Source: Gammaproteobacteria bacterium (GTDB taxonomy: Bacteria; Pseudomonadota; Gammaproteobacteria; GCA-001735895). Taken from it: a DNA stretch of 64,000 bases. The stretch spans positions 1-64,000 of the forward strand of contig JASJCI010000028.1 of assembly GCA_030066085.1 (NCBI GenBank), read 5' to 3'. How positions within the stretch are numbered: the first letter of the stretch is position 1; the number at the start of each line of letters is the position of its first letter. Positions 1-64,000 of the stretch are shown one piece after another. The notes beneath the pieces were generated by a model. That model did no database searches. It saw only the letters and a program-made list of their open reading frames with translations, and had not been told where the DNA came from. The position numbers and the translations under genes are program-made.

Positions 1-288
1 CGTCGCGGCCGCGGCCCCGACCGCACCGAGGGCGAGGATCGCCATGCCTCCGACGATCCAGGGAGTGCGCCGGCCGCGCAGATCCGAGCCGTAGCCCCAA
101 CGCGGGCGCGAGAGCTGGATCGCGTAGTGCCATCCCACGAGGGCGCCGGGCAGGACCGCCGGGAGCGCCAGCTCCACCACCATCACCCGGTTGAGGGTCG
201 AGGTTGTCAGCACCACGATCGCCCCCAGGCAGGTCTGTACCAGCCCGAGGCGAAATATACCGAACCAGCCGAGTGTTGCAGCGTTCAT
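1..288 (-). CDS. PucC-family (BCD) bacteriochlorophyll/light-harvesting transporter, N-terminal part (Bch2/ORF428-like)
   Basis: The gene is cut by the left edge; 96 codons from the ATG at 288 are visible and the frame stays open to base 1. The protein starts MNAATLGWFGIFRLGLVQTC and contains STLNRVMVVELALPA, the N-terminal signature of the PucC/LhaA major-facilitator-like family; the same motif occurs in lhaA of this window. Membrane segments begin near residues 10-35. It lies 28 bases downstream of bchG on the same strand. In many purple bacteria the order bchG-orf428-bchP is conserved, so this is probably the orf428 (bch2) homologue, thought to help assemble light-harvesting complexes. Family is clear; the exact orthologue is inferred from position. 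Confidence 0.85.
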   Translation of the reverse strand, partial: MNAATLGWFGIFRLGLVQTCLGAIVVLTTSTLNRVMVVELALPAVLPGALVGWHYAIQLSRPRWGYGSDLRGRRTPWIVGGMAILALGAVGAAAAT

Positions 289-316
289 CGAATCTCCTTG
301 ACGATCTTCATCACGT

Positions 317-1216
317 TCAGGGCGCAACCGCGAACGCGCTGACCATCATGCCCAGTACCGACAGCAATACACCGGTACCGTTGTACCAGGGCGCGACCTC
401 GCGCGGGCGGCGTATCAGCCGCGCCATTGCCGCCAGCTGCAGCAGCACGAATACGACGATGACAGCCGCATGCAGCGGCCGCTCCCACGCAAGCAACAGA
501 CCGATAACGAACAACTGGGGTAGCGCCATCGTGATACAGGCCAGTTTCACCGCACGCGTTACGCCGAGCTGAACCGGCAGGGTTCGTATCCCCAGCTGAC
601 GGTCGCCGTCCACCGACTTGAAATCATTGAGCGTCATGATGCCGTGCGCACCGATGCTATAGAGTATGGCCAGCAGGAATACGCGGTAATCCGGCATGGC
701 ACCGCCGATCATGACGGCTGCGCCGGTAACCCAGGCAAGGCCTTCGTAGGAAAACCCGACCGCGGCGTTACCCCACCAGCCGTTGAGCTTGAGTCGCAGC
801 GGCGGTGCGCTGTACGCCCACGCCAACGCGACGCCGATAACGGTTGCGACCAGCACCCAGGTGCCGAGCCAGGCGCCCAGCGCCAGCGACAGCAAGGTCC
901 AGGCAATGGCGAAGTAAAGCCCCTGGCGACCCGGAACACGTCCGGAGGGTATCGGTCGTCCCGGTTCGTTGATCGCGTCGACGTGGCGGTCGAACCAGTC
1001 GTTTACGACCTGGCTGGCGCCGCAGACCATCGGCCCCGCCAGCAGGATTCCGAGAACGACGACGAGCGGCTGCTCCAGTGGCGAGACACCCGATGACGCC
1101 ACGCCGCAGGCGAATGCCCACATCGGCGGGAACCAGGTAATGGGCTTGAGCAGTTCGACCAGTGCCGACCATTCGGCGCGCTGCCAACCGGGTGCTGTCG
1201 ATTCGGTCTTTATCAC
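317..1216 (-). CDS. bchG: Bacteriochlorophyll synthase (geranylgeranyl/phytyl transferase) BchG
   Basis: A 299-residue polytopic membrane protein of the UbiA prenyltransferase superfamily. It attaches the C20 isoprenoid tail to bacteriochlorophyllide a, the last major step of pigment synthesis. The Mg-diphosphate binding region NDWFDRHVDAINEP is visible near residues 72-85, followed by GRPIPSG. The N-terminal LLKPITWFPPMWAFACG is typical of chlorophyll synthases. The start is GTG at 1216; an out-of-frame ATG just upstream reads straight into a stop. It sits between ppsR and a PucC-like gene, all on the minus strand, the standard purple-bacterial order. Its own promoter and PpsR operator lie directly upstream, and the predicted transcript may begin at or next to the GTG. 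Confidence 0.95.
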   Translation of the reverse strand: MIKTESTAPGWQRAEWSALVELLKPITWFPPMWAFACGVASSGVSPLEQPLVVVLGILLAGPMVCGASQVVNDWFDRHVDAINEPGRPIPSGRVPGRQGLYFAIAWTLLSLALGAWLGTWVLVATVIGVALAWAYSAPPLRLKLNGWWGNAAVGFSYEGLAWVTGAAVMIGGAMPDYRVFLLAILYSIGAHGIMTLNDFKSVDGDRQLGIRTLPVQLGVTRAVKLACITMALPQLFVIGLLLAWERPLHAAVIVVFVLLQLAAMARLIRRPREVAPWYNGTGVLLSVLGMMVSAFAVAP

Positions 1217-1222
1217 ATGTGT

Positions 1223-1251
1223 AATCTACAAATGTCACATGCAATTGTCAA
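1223..1251 (-). promoter_or_regulatory. Predicted sigma-70 promoter of bchG
   Basis: On the minus strand a perfect -35 box TTGACA (1251-1246) and a -10 box TAGATT (1228-1223) are separated by exactly 17 bases. The expected transcription start, about 7 bases past the -10 box, falls on or next to the GTG start codon at 1216, so the mRNA may be leaderless. The -35 box is shared with a TGT-N12-ACA operator. A CATGTG/CACATG dyad (1216-1221 and 1236-1241) also spans the -10 box. Confidence 0.6.
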
Positions 1252-1263
1252 TTTTTATTTACA
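1246..1263. promoter_or_regulatory. PpsR/CrtJ-type operator TGT-N12-ACA upstream of bchG
   Basis: The sequence reads TGTCAATTTTTATTTACA: an exact match to the TGT-N12-ACA consensus known for PpsR/CrtJ. It overlaps the predicted bchG -35 box, as expected for a repressor site. Additional half sites TGTCA (1233) and TGACA (1266-1270) flank it. ppsR is encoded immediately upstream, so this operator is likely bound by its own neighbour. Confidence 0.65.
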
Positions 1264-1349
1264 CATGACACAGAAACAGGGCTTCAGCACCGCGCAAGCG
1301 GCGGATTTGACAAGCGTTGAGCAACAGCGGGCGGGCCGCCGAACGGAGA

Positions 1350-2792
1350 TCAGTCCTCGCCGGAACCGATATCGCCGAGGCTATGGCGGCGCAGCTTGGA
1401 ATACAGGCTTTGACGGCTCAGCCCGAGCAGTTCCGCCGCCGAGGCGCGATTATCGCCGGTCAGGTTCAGCGCGGCCTCGATGCAGAGCTTCTCGACCACA
1501 TCGGTCGACTGGCGCACCAGTGCCTTGAGCGGTACTCGTCCGACCTGCTGGGTAATCTGCGCAACCGAGCGGGGCAGGCGTCGTTCCGCCGGATCCTGCG
1601 CGCTGATCCGGCGCGCCACATCGCGCACGAAGAAGACGAAGCTGGTTTCCCCGTGGAGGCTATGCGCCGTGGCGGAAATCTCGACCTCGGTGGCCGCGCC
1701 GTGTTCGCCCATGAGAGTGGTCGAAAAAAGGCGAACCGATTCGCCGCGCCGCAGGTGGGTCAACAACACGTTGAGATCGACCGCGCTGCGCCCGAGCCAG
1801 CGATCCACCGACTGCCCCAGCGTCTGTTCCTCGTTGGCGAGTTCGGCCAGGTCGACGAAGCGCTGGTTGGCCGCAACGATCTGGCCCTGCTGGTCGGTGA
1901 CCAGGATCGCATCGGGCGCACTGCGCATGATATCGTCCATGCGAAAGGATGCCTGGCCGCTCGCGACCGGGGCTGCACCGCTGGCCTTGGCGGTCAGCCG
2001 GATCAGGATGCGCGAATCGGCATCCTGCTTGAGCAGATTGGTATCGATGGCAAAATCCTCGCCGCGCTCGGCGCTGCGAATTTCGCTGGCGAAAGCATGG
2101 CCGACCACGCGCGTCTCCGACAGCAGGGCGCGCAACGATTCCTTTTCACTGCCTTCGAACAGGCCGCTGAAAGACTTGCCGACCACCGCGGAATCCTTGG
2201 AACCAAGGATCGCATTGGCTGCATCGTTGGCCTCGAGCACCCGCTCGGTGCGATCGTCCACCACCAGTACCGCCTCGTCGACCATCTGGAACACGAGGCG
2301 ATAGCGGGTTTCCACCTGGCGCAGGCGCCAGTAATCGCGTTCCAGCGCGATTTGCGCATTGACCAGCTGCTGGCGCAGCGCCGCGAGCGCGCGCAGGTCG
2401 CGACCGATGGCAACCAGCAGGTCACCCTCGTCCGCACGCCGCGTGAAATAGCTGATCGGCAACTCGGAACCATCCGGTTGCTGGTGAATGACGTCCTGCC
2501 ACTTGCTGCTGCTGCCGTTGTTGCGCGCCTGGCTCAACAATTGTTCGACCTTGACCCGACTCTCGTCGGTGACCAGGTCGACCCAGGCGCGCCCGACGAG
2601 GCTGTCGTCCATATCGCTGCCAAGGTCGCCACCTGCGATCTCGACAGCGAGGATCCGGCCCTCGGAATCGATTTCGAGCGCAACGTCAGCGGCTTGCTGT
2701 AACAGAGTCAGGAGCGAGGATCTTTCGAGACCTGCAAACACACCGCTACTTTCCTTTAACCAATGAATCGATTCCCGCGTCCCGGCTTGCAT
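1350..2792 (-). CDS. ppsR: PpsR/CrtJ-type transcriptional regulator of photosynthesis genes
   Basis: 480 residues with an N-terminal Q-linker/PAS region, two further PAS domains (roughly residues 155-270 and 290-395, e.g. FQMVDEAVLVVDDRTERVLE and DAILVTDQQGQIVAANQRF) and a C-terminal Fis-type helix-turn-helix (RASAAELLGLSRQSLYSKLRR, about 448-468). PpsR is the aerobic repressor of bch, crt and puc genes. The cysteine in the DNA-binding region is present (C437, in EKLCIEAAL), but it is the only cysteine in the protein. It is transcribed towards bchG and away from bchF. A GGAGG sequence lies about 20 bases upstream of the ATG, too far for an ideal ribosome site, so the exact start is less certain. 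Confidence 0.93.
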   Translation of the reverse strand: MQAGTRESIHWLKESSGVFAGLERSSLLTLLQQAADVALEIDSEGRILAVEIAGGDLGSDMDDSLVGRAWVDLVTDESRVKVEQLLSQARNNGSSSKWQDVIHQQPDGSELPISYFTRRADEGDLLVAIGRDLRALAALRQQLVNAQIALERDYWRLRQVETRYRLVFQMVDEAVLVVDDRTERVLEANDAANAILGSKDSAVVGKSFSGLFEGSEKESLRALLSETRVVGHAFASEIRSAERGEDFAIDTNLLKQDADSRILIRLTAKASGAAPVASGQASFRMDDIMRSAPDAILVTDQQGQIVAANQRFVDLAELANEEQTLGQSVDRWLGRSAVDLNVLLTHLRRGESVRLFSTTLMGEHGAATEVEISATAHSLHGETSFVFFVRDVARRISAQDPAERRLPRSVAQITQQVGRVPLKALVRQSTDVVEKLCIEAALNLTGDNRASAAELLGLSRQSLYSKLRRHSLGDIGSGED

Positions 2793-2851
2793 TGTCGTTC
2801 GGGGCGAATCCGCCTCCCGTCATATAGAAACCGGCGCAAGTATATTTTAAG

Positions 2852-2921
2852 TGTCAACTTTAATCACTTGACGAATGTCAATCTTGTCGACCCGGGCAAC
2901 AAATGTCAATTTTATTTTAGC
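2852..2921. promoter_or_regulatory. Cluster of PpsR-like half sites between ppsR and bchF
   Basis: The AT-rich part of the 197-base ppsR-bchF gap (2793-2989) holds TGTCAA at 2852-2857, TTGACG at 2868-2873, TGTCAA at 2876-2881 and TGTCAATTTTATTTTAGC at 2904-2921, the last a one-arm near match to TGT-N12-ACA. With the exact site at 2930-2947 they could allow cooperative PpsR binding and autoregulation of ppsR. Assignment of individual half sites is inference. Confidence 0.4.
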
Positions 2922-2929
2922 TTTAAAAG

Positions 2930-4794
<1,865 letters not shown>

Positions 4795-4798
4795 AGCC

Positions 4799-6329
4799 AT
4801 GGAACTGACGATCTGGACATACGAAGGCCCGCCGCACGTAGGTGCGATGCGGGTGGCCGCCTCGCTCGAGGATTCTCACCTGCTCCTGCATGCGCCGCAG
4901 GGCGACACTTATGCCGACCTGCTGTTCACGATGATTGCGCGTAACGGCAAGCGCCCGCCGGTGACCTATACGACCTTCCAGGCGCGCGATCTCGGCGCCG
5001 ACACGGCGGCCATCGTGCTGCAAAGCGCACGCGAGGCGGCCGAACGTTTCAAGCCTGCGTTGATGCTGGTCGCGGAAAGCTGCACCGCCGAGCTGCTGCA
5101 GGACCAGCCCGGCACACTGGCGGCCGGCGCGGATCTCGAGGTGCCCGTCGTGCATGTCGAACTGGCGGCCTATTCGCGCAAGGAGAACTGGGGCGCCAGC
5201 GAAACCCTTTACCATCTCGTACGAGCCCTGCTGAATGGCCGGGAAGATCGCAGCGAACGCAAGCCTGCTGACCCGGCACGTCGTCCGCGGGTCAACCTGC
5301 TTGGCCCGACAGAACTCGGTTTTCGTTGCCGCGACGACGTTACCGAGATCACGCGCCTGCTGGATGCCGCCGGTGTCGACGTCAACCTGGCGGCACCCGC
5401 CGACGCGTCGGTCGCGGACCTGTTGCGCATTCCGGACGCCGATGCCAATGTCTGCCTCTATCCCGAGATAGCGCAGACGACCTGCGCCTGGCTCGAACGC
5501 AAATTTCGCCAGCCGACGGTGCGCACCGTGCCGATCGGCGTCGGCGCCACGCGGGACTTCCTCGCCGAGGTCGCCGAGGCAACCGGGATCGAGATCGATA
5601 TCGACAAGATCGAACGGAATTGCCGCCTGCCCTGGTACTCGCGCTCGGTCGATTCGACCTACCTGACCGGCAAGCGGGTTTTCATATTCGCCGATGCCAC
5701 GCACGCGCTGGCCGCGGCGCGCATCGCGCGCGAGGAACTGGGTTTCGAAGTCGTCGGCCTGGGTACCTATTCGCGCGAGCAGGCCAGGGGGGTGCGCGAG
5801 GCGGCGCGTCAGCATGGCCTCGAGCCATTGATTACCGACGATTACCTGGAGGTCGAGCGACGAATCGCGGAACTGCAGCCCGAACTCGTGCTCGGCACCC
5901 AGATGGAACGTCATATCGCCAAGAAACTGGGCATCGGTTGTGCCGTGATTTCGTCGCCGGCGCACGTGCAGGACTTCCCGGCGCGCTACTCGCCGCAAAT
6001 GGGTTACGAGGGCGCTAATGTCATTTTCGACAGCTGGGTTCATCCGCTGATGATGGGCCTCGAGGAACATCTACTCGGCATGTTCCGCGAAGATTTCGAA
6101 TTCAACGACGAGGCGATGCCGTCGCATCTCGCCGCCGTGCCCGGCGAAGGTTACGCGCGGTCCGGGCAGGATGATACGGGTACAGCTGCCGAGGGAACGC
6201 CGGCCTGGGCCCAGGACGCGGAACGCGAACTGAAGAAGATCCCGTTCTTCGTTCGCGGCAAGGCACGCCGCAACACCGAACTGTTCGCCAGCGAACGCGG
6301 TGTCGAAACCATTAGCGTGGAGACACTCT

Positions 6330-6358
<29 letters not shown>
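4799..6358 (+). CDS. bchB: Dark-operative protochlorophyllide reductase subunit BchB
   Basis: 519 residues, the second subunit of the NB component. D36 (in APQGDTYAD), the aspartate known as the unusual fourth ligand of the NB cluster, is present. D285 in [12 protein letters not shown] matches the aspartate described as the proton donor for ring D reduction. The C-terminal stretch [17 protein letters not shown] is the conserved BchB tail. Start ATG at 4799 begins [15 protein letters not shown], the normal family N-terminus. The last 29 bases overlap the start of bchH. Confidence 0.96.
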
Positions 6359-10944
<4,586 letters not shown>

Positions 10945-10945
<1 letters not shown>

Positions 10946-11646
10946 TGGCCACCCACAGTTACCGCCAGCGCCTCGCCGAAATCGAGCACTACTTCGACCG
11001 CACCGCGCTCGAAGCCTGGTCGCGACTGACTTCCAATTCACCGGTGGGGCGCATTCGCAGCACCGTGCGCGCAGGACGCGACGCGATGCGGGCACTGCTA
11101 CTGGAACGCCTTGGCGACGATCTCACGGGACAGCGAATTCTCGATGCGGGCTGCGGTACAGGCGCTCTCAGCATCGAGGCCGCGCGTCGCGGCGCCGAGG
11201 TGCTGGCGATAGATATCTCTCCGAGCCTGATCGACATTGCGCGCGAGCGTACGCCCCGTGATCTCGGTAACGGCAGCGTCGAGTTTCGCGTCGGCGATAT
11301 GTTAGGTGCCGACCTCGGCGACTTCGATCACGCGGTAGCGATGGATTCGCTGATTCACTACCAGACCGACGACGTGATCGCGGCGCTGTGCGAACTCGCG
11401 CCGCGCTGCCGGCGCTCGATCCAGTTTACCTTTGCCCCGCGCACGCCGGCGCTGGCCGTGATGCACTCGGTCGGACGCCTGTTTCCACGCGGCAACCGCG
11501 CGCCGTCGATCGTGCCGGTGGGCGAAAATCACCTGCGGCTCAGCCTCGAACGCGAGCCACGACTGCGCGACTGGCGCCACGGCCGCAGCCAGGCTATCCG
11601 CAGTGGTTTTTACCAGTCCCGGGCCTGCGAGATCCTGCGTCGATGA
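10945..11646 (+). CDS. bchM: Mg-protoporphyrin IX methyltransferase BchM
   Basis: 233 residues. A class I SAM-dependent methyltransferase that methylates the C13 propionate of Mg-protoporphyrin IX, the step after BchHID. The SAM-binding motif ILDAGCGTGALSIEAA is at about 65-80. ATG at 10945 shares one base with the bchL stop (TAATG); a longer upstream frame exists but lies inside bchL. It overlaps lhaA by 4 bases. Confidence 0.95.
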
Positions 11647-13076
11647 AACGCCTTTCCGACATGTTCGCGCTGGGCTGGAAATCGCTGGACCCGAAATATC
11701 TGCCATTTGCCGACGCGGCCACCGACAGTCTGCCAATGAGTCGCCTGCTGCGCCTGGCGCTGTTTCAGATTTCGGCGGGCATGGCGATCGTGCTGCTCAA
11801 CGGCACGCTGAACCGCGTCATGGTGCTGGAGATGAACGTGCCGACCTGGCTGGTGTCGCTAATGGTGTCACTGCCGCTGTTGTTCGCACCGTTTCGCGCG
11901 CTGATCGGACACCGCTCGGATCACCATCGTTCGCTGCTCGGCTGGCGACGGGTGCCTTACATCTGGCTGGGCACGATGCTGCAGTTCGGCGGGCTCGCGA
12001 TCATGCCGTTTGCACTGCTGGTGCTGTCGACGCCGGATGCCGGGCCTGCCTGGCTCGGTTACGCCGGCGCCGCGCTTGCGTTTTTGCTGGTCGGCGCCGG
12101 GCTGCATACCCATCAGACCGCCGGTCTCGCGCTTGCCACCGACCTGGCGCCGCCCGAGGTGCGCCACCGTGTGGTCGCGCTGTTGTTCGTCATGCTGCTG
12201 CTCGGCATGTTCGCCTGCTCGCTGGTGTTTTCGCTGTTGCTGCAGGACTTCAGTCCCAGGCGGCTGACAGAAGTGATCCAGGGCGCAGCCGTACTGACCA
12301 TGGTGCTGAACGTGCTGGCCCTGTGGAAACAGGAGTCTCGCAATCCCGCGCGAACTTCGCCTGCCAGGGCCGTGCCCGGTTTCGCTGAAACCTGGCGACG
12401 CTTTCGCGAAGATCGGCGCGTTCCGCGGCTGCTGATCGCGGTCGGTCTCGGCACCGCGGGTTTCAGCATGCAGGATATCCTGCTCGAGCCCTATGGCGGT
12501 GAAATACTGAAACTGTCGGTGGCGGCCACAACGGGTCTGACCGCGCTGTTTGCCGGCGGTATGCTGATCGCGTTCGCGGTTGCTTCGCGGGCGCTGGGTC
12601 GCGGCAAAGATCCGGCACGGCTGGCCGGTTTTGGCGCACTCGCCGGGACCTTCGCATTCGCCGCGGTCATTCTGTCCGGCACCTTCGAATCAGCCCTGCT
12701 GTTTCGTTGCGGCACGCTGACGATCGGATTTGGCGCTGGCCTGTTCAGTGTCGGCACCCTGACCTTCGCGATGACACTGGCCGAACGCAGCGACAGCGGC
12801 ATCGCCCTTGGCGCCTGGGGTGCGGTCAACGCGACCGCCGCCGGGCTCGCGATAGCACTCGGGGGCGCGCTGCGTGATGCCGTTACCGGCATGGCCGAGC
12901 GCGATTTACTGGGACCCGCGCTGACGGGACCCATTACTGGCTATGGCGTGGTCTATCACGTTGAAATCCTGTTGCTGTTCGCAACCCTGGTAGCGATCGG
13001 TCCGCTGACCGCCAGGTCGGGACCCGCCAAACAGCCACCAACGCGGGGCCTCGGCCTCGCCGATTTTCCGAACTGA
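11643..13076 (+). CDS. lhaA: Light-harvesting 1 assembly protein LhaA (PucC/BCD family)
   Basis: 477 residues with about 12 membrane segments. LhaA assists assembly of the LH1 antenna around the reaction centre and may hand over bacteriochlorophyll. The family signatures NGTLNRVMVLEMNVP (about 50-64) and the RALIGHRSD loop are present. The position between bchM and puhA is the standard one. Its ATG overlaps the bchM stop (ATGA). It is a paralogue of the truncated PucC-like gene at the left edge. Confidence 0.94.
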   Translation: MKRLSDMFALGWKSLDPKYLPFADAATDSLPMSRLLRLALFQISAGMAIVLLNGTLNRVMVLEMNVPTWLVSLMVSLPLLFAPFRALIGHRSDHHRSLLGWRRVPYIWLGTMLQFGGLAIMPFALLVLSTPDAGPAWLGYAGAALAFLLVGAGLHTHQTAGLALATDLAPPEVRHRVVALLFVMLLLGMFACSLVFSLLLQDFSPRRLTEVIQGAAVLTMVLNVLALWKQESRNPARTSPARAVPGFAETWRRFREDRRVPRLLIAVGLGTAGFSMQDILLEPYGGEILKLSVAATTGLTALFAGGMLIAFAVASRALGRGKDPARLAGFGALAGTFAFAAVILSGTFESALLFRCGTLTIGFGAGLFSVGTLTFAMTLAERSDSGIALGAWGAVNATAAGLAIALGGALRDAVTGMAERDLLGPALTGPITGYGVVYHVEILLLFATLVAIGPLTARSGPAKQPPTRGLGLADFPN

Positions 13077-13104
13077 CATGACCTGATTCACGGGAGCAAC
13101 GACT

Positions 13105-13881
13105 ATGGAAACTGGTGCCATCACCGATTACATCGACGTCGCGCAAATGGTGCTGTATGCATTCTGGATATTCTTTGCCGGCCTGATTTTTTACCTGCGG
13201 CGGGAAGACAAGCGCGAAGGTTACCCGCTCGAATCCGACCGCTCGGATTTCGTCCAGGTCGTCGGGTTTCCGGGATTGCCGGAACCGAAGAAATTTGTCC
13301 TGCCCCATGGCGGCGGTGTGCGCTATGCACCGCGCCAGGAAGCGGAAGAATCCTATCCGCTGGCGGCCGAACCGGCCGGCCACTTCCCCGGCGCGCCGCT
13401 GGAACCGACTGGCGACCCGCTGGTCGATGCGGTCGGTCCGGCCTCCTACGCGATGCGACCCAACGTGCCCGACCTGACGCACCACGGAACCCCGCGCATC
13501 GTACCAATGCGCGTTGCGACCGAGTTCAGCATCGAGCCGCGTGATCCCGATCCGCGCGGCAAACGGGTATACGGCGCGGACGGCAAGGCGGGCGCCACGG
13601 TGCGCGATATCTGGGTGGACCGCGGCGAACCGCAGATCCGTTATCTCGAAATGGAGGTCGACGCCAACGGCAAGATTGTTCTGCTGCCGATGAACTTCGT
13701 GCGCGTCAAAGGCGCCGGCCTGCGCATCAACGTGGTTTCGATCCGCTCCGACCAGTTCGCCAATGTGCCAACCCTGGCGAATCCCGACCAGATCACGCTG
13801 CGCGAGGAAGACAAGGTCTGCGCCTATTACGGCGGTGGTCATCTGTACGCCTTTCCGAAGCGTTCGGAGCCGTTGCTATGA
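13105..13881 (+). CDS. puhA: Photosynthetic reaction centre H subunit PuhA
   Basis: 258 residues. PuhA caps the L/M reaction-centre core and supports proton delivery to quinone QB. One N-terminal membrane helix (about 12-31: VAQMVLYAFWIFFAGLIFYL) is followed by the RREDKREGYPLE stop-transfer and a PRC-barrel-like cytoplasmic domain with DIWVDRGEPQIRYLE. A GGGAG ribosome site precedes the ATG. The 28-base gap after lhaA is the second largest in the operon and could hold extra expression control, but I see no clear promoter there. Confidence 0.97.
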   Translation: METGAITDYIDVAQMVLYAFWIFFAGLIFYLRREDKREGYPLESDRSDFVQVVGFPGLPEPKKFVLPHGGGVRYAPRQEAEESYPLAAEPAGHFPGAPLEPTGDPLVDAVGPASYAMRPNVPDLTHHGTPRIVPMRVATEFSIEPRDPDPRGKRVYGADGKAGATVRDIWVDRGEPQIRYLEMEVDANGKIVLLPMNFVRVKGAGLRINVVSIRSDQFANVPTLANPDQITLREEDKVCAYYGGGHLYAFPKRSEPLL

Positions 13882-14543
13882 ACGAACACGAATACGAACC
13901 GGTACGCGGCCTGCCCGACCTGCTGCCGGCCGGCGAACGCACGATCTGGCGCGGCGAGCCCGACTGGCGCAGCCTGGCGCGGCGGGTTTTCCATGTGCGC
14001 AAGATCGCGTTGTACTTCGGCCTGCTGATCGCCTTTTCGACGACCAGCAAGCTGGTTGGCGGCGAGTCGATCGCGGCAATCGTGTCCGCGGCCAGCTGGC
14101 AGCTGACGCTGGCCCTGAGCGCGCTCGGGATCCTGTACTTTCTAGCCTGGCTGTACGCGCGCACAACCGTCTACACACTGACCAGCGAACGCCTGGTGAT
14201 GCGTTTCGGCGTTGCCCTGACCATGGCGGTCAACATCCCCTGGTCGCGAATCACGCAGGCCGATCTGCTCGAGCACCGTGATGGCACCGGCGATATCGTT
14301 TTTACCGTCGACCCGGCGCGGCGCATGTCATACATCCTGCTGTGGCCGCTGATCAGGCCCTGGCGTTTCTCGCCGGTGATGCCGGCGATACGCAGCATCC
14401 GGGACGCCGCTACCGTCGCCGCGCAGTTGGGGGAAATCCTGCGCACGCGTTACGAGCCACCTGCCACTCAATTCCGCGAGGCACCATCAGCGGTCACACC
14501 GGGCATACTCGGCAGCGGGTCTACAGCTGCCACGGCACCCTGA
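13878..14543 (+). CDS. puhB: Photosynthetic complex assembly protein PuhB
   Basis: 221 residues. PuhB is a membrane protein needed for efficient reaction-centre assembly in purple bacteria. The sequence shows RGLPDLLPAGERTIWRGEPDW near the N-terminus, two clear membrane segments (about 48-70 and 73-96) and a bacterial PH-like stretch (TSERLVMRFGVALTMAVNIP). It overlaps puhA by four bases (ATGA) and is followed by puhC. Confidence 0.93.
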   Translation: MNEHEYEPVRGLPDLLPAGERTIWRGEPDWRSLARRVFHVRKIALYFGLLIAFSTTSKLVGGESIAAIVSAASWQLTLALSALGILYFLAWLYARTTVYTLTSERLVMRFGVALTMAVNIPWSRITQADLLEHRDGTGDIVFTVDPARRMSYILLWPLIRPWRFSPVMPAIRSIRDAATVAAQLGEILRTRYEPPATQFREAPSAVTPGILGSGSTAATAP

Positions 14544-14551
14544 GGCACCCG

Positions 14552-15040
14552 ATGAGCGGACATCACCATCACGATCGCACGCTGCCGCGCTGGCTGCTGC
14601 TCGCCGTAGCCGGCCTGATCGGCTTTGCGCTGCTCGGCGTCAGCGTGCACCGCTTGCAGGATTCACCGGCGGCCGTCGCAACAACGGGCAATGCTATTGC
14701 GGTGCGCGACCTTCGTTTCATCGATGTCGGCGGCGGCGAAGTCACGATTCACGATTGGCCGACAGGTCACGTGGTCGCCACCCTGGCGCCAGGTAGCGAA
14801 AACTTCATCCGGGGCGTGCTGCGAGGCCTGGCGCGCGAACGCCGTGCGCGCGGTATCGGTGACGAAACACCGTTTCGCATTGCCCGTTTCCGGGATGGCC
14901 GCGTTACGCTCGAAGACCTCGCAACCGGACGCACCCTGTTCCTCAATGCTTTCGGCGTCACCAACCTGGCCGCTTTCGACCACCTGATCGACGCAGGTCG
15001 ATCCGCGTCGATGCAACCCGACCCCGGCTCGGCCGGCTGA
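14552..15040 (+). CDS. puhC: Photosynthetic complex assembly protein PuhC
   Basis: 162 residues, with one N-terminal membrane anchor (about 14-32) and a soluble, presumably periplasmic domain. Family features are FIRGVLRGLARERRARGI, PFRIARFRDGRVTLEDLATGR and LNAFGVTNLAAFD. PuhC is required for optimal LH1-reaction centre assembly. ATG at 14552 (MSGHHHHDRT) was chosen; the longer frame overlaps puhB. The next gene is puhE, with no acsF between them. Confidence 0.92.
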   Translation: MSGHHHHDRTLPRWLLLAVAGLIGFALLGVSVHRLQDSPAAVATTGNAIAVRDLRFIDVGGGEVTIHDWPTGHVVATLAPGSENFIRGVLRGLARERRARGIGDETPFRIARFRDGRVTLEDLATGRTLFLNAFGVTNLAAFDHLIDAGRSASMQPDPGSAG

Positions 15041-15064
15041 GTCACCCGCCACAGGCCCCTACAC

Positions 15065-15847
15065 GTGTTCGAGTTTGTGCAACCCGTACTCCTCTCGCTG
15101 CTCGCCTGGTGGTTTCTGACCGGAATTCTCCTGTTTCTGAACAATCTGCCACCCAGCACGCACAAGTGGAGCCTGACCGGCGCAACGCTGCTGTTCGCCG
15201 TCGGCCTGATAACACTCGACGTCGTCGCCGAGGATGCCAGCCGCATCGGCGCGATCCTGGCCTTTTTGCAGGCGCTCGCGATCTGGTCCTGGCTGGAGCT
15301 GACCTACCTGACCGGGGCGCTGACCGGCGCCTCACGCGAACCCTGTCCGCCCGATGCCGAAGGCTGGAACCGGTTCAAACTGGCAGTCAAGACCAGCATT
15401 CATCACGAGGTCGCGGTCATCTTCGTCGGCATGCTGATCATTAGCTGGACCTGGGGCGCCCCGAACCCGTTTTGCGCCCTGACCTTCCTTATTCTGTGGC
15501 TGATGCGCTGGAGCGCCAAGCTGAACCTGTTTCTAGGCGTCGCCAGGATCAACGTCGAGTGGTTTCCGCCACACATGCGCTACCTTGCCACCTATATCCG
15601 TCATAGACGCATGAATTACCTGTTCCCGGTTTCGATTACGCTGGCGTCGCTGGTCGCGGCCTGGTGGATTCACACTGCCATAGTCACACCGGACGCGCAC
15701 GTCAGAACCGGTTACCTGCTCGTGGCAAGCATGTTATGCCTGGCGATTCTCGAACATGGATTCATGGTGCTCAGGATTCGCGACAGCGTGCTGTGGAACT
15801 GGGCCTTACGGGCAGCGGTACGATGGTCGGGAAACACGGTGAAATGA
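15065..15847 (+). CDS. puhE: Putative photosynthetic complex assembly protein PuhE (DUF3623)
   Basis: 260 residues and about seven hydrophobic segments. It matches the DUF3623/PuhE family found at the end of puh operons. Recognisable features are NNLPPSTHKWSLTGATLLFA, SIHHEVAVI and the RINVEWFPPHMRYLATY loop. The molecular role is unknown; genetic data from purple bacteria link it to photosystem assembly or pigment flux. The start is GTG at 15065, 24 bases after puhC. It is the last gene before a long AT-rich gap. Confidence 0.9.
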   Translation: MFEFVQPVLLSLLAWWFLTGILLFLNNLPPSTHKWSLTGATLLFAVGLITLDVVAEDASRIGAILAFLQALAIWSWLELTYLTGALTGASREPCPPDAEGWNRFKLAVKTSIHHEVAVIFVGMLIISWTWGAPNPFCALTFLILWLMRWSAKLNLFLGVARINVEWFPPHMRYLATYIRHRRMNYLFPVSITLASLVAAWWIHTAIVTPDAHVRTGYLLVASMLCLAILEHGFMVLRIRDSVLWNWALRAAVRWSGNTVK

Positions 15848-16179
15848 AGTCAAGCTACGTTTACAGTCAGTTGCACTAAAAAAGTGCAGAATTTATAAAG
15901 AATAATTTATAAAACCCTGTTTTTGTTAGATTTTTTTAAAAGTTAAGTATCCAGTGGGTTGAACCTGTCGACCCTTTTCGGGATACCGGTCAACCATAAG
16001 TCTATTTTAATTGACGTCTAGTAAAATTGACGATACTCTCCATCGGACACGCGAATCGTCTGAACAATAAAAAACTGGACCAAAGCGAGCGCAGCAGCCC
16101 GGGGCGCAATCGCCCCCGTGTTTAGGCCCCCTTGCTAGGTCACCCCGGCGTCGATTACGCAACCAATGGGGGAACCGAC
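15848..16179. other. AT-rich intergenic region between puhE and the hemN-like gene
   Basis: No gene is seen in these 332 bases. A dyad TGCACT-N5-AGTGCA (15872-15888) follows puhE but lacks a T-run, so it is a weak terminator candidate. Two copies of TTGACG (16011-16016 and 16027-16032) are 16 bases apart. A GC hairpin GGGGCG-CAAT-CGCCCC lies at 16101-16116. No exact TGT-N12-ACA site was found, so the downstream gene may have its own, non-PpsR control. Confidence 0.5.
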
Positions 16180-17505
16180 ATGAAAAAAACCAACGGGGAA
16201 AATCCCGCGCAACGCCCTCCCGGCAAGCGAACCATGACCTCTCGCATCGATCAGGAATCGGATCGCCTGAGCGCCACCGACTACATCGAGGCGCTCGCCG
16301 ACCAGGACGGCGGCAAGCCGGATTCGATCTCGCTGCAGGTGCACATCCCGTTTTGCCCCGTGCGCTGCCTGAACTGCGAATGCAACGTCACCGTAACCCA
16401 CGATTCAGCGGCCATCGACCGCTACCTCGATGCACTTCAGACCGAGGTAAATCTCGTGGTCGAGCGCATCGGCAGCAACCGGCACGTCAATCGGCTGCAT
16501 ATCGGCGGCGGTTCGCCGAACTATCTCAGCGATTCGCAACTGGTGCGCCTGGTCAGCATTATCGAACAGTCGTTCGGGCTCGATGCGAGCACTACCCTGT
16601 CGCTGGTGGCCAATGCACGCCATACCAGCTCTTCACAGCTGAGCCTGCTGCGCGGTCTTGGTTTCACCCGGATTAATTTCCCGACGCGTGACGTCGATCC
16701 CGAGGTACAACTCGCGATCGGCAGGGTGCAATCCTTCGACATGCTGCGCGAGGTGTTCGACAACGCGCGCCACGCCGGTTTCGAATCCGTCGGCACCGAC
16801 ATCAGTTATGGATTGCCGAAACAGAGCACGCAGACCATGCGTCGCTCGGTCAAGCTGCTGAAACTGCTGGCCCCGGATCAGATTTCCTGCAAGCCTTTCA
16901 CGCGCATGATCGATGCCTTTCCGCACCAGCTTGCAATTGCTGATTCGCAGGCGCCCTCGCTGGCGGACAAGCTGGCGCTGCTCAATGTCGTAGTCGAGGA
17001 GTTGACCAGCGACGACTACGCCTGGATCGGTCTCGATTGTTTTACCCGCCGCGAGGATCCGCTGCACCAGGCGCAACTGGAGCAAAAGTTACGCCGCAAC
17101 TGGCTGGGTTACACGCTGGACGAAACCAACAATGTCCTCGGATTCGGCACGCACTCGGTCAGCGAGGTCGGGTCGGTCTGCGTACAGAATCATTTCGGCG
17201 TCAGGAGCTGGCACGAATCGCTGGCGGCCAAGCGGTTACCGATTCGCAGCGGCATCCGCATGTCATCCGCCGACAAGCGCTACCGCCACGCACTGACCAA
17301 CCTGATGTGCAACCTCGAATCGGCCGATTACGAGGCCTTGCTGGAGCTCGAGGACGACAGCGGGCGGATCGACCATTACCACGACCGGGGACTCGTCGAA
17401 ATCGAGGGCGATCGCATCGCGATTACGCCGCAGGGCCGCATGCTGCTACCCCAGCTCTGGGGCGAAACCGTGCCCGGGCAATATCGCTGGCAGTACCCGG
17501 CCTGA
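16180..17505 (+). CDS. HemN-family radical SAM protein, divergent (oxygen-independent coproporphyrinogen III oxidase-like)
   Basis: 441 residues. The radical SAM motif C59-x3-C63-x2-C66 plus C68 (CPVRCLNCEC) matches the four-cysteine pattern of HemN rather than HemW. HIGGGSPNYL and ISYGLPKQ are also HemN-like. Compared with E. coli HemN from memory, two SAM-contacting residues differ: the IEVDPRE stretch reads LVANARH (Glu replaced by Val143) and SMGVQDF reads NFPTRDV (Gln replaced by Arg170). Activity on coproporphyrinogen is therefore not assured. ATG 16180 is preceded by GGGGGAA. The position beyond puhE suggests a role in anaerobic tetrapyrrole synthesis for photosynthesis. Confidence 0.8.
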   Translation: MKKTNGENPAQRPPGKRTMTSRIDQESDRLSATDYIEALADQDGGKPDSISLQVHIPFCPVRCLNCECNVTVTHDSAAIDRYLDALQTEVNLVVERIGSNRHVNRLHIGGGSPNYLSDSQLVRLVSIIEQSFGLDASTTLSLVANARHTSSSQLSLLRGLGFTRINFPTRDVDPEVQLAIGRVQSFDMLREVFDNARHAGFESVGTDISYGLPKQSTQTMRRSVKLLKLLAPDQISCKPFTRMIDAFPHQLAIADSQAPSLADKLALLNVVVEELTSDDYAWIGLDCFTRREDPLHQAQLEQKLRRNWLGYTLDETNNVLGFGTHSVSEVGSVCVQNHFGVRSWHESLAAKRLPIRSGIRMSSADKRYRHALTNLMCNLESADYEALLELEDDSGRIDHYHDRGLVEIEGDRIAITPQGRMLLPQLWGETVPGQYRWQYPA

Positions 17506-17695
17506 GCGCACCGGCCCAGGCGCTGGCGCAACAGCCGGCCCGCTGTCTCGTGGGCCTTACCCCCCGGTAACCGGGCACCCGCCACTGGCACGTGATTGAC
17601 GGATCGCCGCTCCTTGACGAGGAGCCAGGCCCGTCGATCTCACCGGGTTTAACAGCTGTAGCGACCACCCGATCCGGGCCTCCCCGCCAACCGTT

Positions 17696-18895
17696 TTACT
17701 CGAGCGTGACGCGCGCGAACTTGCGTTTGCCGACCTGCGCGACAACCTCGGTGCCGCGCGCGAGACTGAGCCCCTTGTCGGACACCTTCTCACCGTCGAG
17801 ACGAACCGCGCCCTGCTGGATCATGCGGAAACTTTCCGAGGTGCTGGCGGTGAGCCCGGCCTGCTTGAGCAGCGCCGCGATTCCGATCGTATCCTCCTCC
17901 AGCCGCAGCCGTAGCTCCGGCATTTCATCCGGCATCGCACCTTTCGCAAAACGGTTGATAAAATCCTGCTTCGCCGCTTCGGCCGCGCTTGCGTCGTGGA
18001 AACGCGTGATGATCTCCTCGGCAAGCAGGAACTTGATATCACGCGGATTGGCGCCGCCCTCGACATCGCGACGAAAACGCTCGATCTCGGCCATCGGACG
18101 GAAGCTCAACAGTTCGAAGTAGCGCCACATCAGGTCGTCGCTGACCGACATCAGCTTGCCGAACATTTCGTTCGGCGGATCCTCGATGCCGATGTAGTTG
18201 TCGAGCGACTTCGACATCTTCTGCACCCCGTCGAGCCCCTCCAGGATCGGCATGGTGATGATGACCTGCGGCTCCATGCCCTCGGCTTTCATCAACTCGC
18301 GTCCGACCAGCAGGTTGAACTTCTGGTCGGTGCCACCGAGCTCGACGTCGGCCTGCATCTCCACCGAGTCCCAGCCCTGCACCAGCGGGTAGAGGAATTC
18401 GTGAATCGCGATGGGCTGGTTGTTGCGATAGCGCTTGCTGAAGTCGTCGCGCTCGAGCATGCGCGCCACGGTGTGACGGGAGGCGAGCCGGATCATGTCG
18501 GCCGAGGACTTCGATCCGTGCCAGCTGGAGTTGAAACAGATCTCGGTGGTCTCGGGGTCGAGGATCTTGAACACCTGTTCTCGGTAGGTCTGCGCGTTCT
18601 GCTCGATTTGCTCCGGCGTCAGCGGCGGGCGCGTCGCCGACTTGCCGCTCGGGTCACCGATCATGCCGGTGAAGTCACCGATCAGGAACATGACGTGATG
18701 GCCAAGTTCCTGGAACTGGCGCATCTTGTTGATCAACACCGTGTGTCCGAGGTGCAGATCCGGCGCGGTGGGATCGAAACCGGCCTTTATTTTCAAAGGC
18801 TTACCACGCGCTATCTTGGTCTGCAGTTCGGCCTCGAGCAGGATCTCGTCACAGCCACGCCTGAGTTCCTGCATTGCATCTTTTTCCGAAATCAT
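17696..18895 (-). CDS. tyrS: Tyrosyl-tRNA synthetase
   Basis: 399 residues, a class I aminoacyl-tRNA synthetase charging tRNA-Tyr. The HIGH-type motif appears as HLGHTV (about 48-53) in [12 protein letters not shown], and KMSKS is present in [13 protein letters not shown]-terminal S4-type RNA-binding domain ([20 protein letters not shown]) completes the TyrZ-like form. It is divergent from the M23 peptidase gene across a 73-base gap. The 190-base gap after the hemN-like gene (17506-17695), into which both genes read, holds no gene or clear terminator that I can see. Confidence 0.96.
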
Positions 18896-18968
18896 GCTAA
18901 ATACCTGTCCGGGAAGCCATTTATGATCTATTATCCCATTCTAACCAATAACTTAGCCGGCCTACCTA

Positions 18969-20357
18969 ATGAGCTTTCAAGATCTGGATTTCAAATCTGA
19001 TCGAGCCTACATGAGTGAACCGCGCAAGCCGGCTACGGTACCCTCGCCGGTACGCGTCAGGCTGGCGGGCAAGCTGCTGCTGGTCGGCACCCTGGTGACG
19101 CTGCTCGGGTTCAGCGTATCGAACTGGCAGCCGTCGGCCAAGTCCGCGAATTCTACGCCGAAGTCGGCGCGATTACACTACTCGCTGTCACTTCCGGAAC
19201 CCGTGCCAGGCCTGCAACAGGACCTGCAGAATGCCGCGGCGGAGGCCGAGTCCCTGCCCTGGAAAACCGTTGAAATCAAGTCCGGTGACACGCTGGCATC
19301 CATTTTTGCCAGCCAGGGTATAGCGGCCACGACGACGCACAATATCGCGCGCCTGAACGAACAGACCAGGACGCTGCGCTACATCCAGCCCGGCGAAAAG
19401 ATCCAGCTGCTGCTCGACGACGAGCGCGGCCTGCGGCAGATGAAGTACATTCCGGACATTACCCGCACCCTGCTGATCCAGCGCAACGAGCAGGGCAACT
19501 ACGACAGCCGGATCATCAACTACCAGCTCGACGCCTACCCCGTGTATCGCGAGGGCGTGATCGAGAACTCGCTGTTCGTCGCGGCGGCCAACGCCGACAT
19601 TCCCGAGGACGTGATCATGGACATGGTCGCGATCTTCGGCTGGGACATCGACTTTGCACTCGACATACGCAAGGGCGATCGCTTCCGTCTCGTCTACGAG
19701 GAACTCTACAAGGACGACGTCAAGATTCGCAACGGCCGCATCCTGTCGGCCGAGTTCGTCAACAACGGCAAAACCTACAACGCGGTTTACTATACCGATC
19801 CCAGCGGTAACAGCGACTATTACACGCCCGAGGGCAAGAGCATGCGCAAGGCATTCCTGCGCAGCCCGGTCAAGTTCAGCCGCATCAGCTCGCGTTTCAG
19901 CAAGAAGCGCTGGCACCCGGTGCTGTCCAAGTGGCGCTCGCACAAGGGCGTCGACTATGCCGCGGCGCGCGGCACCCCGGTGCGAGCTTCCGGCGACGGC
20001 AAGGTCATCTTCGCCGGCACCAAGGGCGGCTACGGCAAGTTGATCCTGATCAGGCACGGCGGCCGCTACACCACGGCCTACGGCCACCTGCACCGCTACG
20101 CGCGCGGCATCCGCAGCGGCAAGAAGGTCAAGCAGGGGCAGGTCATCGGCTACGTCGGCAGTACCGGTCTCGCGACCGGCCCCCACCTGCACTATGAGTT
20201 CCGCGTCAACGGCGTGCATCGCAACCCGCTGACCGTCAAGCTGCCGGAAGCCGAGCCGGTGCACCCGAGCTACCTCACACACTTCGAAAACAATACCAGG
20301 GCATACCTGACCATGCTGCGCCTGATGGATCGCACGCTGGCCGACAACTCGCAGTGA
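18969..20357 (+). CDS. Membrane-anchored murein endopeptidase, LysM-like and M23 domains (MepM type)
   Basis: 462 residues: a signal anchor (about 36-51), a LysM/OapA-like segment (VEIKSGDTLASIFASQGI, about 100-117) and a C-terminal M23 peptidase domain. The M23 zinc residues are visible in HKGVDYAA (HxxxD) and GPHLHYEF (HxH). This architecture is that of MepM/YebA, which cleaves D,D-crosslinks during cell growth. An alternative start is ATG at 19011 (MSEPRKPATV); neither start has a strong ribosome site. It overlaps anmK by four bases, linking wall cleavage with recycling. Confidence 0.88.
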   Translation: MSFQDLDFKSDRAYMSEPRKPATVPSPVRVRLAGKLLLVGTLVTLLGFSVSNWQPSAKSANSTPKSARLHYSLSLPEPVPGLQQDLQNAAAEAESLPWKTVEIKSGDTLASIFASQGIAATTTHNIARLNEQTRTLRYIQPGEKIQLLLDDERGLRQMKYIPDITRTLLIQRNEQGNYDSRIINYQLDAYPVYREGVIENSLFVAAANADIPEDVIMDMVAIFGWDIDFALDIRKGDRFRLVYEELYKDDVKIRNGRILSAEFVNNGKTYNAVYYTDPSGNSDYYTPEGKSMRKAFLRSPVKFSRISSRFSKKRWHPVLSKWRSHKGVDYAAARGTPVRASGDGKVIFAGTKGGYGKLILIRHGGRYTTAYGHLHRYARGIRSGKKVKQGQVIGYVGSTGLATGPHLHYEFRVNGVHRNPLTVKLPEAEPVHPSYLTHFENNTRAYLTMLRLMDRTLADNSQ

Positions 20358-21478
20358 CCTCCCCCGCTTCAGGCGAACTCTTTGTCGGCATCATGTCCGG
20401 CACGAGCCTCGATGGTATCGATGTCGCCATCGTCGCTTTCGAGGGCGACGCCCCGCACATTGTGCACGCGCAGACCACGGCCTACGATGCACAACTCCGG
20501 CAGGCCCTGCGGCGCCTGTGCAACGGTGATGCGGTCAGCGTAAGCGAGCTCTACCGTCACGATGCACTGCTGGGCGACGCCTACGCCGAGGCTGTCAACG
20601 ATGCGCTCGCCGCCGCCGGCCTCGACGCGCACGAGGTCGCTGCGATCGGCTGTCATGGCCAGACGCTCTGGCACAGTCCCGACACGGTACCCGCGTTCAC
20701 GGTACAGATCGGCGACCCCAATCGTATTGCCGCCGCCACCGGGATTACCACGGTGGCCGATTTCAGGCGCATGGACGTGGCACTCGGCGGCCAGGGTGCG
20801 CCGCTGGCGCCGCTGTTGCACCGCGCGCTGTTCCATCATCCGGACGAGGACCGGGTGATCGCCAATATCGGCGGGATCGCCAACATCACCGTGCTGCCCG
20901 CATCCGACCGGTGCGCGATCAGCGCCTGCGATACGGGCCCCGGCAATACGCTGGCCGATGCCTGGATCGAACGCCACCGCGAGCTGCGTTTCGACCGCGA
21001 CGGTGAATGGGCGCGCGGTGGCAAAATCATCGAATCCCTGCTGGCCAAGTGGCTGCACGACGAACCCTACTTCGCCGCCGCGGCGCCGAAAACCACCGGC
21101 ACCGATTACTTCAACCTGGCCCGCTTCGAATCGAGCCTTGTCGCGGAGCAGGACCCGCGCGATGTCATGGCCACGCTGGTGGAACTCACCGCGCGCAGCC
21201 TGGGGGCCGAAATGGCCCGCCTGCCGTTGACACACCCGGCCTGCTACGTCTGCGGCGGTGGTGCGCAAAATCCGTTTCTACTCGAACGCCTGGCGGCAGC
21301 CCTGCCGGACTGGCGTGTAGACAGCACCGCGGCGCTCGGCATCGATCCGGACTACGTCGAGGCCACCGCCTTCGCCTGGCTGGCGCGCGAGCGCCTGGCG
21401 GGTCGGGCGGTCCAGGTCGTCGACATCACCCACGCCAGCCGTAACGGCATACTCGGCGGGCTTTACCTGGCCGATTAG
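20354..21478 (+). CDS. anmK: Anhydro-N-acetylmuramic acid kinase
   Basis: 374 residues. AnmK hydrolyses and phosphorylates 1,6-anhydro-MurNAc released during murein turnover, giving MurNAc-6-phosphate. The ATP/sugar motif GIMSGTSLDGIDVAIV is near the N-terminus; GCHGQTLWH and CDTGPGNTLADAWI are further family stretches. GTG at 20354 is the start, overlapping the peptidase stop in GTGA. Together with amgK-murU elsewhere in the window it points to a full MurNAc salvage route. Confidence 0.95.
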   Translation: MTSPASGELFVGIMSGTSLDGIDVAIVAFEGDAPHIVHAQTTAYDAQLRQALRRLCNGDAVSVSELYRHDALLGDAYAEAVNDALAAAGLDAHEVAAIGCHGQTLWHSPDTVPAFTVQIGDPNRIAAATGITTVADFRRMDVALGGQGAPLAPLLHRALFHHPDEDRVIANIGGIANITVLPASDRCAISACDTGPGNTLADAWIERHRELRFDRDGEWARGGKIIESLLAKWLHDEPYFAAAAPKTTGTDYFNLARFESSLVAEQDPRDVMATLVELTARSLGAEMARLPLTHPACYVCGGGAQNPFLLERLAAALPDWRVDSTAALGIDPDYVEATAFAWLARERLAGRAVQVVDITHASRNGILGGLYLAD

Positions 21479-21589
21479 CGTCGATTGCAAGTGTGACTTA
21501 GTTTACAAACAACCCGAACCCGGACCGGCATCACATGCCTCGATGACAGCCGGGTGCTATACTCGAGTCAAACCACCCCGGACCTCCCG

Positions 21590-22351
21590 ATGAACTCAAC
21601 GCGCCAAGCTATCGTCCTGTCAGCCCTGATCGTGCTGGCCTGTAGCAGTGCGCGTGCAGAGTTTGTCGGTCTCGACATCGGCGCAAGCCAGTGGTCTGCG
21701 TCCCTGTCCGGCGCCTTCCAGGGCAGCAGCGATGAAAGCATCGACCTGGTCGATGATCTGGATGTCGAGGATTCGTCGCAGTCGTCGATGGTGCTGATCC
21801 TGGAGCACCCTATCCAGGCCTTGCCCAACCTCAGGTACCAGGGATTCGACCTCGATTCCTCGGTTCCCTCCGCGTTCGACAGCGATGTCAACTTCATCGG
21901 CCAGACTTTCAGATCGGCCGATCAACCTGATTCCAGCTTCGACCTGTCACACGAAGAAATCGTGCTCTACTACCAGCTCGTCGACAACTGGGTCGACCTC
22001 GATCTGGGCGTCGATCTCAAGCTGTTCGACGGCGAGATCTCCGTTGGCGGCGAGCAAAGCGCGACTGTCGAGGTGGACGAGACTATTCCGCTGCTGTACC
22101 TGTCGGCACGCTTCGACTTGCCGAAAACGGGCTTCTACGTCGGCGCCAGCATCAACGCCAACCTGGTCGATCTCGGTCTGTCCGAGAGCGAAGCGCAGGA
22201 TTCGACCATCTTGCTGGGCTACGAATCCCGCCGGGGACTCGGTATCGAGGGCGGATACAAGTACTTTTCGCTCGACCTGGATGACGTCAACGAACTCGAT
22301 ACCGATTTCGAGTACGACGGCATCTTCTTCAACGGTTATTACAACTTCTAG
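21590..22351 (+). CDS. Outer-membrane beta-barrel protein (TIGR04219-like)
   Basis: 253 residues with a cleavable signal peptide (MNSTRQAIVLSALIVLACSS, cleavage likely after ARA at residue 23). The rest alternates polar and hydrophobic residues and ends in YYNF, a terminal aromatic suited to BAM recognition. It is acidic (many D/E). The pattern resembles the TIGR04219 outer-membrane family; the function is unknown. ATG at 21590 was chosen because the signal peptide starts there. A TATACT box lies at 21558-21563, but no convincing -35 was seen. Confidence 0.72.
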   Translation: MNSTRQAIVLSALIVLACSSARAEFVGLDIGASQWSASLSGAFQGSSDESIDLVDDLDVEDSSQSSMVLILEHPIQALPNLRYQGFDLDSSVPSAFDSDVNFIGQTFRSADQPDSSFDLSHEEIVLYYQLVDNWVDLDLGVDLKLFDGEISVGGEQSATVEVDETIPLLYLSARFDLPKTGFYVGASINANLVDLGLSESEAQDSTILLGYESRRGLGIEGGYKYFSLDLDDVNELDTDFEYDGIFFNGYYNF

Positions 22352-22572
22352 GGGTCGGCACCACAGCGGGCGCAATACCCGTTGTCCGGGCTTGCCGATG
22401 TTTTAGTCGAATTCCGCCCCCTGGCAAGCCAATATCAATACAGCCAGCATCAATACCGCCGACGCCGGCCGCTGCGAGCAGCGCTATCCCGCTCCTGCAG
22501 GCCTGATTGGCTCAGGAAAGCGTCATTCCGGAGGGAAACCCCGGGAACGGGTACTGGTGAGGCTGCGCTCGG

Positions 22573-22956
22573 CTAGATCGAGAAAGAAGCGCCGCAGCCG
22601 CAGGTCGACGAGGCGTTGGGGTTGTTGACGACGAACATGGCGCCCTCGAGACCCTCGGTGTAGTCGACCGTGGAACCCGCGAGGTACTGGTAACTCGACT
22701 GGTCGATAACCAGCGTCGCACCATCCTTTTCGACGCTGCGGTCGGCCGGGCCGGTTTCCTCCTCGAGCGAAAAAGTGTACTGAAAGCCGGAACAGCCTCC
22801 ACCGTAGACGGACACGCGCAGCATCAGGTCGGTGTTGCCCTCTTCCTGCTGAATCGCCTTGAGCTTGCGCACTGCCGAATCGCTGAACTCGAGCAGGGTC
22901 TTGCCGCCGGTAGGTCCGAGCGGCACGCCGAAATTGGCATCGATCATTACTTCCAT
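22573..22956 (-). CDS. erpA: A-type iron-sulfur carrier ErpA
   Basis: 127 residues. ErpA delivers Fe-S clusters to apoproteins, including enzymes of isoprenoid synthesis. The three conserved cysteines are present: GGGCSGFQY and the C-terminal TCGCGASF. The start could also be the ATG three codons in (MIDANFG). The 221-base region between the barrel protein and this gene (22352-22572) contains no gene that I can support. Confidence 0.94.
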
Positions 22957-23000
22957 ACTACGTCCGTCTCCGGTTGGCGCGATCGGGCAATAGCCGGGCC

Positions 23001-23456
23001 TCAGCTGTCGGTAACGGGTTCGGCACCACCGGGCCTGCCGGTACTACCGTGTTCGCTTTTCGACTTGTCCTCGAGGCGCTTGGGCAGCTGGCTGCCCTGC
23101 GGCTGGTGCACGAGGTTACCGTTTACCTCGGCGCCGATCGCCATTTCGATCACATTGTAATACACACTGCCCTTGATACGCGACTTCGGCGCGAGCTCGA
23201 CGCGGGTCGAGCCATAGACGTCGCCGACGATTTCGCCGTTCAGCACCATGTTCGGCACCTTGACCTCACCTTCGATCCTGCCGTATTCGCTCAGGATGAG
23301 CATGGCCGTGCTGCCCTCTTCGGCGATGACGTTACCGTTCACCTTGCCGTCAACGTGCAAACCGCCGGAAAAAACCAGGTCGCCCCTGATTTCCGTGTCC
23401 TGGCCCACCAACGTGTTGACCTGTGCCGCGCTGAACGCTTTTTTTCTACCAAACAT
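23001..23456 (-). CDS. Bactofilin (polymer-forming cytoskeletal protein)
   Basis: 151 residues with the right-handed beta-helix repeat core of bactofilins: repeated hydrophobic/glycine units such as [20 protein letters not shown] and [17 protein letters not shown], flanked by short disordered tails. Bactofilins polymerise without nucleotide and often act with M23 peptidases in cell shape; an M23 peptidase lies 3 kb away. It lies directly downstream of the membrane protein at 23457 with no gap, so the two are probably cotranscribed. Confidence 0.92.
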
Positions 23457-24182
23457 TTAAACTCCCTCGGACAGCACCTGTGTCCACGATCGGGTTTCGG
23501 AAAAAGACTTAACCTTCTTTGTAGTCGGTTTGATGCCGATTTCTACCTCAAAAGGCTCAAATCCCTCCGGCAGGACGATATCTCCCTCGAAAACCTGAAA
23601 GTAGCGAAAAGCAAACTTGTTGGCTTTTCCCGGATTTTCAAGCCGCAGGTCGGTCATTTTCAGCTCCTTGACCGCGCCGCTGTTGTCACCGCGTATCACC
23701 ACGTTGGCGCCACCGCGCACCTTGGTTGTGCTCTTGCCGCTCTTGGTCAGGATCATTTTGTAGCTGTACTGGTTGGCCACACCCTTGGGCCGCAGCTCGA
23801 AGGACTGCAGGTTGACCGCCAGCGCGGCACCCTGCGGCGAGACGATACCGCGGTAAAAAACCAGTTCTTCCTTTTGCGCGAGCAACTGTTGCTGCAGCTT
23901 GGCCAGTTCCTGGCTGGCCAGTTCGTAGGCATCGCGTTCGATCCTGCTACTGCCCTCGAGATGGGCGTTCTTTTGCACCAGGCCGGAGTTGCGTGTCTCG
24001 AGGTCGGCAATTCGGCTGACCAGCGTCTCCCGCTCGAGCTGCAGGTGCCGAAGTTCATAGCCCTGGTAGCTGCGGCCGAGATAAAAAAACAGCGCCAGCA
24101 GTATGACGATCAGCCCGAGCGCCGCCCACAGCTTCCAGGGCTTGTGCTGGCGAACCTGGAACCCGCGATGCGAAGTAGTCAC
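23457..24182 (-). CDS. Membrane-anchored coiled-coil protein (DUF6776-like)
   Basis: 241 residues. One N-terminal membrane helix (about 17-35: [19 protein letters not shown]) is followed by a coiled coil (about 44-105, rich in L/E/Q) and a beta-rich C-terminal domain. The layout matches a conserved gammaproteobacterial family next to bactofilin genes, so it may anchor or position the bactofilin. No enzyme motif is visible. It overlaps argC by four bases. Confidence 0.75.
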
Positions 24183-25207
24183 GGCATCATCCCGGGTGCT
24201 TCCAGTCCCAGGGTCTCGTCCAGTCCGAACATCAGGTTCATGTTCTGCACCGCCTGCCCGGCCGCACCCTTGACCAGGTTGTCCTCCACCGACAGCACCA
24301 CGTACTTGCCTGCTGCCGGCAGGTAATGGACCGCGACGCGACAGGTGTTGGCTCCGCGTACGCTGCGCGTTTCGGGATGCGAACCCGGCGGCATGACGTC
24401 GACGAAAGGTTCATCGCGATAATAATCTTCGAACGCGGCCTGCACGCCCGCGCCGTCATCGCGTGCATCGGCATAAACGGTCGCATGGATGCCGCGGACC
24501 ATCGGCATCAGGTGAGGGGTAAAAACCAGGTCCGCCGCGGGATCCACGCCGCGCAATACCTCGCGAATCTCCGGCAGGTGGCGATGCCCGTCCACGGCGT
24601 AGGCCTTGACGGACTCGGTGACTTCGCAAAAGGCGGTGCCGACCGCCGCCTTGCGGCCCGCGCCGCTGGTGCCGGATTTGCAGTCCGCGACGATCGACGC
24701 GGGTTCGATCAGCTGACGGCTCAGCAATGGCAGCAGGGCGAGAATCACGGCGGTTGGATAACATCCCGGGTTAGCCACCAGGCGAGCCTGGCGGATCGCG
24801 TCACGATTGAGTTCGGGCAAGCCGTACACGGCGTCCTCGACCAGCGCCGGGCAGGCATGGGTTGCGCCGTACCATTGCTCCCAGGTCGGAATATCGCGCA
24901 GGCGAAAATCAGCGGCCAGGTCGATAACGCGAATACCCTCGCCGAGCAACGCCTCGGCCTGCGACATCGCGGTGGTATTGGGCGTGGCGAAAAAAACCAG
25001 GTCGCAATCCCGGTAGACATCCACATCCGGCTGGCTGAAATCGAGATCGACGCTGCCGCGCAGGTTCGGGAACAGCTCGGCCACTGGCTTGCCGGCCTCG
25101 GAGCGCGAGGTAATCACCGACAGCTGCACGCCGGGATGGCGCACCAGCAGGCGCATCAATTCCACCCCGGTATACCCGGTGCCGCCCACTATTCCTACTC
25201 TGATCAT
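24179..25207 (-). CDS. argC: N-acetyl-gamma-glutamyl-phosphate reductase
   Basis: 342 residues. ArgC makes N-acetyl-glutamate semialdehyde in arginine synthesis using NADPH. The nucleotide fold starts [18 protein letters not shown] and the catalytic cysteine is in [13 protein letters not shown]. The ATG at 25207 (MIRVGIVGG) was preferred over an upstream in-frame ATG at 25246, which adds 13 residues without family similarity. It is divergent from hemJ. Confidence 0.95.
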
Positions 25208-25327
25208 GCTATTGTTCGGTCCCGGCCGTCTGAATGGACGACGCATTATACATAGATGCTGATTCTAGCCTATCAGCAGGGATTATTTTGCCCGCCGACA
25301 CGACATTTCGAACGCAGGAATTCAAGC

Positions 25328-25750
25328 ATGCTCTGGATCAAGGCCTTTCACGTCATATTCATGGTCGCCTGGTTCGCCGGCCTGTTTTACCTGCCTCGCC
25401 TGTTCGTCAATCACGCCATGGCGGAAGAGCCCGCGGTGCGGGACCGGCTGGCGATCATGGAAGCCAAGCTGTACCGCTTCATCACGCCGTGGATGTTGCT
25501 GACACTCGGGTTCGGCTTCTGGCTGCTGTACGAGTATGCCTGGGCGGCCTACAGGCACATGGGCTGGCTGCACCTCAAGCTGCTGCTGGTCGCGGGACTG
25601 GTGGTGTATCACTTCTACTGCGGCAAGATCGTGCGTGATTTCGCCGCCGGCCGCTGCCAGCGTTCGCACGTCTGGTTCCGCTGGTTCAACGAGCTGCCGG
25701 TGCTGGTGCTGTTCAGCGCCGTAATCCTGGCCGTGGTCAAGCCATTCTAG
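25328..25750 (+). CDS. hemJ: Protoporphyrinogen IX oxidase HemJ
   Basis: 140 residues with four membrane helices. HemJ oxidises protoporphyrinogen IX to protoporphyrin IX, the common precursor of heme and bacteriochlorophyll. Typical features are MLWIKAFHVIFMVAWFAGLF with the conserved His8 and YLPRLFVNHA, and a later GWLHLKL. ATG at 25328 gives the family length; the upstream extension of 24 codons is probably not translated. It lies 9.5 kb from the photosynthesis cluster and could supply both heme and bacteriochlorophyll branches. Confidence 0.93.
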   Translation: MLWIKAFHVIFMVAWFAGLFYLPRLFVNHAMAEEPAVRDRLAIMEAKLYRFITPWMLLTLGFGFWLLYEYAWAAYRHMGWLHLKLLLVAGLVVYHFYCGKIVRDFAAGRCQRSHVWFRWFNELPVLVLFSAVILAVVKPF

Positions 25751-25773
25751 GAGAGCCGGCGACCCGTTGGCCC

Positions 25774-26646
25774 TCAGGGCAGCTGCTCGAGCCGATAGCC
25801 GCGCGCCTCGAGCAACTCGAGCAGTCCACCCTCGCCACCCAGGTGCAGGGCGCCGACGACGATTAGTTCAACTCCGGCATCGGCCAGCATGGTTTCGATT
25901 TGCGGCAACCATTCGAGATTGCGACGCTGCAGCACGTCCTCCGCGACCTGCGGAATCTCGCGCTGCATCGGTGCCAGCGCGATCTCCTGCAACCCGGCCA
26001 GGTCGCCGGCACGCCAGGCCGCAACCATACCGCGCCACAGGCTCGGCATACGCTGCGCGTCTTCGAGGCTGTAACGCACGAAGCTGTCCTCGTCACCCTC
26101 GCCCATTTGCGCCAGTATCTGGATCTGTCGCTCGACCGATTCGAGATACTGCCGCGGCCGTCCCTCGGCCCGAGCGCGGGTATCCAGATGCTGGTCGACC
26201 CCGGCGGCAGTCACGCCGAGCTTTCGCAGCTCGATCGCCAGCAACGTGGTCACCAGCATGCCGGGCCGAAAAGACGCGAGCTGCGCTGCCGGGACGCCAC
26301 GCGCCTGCAGGTAACGTTCCAGCGCCAGCCAGGTTTGCGGCTGCAGGTGATCGCGCAGGCCGGTGCCGGCCGGATAGGTCAGTTGCGCCAGCATAACGGG
26401 GACAAACTCGGGGCTTTGCAGGCGCTCGATATCGGTTTCCAGCACCAGCGTTTGCGATTGTGCCCAGGCACGCTCGAAAGCATCCGGTAGCGGGTAGTCA
26501 TCGGCACCAAGAAAATGCACGGACCCCGCGAGAAAAGCGTGCTTGCCGTTCTTTTCCAGCTTCCATACCGGGGAGTCGGCTTGTGCCGGCGATACCAGCA
26601 GCACTGGCACGAGCAGCAAGAGACGCAAGACGGGATGACAGTTCAT
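25774..26646 (-). CDS. TraB/GumN family protein
   Basis: 290 residues with a signal peptide (about 1-23, ending PAQA). The family motifs are present: LAGSVHFLGADDYPLP near the N-terminus and VVGALHLGGEGGLLELL near the C-terminus (GxxH pairs). TraB/GumN proteins are related to TIKI metalloproteases, but most bacterial members are uncharacterised. It is convergent with hemJ (23-base gap) and downstream of the repeat region. Confidence 0.85.
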   Translation of the reverse strand: MNCHPVLRLLLLVPVLLVSPAQADSPVWKLEKNGKHAFLAGSVHFLGADDYPLPDAFERAWAQSQTLVLETDIERLQSPEFVPVMLAQLTYPAGTGLRDHLQPQTWLALERYLQARGVPAAQLASFRPGMLVTTLLAIELRKLGVTAAGVDQHLDTRARAEGRPRQYLESVERQIQILAQMGEGDEDSFVRYSLEDAQRMPSLWRGMVAAWRAGDLAGLQEIALAPMQREIPQVAEDVLQRRNLEWLPQIETMLADAGVELIVVGALHLGGEGGLLELLEARGYRLEQLP

Positions 26647-26734
26647 CGATAAACTCCGCTAGGCTGGCTCAAAGTCTAGTCGAGTATCGCGATTCCTGCG
26701 GCCGGCTGAAGCTTCCCGGTGCTACTGCGCGGCC

Positions 26735-26940
26735 TGCTCGAGATCCCGGGTTCGCGCTGCGCGCGCCCCGGGATGACCCGCCGCTTCGCGGCTGGCACCA
26801 CGCGATCTGCTCGAGATCCCGGGTTCGCGCTGCGCGCGCCCCGGGATGACCCGCCGCTTCGCGGCTGGCACCGCGCGGCCTGCTCGAGATCCCGGGTTCG
26901 CGCTGCGCGCGCCCCGGGATGACCCGCCGCTTCGCGGCGG
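26735..26940. repeat. Three tandem copies of a 73-bp GC-rich repeat
   Basis: Units start TGCTCGAGATCCCGGGTTCG at 26735, 26808 and 26881, giving an exact 73-base period; the third is truncated next to the ptsP stop. Units are almost identical. Each holds ATCCCGGG...CCCGGGAT (for example 26743-26750 and 26767-26774) around a GC-rich loop, plus CCGCCGCTTCGCGGC. They fill most of the 295-base gap between the TraB-like gene and ptsP. The hairpin content resembles REP/BIME-type extragenic repeats. No CRISPR features. Confidence 0.9.
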
Positions 26941-26943
26941 GTC
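26921..26943. repeat. Perfect 10-bp hairpin spanning the end of ptsP
   Basis: GACCCGCCGC (26921-26930), loop TTC, GCGGCGGGTC (26934-26943). It is the 3' end of the last 73-bp repeat and overlaps the ptsP stop codon (26942-26944). It may protect the 3' end of the mRNA or slow transcription; no T-run follows, so it is not a standard terminator. Confidence 0.6.
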
Positions 26944-29206
26944 ACTTGCCGGCCCGCAGGAATCCGCCGAGGCCCCGGGTTTCGAGCTCGGCAGCATAGA
27001 GTTCGCGCACGGCTCCCGCGTCGGGCTGCCGGACCGCGCTCACGAACAGCTCGGCCAGTTCGGCGCGGCTGAACGACAGGATGACTTTTTTCGCGCGCAG
27101 CAGGCTGCCCACGCTCATCGACAGTACGTCGACCCCCATGCCGATCAGCGCCATGACCCCGAGCGGGTCGCCCGCGAGCTCGCCGCAAACGCTGACCGGC
27201 GTATCGCAGGCCCGTGCCCCGGCGATGATCTGCGCCATCGCCTTGAGCACGGCGGGGTGCAGCGACGAGAACAGGTCGGCGACGTTTTCATTGTTGCGAT
27301 CGACCGCCAGCAGGTACTGGGTCAGGTCGTTGGTTCCGATCGAGACGAAATCGACGAGTCCGCAGATGTCCTCGATCTGGTAGACGGCCGACGGCACCTC
27401 GATCATTGCGCCGATCTTGGGGCACGCCACCGGCTGCCCAAGCTCTTCCTCGATTTCGCCGCGCACCCGGTTGACCAGGAACAGGGATTCGTCCAGCTCG
27501 GGCTTGCCGCTGATCATCGGCAGCAGGATCTCGAGATTGTCGTTGCCCACGTTGGCGCGGATCATTGCGCGCACCTGGGTCACGAATATCTCCGGATGGT
27601 CCAGCGTGATGCGCACGCCGCGCCAGCCGAGAAAAGGATTGGCTTCCTTGATCGGGAAATAGCTCAGCGGCTTGTCTCCGCCGACGTCGAGGGTGCGCAA
27701 CACTACCGGCATGCCGTAAAAGGTTTCCAGCACGTTGCGATAAATCATGAACTGCTCTTCCTCGCTCGGGAAGCGATCGCGAATCTGGAACGGGATCTCG
27801 GTGCGATACAGGCCGACTCCCTGCGCGCCACTACGCAACGACGGCGTGTAATCGGACATCAGGCCCGAGTTGACCATCAACGTAATCGGATGCTGGTCGG
27901 TCGTGATCGCGGGCAGGGACTTGAGTTCGAGCAGGTCCTGTTCGAGTTCGGCTTCCTCCGCGAGGTATTTTTCATACTCGCGCAGCAGCGACTGGTCCGG
28001 ATTGACGAAGGCCGACCCGTTGTAGCCGTCGACCACCAGGTTGACCCCGTCCAGCTGCTTGACCGGGAGGTTGGGCACACCCATGACGGCCGGAATACCG
28101 AGCGCATGCGCCAGAATCGCCACGTGTGACGAACTGCTGCCGTGCGCTGATAAAATGCCGGCCAGGCAATCCGGCGGCACGTCGGCCAGGTCGGTGGCGG
28201 TGACGTCGTCACCCACCAGGATCGTCCTGTCCGGAAAATTGATGTAAGGCGTCTGTTCCAGCATCAGCTTGCGCAGCACTCTCAGCCCCAGGTCGCGAAT
28301 GTCGTTGGCGCGCTCGGCGAGGTAGCGGTCTTCCATCTGCTCGAAGACATAGGCATGTTCCTCGACCGTGTCGCGCCAGCTCGACGGCGCCCAGAAACCC
28401 TGGCGGATACTGCGCTCGGTATCGTCGATCAGCGAGCCGCCGCTCAACATCTGGGCATAGGCGACAAACAGCGCGCATTCCTCGTCGGGCAGGACACCGC
28501 GCATCTTGTCCGCCTGCTCGTTGAGCTCGCCACAGACCTTGGCCACCGCGTCATTGAAACTCCTGAGTTCGCCATCGAGGTCATCCGATTTTTTTACCGG
28601 TACTGATTCGAGGTTGACCCCCCGGTTCAACACGATGGCTTCACCGATGGCCATGCCGGGTGAACCCGCAACCCCGCGCAGCACCAGCGCGGGACTGTTG
28701 CCGGTGGCAAAGCGGCCCTGGCTTTCAGCCCGTTCGATCGACGTCGCAAGCTGCGACGCCAGCGTCGTCAGGAAGGCTTCCTCGTCTTCGTTGAAGGCCT
28801 GTTCCGCGCGCTGCACGGCGATAACGCCAACCACGTCGCGATGCGCGATGATCGGCACACCGAGGTAAATCGGAAAGCTGGTTTCGCCGGACTCGGGCAC
28901 CAGCAGAAAGTTCTTGTGCCGGGGCGCATCCGTCAGGTTCAGCGGCTCGGCGCGTTCGGCGATGGTGCCGATGACACCCTCGCCGAGCCGACGCTCGACC
29001 TTGCCGATGATCTCCGGATTCAGGCCGTCGCAGGCCTGCAGGACCAGCACGCCCGGCTCACCCGGCTTGGCCAGGAACACGGTGCAGGCGTCGGCGCGCA
29101 GGTCGCGGTTGATGCTTGACGTGATCAGGTCGAGCGCGTTGTCGATATCAGGCGCGTGGTTAACCTCCTGAACGATGCGCTGTAATCTGTGTATCATCGA
29201 CGCCAT
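26942..29206 (-). CDS. ptsP: Phosphoenolpyruvate-protein phosphotransferase PtsP (EI-Ntr)
   Basis: 754 residues: an N-terminal GAF domain (about 15-160) followed by the enzyme I core. The phosphorylated histidine lies in SSSSHVAILAHALGIPAVMG; the PEP-binding TIM barrel contains LRTLDVGGDKPLSYF and SIGTNDLTQYLLAVDRNN. EI-Ntr starts the nitrogen-related phosphorelay to NPr and EIIA-Ntr. It lies 18 bases downstream of rppH, a pair conserved in gammaproteobacteria. Confidence 0.96.
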   Translation of the reverse strand: MASMIHRLQRIVQEVNHAPDIDNALDLITSSINRDLRADACTVFLAKPGEPGVLVLQACDGLNPEIIGKVERRLGEGVIGTIAERAEPLNLTDAPRHKNFLLVPESGETSFPIYLGVPIIAHRDVVGVIAVQRAEQAFNEDEEAFLTTLASQLATSIERAESQGRFATGNSPALVLRGVAGSPGMAIGEAIVLNRGVNLESVPVKKSDDLDGELRSFNDAVAKVCGELNEQADKMRGVLPDEECALFVAYAQMLSGGSLIDDTERSIRQGFWAPSSWRDTVEEHAYVFEQMEDRYLAERANDIRDLGLRVLRKLMLEQTPYINFPDRTILVGDDVTATDLADVPPDCLAGILSAHGSSSSHVAILAHALGIPAVMGVPNLPVKQLDGVNLVVDGYNGSAFVNPDQSLLREYEKYLAEEAELEQDLLELKSLPAITTDQHPITLMVNSGLMSDYTPSLRSGAQGVGLYRTEIPFQIRDRFPSEEEQFMIYRNVLETFYGMPVVLRTLDVGGDKPLSYFPIKEANPFLGWRGVRITLDHPEIFVTQVRAMIRANVGNDNLEILLPMISGKPELDESLFLVNRVRGEIEEELGQPVACPKIGAMIEVPSAVYQIEDICGLVDFVSIGTNDLTQYLLAVDRNNENVADLFSSLHPAVLKAMAQIIAGARACDTPVSVCGELAGDPLGVMALIGMGVDVLSMSVGSLLRAKKVILSFSRAELAELFVSAVRQPDAGAVRELYAAELETRGLGGFLRAGK

Positions 29207-29224
29207 CTGGCTTCACCGGTGCAA

Positions 29225-29719
29225 TCAGTCGTTGGCCGGAGAAACGCGGGGCGGCAGGCTAGACTCCAGTTGCGCCAGCGCGCACTGATAGACGCGGCGC
29301 TTGAAAAAAACGACGTTGTCGGCCGGGTACCAGTAATCCACCCACTTCCAGTGGTCAAACTCCGGGGTATTGGACACCCCCAGATCGAAGCTGGTTTCGT
29401 CCGATTCCAGGCGCAACAGGTACCAGAGCTGTTTTTGACCGACACAGCGAGGCTCGGAGTTGCGTCGCATCAGGCGCCGTGGCAGCTTGTAACGCAACCA
29501 GCTGTCGGTAGAGGCCAGCAGCGATACGTGCTCCGGTCGCAGACCTGTTTCTTCCCACAGTTCCCGGTACATGGCTTGTAGCGGATCCTCGTCATCGGCA
29601 ATCCCGCCCTGCGGAAACTGCCATGCATCCTGGCCAACGCGCCGCGCCCACATGACCTGCGCGGCATCATTACACAGGATGATGCCGACATTCGCGCGAT
29701 AACCGTCTACGTCAATCAT
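29225..29719 (-). CDS. rppH: RNA pyrophosphohydrolase RppH
   Basis: 164 residues. RppH removes pyrophosphate from the 5' end of mRNA, triggering decay. The Nudix box reads [20 protein letters not shown] followed by TGL. Start [12 protein letters not shown] (29719) is the usual RppH N-terminus; an ATG 14 codons upstream is less likely. Cotranscribed with ptsP. Confidence 0.95.
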
Positions 29720-29811
29720 TTCGCTGGCAGGGTCATTTCGTATAGAATCCGGGCCGCCCATTCTGACACAGATTTTCAGACCCCAGCAAGCTGCGCACTC
29801 GTGGTGAAACC

Positions 29812-30465
29812 GTGACCCTGGCCATATTCGACCTTGACCATACCCTGATCGACGGGGACAGCGACTACCTGTGGGGCGAGTACATGGTTGCCAGCGGGCT
29901 GGTCGACGAGCAGGCTTACCGCGCGCGCAACGAAGCCTTTTACCGTGACTACCAGCGGGGTGAGCTCGACAACGACCAGTACCTGGATTTTGCGCTCGAA
30001 CCGCTGACCCGGCACCCGCTCGACGAACTGTACGCGCATCGGCGAAACTACGTGGAAACCTGGATTCGACCGCTGGTGCGCACCGGCGTGGCGCGCCTGT
30101 TGGCCGAGCATCGCGCCCGTGATCACCAGCTGATGATCATCAGCGCTACCCATCGATTCATTACCGAGCCGATCGCCGGCATGCTCGGCATCCCCCTGCT
30201 GCTGGCAACCGAACCGGAAATATCGAACGGGAGCTACACCGGCCGCTATATCGGCATCGCGACCTACCGCGAGGGCAAGGTCGATGCGCTGCGAGCCTGG
30301 CTGGATCAAACCGGCGGCGATCTTGCCGGCAGCTATTTTTACAGCGACTCGATCAACGACCTGCCGCTACTCGAAATCGTCGACTACCCGCACGCGGTAC
30401 ACCCCGACGACGAACTCGGCCGCATAGCCACGGCGCGCGGCTGGCCCGTTCTCGCACTGGATTGA
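29812..30465 (+). CDS. HAD-superfamily hydrolase, subfamily IB (SerB-like phosphatase)
   Basis: 217 residues. HAD motif I is [13 protein letters not shown] with the nucleophile aspartate; motif II is IISAT; motif III/IV is [13 protein letters not shown]. This is the TIGR01490/phosphoserine phosphatase-like group. The substrate is not known from sequence; it is unlikely to be the dedicated SerB. GTG at 29812 is the start. It is divergent from rppH. Confidence 0.85.
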
Positions 30466-30477
30466 GGCTAAGGGTAT

Positions 30478-31044
30478 TCAGGCCTTGGGCAGGGTCACCC
30501 CGCGCTGCCCCTGGTACTTGCCGCCGCGATCCTTGTACGAGATTTCGCAGACTTCGTCGGATTCATAGAACAGCATCTGCGCCACGCCCTCGTTGGCATA
30601 GATCTTTGCGGGCAACGGGGTGGTATTGGAGAATTCGAGCGTTACGTGGCCTTCCCACTCGGGCTCCAGCGGGGTTACGTTGACGATGATGCCGCAACGA
30701 GCATAGGTCGACTTGCCGAGACAGACGGTCAATACGCTGCGCGGGATGCGGAAGTACTCGACGGTGCGCGCCAGCGCGAACGAATTGGGCGGGATGATGC
30801 AGACGTCGGATTTCAGGTCGACGAAACTGTCGTCGGCGAAATTCTTGGGATCGACGATAGCCGAGTTGATGTTGGTGAAAATCTTGAACTCGTCGGCGCA
30901 ACGCACGTCGTAGCCATAGCTCGATGTGCCGTAGGAAATAATCCTGCCGCCATCCGATTCCCGCACCTGACCGGCCTCGTATGGCTCGATCATGCCCTCG
31001 GATTCCGCCATGCGGCGAATCCAGCGATCCGACTTGATACTCAC
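30478..31044 (-). CDS. dcd: dCTP deaminase
   Basis: 188 residues. Dcd deaminates dCTP to dUTP for thymidylate synthesis. Conserved stretches are [30 protein letters not shown] and [15 protein letters not shown], close to pseudomonad Dcd. The likely start is GTG at 31044 (reading [12 protein letters not shown]), which gives the exact family length; an upstream ATG at 31128 would add 28 unrelated residues. It is convergent with the HAD gene and divergent from the sensor kinase. Confidence 0.94.
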
Positions 31045-31209
31045 GCGCCCGTCCCGAAAAAATGCGCAGTATATATCCACCGCCCCGCCGCCGTCGACGT
31101 ACCCGCGCCAAAATCCCGGCGGCTGCATTCTGTCGGCCGCCTTCTATACTCAACGGATGGGCAGGCGCAAGCAGTTCAAGCCTTGCCGGAGCGTGCCGAT
31201 ACTCGAACC

Positions 31210-33558
31210 ATGACTGCAGCACCCGATAATTTACGCGAGTCCGTGAACTGGCTGAAAGTCCTGCGGCAGATGCTGCGCTACAGGCTCGCCCGGCGCATGC
31301 TGCTGTTCGTGGTCGCGGCCATAACCTGTATCGAAATCATCATCGTTCTGCCGTCTTATTCCAACTACAAGAACGCCCTGATCTCGGATACCCAGAAACG
31401 CGCCCGCATCGCGGCACTGGCGGCGGTCAGCCCGGAAATGGTCGAACCGGCGCAACTGGAGTCCGCGCTCGCGCGAATCATGTTGTCGGATCCGGACGTG
31501 GTTGGCGTTGGCGCGTACGATCGTGACGGCAACCAGATCGCGCAACTCGGCGAAGTTCCAGGCTACCGACCCGGCGCGCCCACCATCGCCATCAGCCAGC
31601 TGGCAAAATACACCGAGCGTCACTACATTCACCTCTCGTCGCCGGAACTCGGTTTCGATCGACAGCTGGTCCTGCGGGTCGACATCAGCCGGATCTGGAA
31701 CGAACTCGACGCCTACCTGCTGCGTATCTTCGGCCTGGTGCTGATCATCTGCGCATCGGTCGGACTGGCGGTCATGTTCTACGTCGCGCAAACCCTGATC
31801 GTCCCGCTGGAAGCCATTCACGAAAACCTGCAGCACGCCAAGCAAAGCCCTTCGACCGCGGACGCAAACCCGATCCGGCACGCACGCGACGATGAACTCG
31901 GCGAAACCATCGACCTGCTCAACGACGCGCTCGGTGAAATCAGCGCAGCGCAACGCTCCAACGTGGCCTTCCAGGAACGCCGCCTGCGCGACTTCGCCGC
32001 CGCGGGCTCGGACTGGTTCTGGGAAATGGATTACCAGCTGCGCTTCTCTTACTTTTCCGACCAGTTCGAAAACGTCACCGGGGTCAAGCCCGAGGCACTG
32101 CTCGGCAAAACGCGCGAGGAAACCGGTATTCCGAACGTTGCGTCGGACGCCTGGGAAGCGCATCTGCAGGCACTGCGCGAGCATCAACCGTTTCGCGATT
32201 TCACCCATCCGCGCGACAAGCCCGACGGCACCCGCGTCTGGCTTTCGATAAGTGGCCGGCCGGTGTTTACCGAAGACGGCCGTTTTCTCGGCTACCGCGG
32301 TACCGGATCGGACATCACCGAGTTTTACGAAACGCAGCGCGCCCTGATGGAAGCCAAGGAGGCGGCCGAACAGGGCAACCGCGCCAAGTCGGAATTTCTC
32401 GCCATCATGAGCCACGAAATCCGCACGCCGATGAACGGAATCATCGGCATGACCGACCTGCTGATGGAAAGCAAGCTCGACCAGCGCCAGCAACGCTACG
32501 CCCAGATCATCCAGGACTCCGGCGGTGCGCTGATGCGCATCATCAACGACATCCTCGACCTCTCGCGACTGGAGGCGCGGCGTATCATGCTGGAACAGGC
32601 CGAGTTCGAATACTCCAGCGTGGTCGTTGGCGTAGTCGACATACTGACGCCGCAGGCGCGCGAAAAAGAGCTCGCGCTGGAAGTCGAAATCGATCCCGCG
32701 GTGCAGGGATTCTACCTCGGCGACTACGGCCGCCTGCGGCAGGTCATGGTCAACCTGGTCGGCAACGCGATCAAGTTCACGCGCGAGGGTCGGGTCGGTA
32801 TCGACATTCGCTGCATCGGCGGCGACGACGACCGGCCACGAATTCGTACCGCGATCAGCGACACCGGCATCGGCATCCCGGAAGAAGCAATCGACAAGCT
32901 GTTCACCAGCTTTACCCAGGTCGACGCCTCGACCTCGCGACGCTTCGGCGGCACCGGCCTCGGGCTCGCGATCTGCCGCAAGATCGTACAGGCCATGGGC
33001 GGTGAAATCGGCGTCGACAGCGAACCCGGCAAGGGCAGCACCTTCTGGTTCGAGATTGACCTGCCGCGTACGGACCCCTACGCCGCGGGCGAAAACGACG
33101 ACGACGATACCACGGTCACCATCTTGCCCGGGCAAAAGTTCAAGGCCGACAAAACCGGTGCGCAACTGCGCGTACTCGTGGTCGACGATGTCCACGTCAA
33201 CCAGGTCGTGGTCGAAAAAATGCTCGACAGCCTGGGCTACTTCGTCGAAACCGCCAACAACGGGCGCGAAGCGGTGGACGCGGTCACGGCACGTCACTAC
33301 GACATGGTGTTCATGGATATCCAGATGCCCGACATGGACGGGCTCGAGGCCACGCGCCGGATTCGCCGGCTGGACAACGAAAACGGGCGCGTACCCATTG
33401 TTGCCATTACCGCCAACACGCAGGACAGCGATCGCGACGCCTGCATCGAAGTCGGCATGGACGACTTCATTCCCAAGCCTTTCGTCAAGAAACAGCTGGT
33501 CAACCTGCTCGAACGCTACTTCCCGTCTAGCGACGCCGGTACGCGCAAGGCAAGCTGA
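31210..33558 (+). CDS. Hybrid sensor histidine kinase with PAS and receiver domains
   Basis: 782 residues. Two membrane helices (about 29-48 and 173-196) enclose an extracytoplasmic sensor domain (about 50-170). A PAS/PAC domain follows (about 258-375), then HisKA with H402 in [12 protein letters not shown], the HATPase ([22 protein letters not shown]) and a C-terminal receiver with phospho-acceptor D703 ([13 protein letters not shown]). There is no HPt domain, so a separate HPt protein or direct regulator is expected. Ligand and target are unknown. The long open frame upstream of the ATG belongs to antisense dcd and was excluded. Confidence 0.92.
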
Positions 33559-33576
33559 GCGCGCGCTCGCCGGGCG

Positions 33577-34470
33577 CTAGATTTCGCGATCCTGGAAATG
33601 CGCGTACAGCGCGTCGCTGAGCGCGCGTACCCGTCGCGACACCAGCCTCCCGGGTGGATAGACCGCGTACATGCCGATCGACGGCGACGGGTATTCGGTC
33701 AGGATCGGCACCAGTTCGCCGCGTTCGACGAACTTCCAGAGGTAGGCGCGCGGGCCGTTGACCACCGCCAGATCACGACTCGCCAGGGTCGCCAGGAACT
33801 CGCCGTTATTGGCGCTGACGCGATAACGCACGCGCGGACTGATCCGCTTGCCGCCTTCCTCGTACGACCACTGGCGGCCGGCCGGCACGTTGCTGTAAAC
33901 CAGGACTTCCCGCTGCAGGAGCTCCCGCGGATGACGCGGTTCGCCGTGGCGCTGCAGGTAGGCCGGGCTGGCACAGGTTACGAAACGCACGCTCGCGAGG
34001 CGGCGCGCTACCAGGCTGGAATCTCCGAGCTTACCGACCCGGATTGCCAGATCGACATTTTCCTCGATCAGGTCGACCGTGCGCTCGTTGAGGTCGACGT
34101 CGAGCGAGATTTGCGGGTGCAACCGCAGGAACTCGGCGATCGGGTCGGCCAGTACGCTGACACCGAAGGCCAGCGGCAGGGTTACGCGAATACGTCCCGT
34201 AATCTCGCCTTCCGCGGCAACGACCGACTGCTCGGCTTCGTCGAGATCGGCGAGTAACCGGCTTGCACGTTCGTAGAAGGTCCTGCCGGCGTCGGTCAGC
34301 GTTTGCCGTCGTGTCGTACGCTGCAGCAGCTGCACACCGAGACGCCGTTCGAGTTCACTGACACGGCGGCTGATCATCGACTTGGCGATACCGAGCCTGT
34401 CGCCGGCATTACCGAATCCCTGGTAGTCGACCACGGCGACGAATGCCGTCATTTCCTCGAGTCGGTTCAT
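33577..34470 (-). CDS. LysR-family transcriptional regulator (divergent from azoreductase)
   Basis: 297 residues. An N-terminal winged helix (MNRLEEMTAFVAVVDYQGFG, then GIAKSMISRRVSELERRLGV) and a C-terminal substrate-binding domain. It has the layout of LysR proteins that control adjacent, divergent reductase genes. The 101-base gap to the azoreductase gene contains a strong palindrome, the probable operator. Quinone-like or electrophile inducers are known for similar pairs, but that is inference here. Confidence 0.93.
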   Translation of the reverse strand: MNRLEEMTAFVAVVDYQGFGNAGDRLGIAKSMISRRVSELERRLGVQLLQRTTRRQTLTDAGRTFYERASRLLADLDEAEQSVVAAEGEITGRIRVTLPLAFGVSVLADPIAEFLRLHPQISLDVDLNERTVDLIEENVDLAIRVGKLGDSSLVARRLASVRFVTCASPAYLQRHGEPRHPRELLQREVLVYSNVPAGRQWSYEEGGKRISPRVRYRVSANNGEFLATLASRDLAVVNGPRAYLWKFVERGELVPILTEYPSPSIGMYAVYPPGRLVSRRVRALSDALYAHFQDREI

Positions 34471-34489
34471 TGTTCTTTTTTTGGCAACA

Positions 34490-34507
34490 GTGAAATAATT
34501 ATATCAC
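34490..34507. promoter_or_regulatory. Probable LysR operator palindrome
   Basis: GTGAAATAATTATATCAC is an 18-base near-perfect palindrome (16 of 18 positions symmetric) in the AT-rich gap between the divergent LysR and azoreductase genes. Its central ATAATTAT is fully symmetric. Position, size and symmetry fit a LysR recognition site. Confidence 0.6.
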
Positions 34508-34571
34508 CATTTATTAATAATCCGGAACAACCATAATGGCGTAACCAACAACATTTACCGGAGTCAAAACC

Positions 34572-35180
34572 ATGCCCAACCCGACCAGAATCCTGCGTCT
34601 CGACGCCAGCGCAACCCCTGCCGAGTCCGCCAGCAGGCAACTCGGCGACCGCCTGCTGCAGCGAGCCCGGCTCGCCGCGGGTGAAGTCGAGCTGCGCCAG
34701 CGCGACCTCAACCAGGGCCTTTCTTTCATCGACGAGTCCTGGGTCGGCGCCAACCTTAGCGCGGCCGATGCGCGTGACGATAGCCAGCGTGCACGCCTCG
34801 CCCTGTCGGACGAGCTGATCGATGAACTGATGTGGGCCGACCATATCGTGCTGACGACGCCAATGTACAATTTCAGCGTACCGGCAACGCTCAAGGCATG
34901 GATCGACCTGGTGTGCCGTGCCGGCATAACCTTTCGCTATACCCCGCAAGGCCCGGTGGGTCTGCTCGAGGGCAAGCGTGTCGATATCGTCGTCACCACC
35001 GGTGGCGTGCCGCTCGAAAGCCCGGTCGACTTCCTCAGCGGTTACCTGCGCCAGGTATTCGGTTTTATCGGGCTCAGCGACGTAACCCTCATCAGCGCGG
35101 ACCGGATGAACATCGATGCGGAGGCCAGTTTCGCCGCCGCGCTCGAACAGATCGAGCGCAGCTACCCGGTCGCGGCCTGA
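34572..35180 (+). CDS. azoR: FMN-dependent NADH-azoreductase / quinone reductase (AzoR family)
   Basis: 202 residues of flavodoxin-like fold. Family stretches are RILRLDASATPAESASRQL, TTPMYNFSVPATLKAWIDLV and GKRVDIVVTTGGVP. AzoR enzymes reduce quinones and azo compounds with NADH, and protect against electrophiles. It is divergent from the LysR regulator and one base from a pirin gene, so the two may be coexpressed. Confidence 0.92.
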   Translation: MPNPTRILRLDASATPAESASRQLGDRLLQRARLAAGEVELRQRDLNQGLSFIDESWVGANLSAADARDDSQRARLALSDELIDELMWADHIVLTTPMYNFSVPATLKAWIDLVCRAGITFRYTPQGPVGLLEGKRVDIVVTTGGVPLESPVDFLSGYLRQVFGFIGLSDVTLISADRMNIDAEASFAAALEQIERSYPVAA

Positions 35181-35181
35181 G

Positions 35182-36027
35182 GTGGCAACCCGCGCGCTCG
35201 CAAGCGTCATCGGCGGACAGCCGGCCTCTGACGGGGCCGGTGTACGCCTGGCCCGCGTTATCGGCCAGCCAGCGCTGATGCAGCTCGATCCCTTCCTGTT
35301 ACTCGACGCGTTTCACTCCGACGACCCGAACGACTACATCGCCGGCTTTCCGCCGCATCCGCATCGCGGATTCGAAACCGTGACCTACCTGTTACATGGA
35401 CGCATGCGCCACGCCGATAATGCCGGCCACGAGGGCGTCATCGAACCCGGGGGTATCCAGTGGATGACCGCCGGCCGCGGCATCGTGCATGCGGAAATGC
35501 CGCAACAGGAAGACGGCCTGCTGCAAGGATTTCAGCTCTGGATCAATCTGCCCGCGAGTCACAAGCTCGCGCCACCCCGGTACCAGGAGTACTCGCGCGA
35601 TCAAATTCCGCTGGAAACCCGTGACTCTACCCACATACGGGTTATCGCCGGTAACACGTCGCGGGGTACGCGCGGCCCGGTGGTGCAGCCTCTCACCGAG
35701 CCGCTTTATCTCGACATCACGCTCGCGCCGGGGGTTACGTTCGCCGAGCCCCTGGAGCCGGCGCACAGCGCGTTCGTTTACCTGGTCGCGGGCGAGCTGC
35801 TCGCCGACGATGCTGCGGGCGACGAAACCGTAATGCGGACGGGTCAGCTCGGGATCCTGGCGAGCGGGGACGAGGTTCGCCTGCGGGGCGGTGACGCGGG
35901 CGCGCGCCTGCTGCTGGTCGCGGGACGCCCGCTGGGCGAACCGATTGCTCGCGGCGGGCCTTTCGTCATGAACACCGAAGCCGAGGTCCGCCAGGCTTTC
36001 GCCGATTACCGGGCCGGCAACTTCTGA
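35182..36027 (+). CDS. Pirin family protein
   Basis: 281 residues with two cupin domains. The metal-binding N-terminal part has FPPHPHRGFETVTYLLHGRM and GGIQWMTAGRGIVHAEM. Some pirins have quercetinase activity; others act in redox signalling. GTG at 35182 is chosen, one base after the azoR stop, and gives the family length; upstream frame lies inside azoR. The combination LysR-azoR-pirin suggests a response to quinone or electrophile stress. Confidence 0.9.
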   Translation: MATRALASVIGGQPASDGAGVRLARVIGQPALMQLDPFLLLDAFHSDDPNDYIAGFPPHPHRGFETVTYLLHGRMRHADNAGHEGVIEPGGIQWMTAGRGIVHAEMPQQEDGLLQGFQLWINLPASHKLAPPRYQEYSRDQIPLETRDSTHIRVIAGNTSRGTRGPVVQPLTEPLYLDITLAPGVTFAEPLEPAHSAFVYLVAGELLADDAAGDETVMRTGQLGILASGDEVRLRGGDAGARLLLVAGRPLGEPIARGGPFVMNTEAEVRQAFADYRAGNF

Positions 36028-36055
36028 ACGCTCCCGCTAAGGTCGGGGGCGGACC

Positions 36056-37135
36056 TCAGGTGTTCTGGATGACGATGTTGGGAAACGCGGCGGAGTGGTC
36101 GCGCGCGCGCGTCGCCAGCCGGGCGGCGGTCTTGCGCGCGATCTCGCGGTAGATAGCGCTGATCTGGCTGTCCTTCATCGCCGCCACGGTCGGGTTACCA
36201 CCGTCGGCCTGCTCGCGGATCGTGATATCCAGCGGCAGTGCGCCCAGCAGTTCGACGCCGTGTTCCTGCGACATGCGTTCACCGCCGCCTTCACCGAAGA
36301 TGTGCTCGGCATGGCCGCACTGGCTGCAGATGTGGATGCTCATGTTCTCGACGATACCGAGCACCGGCACCTCGACCTTTTCGAACATCTTGAGGCCCTT
36401 GCGCGCGTCGAGCAGCGCGATGTCCTGCGGGGTGGTGACGATGACCGCACCACTGACCGGGATGCGTTGCGCGAGCGTCAGCTGGGTATCGCCGGTACCA
36501 GGCGGCAGGTCGATGACCAGGTAATCGACATCGTTCCAGTTGGTATCGTTGAGCAGCTGCTCGAGCGCCTGGGTGACCATCGGCCCGCGCCAGATCATCG
36601 GCGTGTCTTCCTCCACCAGGTAGCCGATCGACATCGACTGCACGCCGTGGCCGATCATCGGTTCGAGGCTCTTGCCGTCGGTAGACTCGGGCTGGCCCTG
36701 GCAACCGAGCATTCGCGGTACGCTCGGGCCGTAAATGTCGGCGTCGAGCACGCCCACCGTGGCGCCCTCGGCCTGCAGCGCAAGCGCGAGGTTGACCGCC
36801 GTGGTCGACTTGCCCACGCCACCCTTGCCCGAGGCCACGGCAATGATGTTCTTGATACCCTGCAGCGGTTTCAGGTTCTGCTGTACCGCGTGCGACTTGA
36901 TCTGGCTGGAGATACGGATATCGACTTCGCCGAGGCCGTCGAGCGCATCGCGAATATCGGCTGCCAGCGTTGCGAAGTAGCCCGCCGCGGGGTAACCCAG
37001 CTGGACCTCGATGACGCAGCGATCACCGTCGACGTCGATCGACTTGATCGCCTTGCCCGACACGAGGTCGGCTTCCATGTTGACATCGATCACCTGCGCC
37101 AGTCGCGCTTCAATCTCGGATTTGTCTGCTGCCAT
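36056..37135 (-). CDS. apbC: Iron-sulfur cluster carrier protein ApbC (Mrp)
   Basis: 359 residues. An N-terminal DUF59/MIP18-like domain (about 5-80), then a P-loop NTPase with SGKGGVGKST and the CxxC motif CSQCGH that binds a bridging Fe-S cluster. The ATG at 37135 (MAADKSEIEARL) was chosen over one 20 codons upstream. It is divergent from metG, a common gammaproteobacterial pair. Confidence 0.95.
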   Translation of the reverse strand: MAADKSEIEARLAQVIDVNMEADLVSGKAIKSIDVDGDRCVIEVQLGYPAAGYFATLAADIRDALDGLGEVDIRISSQIKSHAVQQNLKPLQGIKNIIAVASGKGGVGKSTTAVNLALALQAEGATVGVLDADIYGPSVPRMLGCQGQPESTDGKSLEPMIGHGVQSMSIGYLVEEDTPMIWRGPMVTQALEQLLNDTNWNDVDYLVIDLPPGTGDTQLTLAQRIPVSGAVIVTTPQDIALLDARKGLKMFEKVEVPVLGIVENMSIHICSQCGHAEHIFGEGGGERMSQEHGVELLGALPLDITIREQADGGNPTVAAMKDSQISAIYREIARKTAARLATRARDHSAAFPNIVIQNT

Positions 37136-37279
37136 GGACCTGGAGCCTGGACGGGTTGTTGGAGGACCGCGCATTTTACCCGAGCCACGGGGCAAATATC
37201 ACCCAGTTTTTACGGGTTTGTTCTATACAGTCCCGGAGCTACCCCCTAAAATAAGTCGCTTTAGCCGGACCTCCCGCGA

Positions 37280-39307
37280 ATGAGTTCTTCCCGCCGCCAG
37301 ATCGTCGTGACCAGCGCATTACCCTATGCCAACGGTCCGATTCACATCGGTCACATGCTCGAGTACGTGCAGACCGATATCTGGGTTCGCTTCCAGAAAC
37401 TGCGCGGCCACGAGTGTATTTACGTCTGCGCCGACGATGCCCACGGCACCCCGATCATGCTGCGCGCCCAGGCCGAGGGTGTCACGCCGCAGGAACTGAT
37501 CGATCGCATGCATGCCGAGCACCTGCGCGATTACACCGACTTCGGCGTCGAATTCGACAACTATTACAGCACCCACTCGGACGAAAACCGTTACTTTGCC
37601 GAGTACATCTACACGCAGCTGCGCGATGCCGGTCATATCCGCACGCGCGTCATTTCGCAGGCCTACGATCCCAAGGCCGAGATGTTCCTGCCAGACCGTT
37701 TCATCAAGGGCGAGTGCCCGAACTGCGGCACTGCCGACCAGTACGGCGACAACTGCGAAAACTGCGGCGCCACCTATGCCCCCACCGACCTCAAGAACGC
37801 GGTCTCGGTGGTCAGTGGCGAAGCTCCGATCGAAAAGGATTCGGAGCAGTACTTCTTCAAGCTGGAAGACTTCAGTGACATGCTGAAGGACTGGTTCGCG
37901 GCCGGACACGTGCAAACCGAAATCGCCAACAAGATGCACGAGTGGCTCGACGAGGGCCTGCAGGACTGGGACATTTCGCGCAACGCACCCTACTGGGGTT
38001 TCGAAATTCCCGACGCGCCCGGCAAGTATTTTTACGTCTGGCTGGACGCGCCGATCGGTTACATGGCGAGTTTCAAAAACTGGTGCGACAGGAACGGCGT
38101 CGACTTCGATCATTACTGGCAGGTCGACAGCCCGGCCGAACTGCATCATTTCATCGGCAAGGACATCGCCCGTTTCCACACCATGTTCTGGCCAGCCATG
38201 CTGCACGGTGCCGGCTTCCGCCGACCGACGGCGGTTTACTGCCACGGCTTTTTGACCGTCGACGGGCAAAAGATGTCGAAGTCGCGCGGCACCTTCATCA
38301 TGGCGCGCACCTATCTCGATCACCTGAACCCGGAATACCTGCGCTACTACTTCGCGGCCAAGCTCGGGCCGGGCATCGACGACATCGATCTCAACCTCGA
38401 GGACTTCACCACGCGGGTCAACGCCGACCTGGTCGGCAAGCTGGTCAACATCGCCAGTCGCTGCGCCGGCTTCATCAACAAGCGCTTCGAGGGCAAGCTG
38501 TCGGCGACGCTGGCCGACGACAGTCTCGACGCGCAGTGCCTGCACGCGGCCGAAACCATCGCCGGGTATTACGAACAGCGGGAGTTCGGCAAGGCGATGC
38601 GCGACATCATGGCGCTGGCCGATCGCATCAACCAGTACATCGACGAACAACAGCCCTGGGTAGCGATCAAGGACAACAACCGGATGAGCGAGGTGCAGGA
38701 CGTCTGCACCGTGGGCCTGAACGGTTTCCGCCAGCTGATCATCCTGCTCAAGCCGGTGTTGCCGCGCCTTGCCGCGCAGGCCGAAGCATTTCTGCAAAGC
38801 GGCGATATGACCTGGGACGACCTCGGCAACAACCTGCTCGACCATGCCATCGAGCGTTTCAAACCGCTGATGACACGCATCGAGCCGGTGTTTATCGAGC
38901 GCATGATCGAAGCCAGCAAGGAAGACGCCGAGGTCGAGAAAAAAATCCAGCAGGGTGGCGGCGACATCGAACCGCTGGCGCCGGAGATCACCTACGACGA
39001 TTTTGCCAGGCTCGATTTCCGCATCGCGCGCATCGTCGCCGCCAGCCGGGTGGAAAAGTCCGACCGCCTGCTGCAGCTGACGCTCGACCTTGGCAACGAA
39101 ACGCGTAACGTGTTTGCCGGTCTCGCCAACGCCTACGCCCCGGAGGAGCTGGAAGGCAAGCTCACCGTGATGGTCGCCAACCTGGCGCCGCGCAAGATGC
39201 GCTTCGGTACTTCCGAGGGCATGGTACTGGCCGCCGGCAGCGGCGAAACCGAACTGTTCGTGCTGCATCCCGACACGGGTGCCAAACCCGGAATGCGCGT
39301 CACTTGA
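37280..39307 (+). CDS. metG: Methionyl-tRNA synthetase
   Basis: 675 residues. HIGH-type motif [13 protein letters not shown], a zinc knuckle ([19 protein letters not shown], about 145-163), KMSKSRG and a C-terminal tRNA-binding EMAP-like domain ([14 protein letters not shown]...). It charges tRNA-Met. The start is ATG at 37280. The stop overlaps the TTG start of the next gene, so the protease at 39304 may be translationally coupled to metG. Confidence 0.97.
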
Positions 39308-40566
39308 TTCGAGGCTTCCTGCTCGTCTGCCTGCTGTATGCCGGGATCCTGTACCAGCCTGCCGCGGCACTGGATTCGAAACAGGTATACGAACAGAACG
39401 AGGCGCGCGTGTTCCAGATTCGCGTGCTGAATCGCGAAACCGGGAAAAAGTCGAGCATCGGCTCCGGCTTCCTGGTCGGCGACGGCAGCCAGGTTGCCAC
39501 CAACTATCACGTCATCGGCCAGGTCATCCTCGAACCGGAGCTGTTCTACATTACTTATCTCGGCAAGGACGGCCGCGAGGGCGAACTTCGCCTGCTCGGC
39601 CTCGACGTCGCGCACGATCTCGCCCTGCTCGGCGCAGAGCAGCGGCTGGGCGAACCGGTGGTGATGACCGACCTGCCACCGCGCGGCGCACCCGTGTTCG
39701 CGATGGGTAACCCGCTGGATCTCGGCCTGACCATCGCGGTCGGCACCAACGGTGGTATCCTCGACCAGACCGACGCCAGCCGCATCCTGTTTTCCGGTTC
39801 GCTCAATCCCGGCATGAGCGGCGGACCGACCTTCAGCGAGGCGGGTGCGGTGATCGGCATCAACGTCGCCACCGCGCGCAACGACATCAGTTTCATCGTG
39901 CCATCGCGCTTCCTGGTCGAACTGGTCGAGCAGTCCTCGCAATCTGCTTTCGACGAGAATGCCGACCTGCGCGACGAAGTCGCGCGCCAGGTCCTGGCCT
40001 ACGAAAACCGTTACCTCGACAAGCTGGTGACCGGCGACTGGCCCGATCTCGACCTGCGCCAGTTTCGCCTGCCCGGCGCAATTTCGCCGACCGTGCGCTG
40101 CTGGGACAACAGCGCCAAGCTGGGCGCGGCCGCGCGCTATCGGCGTTTCCAGATACGTTGTGCCAACAAGAACCATGTTTACCTCGACGAACACAACAAG
40201 TTCGTCGGTCGACTGTCATACGACTACTTCTGGCTCGAGTCCGACGAACTGAACCCGGTCCAGTTCTACCGCCTCTACCAGAACCTGAACAAGGACCAGA
40301 TCGACTCCAAGCTGGATCGCGACGTGGTCAGCAACTTCAGTTGCCGTACCTGGTTCGTCGAGGTATCCGGCCAGGAGTTCAAGGCCAACCTGTGCCGACG
40401 TGAATACGTCGAGTACGACGGCATGAGCGACGTGCTGTTCACCGCCGCGCTGACCGGTTATCCCGATCGCGGTTTTTTCATTACGCTGACCATGACCGGG
40501 GTCGACTATGCCGCCACCCTGCCGCTGATCCAGCGCTTCCTGGAGCACATGCAGTGGCAGCCCTGA
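39304..40566 (+). CDS. Secreted trypsin-like serine protease (S1C/HtrA-like fold) with extra C-terminal domain
   Basis: 420 residues, starting at TTG 39304 inside the metG stop. A signal peptide (about 1-22, ending AAA) is followed by a protease domain with a full triad: H69 (TNYHVIG), D105 (AHDLALLG) and S172 (NPGMSGGP). No PDZ domain is visible. Instead residues 235-420 form an unassigned domain with several cysteines and aromatic residues ([23 protein letters not shown]). The second gene downstream also encodes a triad protease, with an FHA-membrane protein between them. Confidence 0.82.
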
Positions 40567-41510
40567 TCCTCGAGGTGACCACCCGCGGCCTGCACCGTTA
40601 CTTCGCGCTCGAAGGCGAGGTCACGACCGTCGGTCGCGCGCTGGACAACGACATCATCCTGTCGGATCCCACGGTCGCACCGCATCACCTGAAAATCATC
40701 CGCTACGGCGACGACTCGGTCGAATTGGTCAACCTCAGCGACGTCAACCCGACGCGCGTCGAGCGCCGCCTGCTGGAATCGCTGGTTTCGCGCGAGCTGC
40801 CGCTGCGAATCGAGCTCGGGCGCGTGCATGCGCAGCTGTTGCGCCGCGACCAGGAGGTTGCCGCAACCCGGCCCATCGCCGGCACGGGCAGCGGCAGTTC
40901 GCTGTTCGGCCGCGCCTACTGGGTAGTGCTGCTGGCCTGCGCCTGTATTTTCGTCGGCGGCCTCGAGTTCTGGCTCGACGCTTACAACGAGTACCAGTGG
41001 AGCGACCTGTTCAAACACGTACTGCGTGAAACCCTGCTGTCGATCGGGGCCTTCGTGCTGGCACTGGCGATTCTCGAACGCCTGCTGGTCAATCGCTGGG
41101 AAATTCGGCAGATGATCACGTCCGTGTGCCTGGTTTACCTGCTTTACTATGCGATCGCGATCCTGGCGGGCCTGCTCGACTACCTGTTCTCCTCGGCCTG
41201 GCCCGGCACGCTGCTATACCTGCTGTGGTTCTTCCTGCTGATCCCGGGCGCGATCGCGCTCTACCTGATTCACATTTCGCACCTGCATCGTCGGCGCGCG
41301 CTGCTGCTGGCGATGCTGATCGCAAGCCCGATCGTGCTGCCGTCATTGATGCAGAGTTCCAAGTTGCTGTTACTGCTGGAAGACTTCAGCAGCGCCGCTC
41401 GCTACCAGAACAGTCTCAGCTCGCTCAACTGGCACCTGCGACCAACGGTCGACGTGGCCGACTTCGTGCGCGAGGCGCGCGAGCTTGACCCGGGCGAATT
41501 TGCCGACTAA
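40554..41510 (+). CDS. FHA-domain multi-pass membrane protein
   Basis: 318 residues. An N-terminal FHA-like domain (about 8-85; VTTVGRALDNDIILSDPTVA and HHLKIIRYGDDSVELVN) would bind phosphothreonine peptides. Four to five membrane helices follow (about 120-142, 160-180, 188-212, 218-240 and 248-268), then a short polar tail. It starts at GTG 40554 and overlaps the upstream protease by 13 bases. The arrangement suggests a phospho-dependent link to the flanking proteases, but no kinase gene is in the block. Confidence 0.78.
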   Translation: MAALILEVTTRGLHRYFALEGEVTTVGRALDNDIILSDPTVAPHHLKIIRYGDDSVELVNLSDVNPTRVERRLLESLVSRELPLRIELGRVHAQLLRRDQEVAATRPIAGTGSGSSLFGRAYWVVLLACACIFVGGLEFWLDAYNEYQWSDLFKHVLRETLLSIGAFVLALAILERLLVNRWEIRQMITSVCLVYLLYYAIAILAGLLDYLFSSAWPGTLLYLLWFFLLIPGAIALYLIHISHLHRRRALLLAMLIASPIVLPSLMQSSKLLLLLEDFSSAARYQNSLSSLNWHLRPTVDVADFVREARELDPGEFAD

Positions 41511-41549
41511 ATACTTACCATCCGGCAACCCGAATCCAGGCGCACCGAA

Positions 41550-42632
41550 ATGAAATTCGCACGACTGATGATCGCCGCGAGCGCGGCCCTGGCCCTGCTC
41601 GCCGCGGGCTCCGCCCATGCCGAGCTGTACAAGTACCAGGACAAGAACGGCAAATGGCACTTCAGCGACAAACCGCCCGCCGACGCCGCGGGCAAGTCCA
41701 CCGTGGTCAAGTCCAGCGGCGGCGGCAACCAGCGCAACTACGCGCAGGAACTGGAAGATCACTTCAAGCCGGTTACCGACGTGGATCGTGCAACCCTTGC
41801 GGTCGTCACGGTCAAGACCGCGGCCGGCAGCGGCTCCGGGTTCTTCGTAACCGACGACGGTTACCTCGTCACCAATCGTCACGTCGTGCGACCGACGACC
41901 TCGAGCTCGGCGAAAGAGGCAAAAACCGAGCTGGAGGAACGCGAGCGGGAGCTGGACGACTATCGCCTGCGCCTGAAGCACGAGCGCGAGCGGCTCAAGG
42001 AAGCCAGGGCAACGATCGATGATCGGCGCGAATACGCCGAGTCGACCGCGGCAACCGCCAGTTACAAGGCCCAGTACAAGCGCTACGTCGAACGCTATCA
42101 GCGCGACAAGAAATACTACGAGGAACAGCTGAAAAAATTCCGCGAGATCGAACGCGACTTCAAGAAGGTCAAATCCGATTTCAGCTTCGCCAGCAACATG
42201 TCGAATTTCAGCAAGAAATTCACGGTCACCTTCAAAAACGGCAAATCGGCAAAAGCCCGGCTGATTCGGATCAGCAAGGACCACGACCTCGCGTTGCTCA
42301 AGCTGGACAAGGGCATTACGCCCTACCTGCAGCTAACCAGTAATCGAGCTCCGCGCCAGGGCATGGAAGTGTTCGCGATCGGCAGCCCGCTCGGCATCAG
42401 CGACGCGCTGACCACCGGCATCGTGACCAAGTCGGCCAGCGACTTCCTGTTTACCGACACCCGCATCCTGCCCGGCAACAGCGGCGGCCCGTTGATCGAC
42501 AGTAGCGGCAGCGTACTCGGCGTCAACACCGCGGTTCTGACGGGCCAGGCGGTCCCTGGCGGGCTCGGCATCGCGATCTACGCGCAACACATTCGCAGCG
42601 AGTTCGCGCGCGACCTGAAAGGCAAGCTCTAG
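41550..42632 (+). CDS. DUF4124 trypsin-like protease with a coiled-coil insertion
   Basis: 360 residues. Signal peptide (about 1-24, ending AHA), a DUF4124 segment (LYKYQDKNGKWHFSDKPP, 27-44), then a trypsin-like domain. The triad is H111 (TNRHVV), D246 (DHDLALLKL) and S311 (PGNSGGP). Between H111 and D246 about 90 residues (118-210) form a strongly charged coiled coil rich in E, K, R and Y. Normal S1C proteases have only a short loop here. It ends with a typical S1C C-terminal strand and has no PDZ domain. Confidence 0.82.
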   Translation: MKFARLMIAASAALALLAAGSAHAELYKYQDKNGKWHFSDKPPADAAGKSTVVKSSGGGNQRNYAQELEDHFKPVTDVDRATLAVVTVKTAAGSGSGFFVTDDGYLVTNRHVVRPTTSSSAKEAKTELEERERELDDYRLRLKHERERLKEARATIDDRREYAESTAATASYKAQYKRYVERYQRDKKYYEEQLKKFREIERDFKKVKSDFSFASNMSNFSKKFTVTFKNGKSAKARLIRISKDHDLALLKLDKGITPYLQLTSNRAPRQGMEVFAIGSPLGISDALTTGIVTKSASDFLFTDTRILPGNSGGPLIDSSGSVLGVNTAVLTGQAVPGGLGIAIYAQHIRSEFARDLKGKL

Positions 42633-42783
42633 GCAGCAGGTACTTTGTCAGCCCGCGGCTCGACCGGGCCGCCTGATTAATGCAGGTAGTGATCCTGAAC
42701 CCGATATCACGCGCGTATCGGCACATTAGCATATTTAATAATAACCGCCTGACTTTACGGTATTTTTAGCGCGAATCAGGCCT

Positions 42784-42789
42784 TATAAT
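42784..42789 (+). promoter_or_regulatory. Perfect -10 box (TATAAT) just upstream of rnfA
   Basis: TATAAT at 42784-42789 ends seven bases before the rnfA ATG, so the mRNA would begin at or very near the start codon. No good -35 box was found at 16-18 bases spacing (TATTTT is the best). The 164-base gap 42633-42796 otherwise shows no gene. It is the only visible promoter candidate for the rnf operon. Confidence 0.4.
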
Positions 42790-42796
42790 CCGGGGC

Positions 42797-43378
42797 ATGT
42801 CGGAATACCTGTTACTGCTGATCGGCACGGTGTTCGTCAACAATATCGTGCTGGTGAAGTTCCTCGGCCTGTGCCCGTTCATGGGTGTCTCGCGCAAGGT
42901 GGAAACCGCGATCGGCATGAGCGCCGCCACCACCTTCGTGCTAACGCTGTCGGCCGTGTTGAGCTACCTGATCAACAGCTGGATCCTGGCGCCGCTCGAG
43001 CTGGAATACCTGCGCACGATCGCCTTCATCATCGCCATCGCGGCGGTGGTCAACTTCACCGAAATGGTAGTGCACAAGACCAGCCCGCTGCTGTACAACG
43101 TGCTGGGTATCTTTCTGCCGCTGATCACGACCAACTGCGCGGTCCTCGGCGTGGCGCTGATCAACGTGCAGGAGCAGAACGGTTTTATCGAATCGATCGT
43201 CTACGGCTTCGGTGCCGCGCTGGGCTTTTCGCTGGTACTGATCCTGTTTGCCGCGCTGCGCGAGCGCATCAACGTGGCCGACGTGCCGGCGCCGCTGCAG
43301 GGATCGGCCATCGGCCTGGTGACCGCCGGCCTGATGTCGCTGGCATTCATGGGGCTCGGTGGTCTGGTCAAGGTCTAG
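42797..43378 (+). CDS. rnfA: Rnf/Rsx electron transport complex subunit A
   Basis: 193 residues, six membrane helices. RnfA and RnfE form an inverted pair in the membrane core of the Rnf ferredoxin:NAD+ oxidoreductase. Features are [20 protein letters not shown] and [13 protein letters not shown], the stretch with the conserved cysteine. It heads a complete rnfABCDGE operon. Rnf drives reverse electron flow to ferredoxin or reduces SoxR; in a phototroph it could supply low-potential electrons. Confidence 0.96.
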
Positions 43379-43384
43379 TCCGAC

Positions 43385-43945
43385 ATGCTGCTCGCGATTC
43401 TCACCATCAGCGCGATGGCCGGTCTGTTCGGACTGGTCCTCGGCTACGCCTCGATCCGGTTTCGTGTCGAGGGTAACCCGGTGGTCGACCAGATCGACGC
43501 GCTGCTGCCGCAAACCCAGTGCGGGCAGTGCACCTATCCCGGCTGTCGGCCCTATGCCGAGGCCATTGCCGCCGGTGAAGCACCGATCAACCAGTGCCCG
43601 CCCGGCGGCGAAGCGACCATCGTCGCGCTCGCCAGCCTGCTCGACACCGAGGTGCTGGAACTCAACGCCGAACACGGCGAACACCACGACGTGCCGCTGG
43701 TGGCAATTATCGACGAACAGGTCTGTATCGGCTGCACCCTGTGCATCCAGGCCTGCCCGGTGGACGCGATCCTGGGCGCGGCCAAGCACATGCATACCGT
43801 GATCGAGGACGAGTGCACGGGCTGCAAGCTGTGCCTGCCGCCCTGCCCCGTCGACTGTATCGACATGGTGCCCTCGGCCCAGACGCTGGACGACTGGAAG
43901 TGGGCAATGCCACCGAGCGAAGCGGAGCTGGCGCATGAAGCCTGA
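43385..43945 (+). CDS. rnfB: Rnf complex subunit B (ferredoxin-like)
   Basis: 186 residues. An N-terminal membrane helix (about 3-22), a 4Fe-4S domain ([19 protein letters not shown]) and two 4Fe-4S ferredoxin motifs ([12 protein letters not shown] and [12 protein letters not shown]). It is the probable entry point for electrons from ferredoxin. Overlaps rnfC by 11 bases. Confidence 0.96.
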
Positions 43946-45494
43946 GCTGCATCGTTTCCACGGCGGTCTTCGCCTCGACGGGCACAAGGCCGAGTCCCTG
44001 GCAGGCGGACTCAGGCAGGCGAGCCTGCCGCGACAGCTCGTGCTGCCGCTCAAGCAGCACATCGGCGACTACAACAAGCCGCTGGTCGACGTGGGCGACC
44101 GCGTCCTGAAGGGCCACCTGATCGCGGCCAACTCGTCGCTGATCTGCGCCGCGGTGCACGCGCCGACTTCCGGCCGGGTCAGTGCCATCGAGGCACGCCC
44201 GGTACCGCATCCGTCCGGCTTCACCGACACCTGTATCGTGATCGACGTCGACGGCAAGGACGATGCGGCCGAGCCGCAGCTGCGTGATCCGTCGACGCTC
44301 GCTGCCGAGGCCATGATCCAGCAAATCTGCCGCGCCGGTATCGTCGGCCTCGGCGGCGCGGCTTTTCCGACCTCGCCCAAGGTGTCGCGCAGCCGCCAGC
44401 AGGGCATCGATACCCTCGTGATCAACGGTATCGAGTGCGAACCCTACATTACCTGCGACGATATCCTGATGCGCACCGATCCCGCCGGCGTGTTGCGCGG
44501 CGTCGGTTACCTGCAGCAAATCCTGGCACCCCGCGTCACGCTGATCGGTATCGAGGACAACAAGCCGGAGGCGCTTGCGGCCATGCGCGAGGCGCTGCTG
44601 CGGGCACCGCTGGCGAACACCGAAATCATCGCCGTGCCGACTGTTTATCCATCCGGCAGCGAGAAGCAGCTGATCCAGATCCTGACCGGCAGGCAAATCC
44701 CGCACGGGCAGCTCGCGTTCGACATCGGCTTCCTGTGCCAGAACGTCGGTACCTGCCGGGCGATTGCGCAGGCCCTGGAGCAGGACCAGCCGATGATCTC
44801 GCGCATCGTCACCCTTAGCGGCGACAACATCGCCGACCCCGGTAACTGGGAGGTGCGACTCGGCACCCCGATTCGCGACCTGGTCGCGCAGGCCGGCGGT
44901 TATCGACATGCGGAGCGCGCGCACCTGGTCATGGGCGGGCCGATGATGGGCATATCTCTGGCCGGTGACGAAGTACCCATCGTCAAGGCCAGCAACTGTA
45001 TCCTCGCGATGACCCGGGAAACGATTCCGGCAAGGCCCGGGCACCACGACGAATGTATCCGTTGCGGCAAATGCGTCGAGGTCTGCCCGGCGCAGCTGTT
45101 ACCGCAGCAGCTCTACTGGCACAGCCGCGCACGCGCATTCGACCAGGCGCAGGAATTCCACCTGTTCGACTGCATCGAGTGCGGCTGCTGCTCGGCCGTC
45201 TGTCCGAGCAAGATTCCACTGGTACAGTATTACCGCGCCGCCAAGAGCGAAGTGCGCGCGGCGCGCAAGGCGCAGTTCAAGTCGGATCGGGCACGCGCCC
45301 GTTTCGAGTTTCGCGAAAAGCGCCTGGCGCTGAAAAAACAGCAGGACGAAGAGCGTAAACGTAAAAAACGCGAGGCGCTGCAACGCAAGCGGGCCAGACC
45401 GGGACAGGAATCGACCGTCGAGGCGGACCCGGTACAGGCGGCGCTTGATCGCGTCAAGGCGCGCAAGCAGGCCCGGCGGGACGAGCCCTCTTGA
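43935..45494 (+). CDS. rnfC: Rnf complex subunit C
   Basis: 519 residues. The NADH- and FMN-binding subunit with a RnfC barrel-sandwich start ([13 protein letters not shown]), a Complex I 51-kDa-like fold ([15 protein letters not shown]) and two 4Fe-4S motifs ([12 protein letters not shown] and [12 protein letters not shown]). The last about 90 residues are strongly charged (K/R/E-rich), a helical tail of moderate length for RnfC. Confidence 0.96.
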
Positions 45495-46513
45495 GCGACG
45501 CGCAGCTGTCCTCGCCCTACCTCAGCCCCGGCAAGCCGGTAGGCGCGCTGATGCTGCAGGTCGTAATCGCGTTACTCCCGGGTACCCTGGCATACGCCTG
45601 GTTCTTCGGTCCCGGCGTGCTGATCAACATCGTGTTCGCGGTGGTCCTGGCGCTCGCGTTCGAGGCGGTCATCCTCAAGCTGCGCCAGCGGCCGATACGG
45701 CCCCACCTGTCGGACCTGAGTGCCGTGGTCGCGGCCTGGCTGTTCGCGCTGTGCCTGCCGATGCACAGCCCTTGGTGGCTGGTGGCGGTCGGTATCGGCT
45801 TCACGATGATTGCCGGCAAGCACGTTTACGGTGGCCTCGGTTTCAATCCCTTCAACCCGGCGATGGTCGGTTACGTCGTGCTGCTGATCTCGTTTCCGCG
45901 CGAGATGACGACCTGGTTCCTGCCGATAGAGGTTAGCGGTCAGTCACTCGGCCTCGCCGATTCGCTCGCCTTTACCTTTGGCGCCGCGGACACGACAGGC
46001 TGGGACGCGCTGACCGCGGCAACTCCGCTCGACCAGATCAGGACCGCGGTCGGCCAGGACATCCCGATCAGCGAGGCCCGCAGCGCGCCGCTGTTCGGCC
46101 ACGTCGGCGGCAAGGGCTGGGAGTGGATCGCGCTGTGCTGGTTACTGGGCGGCATCTGGCTGCTGGTGACGCGCACGATTCGCTGGCAGATACCGCTGTC
46201 GCTGCTGCTGTCGGTGGTCGCGATTTCGGCCCTGTTCTACGGCATCGACAGCGAGCGCTTCGCCTCACCGGCGTTTCACCTGCTGTCCGGCGCGGTGATG
46301 ATCGGCGCGTTTTTTATCGCTACCGATCCGGTGACCGCATCGACCACCGACACGGGGCGCCTGTTGTACGGTGCGATGATCGGCCTGCTGGCCTACGTGA
46401 TCCGAACCTGGGGCGGTTATCCCGACGGCATCGCCTTCGCCGTGCTGCTGGCCAACATGTGCGTGCCGCTGATCGATTATTACACCCGGCCGCGCGCCTA
46501 CGGGGAAAGCTGA
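45491..46513 (+). CDS. rnfD: Rnf complex subunit D
   Basis: 340 residues, multi-pass membrane subunit. The flavinylation region is FFIATDPVTASTT, in which the threonine carries covalent FMN added by ApbE. The start is TTG at 45491, overlapping the rnfC stop (TTGA). It shares one base with rnfG. Confidence 0.95.
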   Translation: MSDAQLSSPYLSPGKPVGALMLQVVIALLPGTLAYAWFFGPGVLINIVFAVVLALAFEAVILKLRQRPIRPHLSDLSAVVAAWLFALCLPMHSPWWLVAVGIGFTMIAGKHVYGGLGFNPFNPAMVGYVVLLISFPREMTTWFLPIEVSGQSLGLADSLAFTFGAADTTGWDALTAATPLDQIRTAVGQDIPISEARSAPLFGHVGGKGWEWIALCWLLGGIWLLVTRTIRWQIPLSLLLSVVAISALFYGIDSERFASPAFHLLSGAVMIGAFFIATDPVTASTTDTGRLLYGAMIGLLAYVIRTWGGYPDGIAFAVLLANMCVPLIDYYTRPRAYGES

Positions 46514-47130
46514 TGGCCATCAGCAAGCGCCAGATCCTGCTGTCGGGGGCCTTCCTGTGGCTGTTCGCGGTAGCCGGCACGACCTTCGTCGCGCTGACCG
46601 AATTCACTACCCGTGACGCGATCGCCGACAACGAACGCGCGCTGCTGTTGCGTAACCTGTACGCGTTGCTGCCTCCCGAGCGACTGGACAACGATATTGC
46701 CGGCGATACGCTGCAGCTGGAGCCGTCGCCGCTGCTCGGCACAGAGCAGGCTTCGCTGGTGTATCGCGCGCGCCTGGCCGGCGAGCCGGTCGCGGCAGTG
46801 TTCAGCAGTATTGCGCCCAATGGCTACAGCGGCCGTATCCACCTGCTGGTCGCTGTCTGGGTCGACGGCAGCATTGCCGGCGTGCGCGTGGTCAAACACG
46901 CGGAAACCCCGGGACTGGGCGACGGTATCGAGATTCGCAAGTCGGACTGGATTACCGGTTTCGATGGTCGCTCGCTGCAAGACCCTGCCGCCGAAGGCTG
47001 GCGGGTAAAACGCGACGGCGGCGAGTTCGATCAGCTCACCGGCGCCACCATAACGCCGCGCGCGGTGGTCGAGGCGGTGCGCAACACGCTGCTGTATTAT
47101 CGCGCCAACGTTGATATGATTTTTGGCTGA
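46513..47130 (+). CDS. rnfG: Rnf complex subunit G
   Basis: 205 residues, one N-terminal membrane helix and a periplasmic FMN-binding domain. The FMN attachment motif reads [12 protein letters not shown], with the second threonine the probable acceptor. ATG 46513 overlaps the rnfD stop (TGATG). A longer upstream frame lies inside rnfD. Confidence 0.95.
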
Positions 47131-47134
47131 CACC

Positions 47135-47809
47135 ATGACGACGCAAGCCGAAATTGCCCGCAACGGGCTGTGGAACAACAACGTTGCGCTGGTCCAGCTG
47201 CTCGGGCTGTGCCCGCTGCTGGCCGTCACCAGTACCGTGGTCAACGGCATCGGCCTCGGTATCGCGACGCTGATCACGCTGGTCGCGTCCAACACGATCG
47301 TGTCGCTGATCCGCGGTTTCGTACGCAGCGAGGTGCGCCTGCCGGTGTTCGTGCTGATCATCGCGTCGGTGGTGACCACTATCGAACTGGCGATGAAGGC
47401 GCTGTTCTACGATCTCTACCTCGTGCTCGGCATCTTCATTCCGCTGATCGTTACCAACTGCGCAATCATCGGCCGCGCCGAGGGTTTCGCGTCGCGCAAC
47501 CCGGTTGGCCCGTCGGCGCTGGACGGCCTGATGATGGGCACCGGTTTCCTGGTGGTACTCGCGCTGCTCGGCGGGCTGCGCGAAATCATCGGCTTCGGCA
47601 CGCTGTTCGCGCAGGCCGAACTGATGTTCGGCGAGGGCGCCGGGGCATTGACGATCGTAATCAATCCCGACTACGGCGGTTTCCTGCTTGCCATCCTGCC
47701 CCCCGGCGCCTTTTTCGGCCTGGCCGTGCTGATCATGGTCAAGAACTGGGTCGACCAGCGGCCGCGTGAGCAAGCCGCCGCACCGACCGCGCTGCCCGAG
47801 TCGGCATGA
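47135..47809 (+). CDS. rnfE: Rnf complex subunit E
   Basis: 224 residues, six membrane helices, partner of RnfA. Key stretches are [21 protein letters not shown] and [21 protein letters not shown] 47135 ([11 protein letters not shown]) is preferred; a TTG 12 bases upstream lies inside rnfG. It completes rnfABCDGE and overlaps nth by four bases. Confidence 0.96.
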
Positions 47810-48444
47810 ACCCGGTAAAACGGCGGGAAATTTTCGCGCGCCTGCGCGAACACATCCCCGATCCGAAATCGGATCTCGAGTACCACTCCCACTTCGAGTT
47901 GCTGATCGCCGTCATCCTGTCGGCCCAGGCGACCGACGTCAGCGTCAACCTGGCCACGCGCAAGCTGTTCCCGGTAGCCAACACTCCGGAGGCCATGCTT
48001 GCACTCGGCGAAGAAGGGCTCAAGCAATATATCCGCACCATCGGCCTGTTCAACACCAAGGCAAAAAACGTCATCAAGACCTGCGCCATCCTGATCGACG
48101 ATTACCATTCGCAGGTGCCCGAAGACCAGAAGGCGCTCGAAGCCCTGCCCGGCGTCGGCCGCAAGACCGCCAACGTCGTCATGAACGTCGCTTTCGGTCA
48201 CCCCACGATCGCGGTCGACACGCATATCTTCCGCGTTTCCAATCGCACCCGGCTGGCCCAGGGCAAGACGCCGCTGGCGGTGGAAAAGAGGTTGCTCAAG
48301 GTAGTACCGGCCGAATTTCGCCTGCACGCGCACCACTGGCTGATCCTGCACGGACGCTACACCTGCCTCGCGCGCAAGCCGCGCTGCGGCAGCTGCGTCA
48401 TCGAGGACCTGTGCGAGTACCGCGACAAGACCGAGGTAGACTGA
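47806..48444 (+). CDS. nth: Endonuclease III
   Basis: 212 residues. A DNA glycosylase/AP lyase for oxidised pyrimidines. The helix-hairpin-helix [13 protein letters not shown] contains the catalytic lysine, [11 protein letters not shown] the catalytic aspartate, and the C-terminal 4Fe-4S pattern is C-x6-C-x2-C-x5-C ([17 protein letters not shown]). The rnf-nth order is widespread in gammaproteobacteria. Confidence 0.97.
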
Positions 48445-48863
48445 CCCTGTACCAGTCGCGCGAACAGATCCGGCAGGTTTACCTCGACGTCTGGCACAAG
48501 CTGGCGAGCGGTGCCGTGCTCGAGCCGATGGAAGCCCTGATCGCCGAGATCATCGAACTACACCCCGAGTACCACGCGCTGCTCGAGCGCGGCGACGACA
48601 TCATGGCGCTGGAGTACACGCCCGAAACAGGGCAAACCAATCCCTTCCTGCACATGGGCATGCACATCGCCCTGCGCGAACAGGTCGGCGGCGACCGCCC
48701 CGCCGGGGTAAGCGCGATTTACACCCGCCTGGCGGCAAGACACGGCCAGCACGAAGCCGAACACGCGATGATCGAATGTCTCGGCCGGGTCATGTGGCAG
48801 GCACAGCGGGACCAGTCCGAACCGGACGAGAGCGCATATATCGAATGCCTGAAAAAACTGTAA
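48411..48863 (+). CDS. DUF1841 family protein
   Basis: Up to 150 residues. The core VYLDVWHKLASGAVLEPME, IIELHPEYHALLERG and NPFLHMGMHIALREQ identifies DUF1841, a small conserved proteobacterial family of unknown function. The start is unclear: GTG at 48411 lies inside nth and adds about 12 residues, while CTG codons at 48441 and 48447 at the nth stop would give the usual family length of about 140. No ATG or TTG start exists near the expected N-terminus. Confidence 0.82.
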   Translation: MRVPRQDRGRLTLYQSREQIRQVYLDVWHKLASGAVLEPMEALIAEIIELHPEYHALLERGDDIMALEYTPETGQTNPFLHMGMHIALREQVGGDRPAGVSAIYTRLAARHGQHEAEHAMIECLGRVMWQAQRDQSEPDESAYIECLKKL

Positions 48864-48985
48864 AAGGCGATTTACCGAGCCGTGAATCGGCTATAACCTA
48901 GGCTATCAGACCCATTATCGCGAGCGCAGCGCTTGTCCCAACTCGTGCGGGAGGTTGCTCCGGCCCGGGTGACCCGGGGGTCGTT

Positions 48986-50623
48986 ATGACGTCGACGCAA
49001 TCCGATGGCGAGAAGTTAATGAACGAAACGCATGATTTGAATGTTGGCCAGGCCACGATCCGGCTACTCGAGGCTTACGGGGTCGATACGCTGTTCGGCA
49101 TACCCGGCGTACACACGCTGGAATTTTGCCGGGGCCTGAACGGCAGCCAGATTCATCACGTGCAGGCACGCAACGAACAGGGCGCCGGTTTCATGGCGGA
49201 CGGCTATGCTCGCACCTCGGGCCGGCCCGGTGTCGCGCTGGTCATTTCCGGTCCGGGGGTAACCAACGCGCTGACCGCGATCGGCCAGGCCTACGCCGAC
49301 AGCGTGCCGGTACTGCTGGTCTCGGCGGACGCGCCCAGCCATACGCTGGGCAAGGGCTGGGGCGTGCTGCACGAGGTTCCCGAACTGACCGCGACCACGG
49401 CACCGCTGACCGCTTTTTCCGCCACCGCGCTCGAACCCGAGGACGTACCGCAACTGCTCGCGCGCGCCTTTTCGATTTTCGCCAGCGAGCGTCCCCGGCC
49501 GGTGCACATCGCGATTCCGATCGACGTGCTGGCGATGCCGGCGGGCAGCGACTGGCAACCCGTGGAATTACCCGAACGACCCGCGCCCACCGTGAAAAAG
49601 GTCGAGCGCGCCTGCGAATTGCTGCGCAGCGCCCGCCGCCCGATGATCTGCGTCGGCGGCGGCGCCGCGCTGGCGGCCGACGCCATCCGCGAACTCGCCG
49701 AGCGACTCGGCGCGGCGGTCATCGGCAGCACCAACGGCAAGGGTATCCTCGGCGACACCCATCCGCTGTCGCTGAGCGCCGGCACCGTGCGCGGCGAAGT
49801 GCAGCGTTATCTCAAACAGGCCGATGTCGTGCTGGCAGTCGGCACCGAGCTGTCCGAGGTCGACAGCTTCGTCGAAACCCTGGAAATCAACGGCAAGATC
49901 ATCCGGGTCGACATCGATCCGCGCAAGATGAACGATCTCTACCCGTCCGAGGTAGCGATCATCGGCGGTGCGCGCACCACCTGCGAAGCCATCGTGCGCA
50001 CGCTCGGCGAGGTCGAGCCGCGCCGCGAGACGGCCACGGAGGTTGCCGAGATCCGCGGCGCGATTCGCCACAACCTGAGCGAAGCCGAGCGCAGGCACGT
50101 CAAGACGCTCGACGTGCTGCGCGCGGCGCTGCCGCCCGAGACCGTGGTACTGGGCGATATCTGTCAGCTGGTCTACAGCGCCACCTTCGCCTTCGACGTC
50201 GATCAGCCGCGGTTGTTTCACTACCCCGCCGGCTACTGCACCCTCGGCCCCGGTCTGCCGAACGCGATTGGCGCCAAGCTGGCGCTGCCGGAGGTACCGG
50301 TGGCGACCTTCGTCGGTGACGGTGGCTTCATGTTTACCGTGCAGGAACTGGTCACTGCGGCCGAGCTGGCATTGCCGATCCCGATCGTCCTGTGGAACAA
50401 CGACGGCCTGCGGCAAATCGAGGACGGCATGGTCGAAATCGGTATCGAGCCGGTTGGCGTACGTGGTGAAAATCCGGATTTCATCGCGCTGGCGCGCGCC
50501 TGCAACTGCCTCGCGCGAAAAATCGACAGTGCTGCCGGCCTGACCCTGGCGGTGCAGGACGCACTGGCGGCCGATCGGCCAACGCTGATCCTGGTCAACG
50601 AGTTCGACGCCTGGCTGCGCTGA
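48986..50623 (+). CDS. Thiamine-diphosphate-dependent 2-oxoacid decarboxylase/acetolactate synthase-like (AruI-like)
   Basis: 545 residues. The catalytic glutamate lies in RNEQGAGFMADGYAR and the ThDP-binding motif in GDGGFMFTVQELVTAAEL...WNN. The N-terminal GIPGVHTLEFCRGL resembles 5-guanidino-2-oxopentanoate decarboxylase (AruI) more than true acetolactate synthase. No small regulatory subunit is adjacent. The start may be ATG 49019 (MNETHDLNVGQ). The 122 bases before the gene include a CCCGGGTGACCCGGG element. Family is firm; substrate is a guess. Confidence 0.8.
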   Translation: MTSTQSDGEKLMNETHDLNVGQATIRLLEAYGVDTLFGIPGVHTLEFCRGLNGSQIHHVQARNEQGAGFMADGYARTSGRPGVALVISGPGVTNALTAIGQAYADSVPVLLVSADAPSHTLGKGWGVLHEVPELTATTAPLTAFSATALEPEDVPQLLARAFSIFASERPRPVHIAIPIDVLAMPAGSDWQPVELPERPAPTVKKVERACELLRSARRPMICVGGGAALAADAIRELAERLGAAVIGSTNGKGILGDTHPLSLSAGTVRGEVQRYLKQADVVLAVGTELSEVDSFVETLEINGKIIRVDIDPRKMNDLYPSEVAIIGGARTTCEAIVRTLGEVEPRRETATEVAEIRGAIRHNLSEAERRHVKTLDVLRAALPPETVVLGDICQLVYSATFAFDVDQPRLFHYPAGYCTLGPGLPNAIGAKLALPEVPVATFVGDGGFMFTVQELVTAAELALPIPIVLWNNDGLRQIEDGMVEIGIEPVGVRGENPDFIALARACNCLARKIDSAAGLTLAVQDALAADRPTLILVNEFDAWLR

Positions 50624-50779
50624 GCGCACGGCTACTACCCCGCCGGCGACTACTATGGCACTGGCCAGGTCAATGTTAAACTCGGTCGATTCCCGACCCC
50701 GACGGGTTGCTGACCAGGCGGACCGTTTGATGCCAGTCGCGTTGCGCGAGCGGAAATCCGGGCGCGCCACCAGCGCGCG

Positions 50780-52510
50780 ATGAGCAGTTTTTCAGACCGG
50801 TCGCGGCAGACGCTGCAACGTACCCTGACGATTTCGATCGTCGGCCTCGTGGTGGGCCTCGCGACTGCCTTCGCCACCATCGGTTTCATCGAAATAGTGG
50901 GGGGTCTCAACCGGCTGCTGCTGGTGGATCCCGCCGCACGCATCGGCCAGGACGCTTTGATCCTGGTGCTGACTACCGTCGGCGTGCTGACCCTGGGCGG
51001 CCTGTTGGTGGGACTGATACTGCGTTTCGGTGGCAACGACGGTGCCCAGCTCGGCCCTGCCGATACGCTCTATGCCGTACAGCTGAAGGAGCGCCTGCCG
51101 CCCCCGTCGGCTGGTGCCTGGTCGACGCTGGCCGCGATGCTGTCACTCGGCTGCGGTGCCTCCGTGGGACAGTACGGCCCCCTGGTTTACCTCGGTACCC
51201 TGTTCGGCCAGCTCGGCAATCGTCTGCCGCTCGGCTTGCGCGATATCCGCAGCATCGCAATCGCCTGCGGCGTCGCGGCAGCCATTTCGACCGGCTTCAA
51301 CGCACCGATCGCGGCGCTGATCTTCACCCACGAAGTCATCCTGCGACACTACTCGCTGCGCATGTTTACCGCGGTCACCATTGCCAGCGCCTGCGGTTAT
51401 GTCGTTGCCGACGTGATCTTCGATTATCCCCCGCTGTTCCTGATCGAGTTCGATGGGCGCCTGCACGGACCGGAATTTCCGCTGTTCGCCCTGGAAGGAC
51501 TCGCCTGCGGTCTGCTGGCAGTGGTATTCATGCGCTTGCTGCACCGGGCGACCCGCCTTGCAGCGCAGATGTCGCTGCCGGCCGCGCTCAAACCGATGCT
51601 GGCCGGGTTCGTTACCGCGCTGATCGCGCTGCAGGTACCGGAAGTGCTCGGCGCGGGCCAGGACGTGTTGCGCCAGGCCTCGCAAACCGGCAACTTCGGC
51701 GCGGATACCCTGCTGGTAATCCTGCTCACCAAGCTGCTCGTGACCGTGATCTGCATCGGTTTCGGCTTCGCCGGCGGCGTTATCTTTCCAACATTGCTGA
51801 TCGGCGTACTGTTCGGCGCGCTGTTCGCCCAGTGGGTACCCGCGCTATTGCTGTCCGAGTGGTCCGGGCTGCCGGTGTACGCGCTGTGCGGCATGGTCGC
51901 ACTGATGAGCCCCGTAATCGGCGCGCCGATGACCGCGGTCCTGCTGGTGTTCGAGTTCACGCACAACTATGAAATCACGATCGCGGCAATGCTCGCCGTC
52001 GTATTCGCCAACCTCGTGGCCGCACCCTGGTACAGCCGCTCGCTGTACGACTACCAGCTCGCCGAGCGCGGCGTCGATCTTTCGCAGGGGCGCGAGCGCG
52101 CCTACCTGATGCATCGCCAGGCCGGCGACTACCTCCGGCAGACGCTGCCGGTAATCGACAGCAGCGCCAGCATGGCCGAGCTGCAGCAGGCGCTGGATCG
52201 CGCCGACACCGGTACCGCGGTGGTTGTCGGCGAACATGGCCGCTATCTCGGCCTGGCCTACCAGCACCAGCTCGGCGCCAGCGATGACACGCACCAGGTG
52301 GCATCGCTCGAACTCGATCCCGGACGGGTGTTCGACGAACGCACCAGCCTGTGGCAAGCCATGCACGCCATGCGAGATTACGTCGGCGAGGCGGTACCGG
52401 TGATAGACTCGAGCAGCGGACGCTATCTCGGGGCATTACCCGAAGCAGTCGTCATCGGCGCCTACCTGGATGCCGGCCAGGAACTGCGCCGCGAAGAACA
52501 CGAGGTGTAG
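50780..52510 (+). CDS. ClC-family chloride channel with C-terminal CBS domains
   Basis: 576 residues with about 10-12 membrane helices and two CBS repeats (about 450-570). The fold is recognisable from GASVGQYGPLVYLG, ISTGFNAPIAALIFTHEV and GFAGGVIFPTLLIG. Compared from memory with E. coli ClC-ec1, the gating glutamate in GREGP is replaced (GQYGP, Tyr132), and the internal proton glutamate by Val186 (FTHEV). The first selectivity motif GSGIP is also degenerate. It is probably a channel rather than a Cl-/H+ exchanger. It lies two bases upstream of nadC. No gene was seen in 50624-50779. Confidence 0.88.
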   Translation: MSSFSDRSRQTLQRTLTISIVGLVVGLATAFATIGFIEIVGGLNRLLLVDPAARIGQDALILVLTTVGVLTLGGLLVGLILRFGGNDGAQLGPADTLYAVQLKERLPPPSAGAWSTLAAMLSLGCGASVGQYGPLVYLGTLFGQLGNRLPLGLRDIRSIAIACGVAAAISTGFNAPIAALIFTHEVILRHYSLRMFTAVTIASACGYVVADVIFDYPPLFLIEFDGRLHGPEFPLFALEGLACGLLAVVFMRLLHRATRLAAQMSLPAALKPMLAGFVTALIALQVPEVLGAGQDVLRQASQTGNFGADTLLVILLTKLLVTVICIGFGFAGGVIFPTLLIGVLFGALFAQWVPALLLSEWSGLPVYALCGMVALMSPVIGAPMTAVLLVFEFTHNYEITIAAMLAVVFANLVAAPWYSRSLYDYQLAERGVDLSQGRERAYLMHRQAGDYLRQTLPVIDSSASMAELQQALDRADTGTAVVVGEHGRYLGLAYQHQLGASDDTHQVASLELDPGRVFDERTSLWQAMHAMRDYVGEAVPVIDSSSGRYLGALPEAVVIGAYLDAGQELRREEHEV

Positions 52511-52512
52511 CC

Positions 52513-53340
52513 ATGGATTTTTACCAGACCATCGTCAACCAGGCCGCCAATGCGCTCGACGAAGATGTCGGCAGCGGCGACATCAGCGCCGAACTGATCG
52601 CGCCGGAAACCCGGCTCGAAACCGAGCTGCTGGTGCGCGAGGATGCGGTGCTGTGCGCTTGTCCCTGGGTCGACGAGGTCTTTCGCCAGTGCGACGAACG
52701 TATCTCGGTCAACTGGCTGGCACACGACGGCGATGCTGTCGGTGCGGGTGACGTAGTGGCCAGGATCGACGGCCCGGCGCGCGGACTGCTGACCGGCGAG
52801 CGCAGCGCGCTGAATTTCCTGCAGACGCTGTCAGGCACCGCCACCACCACGCGCGCCTTCGTCGAACGCATCAGCCATACCAGCTGCCGTATTCTCGACA
52901 CGCGCAAAACCATCCCGCAGTTGCGTCACGCACAGAAGTACGCTGTCGTCTGCGGGGGCGGCACCAATCACCGGCTGGGCCTGCACGACGCCTACCTGGT
53001 CAAGGAAAATCACCTTGCAGCCGGTGGCGGTATCGCCGCCACCCTGGCAAATGCCCGCCGGCTGCATCCCGATCGCCTGCTCGAGGTCGAAGTCGAAAAC
53101 CTGCGACAGCTGACAGAGGCCATCGAGGCCGGCGCCGACCGCGTGTTGCTCGATAATTTCGACCTCGAAAACCTGCGCGCCGCGGTTTCCACCGCTGCCG
53201 GGCGCACCGAACTCGAAGCCTCTGGTAACGTCGACCAGGATTCGCTGGCAGCCGTTGCCGAAACCGGGGTTGACTTCATTTCCATCGGCGCGCTGACCAA
53301 GCACCTGCGCGCCATCGACTTTTCCCTGCGCTATCGCTGA
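52513..53340 (+). CDS. nadC: Nicotinate-nucleotide pyrophosphorylase (carboxylating)
   Basis: 275 residues. NadC makes nicotinate mononucleotide from quinolinate. Typical stretches are DEDVGSGDISAELI, ERSALNFLQTLSGTATTTRAFV, LDTRKTIPQLRHAQKYAV and GGGTNHRLGLHDAYLVKENH. ATG at 52513 is used; the longer frame lies inside the ClC gene. An AT-rich terminator-like structure follows. Confidence 0.96.
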   Translation: MDFYQTIVNQAANALDEDVGSGDISAELIAPETRLETELLVREDAVLCACPWVDEVFRQCDERISVNWLAHDGDAVGAGDVVARIDGPARGLLTGERSALNFLQTLSGTATTTRAFVERISHTSCRILDTRKTIPQLRHAQKYAVVCGGGTNHRLGLHDAYLVKENHLAAGGGIAATLANARRLHPDRLLEVEVENLRQLTEAIEAGADRVLLDNFDLENLRAAVSTAAGRTELEASGNVDQDSLAAVAETGVDFISIGALTKHLRAIDFSLRYR

Positions 53341-53355
53341 CCCAAACTTTAGGTA

Positions 53356-53392
53356 AAATCTATAAAAACTGCCGATTTATAAGATTTTTTTT
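53356..53392 (+). terminator. Possible AT-rich rho-independent terminator after nadC
   Basis: AAATCTATAAA (53356-53366) pairs imperfectly (one bulged A) with TTTATAAGATTT (53376-53387) and runs into eight T residues (53385-53392). The stem is AT-rich and so weak, but position after the nadC stop and the T-run fit a terminator. Confidence 0.35.
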
Positions 53393-53409
53393 ACGGCAAA
53401 ATCCGCATT

Positions 53410-53434
53410 ATTGTATATATTTTGTAAATACAAT
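53410..53434. repeat. Inverted repeat ATTGTAT-N11-ATACAAT in the nadC/Na-Pi gap
   Basis: Perfect 7-base arms at 53410-53416 and 53428-53434 with an 11-base AT spacer, about 80 bases upstream of the membrane transporter gene. It may be an operator for an unknown regulator. It does not match a Pho box or TGT-N12-ACA. Confidence 0.4.
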
Positions 53435-53581
53435 CGGAAACCAGGGCGTTTCTACCCCCCTGTTTCGACAAGTTTTTTTGCAAATGCACAATCATAGTGC
53501 GGGATATTCAAGATTAGCGGCAGTATCATTCTGATCAACCTGGTCGGCGGCGTAGCACTCCTGCTCTGGGGATTACGCCTG

Positions 53582-55219
53582 GTGCGCACCGGCGTCACCG
53601 ACGGCTGGGGCACAGACATTCAAAGGCGCCTCGGCGCCAGTCTCGAGCATCGCGGCAAGGCATTTACCACCGGTCTCGGCGTCACGCTGCTGATGCAAAG
53701 CAGCAGCGCAACGGCCTTGTTGACCGCGTCGTTCAGCGGCCAGGGACTTTTAACCGCGACAACCGCACTCGCGATCCTGCTCGGAGCCGATATCGGCACC
53801 ACGGTCGTGGCGCAGGTGCTGAGTTTCGACCTGAGCGCGCTGTCACCGGTACTGATTGCGCTCGGCGTCGCGCTGTTCAGTTACTCGAACGCGGGTCGCC
53901 GACGCGACCTCGGGCGCGTGCTGCTCGGCATCGGCCTGATGCTGCTGGCGCTCAAACTGATCGTGGCGGCCTCGCTGCCGATGCGCGAGTCCATCGTTAT
54001 CCAGCAAGTCTTCGCGGCGCTCGACAGCGACCTGATCCTGGCCGTGGTTTTCGCCGCGGCAATCGCCTGGGCCTCGCATTCGAGCCTCGCCACGGTACTG
54101 CTGGTGATGGCGCTGGCCAGCAGTGGTGCGATCGGCATGCCGGTGGCCTTCGCGTTTGTCCTCGGAGCCAATATCGGCGGCGCCCTGGTGCCGTGTATTG
54201 CCACGCTTGGCGCCAATCGCGACGCGCGCCTGCCCCCGCTCGGCAACCTGGTGTTTCGTACCGCCGGCGTTATTCTCGTGTTGCCGCTGATCGATCCCCT
54301 GGCGCGCCTGATCTCGCCACTCGAGATTGCCACCGCCCAGCAAATCGCCGGTTTCCACGTGCTGTTCAATATCCTGCTGGCGCTGGTCGCATTCCCGCTG
54401 ATCGACCGCGTGGTGGCCTTCTGCAGCCGATTGCTGCCGCCAGATCCGGAAACCGTTGCGCAACAGCAACCGCGACATCTCGATCGGTCCGCGTTCGAAA
54501 CCCCGCTGGCCGCGCTGGTCAATGCCGAGCGCGAGGTTCTGCGCATGGGCGAAATCGTCGAAACCATGCTGCGCAATGCATTCGGCGCGCTTGAACGCAA
54601 CGATTTCGAGCTGGCCCGCGAAAGCCGTGAACTCGACCACGTCGTCAACCGGTTTTACGACCTGATCAAACTCTACCTGACCGCGCTGGCGCGCGAACCG
54701 CTGGGAGAAGAAGAATCCCGGCGCCTGAACCAGATCCTGGCTTTCGCCACCGAACTCGAACATGTCGGCGATGTCGTCTCCGGCAACCTGATCGATAACA
54801 TTCTGCGCAAGAAGCTGCTGACCAAGGCCAGCCTGTCGGAATCCGATCGGGAAGCACTGGATGGCCTGTACCAACCGGTGCTGCAGGCCTTCCAGCTGTC
54901 CTTCTCGGTATTCACCAGCGGCGACGTGGCGATGGCACGGCAACTGCTCGCGCACAAGTACAAGTTCGTCAAGCGGGAACGTCGGGCGGTACAGGAGCAT
55001 CTCGAAAAAATCCGCCGTCAGTCGTCCTACGATTCACGCCTGAGCGCGCTGCAGCTCGACCTGCTGCGCGATCTCAAACGCATCAACTCGCACCTGAGCT
55101 CGGTGGCCTACCCAATCCTCGACCAGGCCGGCCATCTGCGCAGCCGACTGCGCGGCAAGAAATCCAAGCCGGTCCCGGAGCAGGTACTGCAGCCCGCCAA
55201 GGCTTCGCCCGGTACCTGA
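53582..55219 (+). CDS. Na/Pi-cotransporter family protein (NptA/PhoU-like C-terminus)
   Basis: At least 545 residues from GTG 53582. Two Na/Pi-cotransporter repeats (LLMQSSSATALLTASF and WASHSSLATVLLVMAL, each with the QSSS/SSLAT core) are followed by a PhoU-like helical domain (about 310-520). Similarity starts upstream: in-frame codons 53513-53581 encode a membrane helix (ILINLVGGVALLLWGLRLV), the usual first helix of this family. That stretch has no ATG, GTG or TTG; possible starts are ATT 53513 or CTG 53531. The substrate is probably phosphate with Na+; not tested. Confidence 0.85.
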   Translation: MRTGVTDGWGTDIQRRLGASLEHRGKAFTTGLGVTLLMQSSSATALLTASFSGQGLLTATTALAILLGADIGTTVVAQVLSFDLSALSPVLIALGVALFSYSNAGRRRDLGRVLLGIGLMLLALKLIVAASLPMRESIVIQQVFAALDSDLILAVVFAAAIAWASHSSLATVLLVMALASSGAIGMPVAFAFVLGANIGGALVPCIATLGANRDARLPPLGNLVFRTAGVILVLPLIDPLARLISPLEIATAQQIAGFHVLFNILLALVAFPLIDRVVAFCSRLLPPDPETVAQQQPRHLDRSAFETPLAALVNAEREVLRMGEIVETMLRNAFGALERNDFELARESRELDHVVNRFYDLIKLYLTALAREPLGEEESRRLNQILAFATELEHVGDVVSGNLIDNILRKKLLTKASLSESDREALDGLYQPVLQAFQLSFSVFTSGDVAMARQLLAHKYKFVKRERRAVQEHLEKIRRQSSYDSRLSALQLDLLRDLKRINSHLSSVAYPILDQAGHLRSRLRGKKSKPVPEQVLQPAKASPGT

Positions 55220-55265
55220 CGCCAGGACGCGTTATACTGCGCCCACCTGTTTACGCGAGAACAAC

Positions 55266-55736
55266 ATGCTACTCGAAGGATCCTGTCACTGCGGCCGGGT
55301 CGGATTTCGGGTCGAATCGCCCCATCCGTATCCGTACAACCTGTGTTACTGCTCGATTTGCCGCAAGACCGCCGGGGGCGGCGGCTTCGCGATCAACCTC
55401 GGCGCCGAGTTCGCGACGCTCGAAGTCGACGGCGAGGATGCGATAGCCCGCTACCAGGCCGAGACCGACGGCAAGCCTAACCTGTCTGTGCGGCACTTTT
55501 GCCGCCATTGCGGCAGCGCTCTGTGGATTCACGACGAACGCTGGCCCGAACTGGTTCATCCCTACGCATCGGCGATCGATACCCCGCTGCCGCGGCCGCC
55601 CGAACGCACCCACCTGATGCTCGGGAGCAAGGCCGACTGGGTGGAACCCGCAGCAGGCCCGGACGATCGCCTGCACGACGAGTATCCCGACGAAAGCCTG
55701 GCCGAGTGGCATCGCCGACTCGGCCTCGTGCGCTGA
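55266..55736 (+). CDS. GFA/CENP-V-type zinc protein (glutathione-dependent formaldehyde-activating enzyme-like)
   Basis: 156 residues. Zinc-ligand cysteines are arranged as CHCGRV, CYCSICRKT and FCRHCGSAL, the GFA fold. Most members have unknown activity; a few bind S-hydroxymethyl glutathione. A TATACT box lies at 55233-55238. It is followed by an acetyltransferase gene. Confidence 0.88.
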   Translation: MLLEGSCHCGRVGFRVESPHPYPYNLCYCSICRKTAGGGGFAINLGAEFATLEVDGEDAIARYQAETDGKPNLSVRHFCRHCGSALWIHDERWPELVHPYASAIDTPLPRPPERTHLMLGSKADWVEPAAGPDDRLHDEYPDESLAEWHRRLGLVR

Positions 55737-55759
55737 CCGGCGGCAACATCGACCCGCCG

Positions 55760-56230
55760 ATGCCGGCAACCCGGACCGATCCGCCAATCAGCCTGCGCCC
55801 GAGCGAGGCAGACGAACTCGCGGGATTTGCGCGGCTGGAACAGGATGGCGACACGTCTCCCCATATCCTGCCGACCACGCTGCAGCAGCATCGGGTGCAG
55901 TTCGCGCGCGACGACATCCTCTACCTCACGATCGAGCGGGGCGGGACGACCTGTGGCTATTTTATCCTCGCGCTCGAAGCCGACGGTCACAGCGTCGAGT
56001 TTCGCCGCATCGTCGTTACGCCGCGCGGCGCCGGCATCGGCCAGCGCGCAATACCGGCAATGGAGGCCTGGTGCCGCGATCGACTCGGCCGTCGGCGCAT
56101 CTGGCTGGATGTATTCGACAGTAATCCCCGCGGTCGGCACGTCTACGAGAAACTCGGCTACCGGCGTTTCGATGAAGCGGCGTACGATCACCGCAGGCTG
56201 TATTTCTACCACAAGGAACTGGTGACCTGA
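55760..56230 (+). CDS. GNAT-family N-acetyltransferase
   Basis: 156 residues. The acetyl-CoA loop reads RRIVVTPRGAGIGQRAI, followed by LDVFDSNPRGRHVYEKLGY, typical of GNAT enzymes that act on small molecules or protein ends. The substrate is unknown. ATG at 55760 lies 23 bases after the GFA gene; the longer frame runs inside it. Convergent with murU. Confidence 0.85.
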   Translation: MPATRTDPPISLRPSEADELAGFARLEQDGDTSPHILPTTLQQHRVQFARDDILYLTIERGGTTCGYFILALEADGHSVEFRRIVVTPRGAGIGQRAIPAMEAWCRDRLGRRRIWLDVFDSNPRGRHVYEKLGYRRFDEAAYDHRRLYFYHKELVT

Positions 56231-56289
56231 TCCACCTCGGCCGGGGGCTGCCAGCGAGTCTCGCGTCGTCGGCCGCGATCGATTCCCGG

Positions 56290-56946
56290 TCAGTGATCGC
56301 GGCCGGCAGCATTCAGCGCTGCCAGGCGCTCGGGCGTGCCGACATCGCTCCAGTCGCCGGTAAACAGTTCGCCGCCGAGTTCGCCGCGCTCGGCGGCCGC
56401 GCGCAGCAGCGGCGCGAGGGCTTTTTTGCCGGGCTCGAGCTCGGCAAAAAACGCGCGCGTGTAGGCACCGATGCCGCTGAAGGTGTAGCGCGGGTCGCCG
56501 TCGTTTTGCACGCGCGATCCCGCGAGCCCGAAATCGCCGCCGCTGTTGTGGGCCGGGTTTTCCACCAATACCAGGTAAGCCGGATCACGCGTACTTCGCA
56601 GGCGCGAAAAATCGTAGCTGGTCAGGATATCGGCGTTGACGACGACAAATCGCTCGCCCAGCAGGTCGAGCGCCTGGCGGATACCGCCGGCGGTTTCGAG
56701 TGCCTCGGGTTCCTCGCTGTACTCGATGCTCGCGCCATAGGCCGCGCCGTCGCCGAGGAATTCCCGGATCCGCTCACCGTGCCAGCTGAGATTGACGACG
56801 AGCCGGGTAAAACCGGCGGTCACCAGCGCCTCGACGTGGTGCTGGATCAGCGGTTTACCGCGTACCACGAGCAGAGGCTTGGGCGTGTGATCGGTCAGCG
56901 GGCGCATGCGTTCGCCGCGACCGGCGGCCAGGATCATGGCCTTCAT
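56290..56946 (-). CDS. murU: N-acetylmuramate alpha-1-phosphate uridylyltransferase
   Basis: 218 residues. The nucleotidyltransferase signature MILAAGRGERMRPLTDHTPKP is at the N-terminus. With AmgK upstream it makes UDP-MurNAc directly from recycled MurNAc, bypassing de novo synthesis and fosfomycin-sensitive MurA. It overlaps amgK by four bases; the amgK-murU pair is the standard order. Confidence 0.92.
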   Translation of the reverse strand: MKAMILAAGRGERMRPLTDHTPKPLLVVRGKPLIQHHVEALVTAGFTRLVVNLSWHGERIREFLGDGAAYGASIEYSEEPEALETAGGIRQALDLLGERFVVVNADILTSYDFSRLRSTRDPAYLVLVENPAHNSGGDFGLAGSRVQNDGDPRYTFSGIGAYTRAFFAELEPGKKALAPLLRAAAERGELGGELFTGDWSDVGTPERLAALNAAGRDH

Positions 56947-57929
56947 GCGTCTGCCTGCGCCGCGGCGCGCGCGACCAGGTCGAGCTCGTCGATCAGCCCG
57001 GCCAGTTCCGCCATTGCGGGCCTGGCGGCACAGGCTGCGCAGATGTACTCCAGCGTGCGCGGAATGTCGCGGGTATAGCGCTCCTTGCCGTCACGGATAC
57101 GCAGGCGCGAAAATATTCCGGCGATCTTGAGATGACGCTGCAGACCCATCAGGTCGAACCACTCGACGAAAACGTCGACGTCGACGTCGACCAGCCCCGC
57201 CGCCCGCACGCGCGCGTGGTAAGCGCGCACCAGCGCATCGATCCGCGCCGGTGGCCAGGCGACGTAAACATCGCGCAGCAGCGATACCAGGTCGTAGGTC
57301 ACCGGGCCGTACATCGCGTCCTGGAAATCGAGAATCCCGGGATTGCCCTGCGCGGTCACCATCAGGTTGCGCGAATGATAGTCGCGGTGCACGAAAACCC
57401 GCGGCTGCGCCAGCGCGCTGTCGACCAGGATTTGCTTGATCCGACGCCAGCACGACTCGTCCAGCGCCAGGCCCAGCGCGCGCTCGATGAACCAGTCACG
57501 GAACAGGTCCATCTCCCGTTCGAGAAAGGCGGCATCATAGGGCGGCAGCGCGCGTGCATCGATAGCGACCTGCATCTGCAGCAGGGCGTCCAGGGCATCA
57601 GCGTAAAGCGGATCGAATGAATCCGCATCCAGGCGGGACAGGTAATCGTTACTACCGAAGTCGGTCAGCAGCAAAAAGCCCTGCTCGAGGTCCTGCGCGA
57701 GAACTTCCGGCGCGCCGAGACCGGCGCCGCGCAACAGCCCGGCGATGTCGACGAACGGCCGGCAGTCCTCGTGCTCGGTCGGCGCATCCATGACAATCAG
57801 GCTGACGTCATCCTGCCGCAGACGCAGGTAGCTGCGGAAACTGGCGTCGGCCGAAGCCGGCGCCAGGTCGAATTCCCGGTATCCGAGTTGCGCCAGCCAT
57901 TGCCGCAGGGCTGCCCTTCGATCGCTCAT
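56943..57929 (-). CDS. amgK: Anomeric N-acetylmuramate/N-acetylglucosamine kinase
   Basis: 328 residues of the aminoglycoside phosphotransferase fold. Catalytic loop VFVHRDYHSRNLMV and metal motif ILDFQDAMYGP. AmgK phosphorylates the anomeric position of MurNAc or GlcNAc. The start at 57929 (MSDRRAALRQWL) is preferred over an ATG eight codons upstream. It is divergent from mazG across a 116-base gap without other features. Confidence 0.92.
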   Translation of the reverse strand: MSDRRAALRQWLAQLGYREFDLAPASADASFRSYLRLRQDDVSLIVMDAPTEHEDCRPFVDIAGLLRGAGLGAPEVLAQDLEQGFLLLTDFGSNDYLSRLDADSFDPLYADALDALLQMQVAIDARALPPYDAAFLEREMDLFRDWFIERALGLALDESCWRRIKQILVDSALAQPRVFVHRDYHSRNLMVTAQGNPGILDFQDAMYGPVTYDLVSLLRDVYVAWPPARIDALVRAYHARVRAAGLVDVDVDVFVEWFDLMGLQRHLKIAGIFSRLRIRDGKERYTRDIPRTLEYICAACAARPAMAELAGLIDELDLVARAAAQADA

Positions 57930-58045
57930 GCCTGTTGATCCGCCACGCCACACGCAGCCGGAAGCGCCAATCGTCTCCCCGAGGCTGCGGTTCGTCTAAA
58001 AGGCCGGTATTATCCGTTTTTTGACCAGTCCATGCCATAAATCCG

Positions 58046-58843
58046 ATGTCCGCGATCGAAAACCTGCTGCAGGTCATGCGTGACCTGCGCCACCCGGAAA
58101 CCGGCTGTCCCTGGGACATCCGCCAGACCAGCGCGTCGATTGCGCCCTATACGCTCGACGAAACCCACGAGCTGATCGACGCGATCGAACGCGACGACAC
58201 CGACAACCTCAGGGAAGAACTCGGCGACCTGCTGTTCAATATCGTTTTCCATGCGCGTATCGCCGAGGAGCAGGGCCAGTTCGACTTCGACGACGTGGCG
58301 CGCGGTATCGCCGACAAGATGCTGCGCCGCCATCCGCACGTGTTCGGCGACGAGCGCAATCGACCGACCGACGAGGCCGAACTGTCGCGGCGCTGGCAGG
58401 CGTTCAAGGACGCGGAAAAAGAGTCCGCCGGCAAAGACAGCTCCGCACAGGCGCAGACCGATCTCGAGGGGTCGCTGAACTCGCCGCTGTACCAGGCCAA
58501 GAAACTGCAGAAAGACGCGGCACGCGAGGGTTTCGACTGGCCGGACATCAGGCCGGTGTTCGACAAGCTCGAGGAAGAACTGCACGAGCTGCGGCAGGCA
58601 TTCGACGAGGGTGACGCCGAGGCGATCACCGACGAACTCGGTGACCTGCTGTTCGTCTGCGTCAATGTCGCGCGCCACGCGAAGGTCAACCCCGAGATCG
58701 CACTGCGCCGGACCAACCGCAAGTTTGCCCGGCGCTATGCCTACGTGCAGGCGCAAATGGCAGCCGCCGGTATCCCGATGGAGCAGTCGAGACTGGACGC
58801 CATGGAAACCTTTTGGCAGCAGGCCAAGCAGGCCGTGGATTGA
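58046..58843 (+). CDS. mazG: Nucleoside triphosphate pyrophosphohydrolase MazG
   Basis: 265 residues with two MazG domains. The N-terminal one has RHPETGCPWD and ELGDLLFNIVFHARIAEE, and the C-terminal one EELHELRQAF and DELGDLLFVCVNVARH (ExxE-12-ExxD metal pattern). It hydrolyses NTPs and dNTPs to monophosphates. The TetR gene follows four bases after its stop. Confidence 0.96.
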   Translation: MSAIENLLQVMRDLRHPETGCPWDIRQTSASIAPYTLDETHELIDAIERDDTDNLREELGDLLFNIVFHARIAEEQGQFDFDDVARGIADKMLRRHPHVFGDERNRPTDEAELSRRWQAFKDAEKESAGKDSSAQAQTDLEGSLNSPLYQAKKLQKDAAREGFDWPDIRPVFDKLEEELHELRQAFDEGDAEAITDELGDLLFVCVNVARHAKVNPEIALRRTNRKFARRYAYVQAQMAAAGIPMEQSRLDAMETFWQQAKQAVD

Positions 58844-58847
58844 AGCC

Positions 58848-59432
58848 GTGACCCGCAGCAGGCTCGCCACCGAACAGCGCCTGATCGATGCGGTCGGCCG
58901 CCTGCTGCTCGAGCAGGGTTACCCGGCGGTCGGCATCAACGCGATCGCGCGCGAGGCCGGCTGTGACAAGGTCCTGATCTACCGCTACTTCGGCGGACTC
59001 GACGAACTGCTGCTGGCCTTCGCCGCCACCACCGAACTGTGGTGGAATATCGACGAAATCATCACCGAAAGCGCCGCCGACTGCGCCGATGTTGCGCTCG
59101 CCGACTATCTCAACACGCTGCTGGACCGCTATGTCGCCGCACTCGAGGCGCGCCCCCTCGCGCTCGAAATAATGGCCTGGGAAATGTCGGCGCAAAACAG
59201 CCTGACCGACGCGCTGGCGCGCACCCGCAGCGAACGGGGCATGGCGCTGGTGCGCCGTATCCGCGAGTACTACGCGCAACCGAATATCGATATCGGCGGT
59301 ATCCTTGGCGTATTCGGTGCCGCGATCAACTACCTCGTCATCCGCACGCGCAAGCGCTCGCAGCAGTACAAAACCGAGGAATGGTGGCGGCTGCAACAGA
59401 CGATCGCCGGCCTGCTGCGTGCGCATGCCTGA
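58848..59432 (+). CDS. TetR-family transcriptional regulator
   Basis: 194 residues. An N-terminal helix-turn-helix (INAIAREAGCDKVLIYRYFGG, about 31-51) and a variable ligand domain. GTG at 58848 sits four bases after mazG, so it is likely cotranscribed with mazG and the HExxH gene downstream. No operator could be identified. Confidence 0.88.
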   Translation: MTRSRLATEQRLIDAVGRLLLEQGYPAVGINAIAREAGCDKVLIYRYFGGLDELLLAFAATTELWWNIDEIITESAADCADVALADYLNTLLDRYVAALEARPLALEIMAWEMSAQNSLTDALARTRSERGMALVRRIREYYAQPNIDIGGILGVFGAAINYLVIRTRKRSQQYKTEEWWRLQQTIAGLLRAHA

Positions 59433-59931
59433 AGCAGGCGCAGTCCTGCGACTCGACGATGACGACACCGGCGAGGTCGGCCGGCTGCTCGCGCGCTTCG
59501 GCCTGCAGCTCGAAATCTGCGCTTCGCGCAGCCCCATTCCCGGCAGCTTCTGGGGCGGTGAAGAGGCCGGGCTGCGCGCCAACCGGCTGTACGCGCGCCG
59601 CGATACCCCGCTGCACTCGATCCTGCACGAAGCCTGCCACTACATCTGCGCGGATCCCGCGAGCCGCGCGACCCTCGATACCGATGCCGGCAGCGACGAT
59701 CTCGAGGAGTGCGCGGTCTGCTACCTGCAGATCCTGCTCGCGGATGCGCTCGCGGGCCTCGGCCGCGCGCGCATGCTGGCCGACATGGACCGCTGGGGCT
59801 ACAGTTTTCGCCTCGGCTCCGCGGCCGCCTGGTTTGCGCAGGATGCCGAGGATGCCCGCGCCTGGCTCGCGCGGCACGGCCTGATCGACGCCGACGGCGA
59901 ACCGACCTTCCGCCTGCGTCCCGGCGCCTGA
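59425..59931 (+). CDS. Conserved hypothetical protein with HExxH metalloprotease-like motif
   Basis: 168 residues, no signal peptide or membrane segment. Residues 65-75 read SILHEACHYIC, so HEACH (68-72) fits the zinc motif HExxH. A third acidic ligand could be E94 or E95 in DDLEECAVCYLQ. I do not recognise a named family. It overlaps the TetR gene by eight bases and follows mazG. Enzymatic activity is possible, but inferred only from the motif. Confidence 0.7.
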   Translation: MPEAGAVLRLDDDDTGEVGRLLARFGLQLEICASRSPIPGSFWGGEEAGLRANRLYARRDTPLHSILHEACHYICADPASRATLDTDAGSDDLEECAVCYLQILLADALAGLGRARMLADMDRWGYSFRLGSAAAWFAQDAEDARAWLARHGLIDADGEPTFRLRPGA

Positions 59932-59971
59932 ACCCGGCTGCCGCGGCGCTTCCGCACGGGCTATTTTCCGC

Positions 59972-59998
59972 TAAAGATCCGCCCGTATCGACCGATAT
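59972..59998 (+). promoter_or_regulatory. Sigma-28 (FliA) promoter of the pomAB operon
   Basis: TAAAGATC (59972-59979), exactly 11 bases, then ACCGATAT (59991-59998). This matches the flagellar consensus TAAAGTTT-N11-GCCGATAA at 6 of 8 positions in both boxes. The motor gene pomA starts 74 bases downstream. The 140-base gap (59932-60071) has no other feature. Confidence 0.7.
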
Positions 59999-60071
59999 AG
60001 CTGCTGTCAGCGTAACTTCGGCTGCGCTGTACCCGGTTTATCCGCACAACGATGGCAGGCAGGAGCAAAGG

Positions 60072-60827
60072 GTGGATATCGCAACACTGGTAGGATTTTT
60101 ACTGGCGTACATTATTATCGGCGCGGCTATCGCGCTCGGCGGTCCGTTCAATATCTTCGTCAATGCACCGTCGATGCTGGTCGTTATCGGTGGTACCTTC
60201 GCGGTCACCCTGATGCGCATCACGCTGGCTAATTTCCTCGGTTCTTTCAAGATTGCGCTCAAGGGCTTTTTTTACAAGCTGGACACCCCGCAGAACCTGA
60301 TCGACGAATCGGTCGAACTGGCCAACATCGCGCGCAAGGAAGGTATCCTCGCACTCGAAGGCCGCGACATCAGCAACGGCTTTCTCGAGCGCGGCATCAG
60401 CCTGTGTATCGACGGCCATGCACCCGACGTGGTCAAGAACCTGCTGGCCAAGGACATCAACATGTCGATCGAACGCCATACCCTCGGCGCCGACATGTTC
60501 AAGGCAATGGCCACCTATGCGCCGGCGATGGGCATGATCGGCACCCTGATCGGCCTGGTGCAGATGCTGTCCAACATGTCGGACCCGGCCGCGATCGGCC
60601 CGGCGATGGCGGTAGCCCTGCTGACCACCCTGTACGGCGCGATCATCGCCAACGCCTTTGCCTCGCCGCTGGCGGAAAAGCTGATCCTGATCAGCGGCTA
60701 CGAAAAACTCAACAAGGACCTTATCCTCGAATCGATCGGCGGTATCCAGGAAGGCACCAACCCGCGGGTACTCAAGCAGTTGCTCAATGCCTACCTGCCG
60801 GAATCCAAGCGCCAGGAAGACGAGTAG
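60072..60827 (+). CDS. pomA: Flagellar motor stator protein PomA (MotA family, Na+ type)
   Basis: 251 residues, four membrane helices. The length (about 250) and N-terminus MDIATLVGFLLAYIIIGAAI fit PomA of Na+ motors rather than H+ MotA (about 295). Conserved stretches are MLVVIGGTFAVTLMR and ATYAPAMGMIGTLIGLVQML. GTG at 60072 follows an AGGAG ribosome site (60061-60065). First gene of a four-gene operon. Confidence 0.93.
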   Translation: MDIATLVGFLLAYIIIGAAIALGGPFNIFVNAPSMLVVIGGTFAVTLMRITLANFLGSFKIALKGFFYKLDTPQNLIDESVELANIARKEGILALEGRDISNGFLERGISLCIDGHAPDVVKNLLAKDINMSIERHTLGADMFKAMATYAPAMGMIGTLIGLVQMLSNMSDPAAIGPAMAVALLTTLYGAIIANAFASPLAEKLILISGYEKLNKDLILESIGGIQEGTNPRVLKQLLNAYLPESKRQEDE

Positions 60828-60830
60828 AAC

Positions 60831-61742
60831 ATGAGCGAGGAATGCAACTGCCCTCCCTGCGAAGAAGGCCTGCCACCCTGGCTCGCGACCTTCGCCGACA
60901 TGATGGCGCTACTGATGTGCTTCTTCGTGCTGCTGCTGTCGTTCGCGGAGATGGACGTACTCAAGTTCAAGCAGGTTGCCGGCGCGCTCAAACTCGCCTT
61001 TGGCGTACAGCGTATCGTCAAGGCTACCGAGATTCCGAAAGGCACCAGCGTAATTGCCAAGCAATACAGCCCGGGCAAGCCCACCGAGGTAACGCCACTC
61101 GAAATCATGCGCGAGAAGACTACCGACGATACCAAGACCAACCTCGACTATACCGACTCGACCTCGCGTAACGACGGCGGCATGGGCGAGGCCGAGGCCG
61201 AGATCATCGCGCAGCAAAAGGCCGAGCGCGAAGCCCGGGCCCAGGCCGAAGAACTGCAGGACGAACTGGCGACGGCAATCAGCGAAGGCCTGATCGAGGT
61301 CGACGCATTCGCCGACCGCGTGCTGATCCGAATCCGTGAACGCGGCTCCTTCGGTTCCGGCCGCGCCGAGCTGAAGAACGAATTCCTGCCGATCCTGAAG
61401 ATGATCGCCGACGTGCTCAACAAGCGTGATGGCCATTTCGTGATTTCCGGGCATACGGATGACATCCCGATCGAAACAAAACGCTTTCGCTCCAACTGGG
61501 ACTTGTCCTCGGCGCGTGCCGCCAGCGTGGTGCACTTCTTCATCCAGGAAGGCGATATCGATCCGGAGCGCATGGAAATACGCGCCCTGTCCGACAACGA
61601 ACCCATCGTGCCGAATGACAGCTGGGAAAATCGCGCGCAGAACCGGCGCGTCGAAATCAGCGTGCTGCACGGCAATCGCCACGCCATCGACGTGCCGTCG
61701 CCCGCGGACAACGTCGACTTCGTCGAACAGCCGGACGGTTAG
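60831..61742 (+). CDS. pomB: Flagellar motor stator protein PomB (MotB family)
   Basis: 303 residues. N-terminal membrane helix with the ion-binding D23 (ATFADMMALLMCFFVLLLSF) and FAEMDVLKFKQVAGALK, close to Vibrio PomB. The C-terminal OmpA-like peptidoglycan-binding domain has ISGHTDDIPIETKRF and SNWDLSSARAASVV. It anchors the stator to murein and couples Na+ flow to rotation. Confidence 0.94.
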   Translation: MSEECNCPPCEEGLPPWLATFADMMALLMCFFVLLLSFAEMDVLKFKQVAGALKLAFGVQRIVKATEIPKGTSVIAKQYSPGKPTEVTPLEIMREKTTDDTKTNLDYTDSTSRNDGGMGEAEAEIIAQQKAEREARAQAEELQDELATAISEGLIEVDAFADRVLIRIRERGSFGSGRAELKNEFLPILKMIADVLNKRDGHFVISGHTDDIPIETKRFRSNWDLSSARAASVVHFFIQEGDIDPERMEIRALSDNEPIVPNDSWENRAQNRRVEISVLHGNRHAIDVPSPADNVDFVEQPDG

Positions 61743-61745
61743 GGT

Positions 61746-62309
61746 ATGACCAGCGAACGCCGGCGGTTTTTCCGTATCGACGACGAGGTTATGCTCGGCT
61801 ACGAGGTCATCGAACAGGCCGGCGTGGACGCGCGCCTGGACGACTTCTGGCAAAACGAGCACGCCTTTTCGATCCGCAACAACTACAACTTCCAGATCGA
61901 GCAGCAGATCGCGGACTTCAACAAGATCGAGAAAAAAATGCCCGAGCTGGCGCGCTACCTGTCGGTCATGCAGGCGCAGATCGACCTCATCACCGAGCGC
62001 CTGGTCGAAGACGAGCAGGACGCGGCGTTGAAACGTTACGACGCCAACCTCAGTGCACAGGGCATTTCGTTCAGCGATCAAATCTCACCGCCCGTGGAAG
62101 CGCTGGTCGAAGTCAATCTCAAGCTATTGCCCTCCGGACTCAGGCTTGTCATCATTGCGCGGGTAATCAAGGTCGAAGATCAGCCGGAACCCGGTCACTA
62201 CCGGGTTTCGCTGGATTTCGAGTACGTGCATGAAGCCGATCGGGAAATCCTGATCAAACACGTCCACGGCAAACAGATGGAATCACTGAGCAGCGCGCAG
62301 GATTTTTAG
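61746..62309 (+). CDS. PilZ-domain protein with helical insertion
   Basis: 187 residues. The c-di-GMP motif RxxxR is R6-R7-F-F-R10 and the second motif NxSxxG is N101-L-S-A-Q-G106. They are separated by about 90 mainly helical residues (about 25-95, IEQQIADFNKIEKKMPELAR), unlike standard PilZ with about 30. This resembles atypical PilZ proteins that oligomerise by a helix. Location three bases after pomB suggests c-di-GMP control of the motor. Confidence 0.82.
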   Translation: MTSERRRFFRIDDEVMLGYEVIEQAGVDARLDDFWQNEHAFSIRNNYNFQIEQQIADFNKIEKKMPELARYLSVMQAQIDLITERLVEDEQDAALKRYDANLSAQGISFSDQISPPVEALVEVNLKLLPSGLRLVIIARVIKVEDQPEPGHYRVSLDFEYVHEADREILIKHVHGKQMESLSSAQDF

Positions 62310-62316
62310 GGCGACA

Positions 62317-63753
62317 ATGAGCGAACAAGCGGCGCGGTCCTGGCTGGCGAAACACAGCCAGGTCATCCCGGCCCTGCAGGTTCACCATCGTCGGGCACTG
62401 GACATCATCGAGGATCGCAGCAAAACCCTGCGGGACCTGGCGGAGGTGGTCGCGCTCGACCCCGGCCTGTCGATTACCCTGCTGCACGAGGTCAACAACA
62501 AGCTCAAGCTTGGCGGCAAACCCCCGGTCGATTCAGTCGGCAGCGCACTCGGCCTGCTCGGCGACAGCGTTATCGCCGACCTGGTCATGCAGCACCCGGT
62601 CCTCGAGCAGGATATTCCCGACATCGAACGCCGGCGCAGCTACCAGCAACTGGTCAGCCGGATTTACCACCTGCTCGCGCAGCTCGACGCATTCATCGCG
62701 CTGCAGGGCGTGCGCGCGGTGGAAGAAGTTCACTGCGCCGGATTGCTGCACAACGTCGGCGAAATCTGCGCTTGCCTGTTCGCCCACGAGCACTACCTCA
62801 AGTACCTCGACAAGTTTCGCGAGGTCGGCATCGGCGCCAACAGCGCCAAGGCGGTATTCGGCTTCAGCTTCCACGAACTCGGGCGCCAGTACGCGGATCG
62901 CGCCTGCCTGCCACCGCTGGTGACCGAATCGCTCGACGAAAACATCCCGCCAGGACGCAAGGCGCGGCTGATCCAGCTCGCCGCCGACATTGCGCACCAG
63001 GCCGAAACCGGCTGGTATCACATGGCGATGAAGGCAACCGCCGACGTCGCGGCCAATTTCCTCAACCAGTCGCCCGACGAACTCGAAAAAAGTATCCACC
63101 GGGTGGCAGTCGAAGCCGCCCGCGCCTGCCCGCTGGAAGACGTGTTACCGGCGGCCGCGCGCCTGATCCTGCAGCCGGATCGCGATCCCGGCGAACGGCC
63201 GCGGCCGGCAGTGGAAGAAACGCCGCGCGACAAGGGACGCCTGTTCGAAACCCGGGTCAAGGCCCTGCTCAAATTGCCGCGCGCCACCCAGGCGCAGTTG
63301 CTGGAACTGCTGATGTCGCACCTGCACGACGACCTGCACCTGTCGCGCGTGGTCCTGATGCTGCTGTCAGGTAACCGTGACAAGCTCGGCACGCGCGCCG
63401 CGCGCGGACTCGATCCCGATTCACCGATCCGCACGCTGGTACTGGACGTCAGCCAGCCCGGCCTGCTCACGACCCTGCTGGCGAAACCGCAGGCGCTGTG
63501 GGTCGATCCCGACAGTTACCCGAAATACGAGCCGGCGCTGCCACCCAAGTTCAAGGCCAGCTTCCTGCACGAAAACTTTTTCCTGATGTCGCTGTTCATC
63601 GCCAACCGCCCGATCGGGCTGGTATTCTGCGATCGCGCGCTGTCGGTGCACAAGCTCGACAAGACCTGCTACAACCAGTTCAAGTCGGCCCTGCTGCTGA
63701 CCGGCATGGGCCTTACCTACCTGGCGAAACGGCGGCCGAAGGGTTCGGTGTAG
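62317..63753 (+). CDS. HDOD-domain signalling protein
   Basis: 478 residues. The N-terminal HDOD domain (about 15-225) holds SITLLHEVNNKLKLGGKP and CAGLLHNVGEICACLFAHEH, with HD-like histidines but no HD phosphodiesterase metal pair obvious. A C-terminal GAF-like region (about 305-475) ends VFCDRALSVHKLD...LTYLAKRR. HDOD proteins often sit in c-di-GMP and motility regulons. It is the last gene of the pomAB operon and converges on the LysR gene. Confidence 0.85.
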   Translation: MSEQAARSWLAKHSQVIPALQVHHRRALDIIEDRSKTLRDLAEVVALDPGLSITLLHEVNNKLKLGGKPPVDSVGSALGLLGDSVIADLVMQHPVLEQDIPDIERRRSYQQLVSRIYHLLAQLDAFIALQGVRAVEEVHCAGLLHNVGEICACLFAHEHYLKYLDKFREVGIGANSAKAVFGFSFHELGRQYADRACLPPLVTESLDENIPPGRKARLIQLAADIAHQAETGWYHMAMKATADVAANFLNQSPDELEKSIHRVAVEAARACPLEDVLPAAARLILQPDRDPGERPRPAVEETPRDKGRLFETRVKALLKLPRATQAQLLELLMSHLHDDLHLSRVVLMLLSGNRDKLGTRAARGLDPDSPIRTLVLDVSQPGLLTTLLAKPQALWVDPDSYPKYEPALPPKFKASFLHENFFLMSLFIANRPIGLVFCDRALSVHKLDKTCYNQFKSALLLTGMGLTYLAKRRPKGSV

Positions 63754-64000
63754 CCGCCGCACCCGCTTGCAGCAGCCAGTCGCGCAGGTTAACCGCGGCC
63801 GGCGACAGCTCGCGATTTTCGTCCCAGGTCAGGTAGTAGCCGCCGGGTGCATCGATTTCCAGGTCGCCCAGCCGCACCAGCTTGCCGCGTTCGATCAGGC
63901 CCTCGACCTGCGAGTGCCAGCCCAGCGCCACGCCCTGGTTTTCCTCGGCCGCCTGCAGCGCGACGACGTAATTGTTGAACCGCCGAAAACGGGCCTGCGA
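63713..64000 (-). CDS. LysR-family transcriptional regulator, C-terminal part
   Basis: The gene is cut by the right edge; 95 C-terminal codons are visible. The stretch FNNYVVALQAAEENQGVALGW and LIERGKLVRLGDLEI is typical of the substrate-binding domain of GcvA-like LysR regulators. The stop TAA (63713-63715) lies inside the HDOD gene, giving a 41-base convergent overlap. No target can be named. Confidence 0.82.
   Translation of the reverse strand, partial: SQARFRRFNNYVVALQAAEENQGVALGWHSQVEGLIERGKLVRLGDLEIDAPGGYYLTWDENRELSPAAVNLRDWLLQAGAAATPNPSAAVSPGR

Follow-up and report, generated by a model that had tools for sequence, protein, structure and literature searches.

Does a hemN-like gene inside a photosynthesis gene cluster (PGC) still encode an ordinary oxygen-independent coproporphyrinogen III oxidase? 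This question is raised by positions 16180..17505 (+) of a 64,000-nucleotide stretch of gammaproteobacterial DNA, referred to here as the window. The original prediction, made from the sequence, described a divergent HemN-like radical SAM protein at the edge of the cluster, with the four HemN cysteines kept and two SAM-contacting stretches changed.

The gene and its product

The locus holds an intact open reading frame of 441 amino acids, with an ATG at 16180, a stop codon ending at 17505 and no internal stops. Its codon usage resembles that of its neighbours (GC3 of 0.78 and 0.75-0.85, respectively), so nothing obvious marks it as a pseudogene. A frameshift or sequencing error was ruled out as the cause of the two odd stretches, since their flanks align in one frame and the changes run through the whole protein. 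In a phmmer search of the PDB, E. coli HemN (1olt) was the best match (E 1.9e-59, residues 49-424), yet the TIGR00538 hemN profile scored the protein at about 304 bits (303.9-304.7), under the curated NCBI equivalog cut-off for HemN of 324.95 bits; the protein is HemN-like and divergent, as first described. The profiles for HemW (TIGR00539, 95.7 bits against a cut-off of 205.4), HemZ (TIGR03994, 111.1 against 321.4) and ChuW/HutW (TIGR04107, 86.8 against 400) also fell below their thresholds.

A structure model built from a four-row alignment reached a pLDDT of 70.6 and a pTM of 0.72; the single-sequence model reached a pLDDT of 35.4. The four-row model matched 1olt with a TM score of 0.75 (Z 41.5, 2.6 Å over 369 residues, 30% identity), the next chain having a Z of 15.9, and according to this model the HemN fold is kept. 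NocN (9p2u) was not among the structure matches listed, and no inference is drawn from this. The open reading frame, the profile and PDB sequence matches and the 1olt fold together define a divergent, PGC-linked HemN-like radical SAM gene, the final gene of its cluster.

The surrounding cluster and the genome

The cluster reads ppsR-bchFNBHLM-lhaA-puhABC-puhE-hemN, which confirms the position at its edge. The opposite end is occupied by a ppsR-type regulator (1350..2792, -) with 45% identity to Thiodictyon PpsR and PAS and Fis-type helix-turn-helix domains. The bchF, bchN, bchB, bchH, bchL, bchM and lhaA genes (2990..13076, +) were assigned by tblastn against annotated Thiodictyon genes (60-77%) and by the Pfam families BCHF, CobN-Mg_chel and PUCC. 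They are followed by puhA, puhB and puhC (13105..15040, +), supported by TIGR01150 for puhA (359.6 bits) and by tblastn for puhB and puhC (45% and 41% to Thiodictyon). Next upstream of hemN is puhE (15065..15847, +; TIGR03055, 255.4 bits, over cut-off), separated from it by an AT-rich gap of 332 nt (15848..16179, +) whose place is taken by bchE in Thiodictyon. Across 15848-16180, neither an FNR-like site, with two mismatches allowed, nor a PpsR-like TGT-N12-ACA was found, and the single weak promoter-like match lay on the opposite strand. Over the whole window, TGT-N12-ACA, which we take to be a site of the PpsR/CrtJ kind, occurs 13 times where 6.7 are expected; copies at 1246-1263 and 2930-2947 flank ppsR, one of them preceding bchF. 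Facing hemN at the PGC end is a tRNA synthetase-like open reading frame (17696..18895, -), whose translation resembles tyrS by eye. Additionally, a HemJ-type protoporphyrinogen oxidase is encoded 8 kb past the PGC (25256-25750, +), scoring 136.4 bits where the cut-off is 138.05.

The PGC is split over two contigs, the window part (1350-17505) and contig C70, each part lying near a contig end. BchE and BchJ are encoded together on C70, away from the window hemN. Within the family, puhA exceeded its cut-off in 1 of 41 genomes, that of the window itself, which suggests that the PGC, and phototrophy with it, was acquired from outside.

Four genes of this genome matched TIGR00538, namely those on C57 (585.8 bits) and C5 (403.6 bits), the window gene and a HemW-like gene (132.1 bits). 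The check for a canonical hemN elsewhere, proposed with the original prediction, therefore has a positive answer, as the C57 and C5 copies both exceed the cut-off. The C57 protein clusters with the HemNs of its genus. The C5 copy (L002, G000:C5:8162-9514) is another HemN paralogue, placed on a very long branch, with a SAM-site residue set (defined below) intact apart from Q311M; similar sequences, at 26-29% identity, recur across many genomes of the genus. An own-lineage HemN gone astray was rejected as the source of the window gene, given that the HemN of the genus is the C57 copy and that the other 30 listed same-genus genomes lack a close copy (best 212.6 bits).

Relatives in other photosynthesis gene clusters

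Two relatives were identified. A plasmid collection search returned a hemN (41% identity to the window protein) from the PGC on plasmid pTs485 of Candidatus Thiodictyon syntrophicum, where the order is puhA-puhB-puhC-puhE-bchE-hemN-bchJ. A family-wide genome search returned a gene of genome G575, in the family of G142 (34% identity), directly preceding bchC in the order hemN-bchC-bchX-bchZ-pufM-pufC; this genome holds an ordinary HemN as well. Under TIGR00538 the Thiodictyon protein passes the cut-off (367.1 bits) and the G575 protein does not (289.4 bits). All three genes thus lie inside PGCs.

In a tree of 87 rows, the three proteins formed one clade (bootstrap 100, SH-aLRT 99), which was present in all 200 bootstrap trees and lay outside the 73 rows of ordinary HemN, among which one gene is present twice. 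The window protein therefore falls outside normal HemN, contrary to the placement named beforehand as speaking against the original prediction, and both sequence and tree put it nearer HemN than HemW. When each member was left out in turn (trees of 34 of the 87 rows), the remaining two always paired (SH-aLRT 91, 99 and 98), and 11 residues common to the three are found in no more than 5% of the rows of ordinary HemN. The evidence for the clade is nevertheless limited to three members, all on long branches and 34-41% identical to the window protein.

Searches for further members returned little. A scan of genome contigs gave one distant match; the class sample gave a match in 1 of 369 genomes and the order in 1 of 41, in both cases the window's own genome. 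In the phylum sample 174 of 398 genomes matched, and the 29 new loci inspected by residue were all ordinary HemN. In the family of G142, 7 of 299 genomes matched at 1e-71, the G575 gene being the one clade member by residues and tree; within its genus, 1 of 3 genomes holds a member. In the family of G292, 7 of 48 genomes matched by score (318-351 bits). With a leave-one-out profile, the window protein scored 380.4 bits and the best ordinary HemN 372.1, a margin so small that members this divergent may escape score-based searches. Six further phototrophs in the sample whose puhA exceeded the cut-off showed no HemN in the puh region examined, which means that PGCs do not generally carry the gene.

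Residues of the cofactor sites and the trip-wire

The cluster motif CPVRCLNCEC (16354..16383, +) places Cys59, Cys63, Cys66 and Cys68 opposite C62, C66, C69 and C71 of E. coli HemN; the CxxxCxxCxC pattern is complete, and the claim that all four cysteines are kept holds. In LVANARH (window residues 142-148; 16603..16623, +), opposite E. coli IEVDPRE, the changes are E145V, D147N and P148A. In NFPTRDV (residues 166-172; 16675..16695, +), opposite SMGVQDF, they are S168N, G170P and Q172R. Both named stretches are indeed altered and lie on SAM-contact segments, because the changed residues include E145 and Q172, which we take to be SAM contacts. The differences extend beyond those first noted to Y56Q, T114S, I211S, A243T, F310W, Q311L and the loss of the N-terminal motif. 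Gln53 (codon 16336..16338, +) stands at the position of E. coli Tyr56, and Trp308-Leu309 (17101..17106, +) replace F310-Q311, F310 being absent from all three PGC relatives. In GGGSPN (16504..16521, +) the glycine motif is retained, with T114S.

In E. coli HemN, E145, F310 and Q311 presumably belong to the second-SAM side, and GGG (111-113), Q172, R184 and D209 presumably form the site of the cluster-bound SAM. On this assignment, the second-SAM-side set Tyr56/E145/F310/Q311 has become Q/V/W/L in the window protein, all four being changed. In the cluster-bound set, GGG, R184 and D209 are present and Q172 is Arg. According to PMC13266988, HemN depends on two SAM molecules together; Tyr56, described as "crucial for catalysis", stacks against the adenine of the second (SAM-II), and the trip-wire segment is said to serve substrate association or release.

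These changes are rare. Among the 87 aligned HemN/HemW-type rows, E145 is altered in two (Val in the window protein, Gln in L028), Tyr56 in two (the window and G575 proteins) and Q172 in three (those two and L130). Divergence as such was controlled for with the C5 paralogue (L002) and L074, which are about as divergent as the window protein (their identity to the HemN consensus is 41% and 44%, that of the window protein 36%). From a SAM set of 13 residues, the window protein has lost 7, the G575 protein 6 and the Thiodictyon protein 2, whereas the controls have lost 1 (L002) and 0 (L074). Over the 13 positions of the trip-wire segment 20-32 (motif GPRYTSYPTA), the window, Thiodictyon and G575 proteins match at 3, 1 and 2, and the divergent controls at 9 and 10. 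Across 100 positions each shared by 95% or more of the 73 canonical rows, the departures number 40, 29 and 35 in the same three proteins, compared with 18 in L002, 11 in L074 and 4 in the C57 copy (L001).

Residues lost from all three clade members comprise G20, P21, R22, Y23, S25, A29 and F32 in the trip-wire, and N165, M287, H289, A291, F310, Y346, F400, F440 and D441 elsewhere. The M, H and A of GMDHFA (M287/H289/A291) and the F310-Q311 pair are gone from all three; together with the trip-wire, they are nearly all retained by the equally divergent HemN controls. Conversely, 44 of the 100 positions are kept in all three members, including the four cysteines, GGG and R184. The window copy shows the most losses, Tyr56, E145 and Q172 among them; the Thiodictyon protein retains these three and D209. 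The G575 losses are partly different (Y56D, Q172A, D209E), from which it follows that the SAM site was altered more than once. Nevertheless, residue losses alone are no proof of lost activity, because same-genus HemNs on otherwise ordinary branches vary at the same sites (F310L/Q311E in L027, Q311R in L030, E145Q and Q311R in L028).

Function of the PGC-linked protein

Together, these comparisons suggest that the window protein probably has a different job from that of ordinary HemN. The evidence is compatible with both options of the original prediction, an altered coproporphyrinogen oxidase or a new enzyme acting on tetrapyrroles. The loss of Tyr56, E145, F310/Q311 and the trip-wire, however, speaks against a coproporphyrinogen oxidase of the ordinary two-SAM kind. 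Our leading, tentative reading, which falls somewhat short of an even chance, is a HemN paralogue that travels with PGCs, no longer carries out the two-SAM reaction on coproporphyrinogen and probably takes a tetrapyrrole from the bacteriochlorophyll branch as its substrate or ligand, using at most one SAM. The [4Fe-4S] cluster would still be bound and the first SAM site partly kept, whereas the second SAM, missing Tyr56, E145 and F310-Q311, would probably not be held. Because the ordinary enzyme works only with both SAM molecules together, its reaction would then be lost and no protoporphyrinogen would be made by the ordinary HemN route. A bacteriochlorophyll-branch tetrapyrrole is the likely ligand or substrate of the HemN pocket because the gene sits in the PGCs of distant hosts. 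The protein might act with one SAM, or as a non-catalytic carrier or partner of neighbouring enzymes of pigment synthesis, for example BchE and BchJ, whose genes adjoin hemN in Thiodictyon, although their place on C70 in the window's genome counts against this reading; ordinary heme supply would be left to the canonical HemN on C57. The assumption in the original prediction that the protein is necessarily active as a radical SAM enzyme is unsupported as it stands, because a protein without catalysis, or a copy in decay, would also fit.

An extension of this paralogue reading, which we consider doubtful, is that PGC-linked HemNs form a separate HemN-derived family that dispenses with the second SAM, acts on or carries a tetrapyrrole of anaerobic bacteriochlorophyll synthesis and is misannotated as coproporphyrinogen oxidase in purple bacteria; a step between protoporphyrin and BchE/BchJ, or oxygen-independent protoporphyrinogen oxidation, would be example roles. 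The Thiodictyon member may be a working HemN, because it keeps Tyr56, E145, Q172 and D209 and passes the cut-off.

The window protein itself could be a working oxygen-independent coproporphyrinogen III oxidase that supplies bacteriochlorophyll synthesis at low oxygen, its altered SAM site being functional and the changes tolerated or compensated. This possibility, which we regard as rather unlikely, is compatible with the four cysteines, GGG, R184 and D209, and with the Thiodictyon copy, which exceeds the cut-off, is annotated as hemN and adjoins bchE. The Thiocapsa bogorovii hemN likewise lies by bchE (PMC10892978, cluster description), HemN is the step hit in Rubrivivax when photosynthetic growth excretes coproporphyrin (PMC7283390, in extract), and a Kovacikia plasmid carries an ordinary HemN and BchE in one open frame, so that HemN-BchE coupling recurs. 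However, Tyr56, E145, Q172, F310 and Q311 are missing all together from the window protein, the clade lacks the trip-wire motif and H289, and the genome has two other HemNs.

Those other HemNs bear equally on a redundant, decaying copy, left without a job, and drifting, since the cluster arrived in a host that already had a HemN. The window copy has the most extreme losses, its bchE no longer adjoins it, and the restriction of puhA to one of 41 family genomes means that the cluster may be a newcomer. Decay nonetheless appears improbable, given 441 open codons of normal usage and the HemN-conserved positions, all cysteines included, that persist in three members. Furthermore, the G575 protein has similar yet different SAM-site losses, which suggests a clade trend and not a single accident.

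A HemW-like carrier handing heme or a chlorophyll precursor to photosynthetic proteins (the reaction centre cytochrome, or the assembly factors puhB/C/E and lhaA) is very improbable: HemW rows (L004, L075-L080) also lack the trip-wire and F310/Q311, HemW is a heme chaperone (cited in PMC10964404), assembly genes adjoin the window gene and the G575 copy lies near pufM-pufC, but the window protein has the fourth cysteine that HemW lacks, matches HemN far better than HemW (304.7 against 95.7 bits) and is nearer HemN in the tree, and HemW itself retains Tyr56 and E145.

If the paralogue reading is true, a gene listed as plain hemN in purple-bacterial PGCs does not encode the ordinary enzyme, the anaerobic synthesis of bacteriochlorophyll would involve an unassigned tetrapyrrole step or carrier, and nature has provided a test of the roles of the second SAM and the trip-wire of HemN. 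For annotation, the four cysteines alone are insufficient to call a HemN.

Comparison with known systems

The position of hemN by puh or bchE genes in PGCs is already known; no published account of the divergence of the PGC hemN, or of such residue losses, was found in the literature searched. Printed cluster maps give the order puhA...bchE-hemN-bchJ for Thiocapsa bogorovii, whose LT988_08945 (453 aa) occupies the same place after the puh genes, compared by table position only (PMC10892978, table). NOR5/OM60 clusters are likewise printed with hemN downstream of the puh genes, after puhABC-puhE, a comparison by gene order only (PMC3176799, in part). One of two hemN genes of Chloroflexus has been suggested as a possible oxygen-independent protoporphyrinogen oxidase (PMC3150298, genome description), and BchJ, the neighbour of hemN in Thiodictyon, is a suspected chaperone (PMC7242693, in excerpt). 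As a separate observation, Kovacikia minuta plasmid pA (L091:2944-6396, +) holds one 1150-aa open frame, a possible HemN-BchE fusion, comprising an ordinary HemN (residues 9-463; TIGR00538, 723.1 bits), then BchE (475-968; TIGR02026, 774.9 bits) and a tail that resembles a response-regulator receiver by eye.

The window protein shares with HemN (TIGR00538; 1olt) the whole fold, CxxxCxxCxC, GGG, R184 and D209, but differs in its sub-threshold score and in the loss of Tyr56, E145, Q172, F310, Q311 and the trip-wire. The Thiodictyon pTs485 hemN is a clade-mate in the same place after the puh genes, but keeps Tyr56, E145 and Q172 and has bchE between puhE and hemN. The heme chaperone HemW shares the radical SAM core and the absence of the trip-wire and F310/Q311, but has Phe instead of the fourth cysteine in its rows and a weaker profile match. 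Class C radical SAM methylases (NocN, 9p2u) and ChuW/HutW share the HemN-type radical SAM core, but bind two SAM molecules and keep the Tyr (PMC13266988), where the window protein has Gln.

Follow-up and report, generated by a model that had tools for sequence, protein, structure and literature searches.

HtrA proteases are the textbook example of proteolysis controlled through PDZ domains and the loops LA, L3 and LD, and DUF4124 is a widespread domain of unknown function. In DegS, the PDZ domain signals activation to the protease through loop L3, residues 176–189 (PMC11642142). Loop LB of Arabidopsis Deg5 comprises residues 155–159, eight residues past the catalytic His147 (PMC3640471). The type IV pilus factor TfpC of Neisseria is noted to contain DUF4124, without a known mechanism (PMC7593972). 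Here, we describe a gene whose product joins DUF4124 to an HtrA-like protease domain and carries a long insert between the catalytic His and Asp. The gene lies in a 64,000-nucleotide stretch of gammaproteobacterial DNA (the window), occupies 41550–42632 of the + strand, on which all features of the protein given below are located, and encodes 360 residues. A sequence-only reading of the window had already placed the open reading frame, its strand, H111 and D246 exactly, and S311 can now be added as the catalytic serine.

Domain layout of the protease

By eye, residues 1–24 (41550–41621) show the short basic start, hydrophobic core and A-x-A motif of a predicted signal peptide cleaved between AHA and E, with no lipobox seen in the signal region. 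The DUF4124 segment, YKYQDKNGKWHFSDKPP, follows at residues 25–50 (41622–41699). The Pfam profile PF13511 matches residues 13–50 with an E-value of 1.3e-10 and 41.8 bits against a gathering score of 22, which places the product among DUF4124 proteins and bears out the earlier assignment of this domain ahead of the protease; DUF4124 was likewise above the Pfam cut-off in all six homologues scanned. Per-position conservation marks residues 51–80 (41700–41789) as a variable linker and short pre-protease helix, with L68 invariant and F or Y at position 72. The N-terminal part of the S1C protease domain, residues 81–117 (41790–41900), is matched by Pfam Trypsin_2 and contains GSGSGFF, TNRHVV and the catalytic His111 (41880–41882). 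The C-terminal part, residues 215–360 (42192–42629), is matched by both Trypsin_2 and Trypsin and contains the catalytic Asp246 (42285–42287) and, within PGNSGGP, the catalytic Ser311 (42480–42482). The Trypsin_2 match (PF13365, E-value 2.9e-27) is itself split into two stretches that flank the insert, and the order of H, D and S together with GNSGG identifies the protein as a member of the Trypsin_2, or S1C-type, group. The product is predicted to be an exported, probably periplasmic, serine protease of the S1C type without a PDZ domain, in which DUF4124 may tether the protease in the envelope or target it there.

HtrA/Deg proteins are the best PDB matches of the product in both sequence and fold. 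Pfam scans of the window protein and six homologues found no PDZ domain, and only 45–51 residues follow the catalytic Ser in the family, which keeps it outside the strict HtrA/Deg family. The NCBIfam models for DegP/DegQ/DegS score far below their cut-offs (TIGR02037, 112.5 against 416.2; TIGR02038, 72.2 against 422.95), and no model in NCBIfam was at or above its cut-off for this protein. The region matching the HtrA sensor loop L3, placed at residues ~293–301 (42426–42452) from D–S spacing and alignment, is shortened rather than full length: D and S are 64–65 residues apart in the family versus 73–76 in PDZ-type relatives, and the residues missing from this stretch (8–11 fewer than in PDZ-bearing relatives) fall in the L3 region of the alignment. 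Upstream in the window, a second Trypsin_2 protein (39304–40563, +) has neither a PDZ domain nor an arm, and its D–S spacing is 67, suggesting that a short L3 may follow from the loss of PDZ rather than from the gain of an arm. This second gene begins with a TTG start overlapping the end of metG, its product has PGMSGGP for PGNSGGP, and the long C-terminal region of that product matched nothing in Pfam.

Distribution and genomic context of the insert-bearing family

In 11 genomes of the same genus, a homologue 51–60% identical to the window copy spans the whole protein or most of it; one of these homologues is missing its N-terminal start because the contig ends there, and another is interrupted by an in-frame stop. 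With one further genome in which the homologue lies in pieces on separate contigs, the gene is present in about half of the genus genomes. When 369 gammaproteobacterial genomes were searched with a profile, six genomes from outside the genus, belonging to five other families, yielded full-length relatives, and targeted searches added many further members and a seventh family; in 399 genomes drawn across the phylum, the only match was the window's own copy. The final set comprised 39 distinct sequences from 7 gammaproteobacterial families and 11 genera. Two observations on individual members may be recorded here. The homologue at L031:4961-6037 and L015 (SZUA-75 / G021) is interrupted by an in-frame TAA that lies past DUF4124 and ahead of the protease domain, and is either a pseudogene or the product of a sequencing error. 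The most divergent homologue (L117, G877:C72) has PGSSGGP for PGNSGGP and DLAFL for DLALL and keeps the hairpin.

All 39 distinct homologues carry the insert and have H, D and S unchanged. The catalytic His and Asp are separated by 135–139 residues in the 37 homologues with the matching motif pattern, versus 29–36 in 33 other S1C-type proteins, and the stretch corresponding to residues 118–214 measures 97, 99, 100 or 101 residues at a constant position in all 39; in the alignments, the differences in length sit at the hairpin turn. This conservation is far beyond chance. The same place and nearly the same length in seven families mark the insert as a real feature. Misassembly, which the sequence-only reading had tied to absence of the insert from all homologues, was looked at and is excluded, as is a frameshift, since the insert recurs in homologues from independent genomes. 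A protease-domain tree built without the insert groups the insert-bearing proteins as one branch (100/97), with very long branches to some of the outgroup proteins, and shows the family to have a single origin.

Gene neighborhoods point to no fixed companion. Downstream of the window copy is rsxA, and upstream are an FHA gene, the second Trypsin_2 gene and metG (metG and rsx being named from their sequences), an order common to one other genome (L031); the neighbors elsewhere are metG alone, a chromate transporter, EutBC, UbiD or GltX, and no stable partner gene beside the protease was evident in the neighborhoods compared. The FHA gene (40554–41507, +) overlaps the Trypsin_2 gene and encodes an FHA-domain protein whose second half is hydrophobic and probably membrane-embedded; it was matched in 21 of the 24 genomes of the genus (one match being weak, at 27% identity) and in none of 15 genomes outside it. 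The upstream Trypsin_2–FHA genes were considered as an operon partner and rejected, because FHA is found in genomes that have no copy of the protease and is absent from others that do, and because the context differs in other families. A plasmid-borne origin was discarded as well, there being no plasmid match. The same genome encodes a second DUF4124 and Trypsin_2 protein on contig C13 (G000:C13:~55900-57320; L054, L005), a 509-residue open frame in which ~260 unassigned residues separate the two domains.

Anatomy of the predicted hairpin

The insert had been described from the sequence as one charged coiled-coil segment, residues 118–210, lying between the catalytic His and Asp. The coiled coil is there, within an S1C fold, but it is predicted as a two-helix hairpin and not as a single segment; the charge also holds (54% of residues in 118–210 versus 21% in the remaining mature protein), but the end falls at about 214, not 210. 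AlphaFold2, heptad and register analysis and the H–D spacing together place an antiparallel coiled-coil hairpin at residues 118–214 (41901–42191), at the position of HtrA loop LB. By AlphaFold2 and heptads, helix 1 runs from 119 to 163 (41904–42038), with the core A121, L128, L135, L142, L149, I156 and A163, and helix 2 from 170 to 214 (42057–42191), with the core Y176, Y183, Y190, F197, F204 and F211, of which Y183 is invariant in 39 sequences. When the protein is aligned by sequence with a DegP-like protein whose structure is known, its residue 113 falls on chain residue 108 and its residue 225 on chain residue 115, so that ~110 residues take the place of about 6 in the relative.

Two AlphaFold2 models were made, one from the single sequence and one from 6 sequences. 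The hairpin blocks have pLDDT values mostly of 85–95, and in the single-sequence model helix 2 extends to 218; pTM was 0.35–0.36 in both models, with a poor protease part, and the 6-sequence model gained little over the other outside the hairpin. In the family alignment, the hydrophobic signal is strongest at a period of 3.5 in both helices. Across the 39 sequences, the 13 heptad-spaced core positions (121–163 and 176–211) are hydrophobic in 96% of cases versus 13% at other insert positions, and the second-best phase is hydrophobic in 35% and 27% in the two helices. The core pairs 121–211, 128–204, 135–197, 142–190, 149–183 and 156–176 have a constant sum of 332, which is the register of an intramolecular antiparallel hairpin; applied to one sequence at a time, the test of register gave noisy results, with p from 0.0005 to 0.41 and a shift of one heptad (7 residues) preferred by some members. 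Two helices, a heptad core and register pairing across the turn, seen in AlphaFold2 and the alignment, are the features of an antiparallel coiled-coil hairpin. Sequences and models thus predict that residues ~118–214 form an antiparallel intramolecular coiled coil with ~45 residues per helix and a length of ~6 nm, the latter being simple arithmetic with 0.15 nm for each of about 42 residues. Conservation is 2.99 bits at the core positions, 3.10 in the protease domain and 1.86 at exposed arm positions. The arm thus preserves its shape and length and not its surface, as expected for a rigid arm.

Possible roles of the arm and relation to known proteases

We speculate that the arm acts as a rigid element at the active-site rim that limits or orients substrates, replacing the PDZ–L3 module of DegP/DegS-type enzymes, a proposal drawn from sequence and models that we hold tentatively and at somewhat less than even confidence. 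The predicted hairpin is built into the loop just behind the catalytic His, LB in HtrA naming; in Deg5, too, LB follows the catalytic His. The arm would stand at the active-site rim, in a direction given by homology only, as a rigid element restricting and orienting the substrates that get to the active site, and would thereby take over from PDZ–L3 control. The full AlphaFold2 model, which is weak, fits PDZ-deleted HtrA domains best. We regard as doubtful the more pointed evolutionary claim that a branch of S1C proteases swapped its PDZ/L3 module for a rigid LB arm controlling substrate access or activation at the catalytic His.

The strongest rival, which we consider unlikely on present evidence, is that the hairpin is a recruiting arm for a specific envelope partner or substrate, a lineage-specific adaptor in place of PDZ. 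PDZ, the usual substrate-binding part, is absent; members from the same genus show greater conservation in the turn (57% identity) and the base (79%) of the hairpin than in helix 1 (48%), and a few exposed positions, such as E201 and S209, are kept across families. However, exposed positions generally vary across families, the tip of the arm is no better conserved than its middle (1.78 bits in both), and the adjacent genes vary, with none conserved as a partner. Sensing of a partner, which the sequence-only reading had raised as another route to activation, may still apply, but the poor conservation of the exposed arm positions speaks against a single partner kept in every family.

The location of the hairpin directly behind the catalytic His would also suit an autoinhibitory lid or switch on the active site, released by temperature, pH or a ligand, the more so as the usual HtrA switch route through PDZ and L3 is absent or shortened; this comes near to the activation idea of the sequence-only reading. 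Such a role is improbable in our view, since the core is well packed in both prediction and sequence, making a rigid rod likelier than a folding switch, and a conserved patch able to dock on the active site was not found in the arm. Assembly is a further possibility, as LA loops join DegP trimers and long HtrA loops can thus serve to build oligomers (PMC11642142). The arms of several subunits might then pack as an oligomerization strut, in the manner of the LA loops in the DegP hexamer. The sequence-only reading had gone further and suggested that activation depends on assembly of the coiled coil. The 39 sequences do not support that suggestion: in either helix each heptad contributes a single hydrophobic position, where a self-assembling trimeric coiled coil has two, and because the core stripes are paired with each other inside the hairpin, there is no second stripe for a trimer. 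The same single stripe, consumed in the hairpin, and the charged and variable exposed faces make a strut decidedly unlikely. A tolerated, functionally neutral decoration from one ancestor would agree with the rapid divergence of the insert (13–22% identity between families) but is very improbable given that the 39 sequences, drawn from 7 families, keep a length of 97–101 residues and unbroken heptads, where neutral inserts would shrink, break or vary, and given that no insert-lacking sister with the DUF4124-protease layout was found in 369 genomes, for each of which the best candidates were scored. The fast-evolving surface taken by itself nevertheless weighs against the rigid-arm proposal, to the extent that it would equally fit a functionless insert.

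Under the rigid-arm proposal, a protease that keeps its catalytic core, has a long rigid LB arm and has a reduced L3 would be a natural test of replacing the PDZ/loop control module, and if true, the exchange would be a regulatory layout undescribed for HtrA-like proteases in the literature and libraries searched. The arm-bearing family also offers a concrete setting in which to study DUF4124. Among the PDB chain matches listed, none spans the insert, and no 60-loop/LB coiled-coil insertion or helical hairpin in periplasmic trypsin-like proteases was described in the freely available journal papers searched; the family is apparently an undescribed branch of HtrA-like proteases. In thrombin, a eukaryotic S1A enzyme, the 60-loop is likewise inserted behind the catalytic His and narrows the cleft at the active site, but it has about 9 residues and no helix hairpin. 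The contig C13 paralogue (509 aa) likewise combines DUF4124 and Trypsin_2 in one protein but has a ~260-residue middle region, no hairpin and an H–D spacing of 29. The LA loop of DegP offers a parallel as a long loop with a regulatory role within the protease domain of an HtrA protein (PMC11642142), but it is LA and not LB, and it is flexible rather than a regular coiled coil. Arabidopsis Deg5, an HtrA protease, is likewise without a PDZ domain (PMC3640471), which establishes that PDZ-less HtrA/Deg members exist. Unlike the present family, Deg5 has an ordinary short LB loop (155–159). To our knowledge, it has no DUF4124. With the HtrA/Deg proteins of class S1C at large (DegP, DegQ, DegS and HTRA1), the family shares the protease domain and the TN.H, DLALL and GNSGG motifs, and it differs from them in the missing PDZ domain, in an L3 about 8–11 residues shorter and in a ~100-residue hairpin where they have a loop of about 6.
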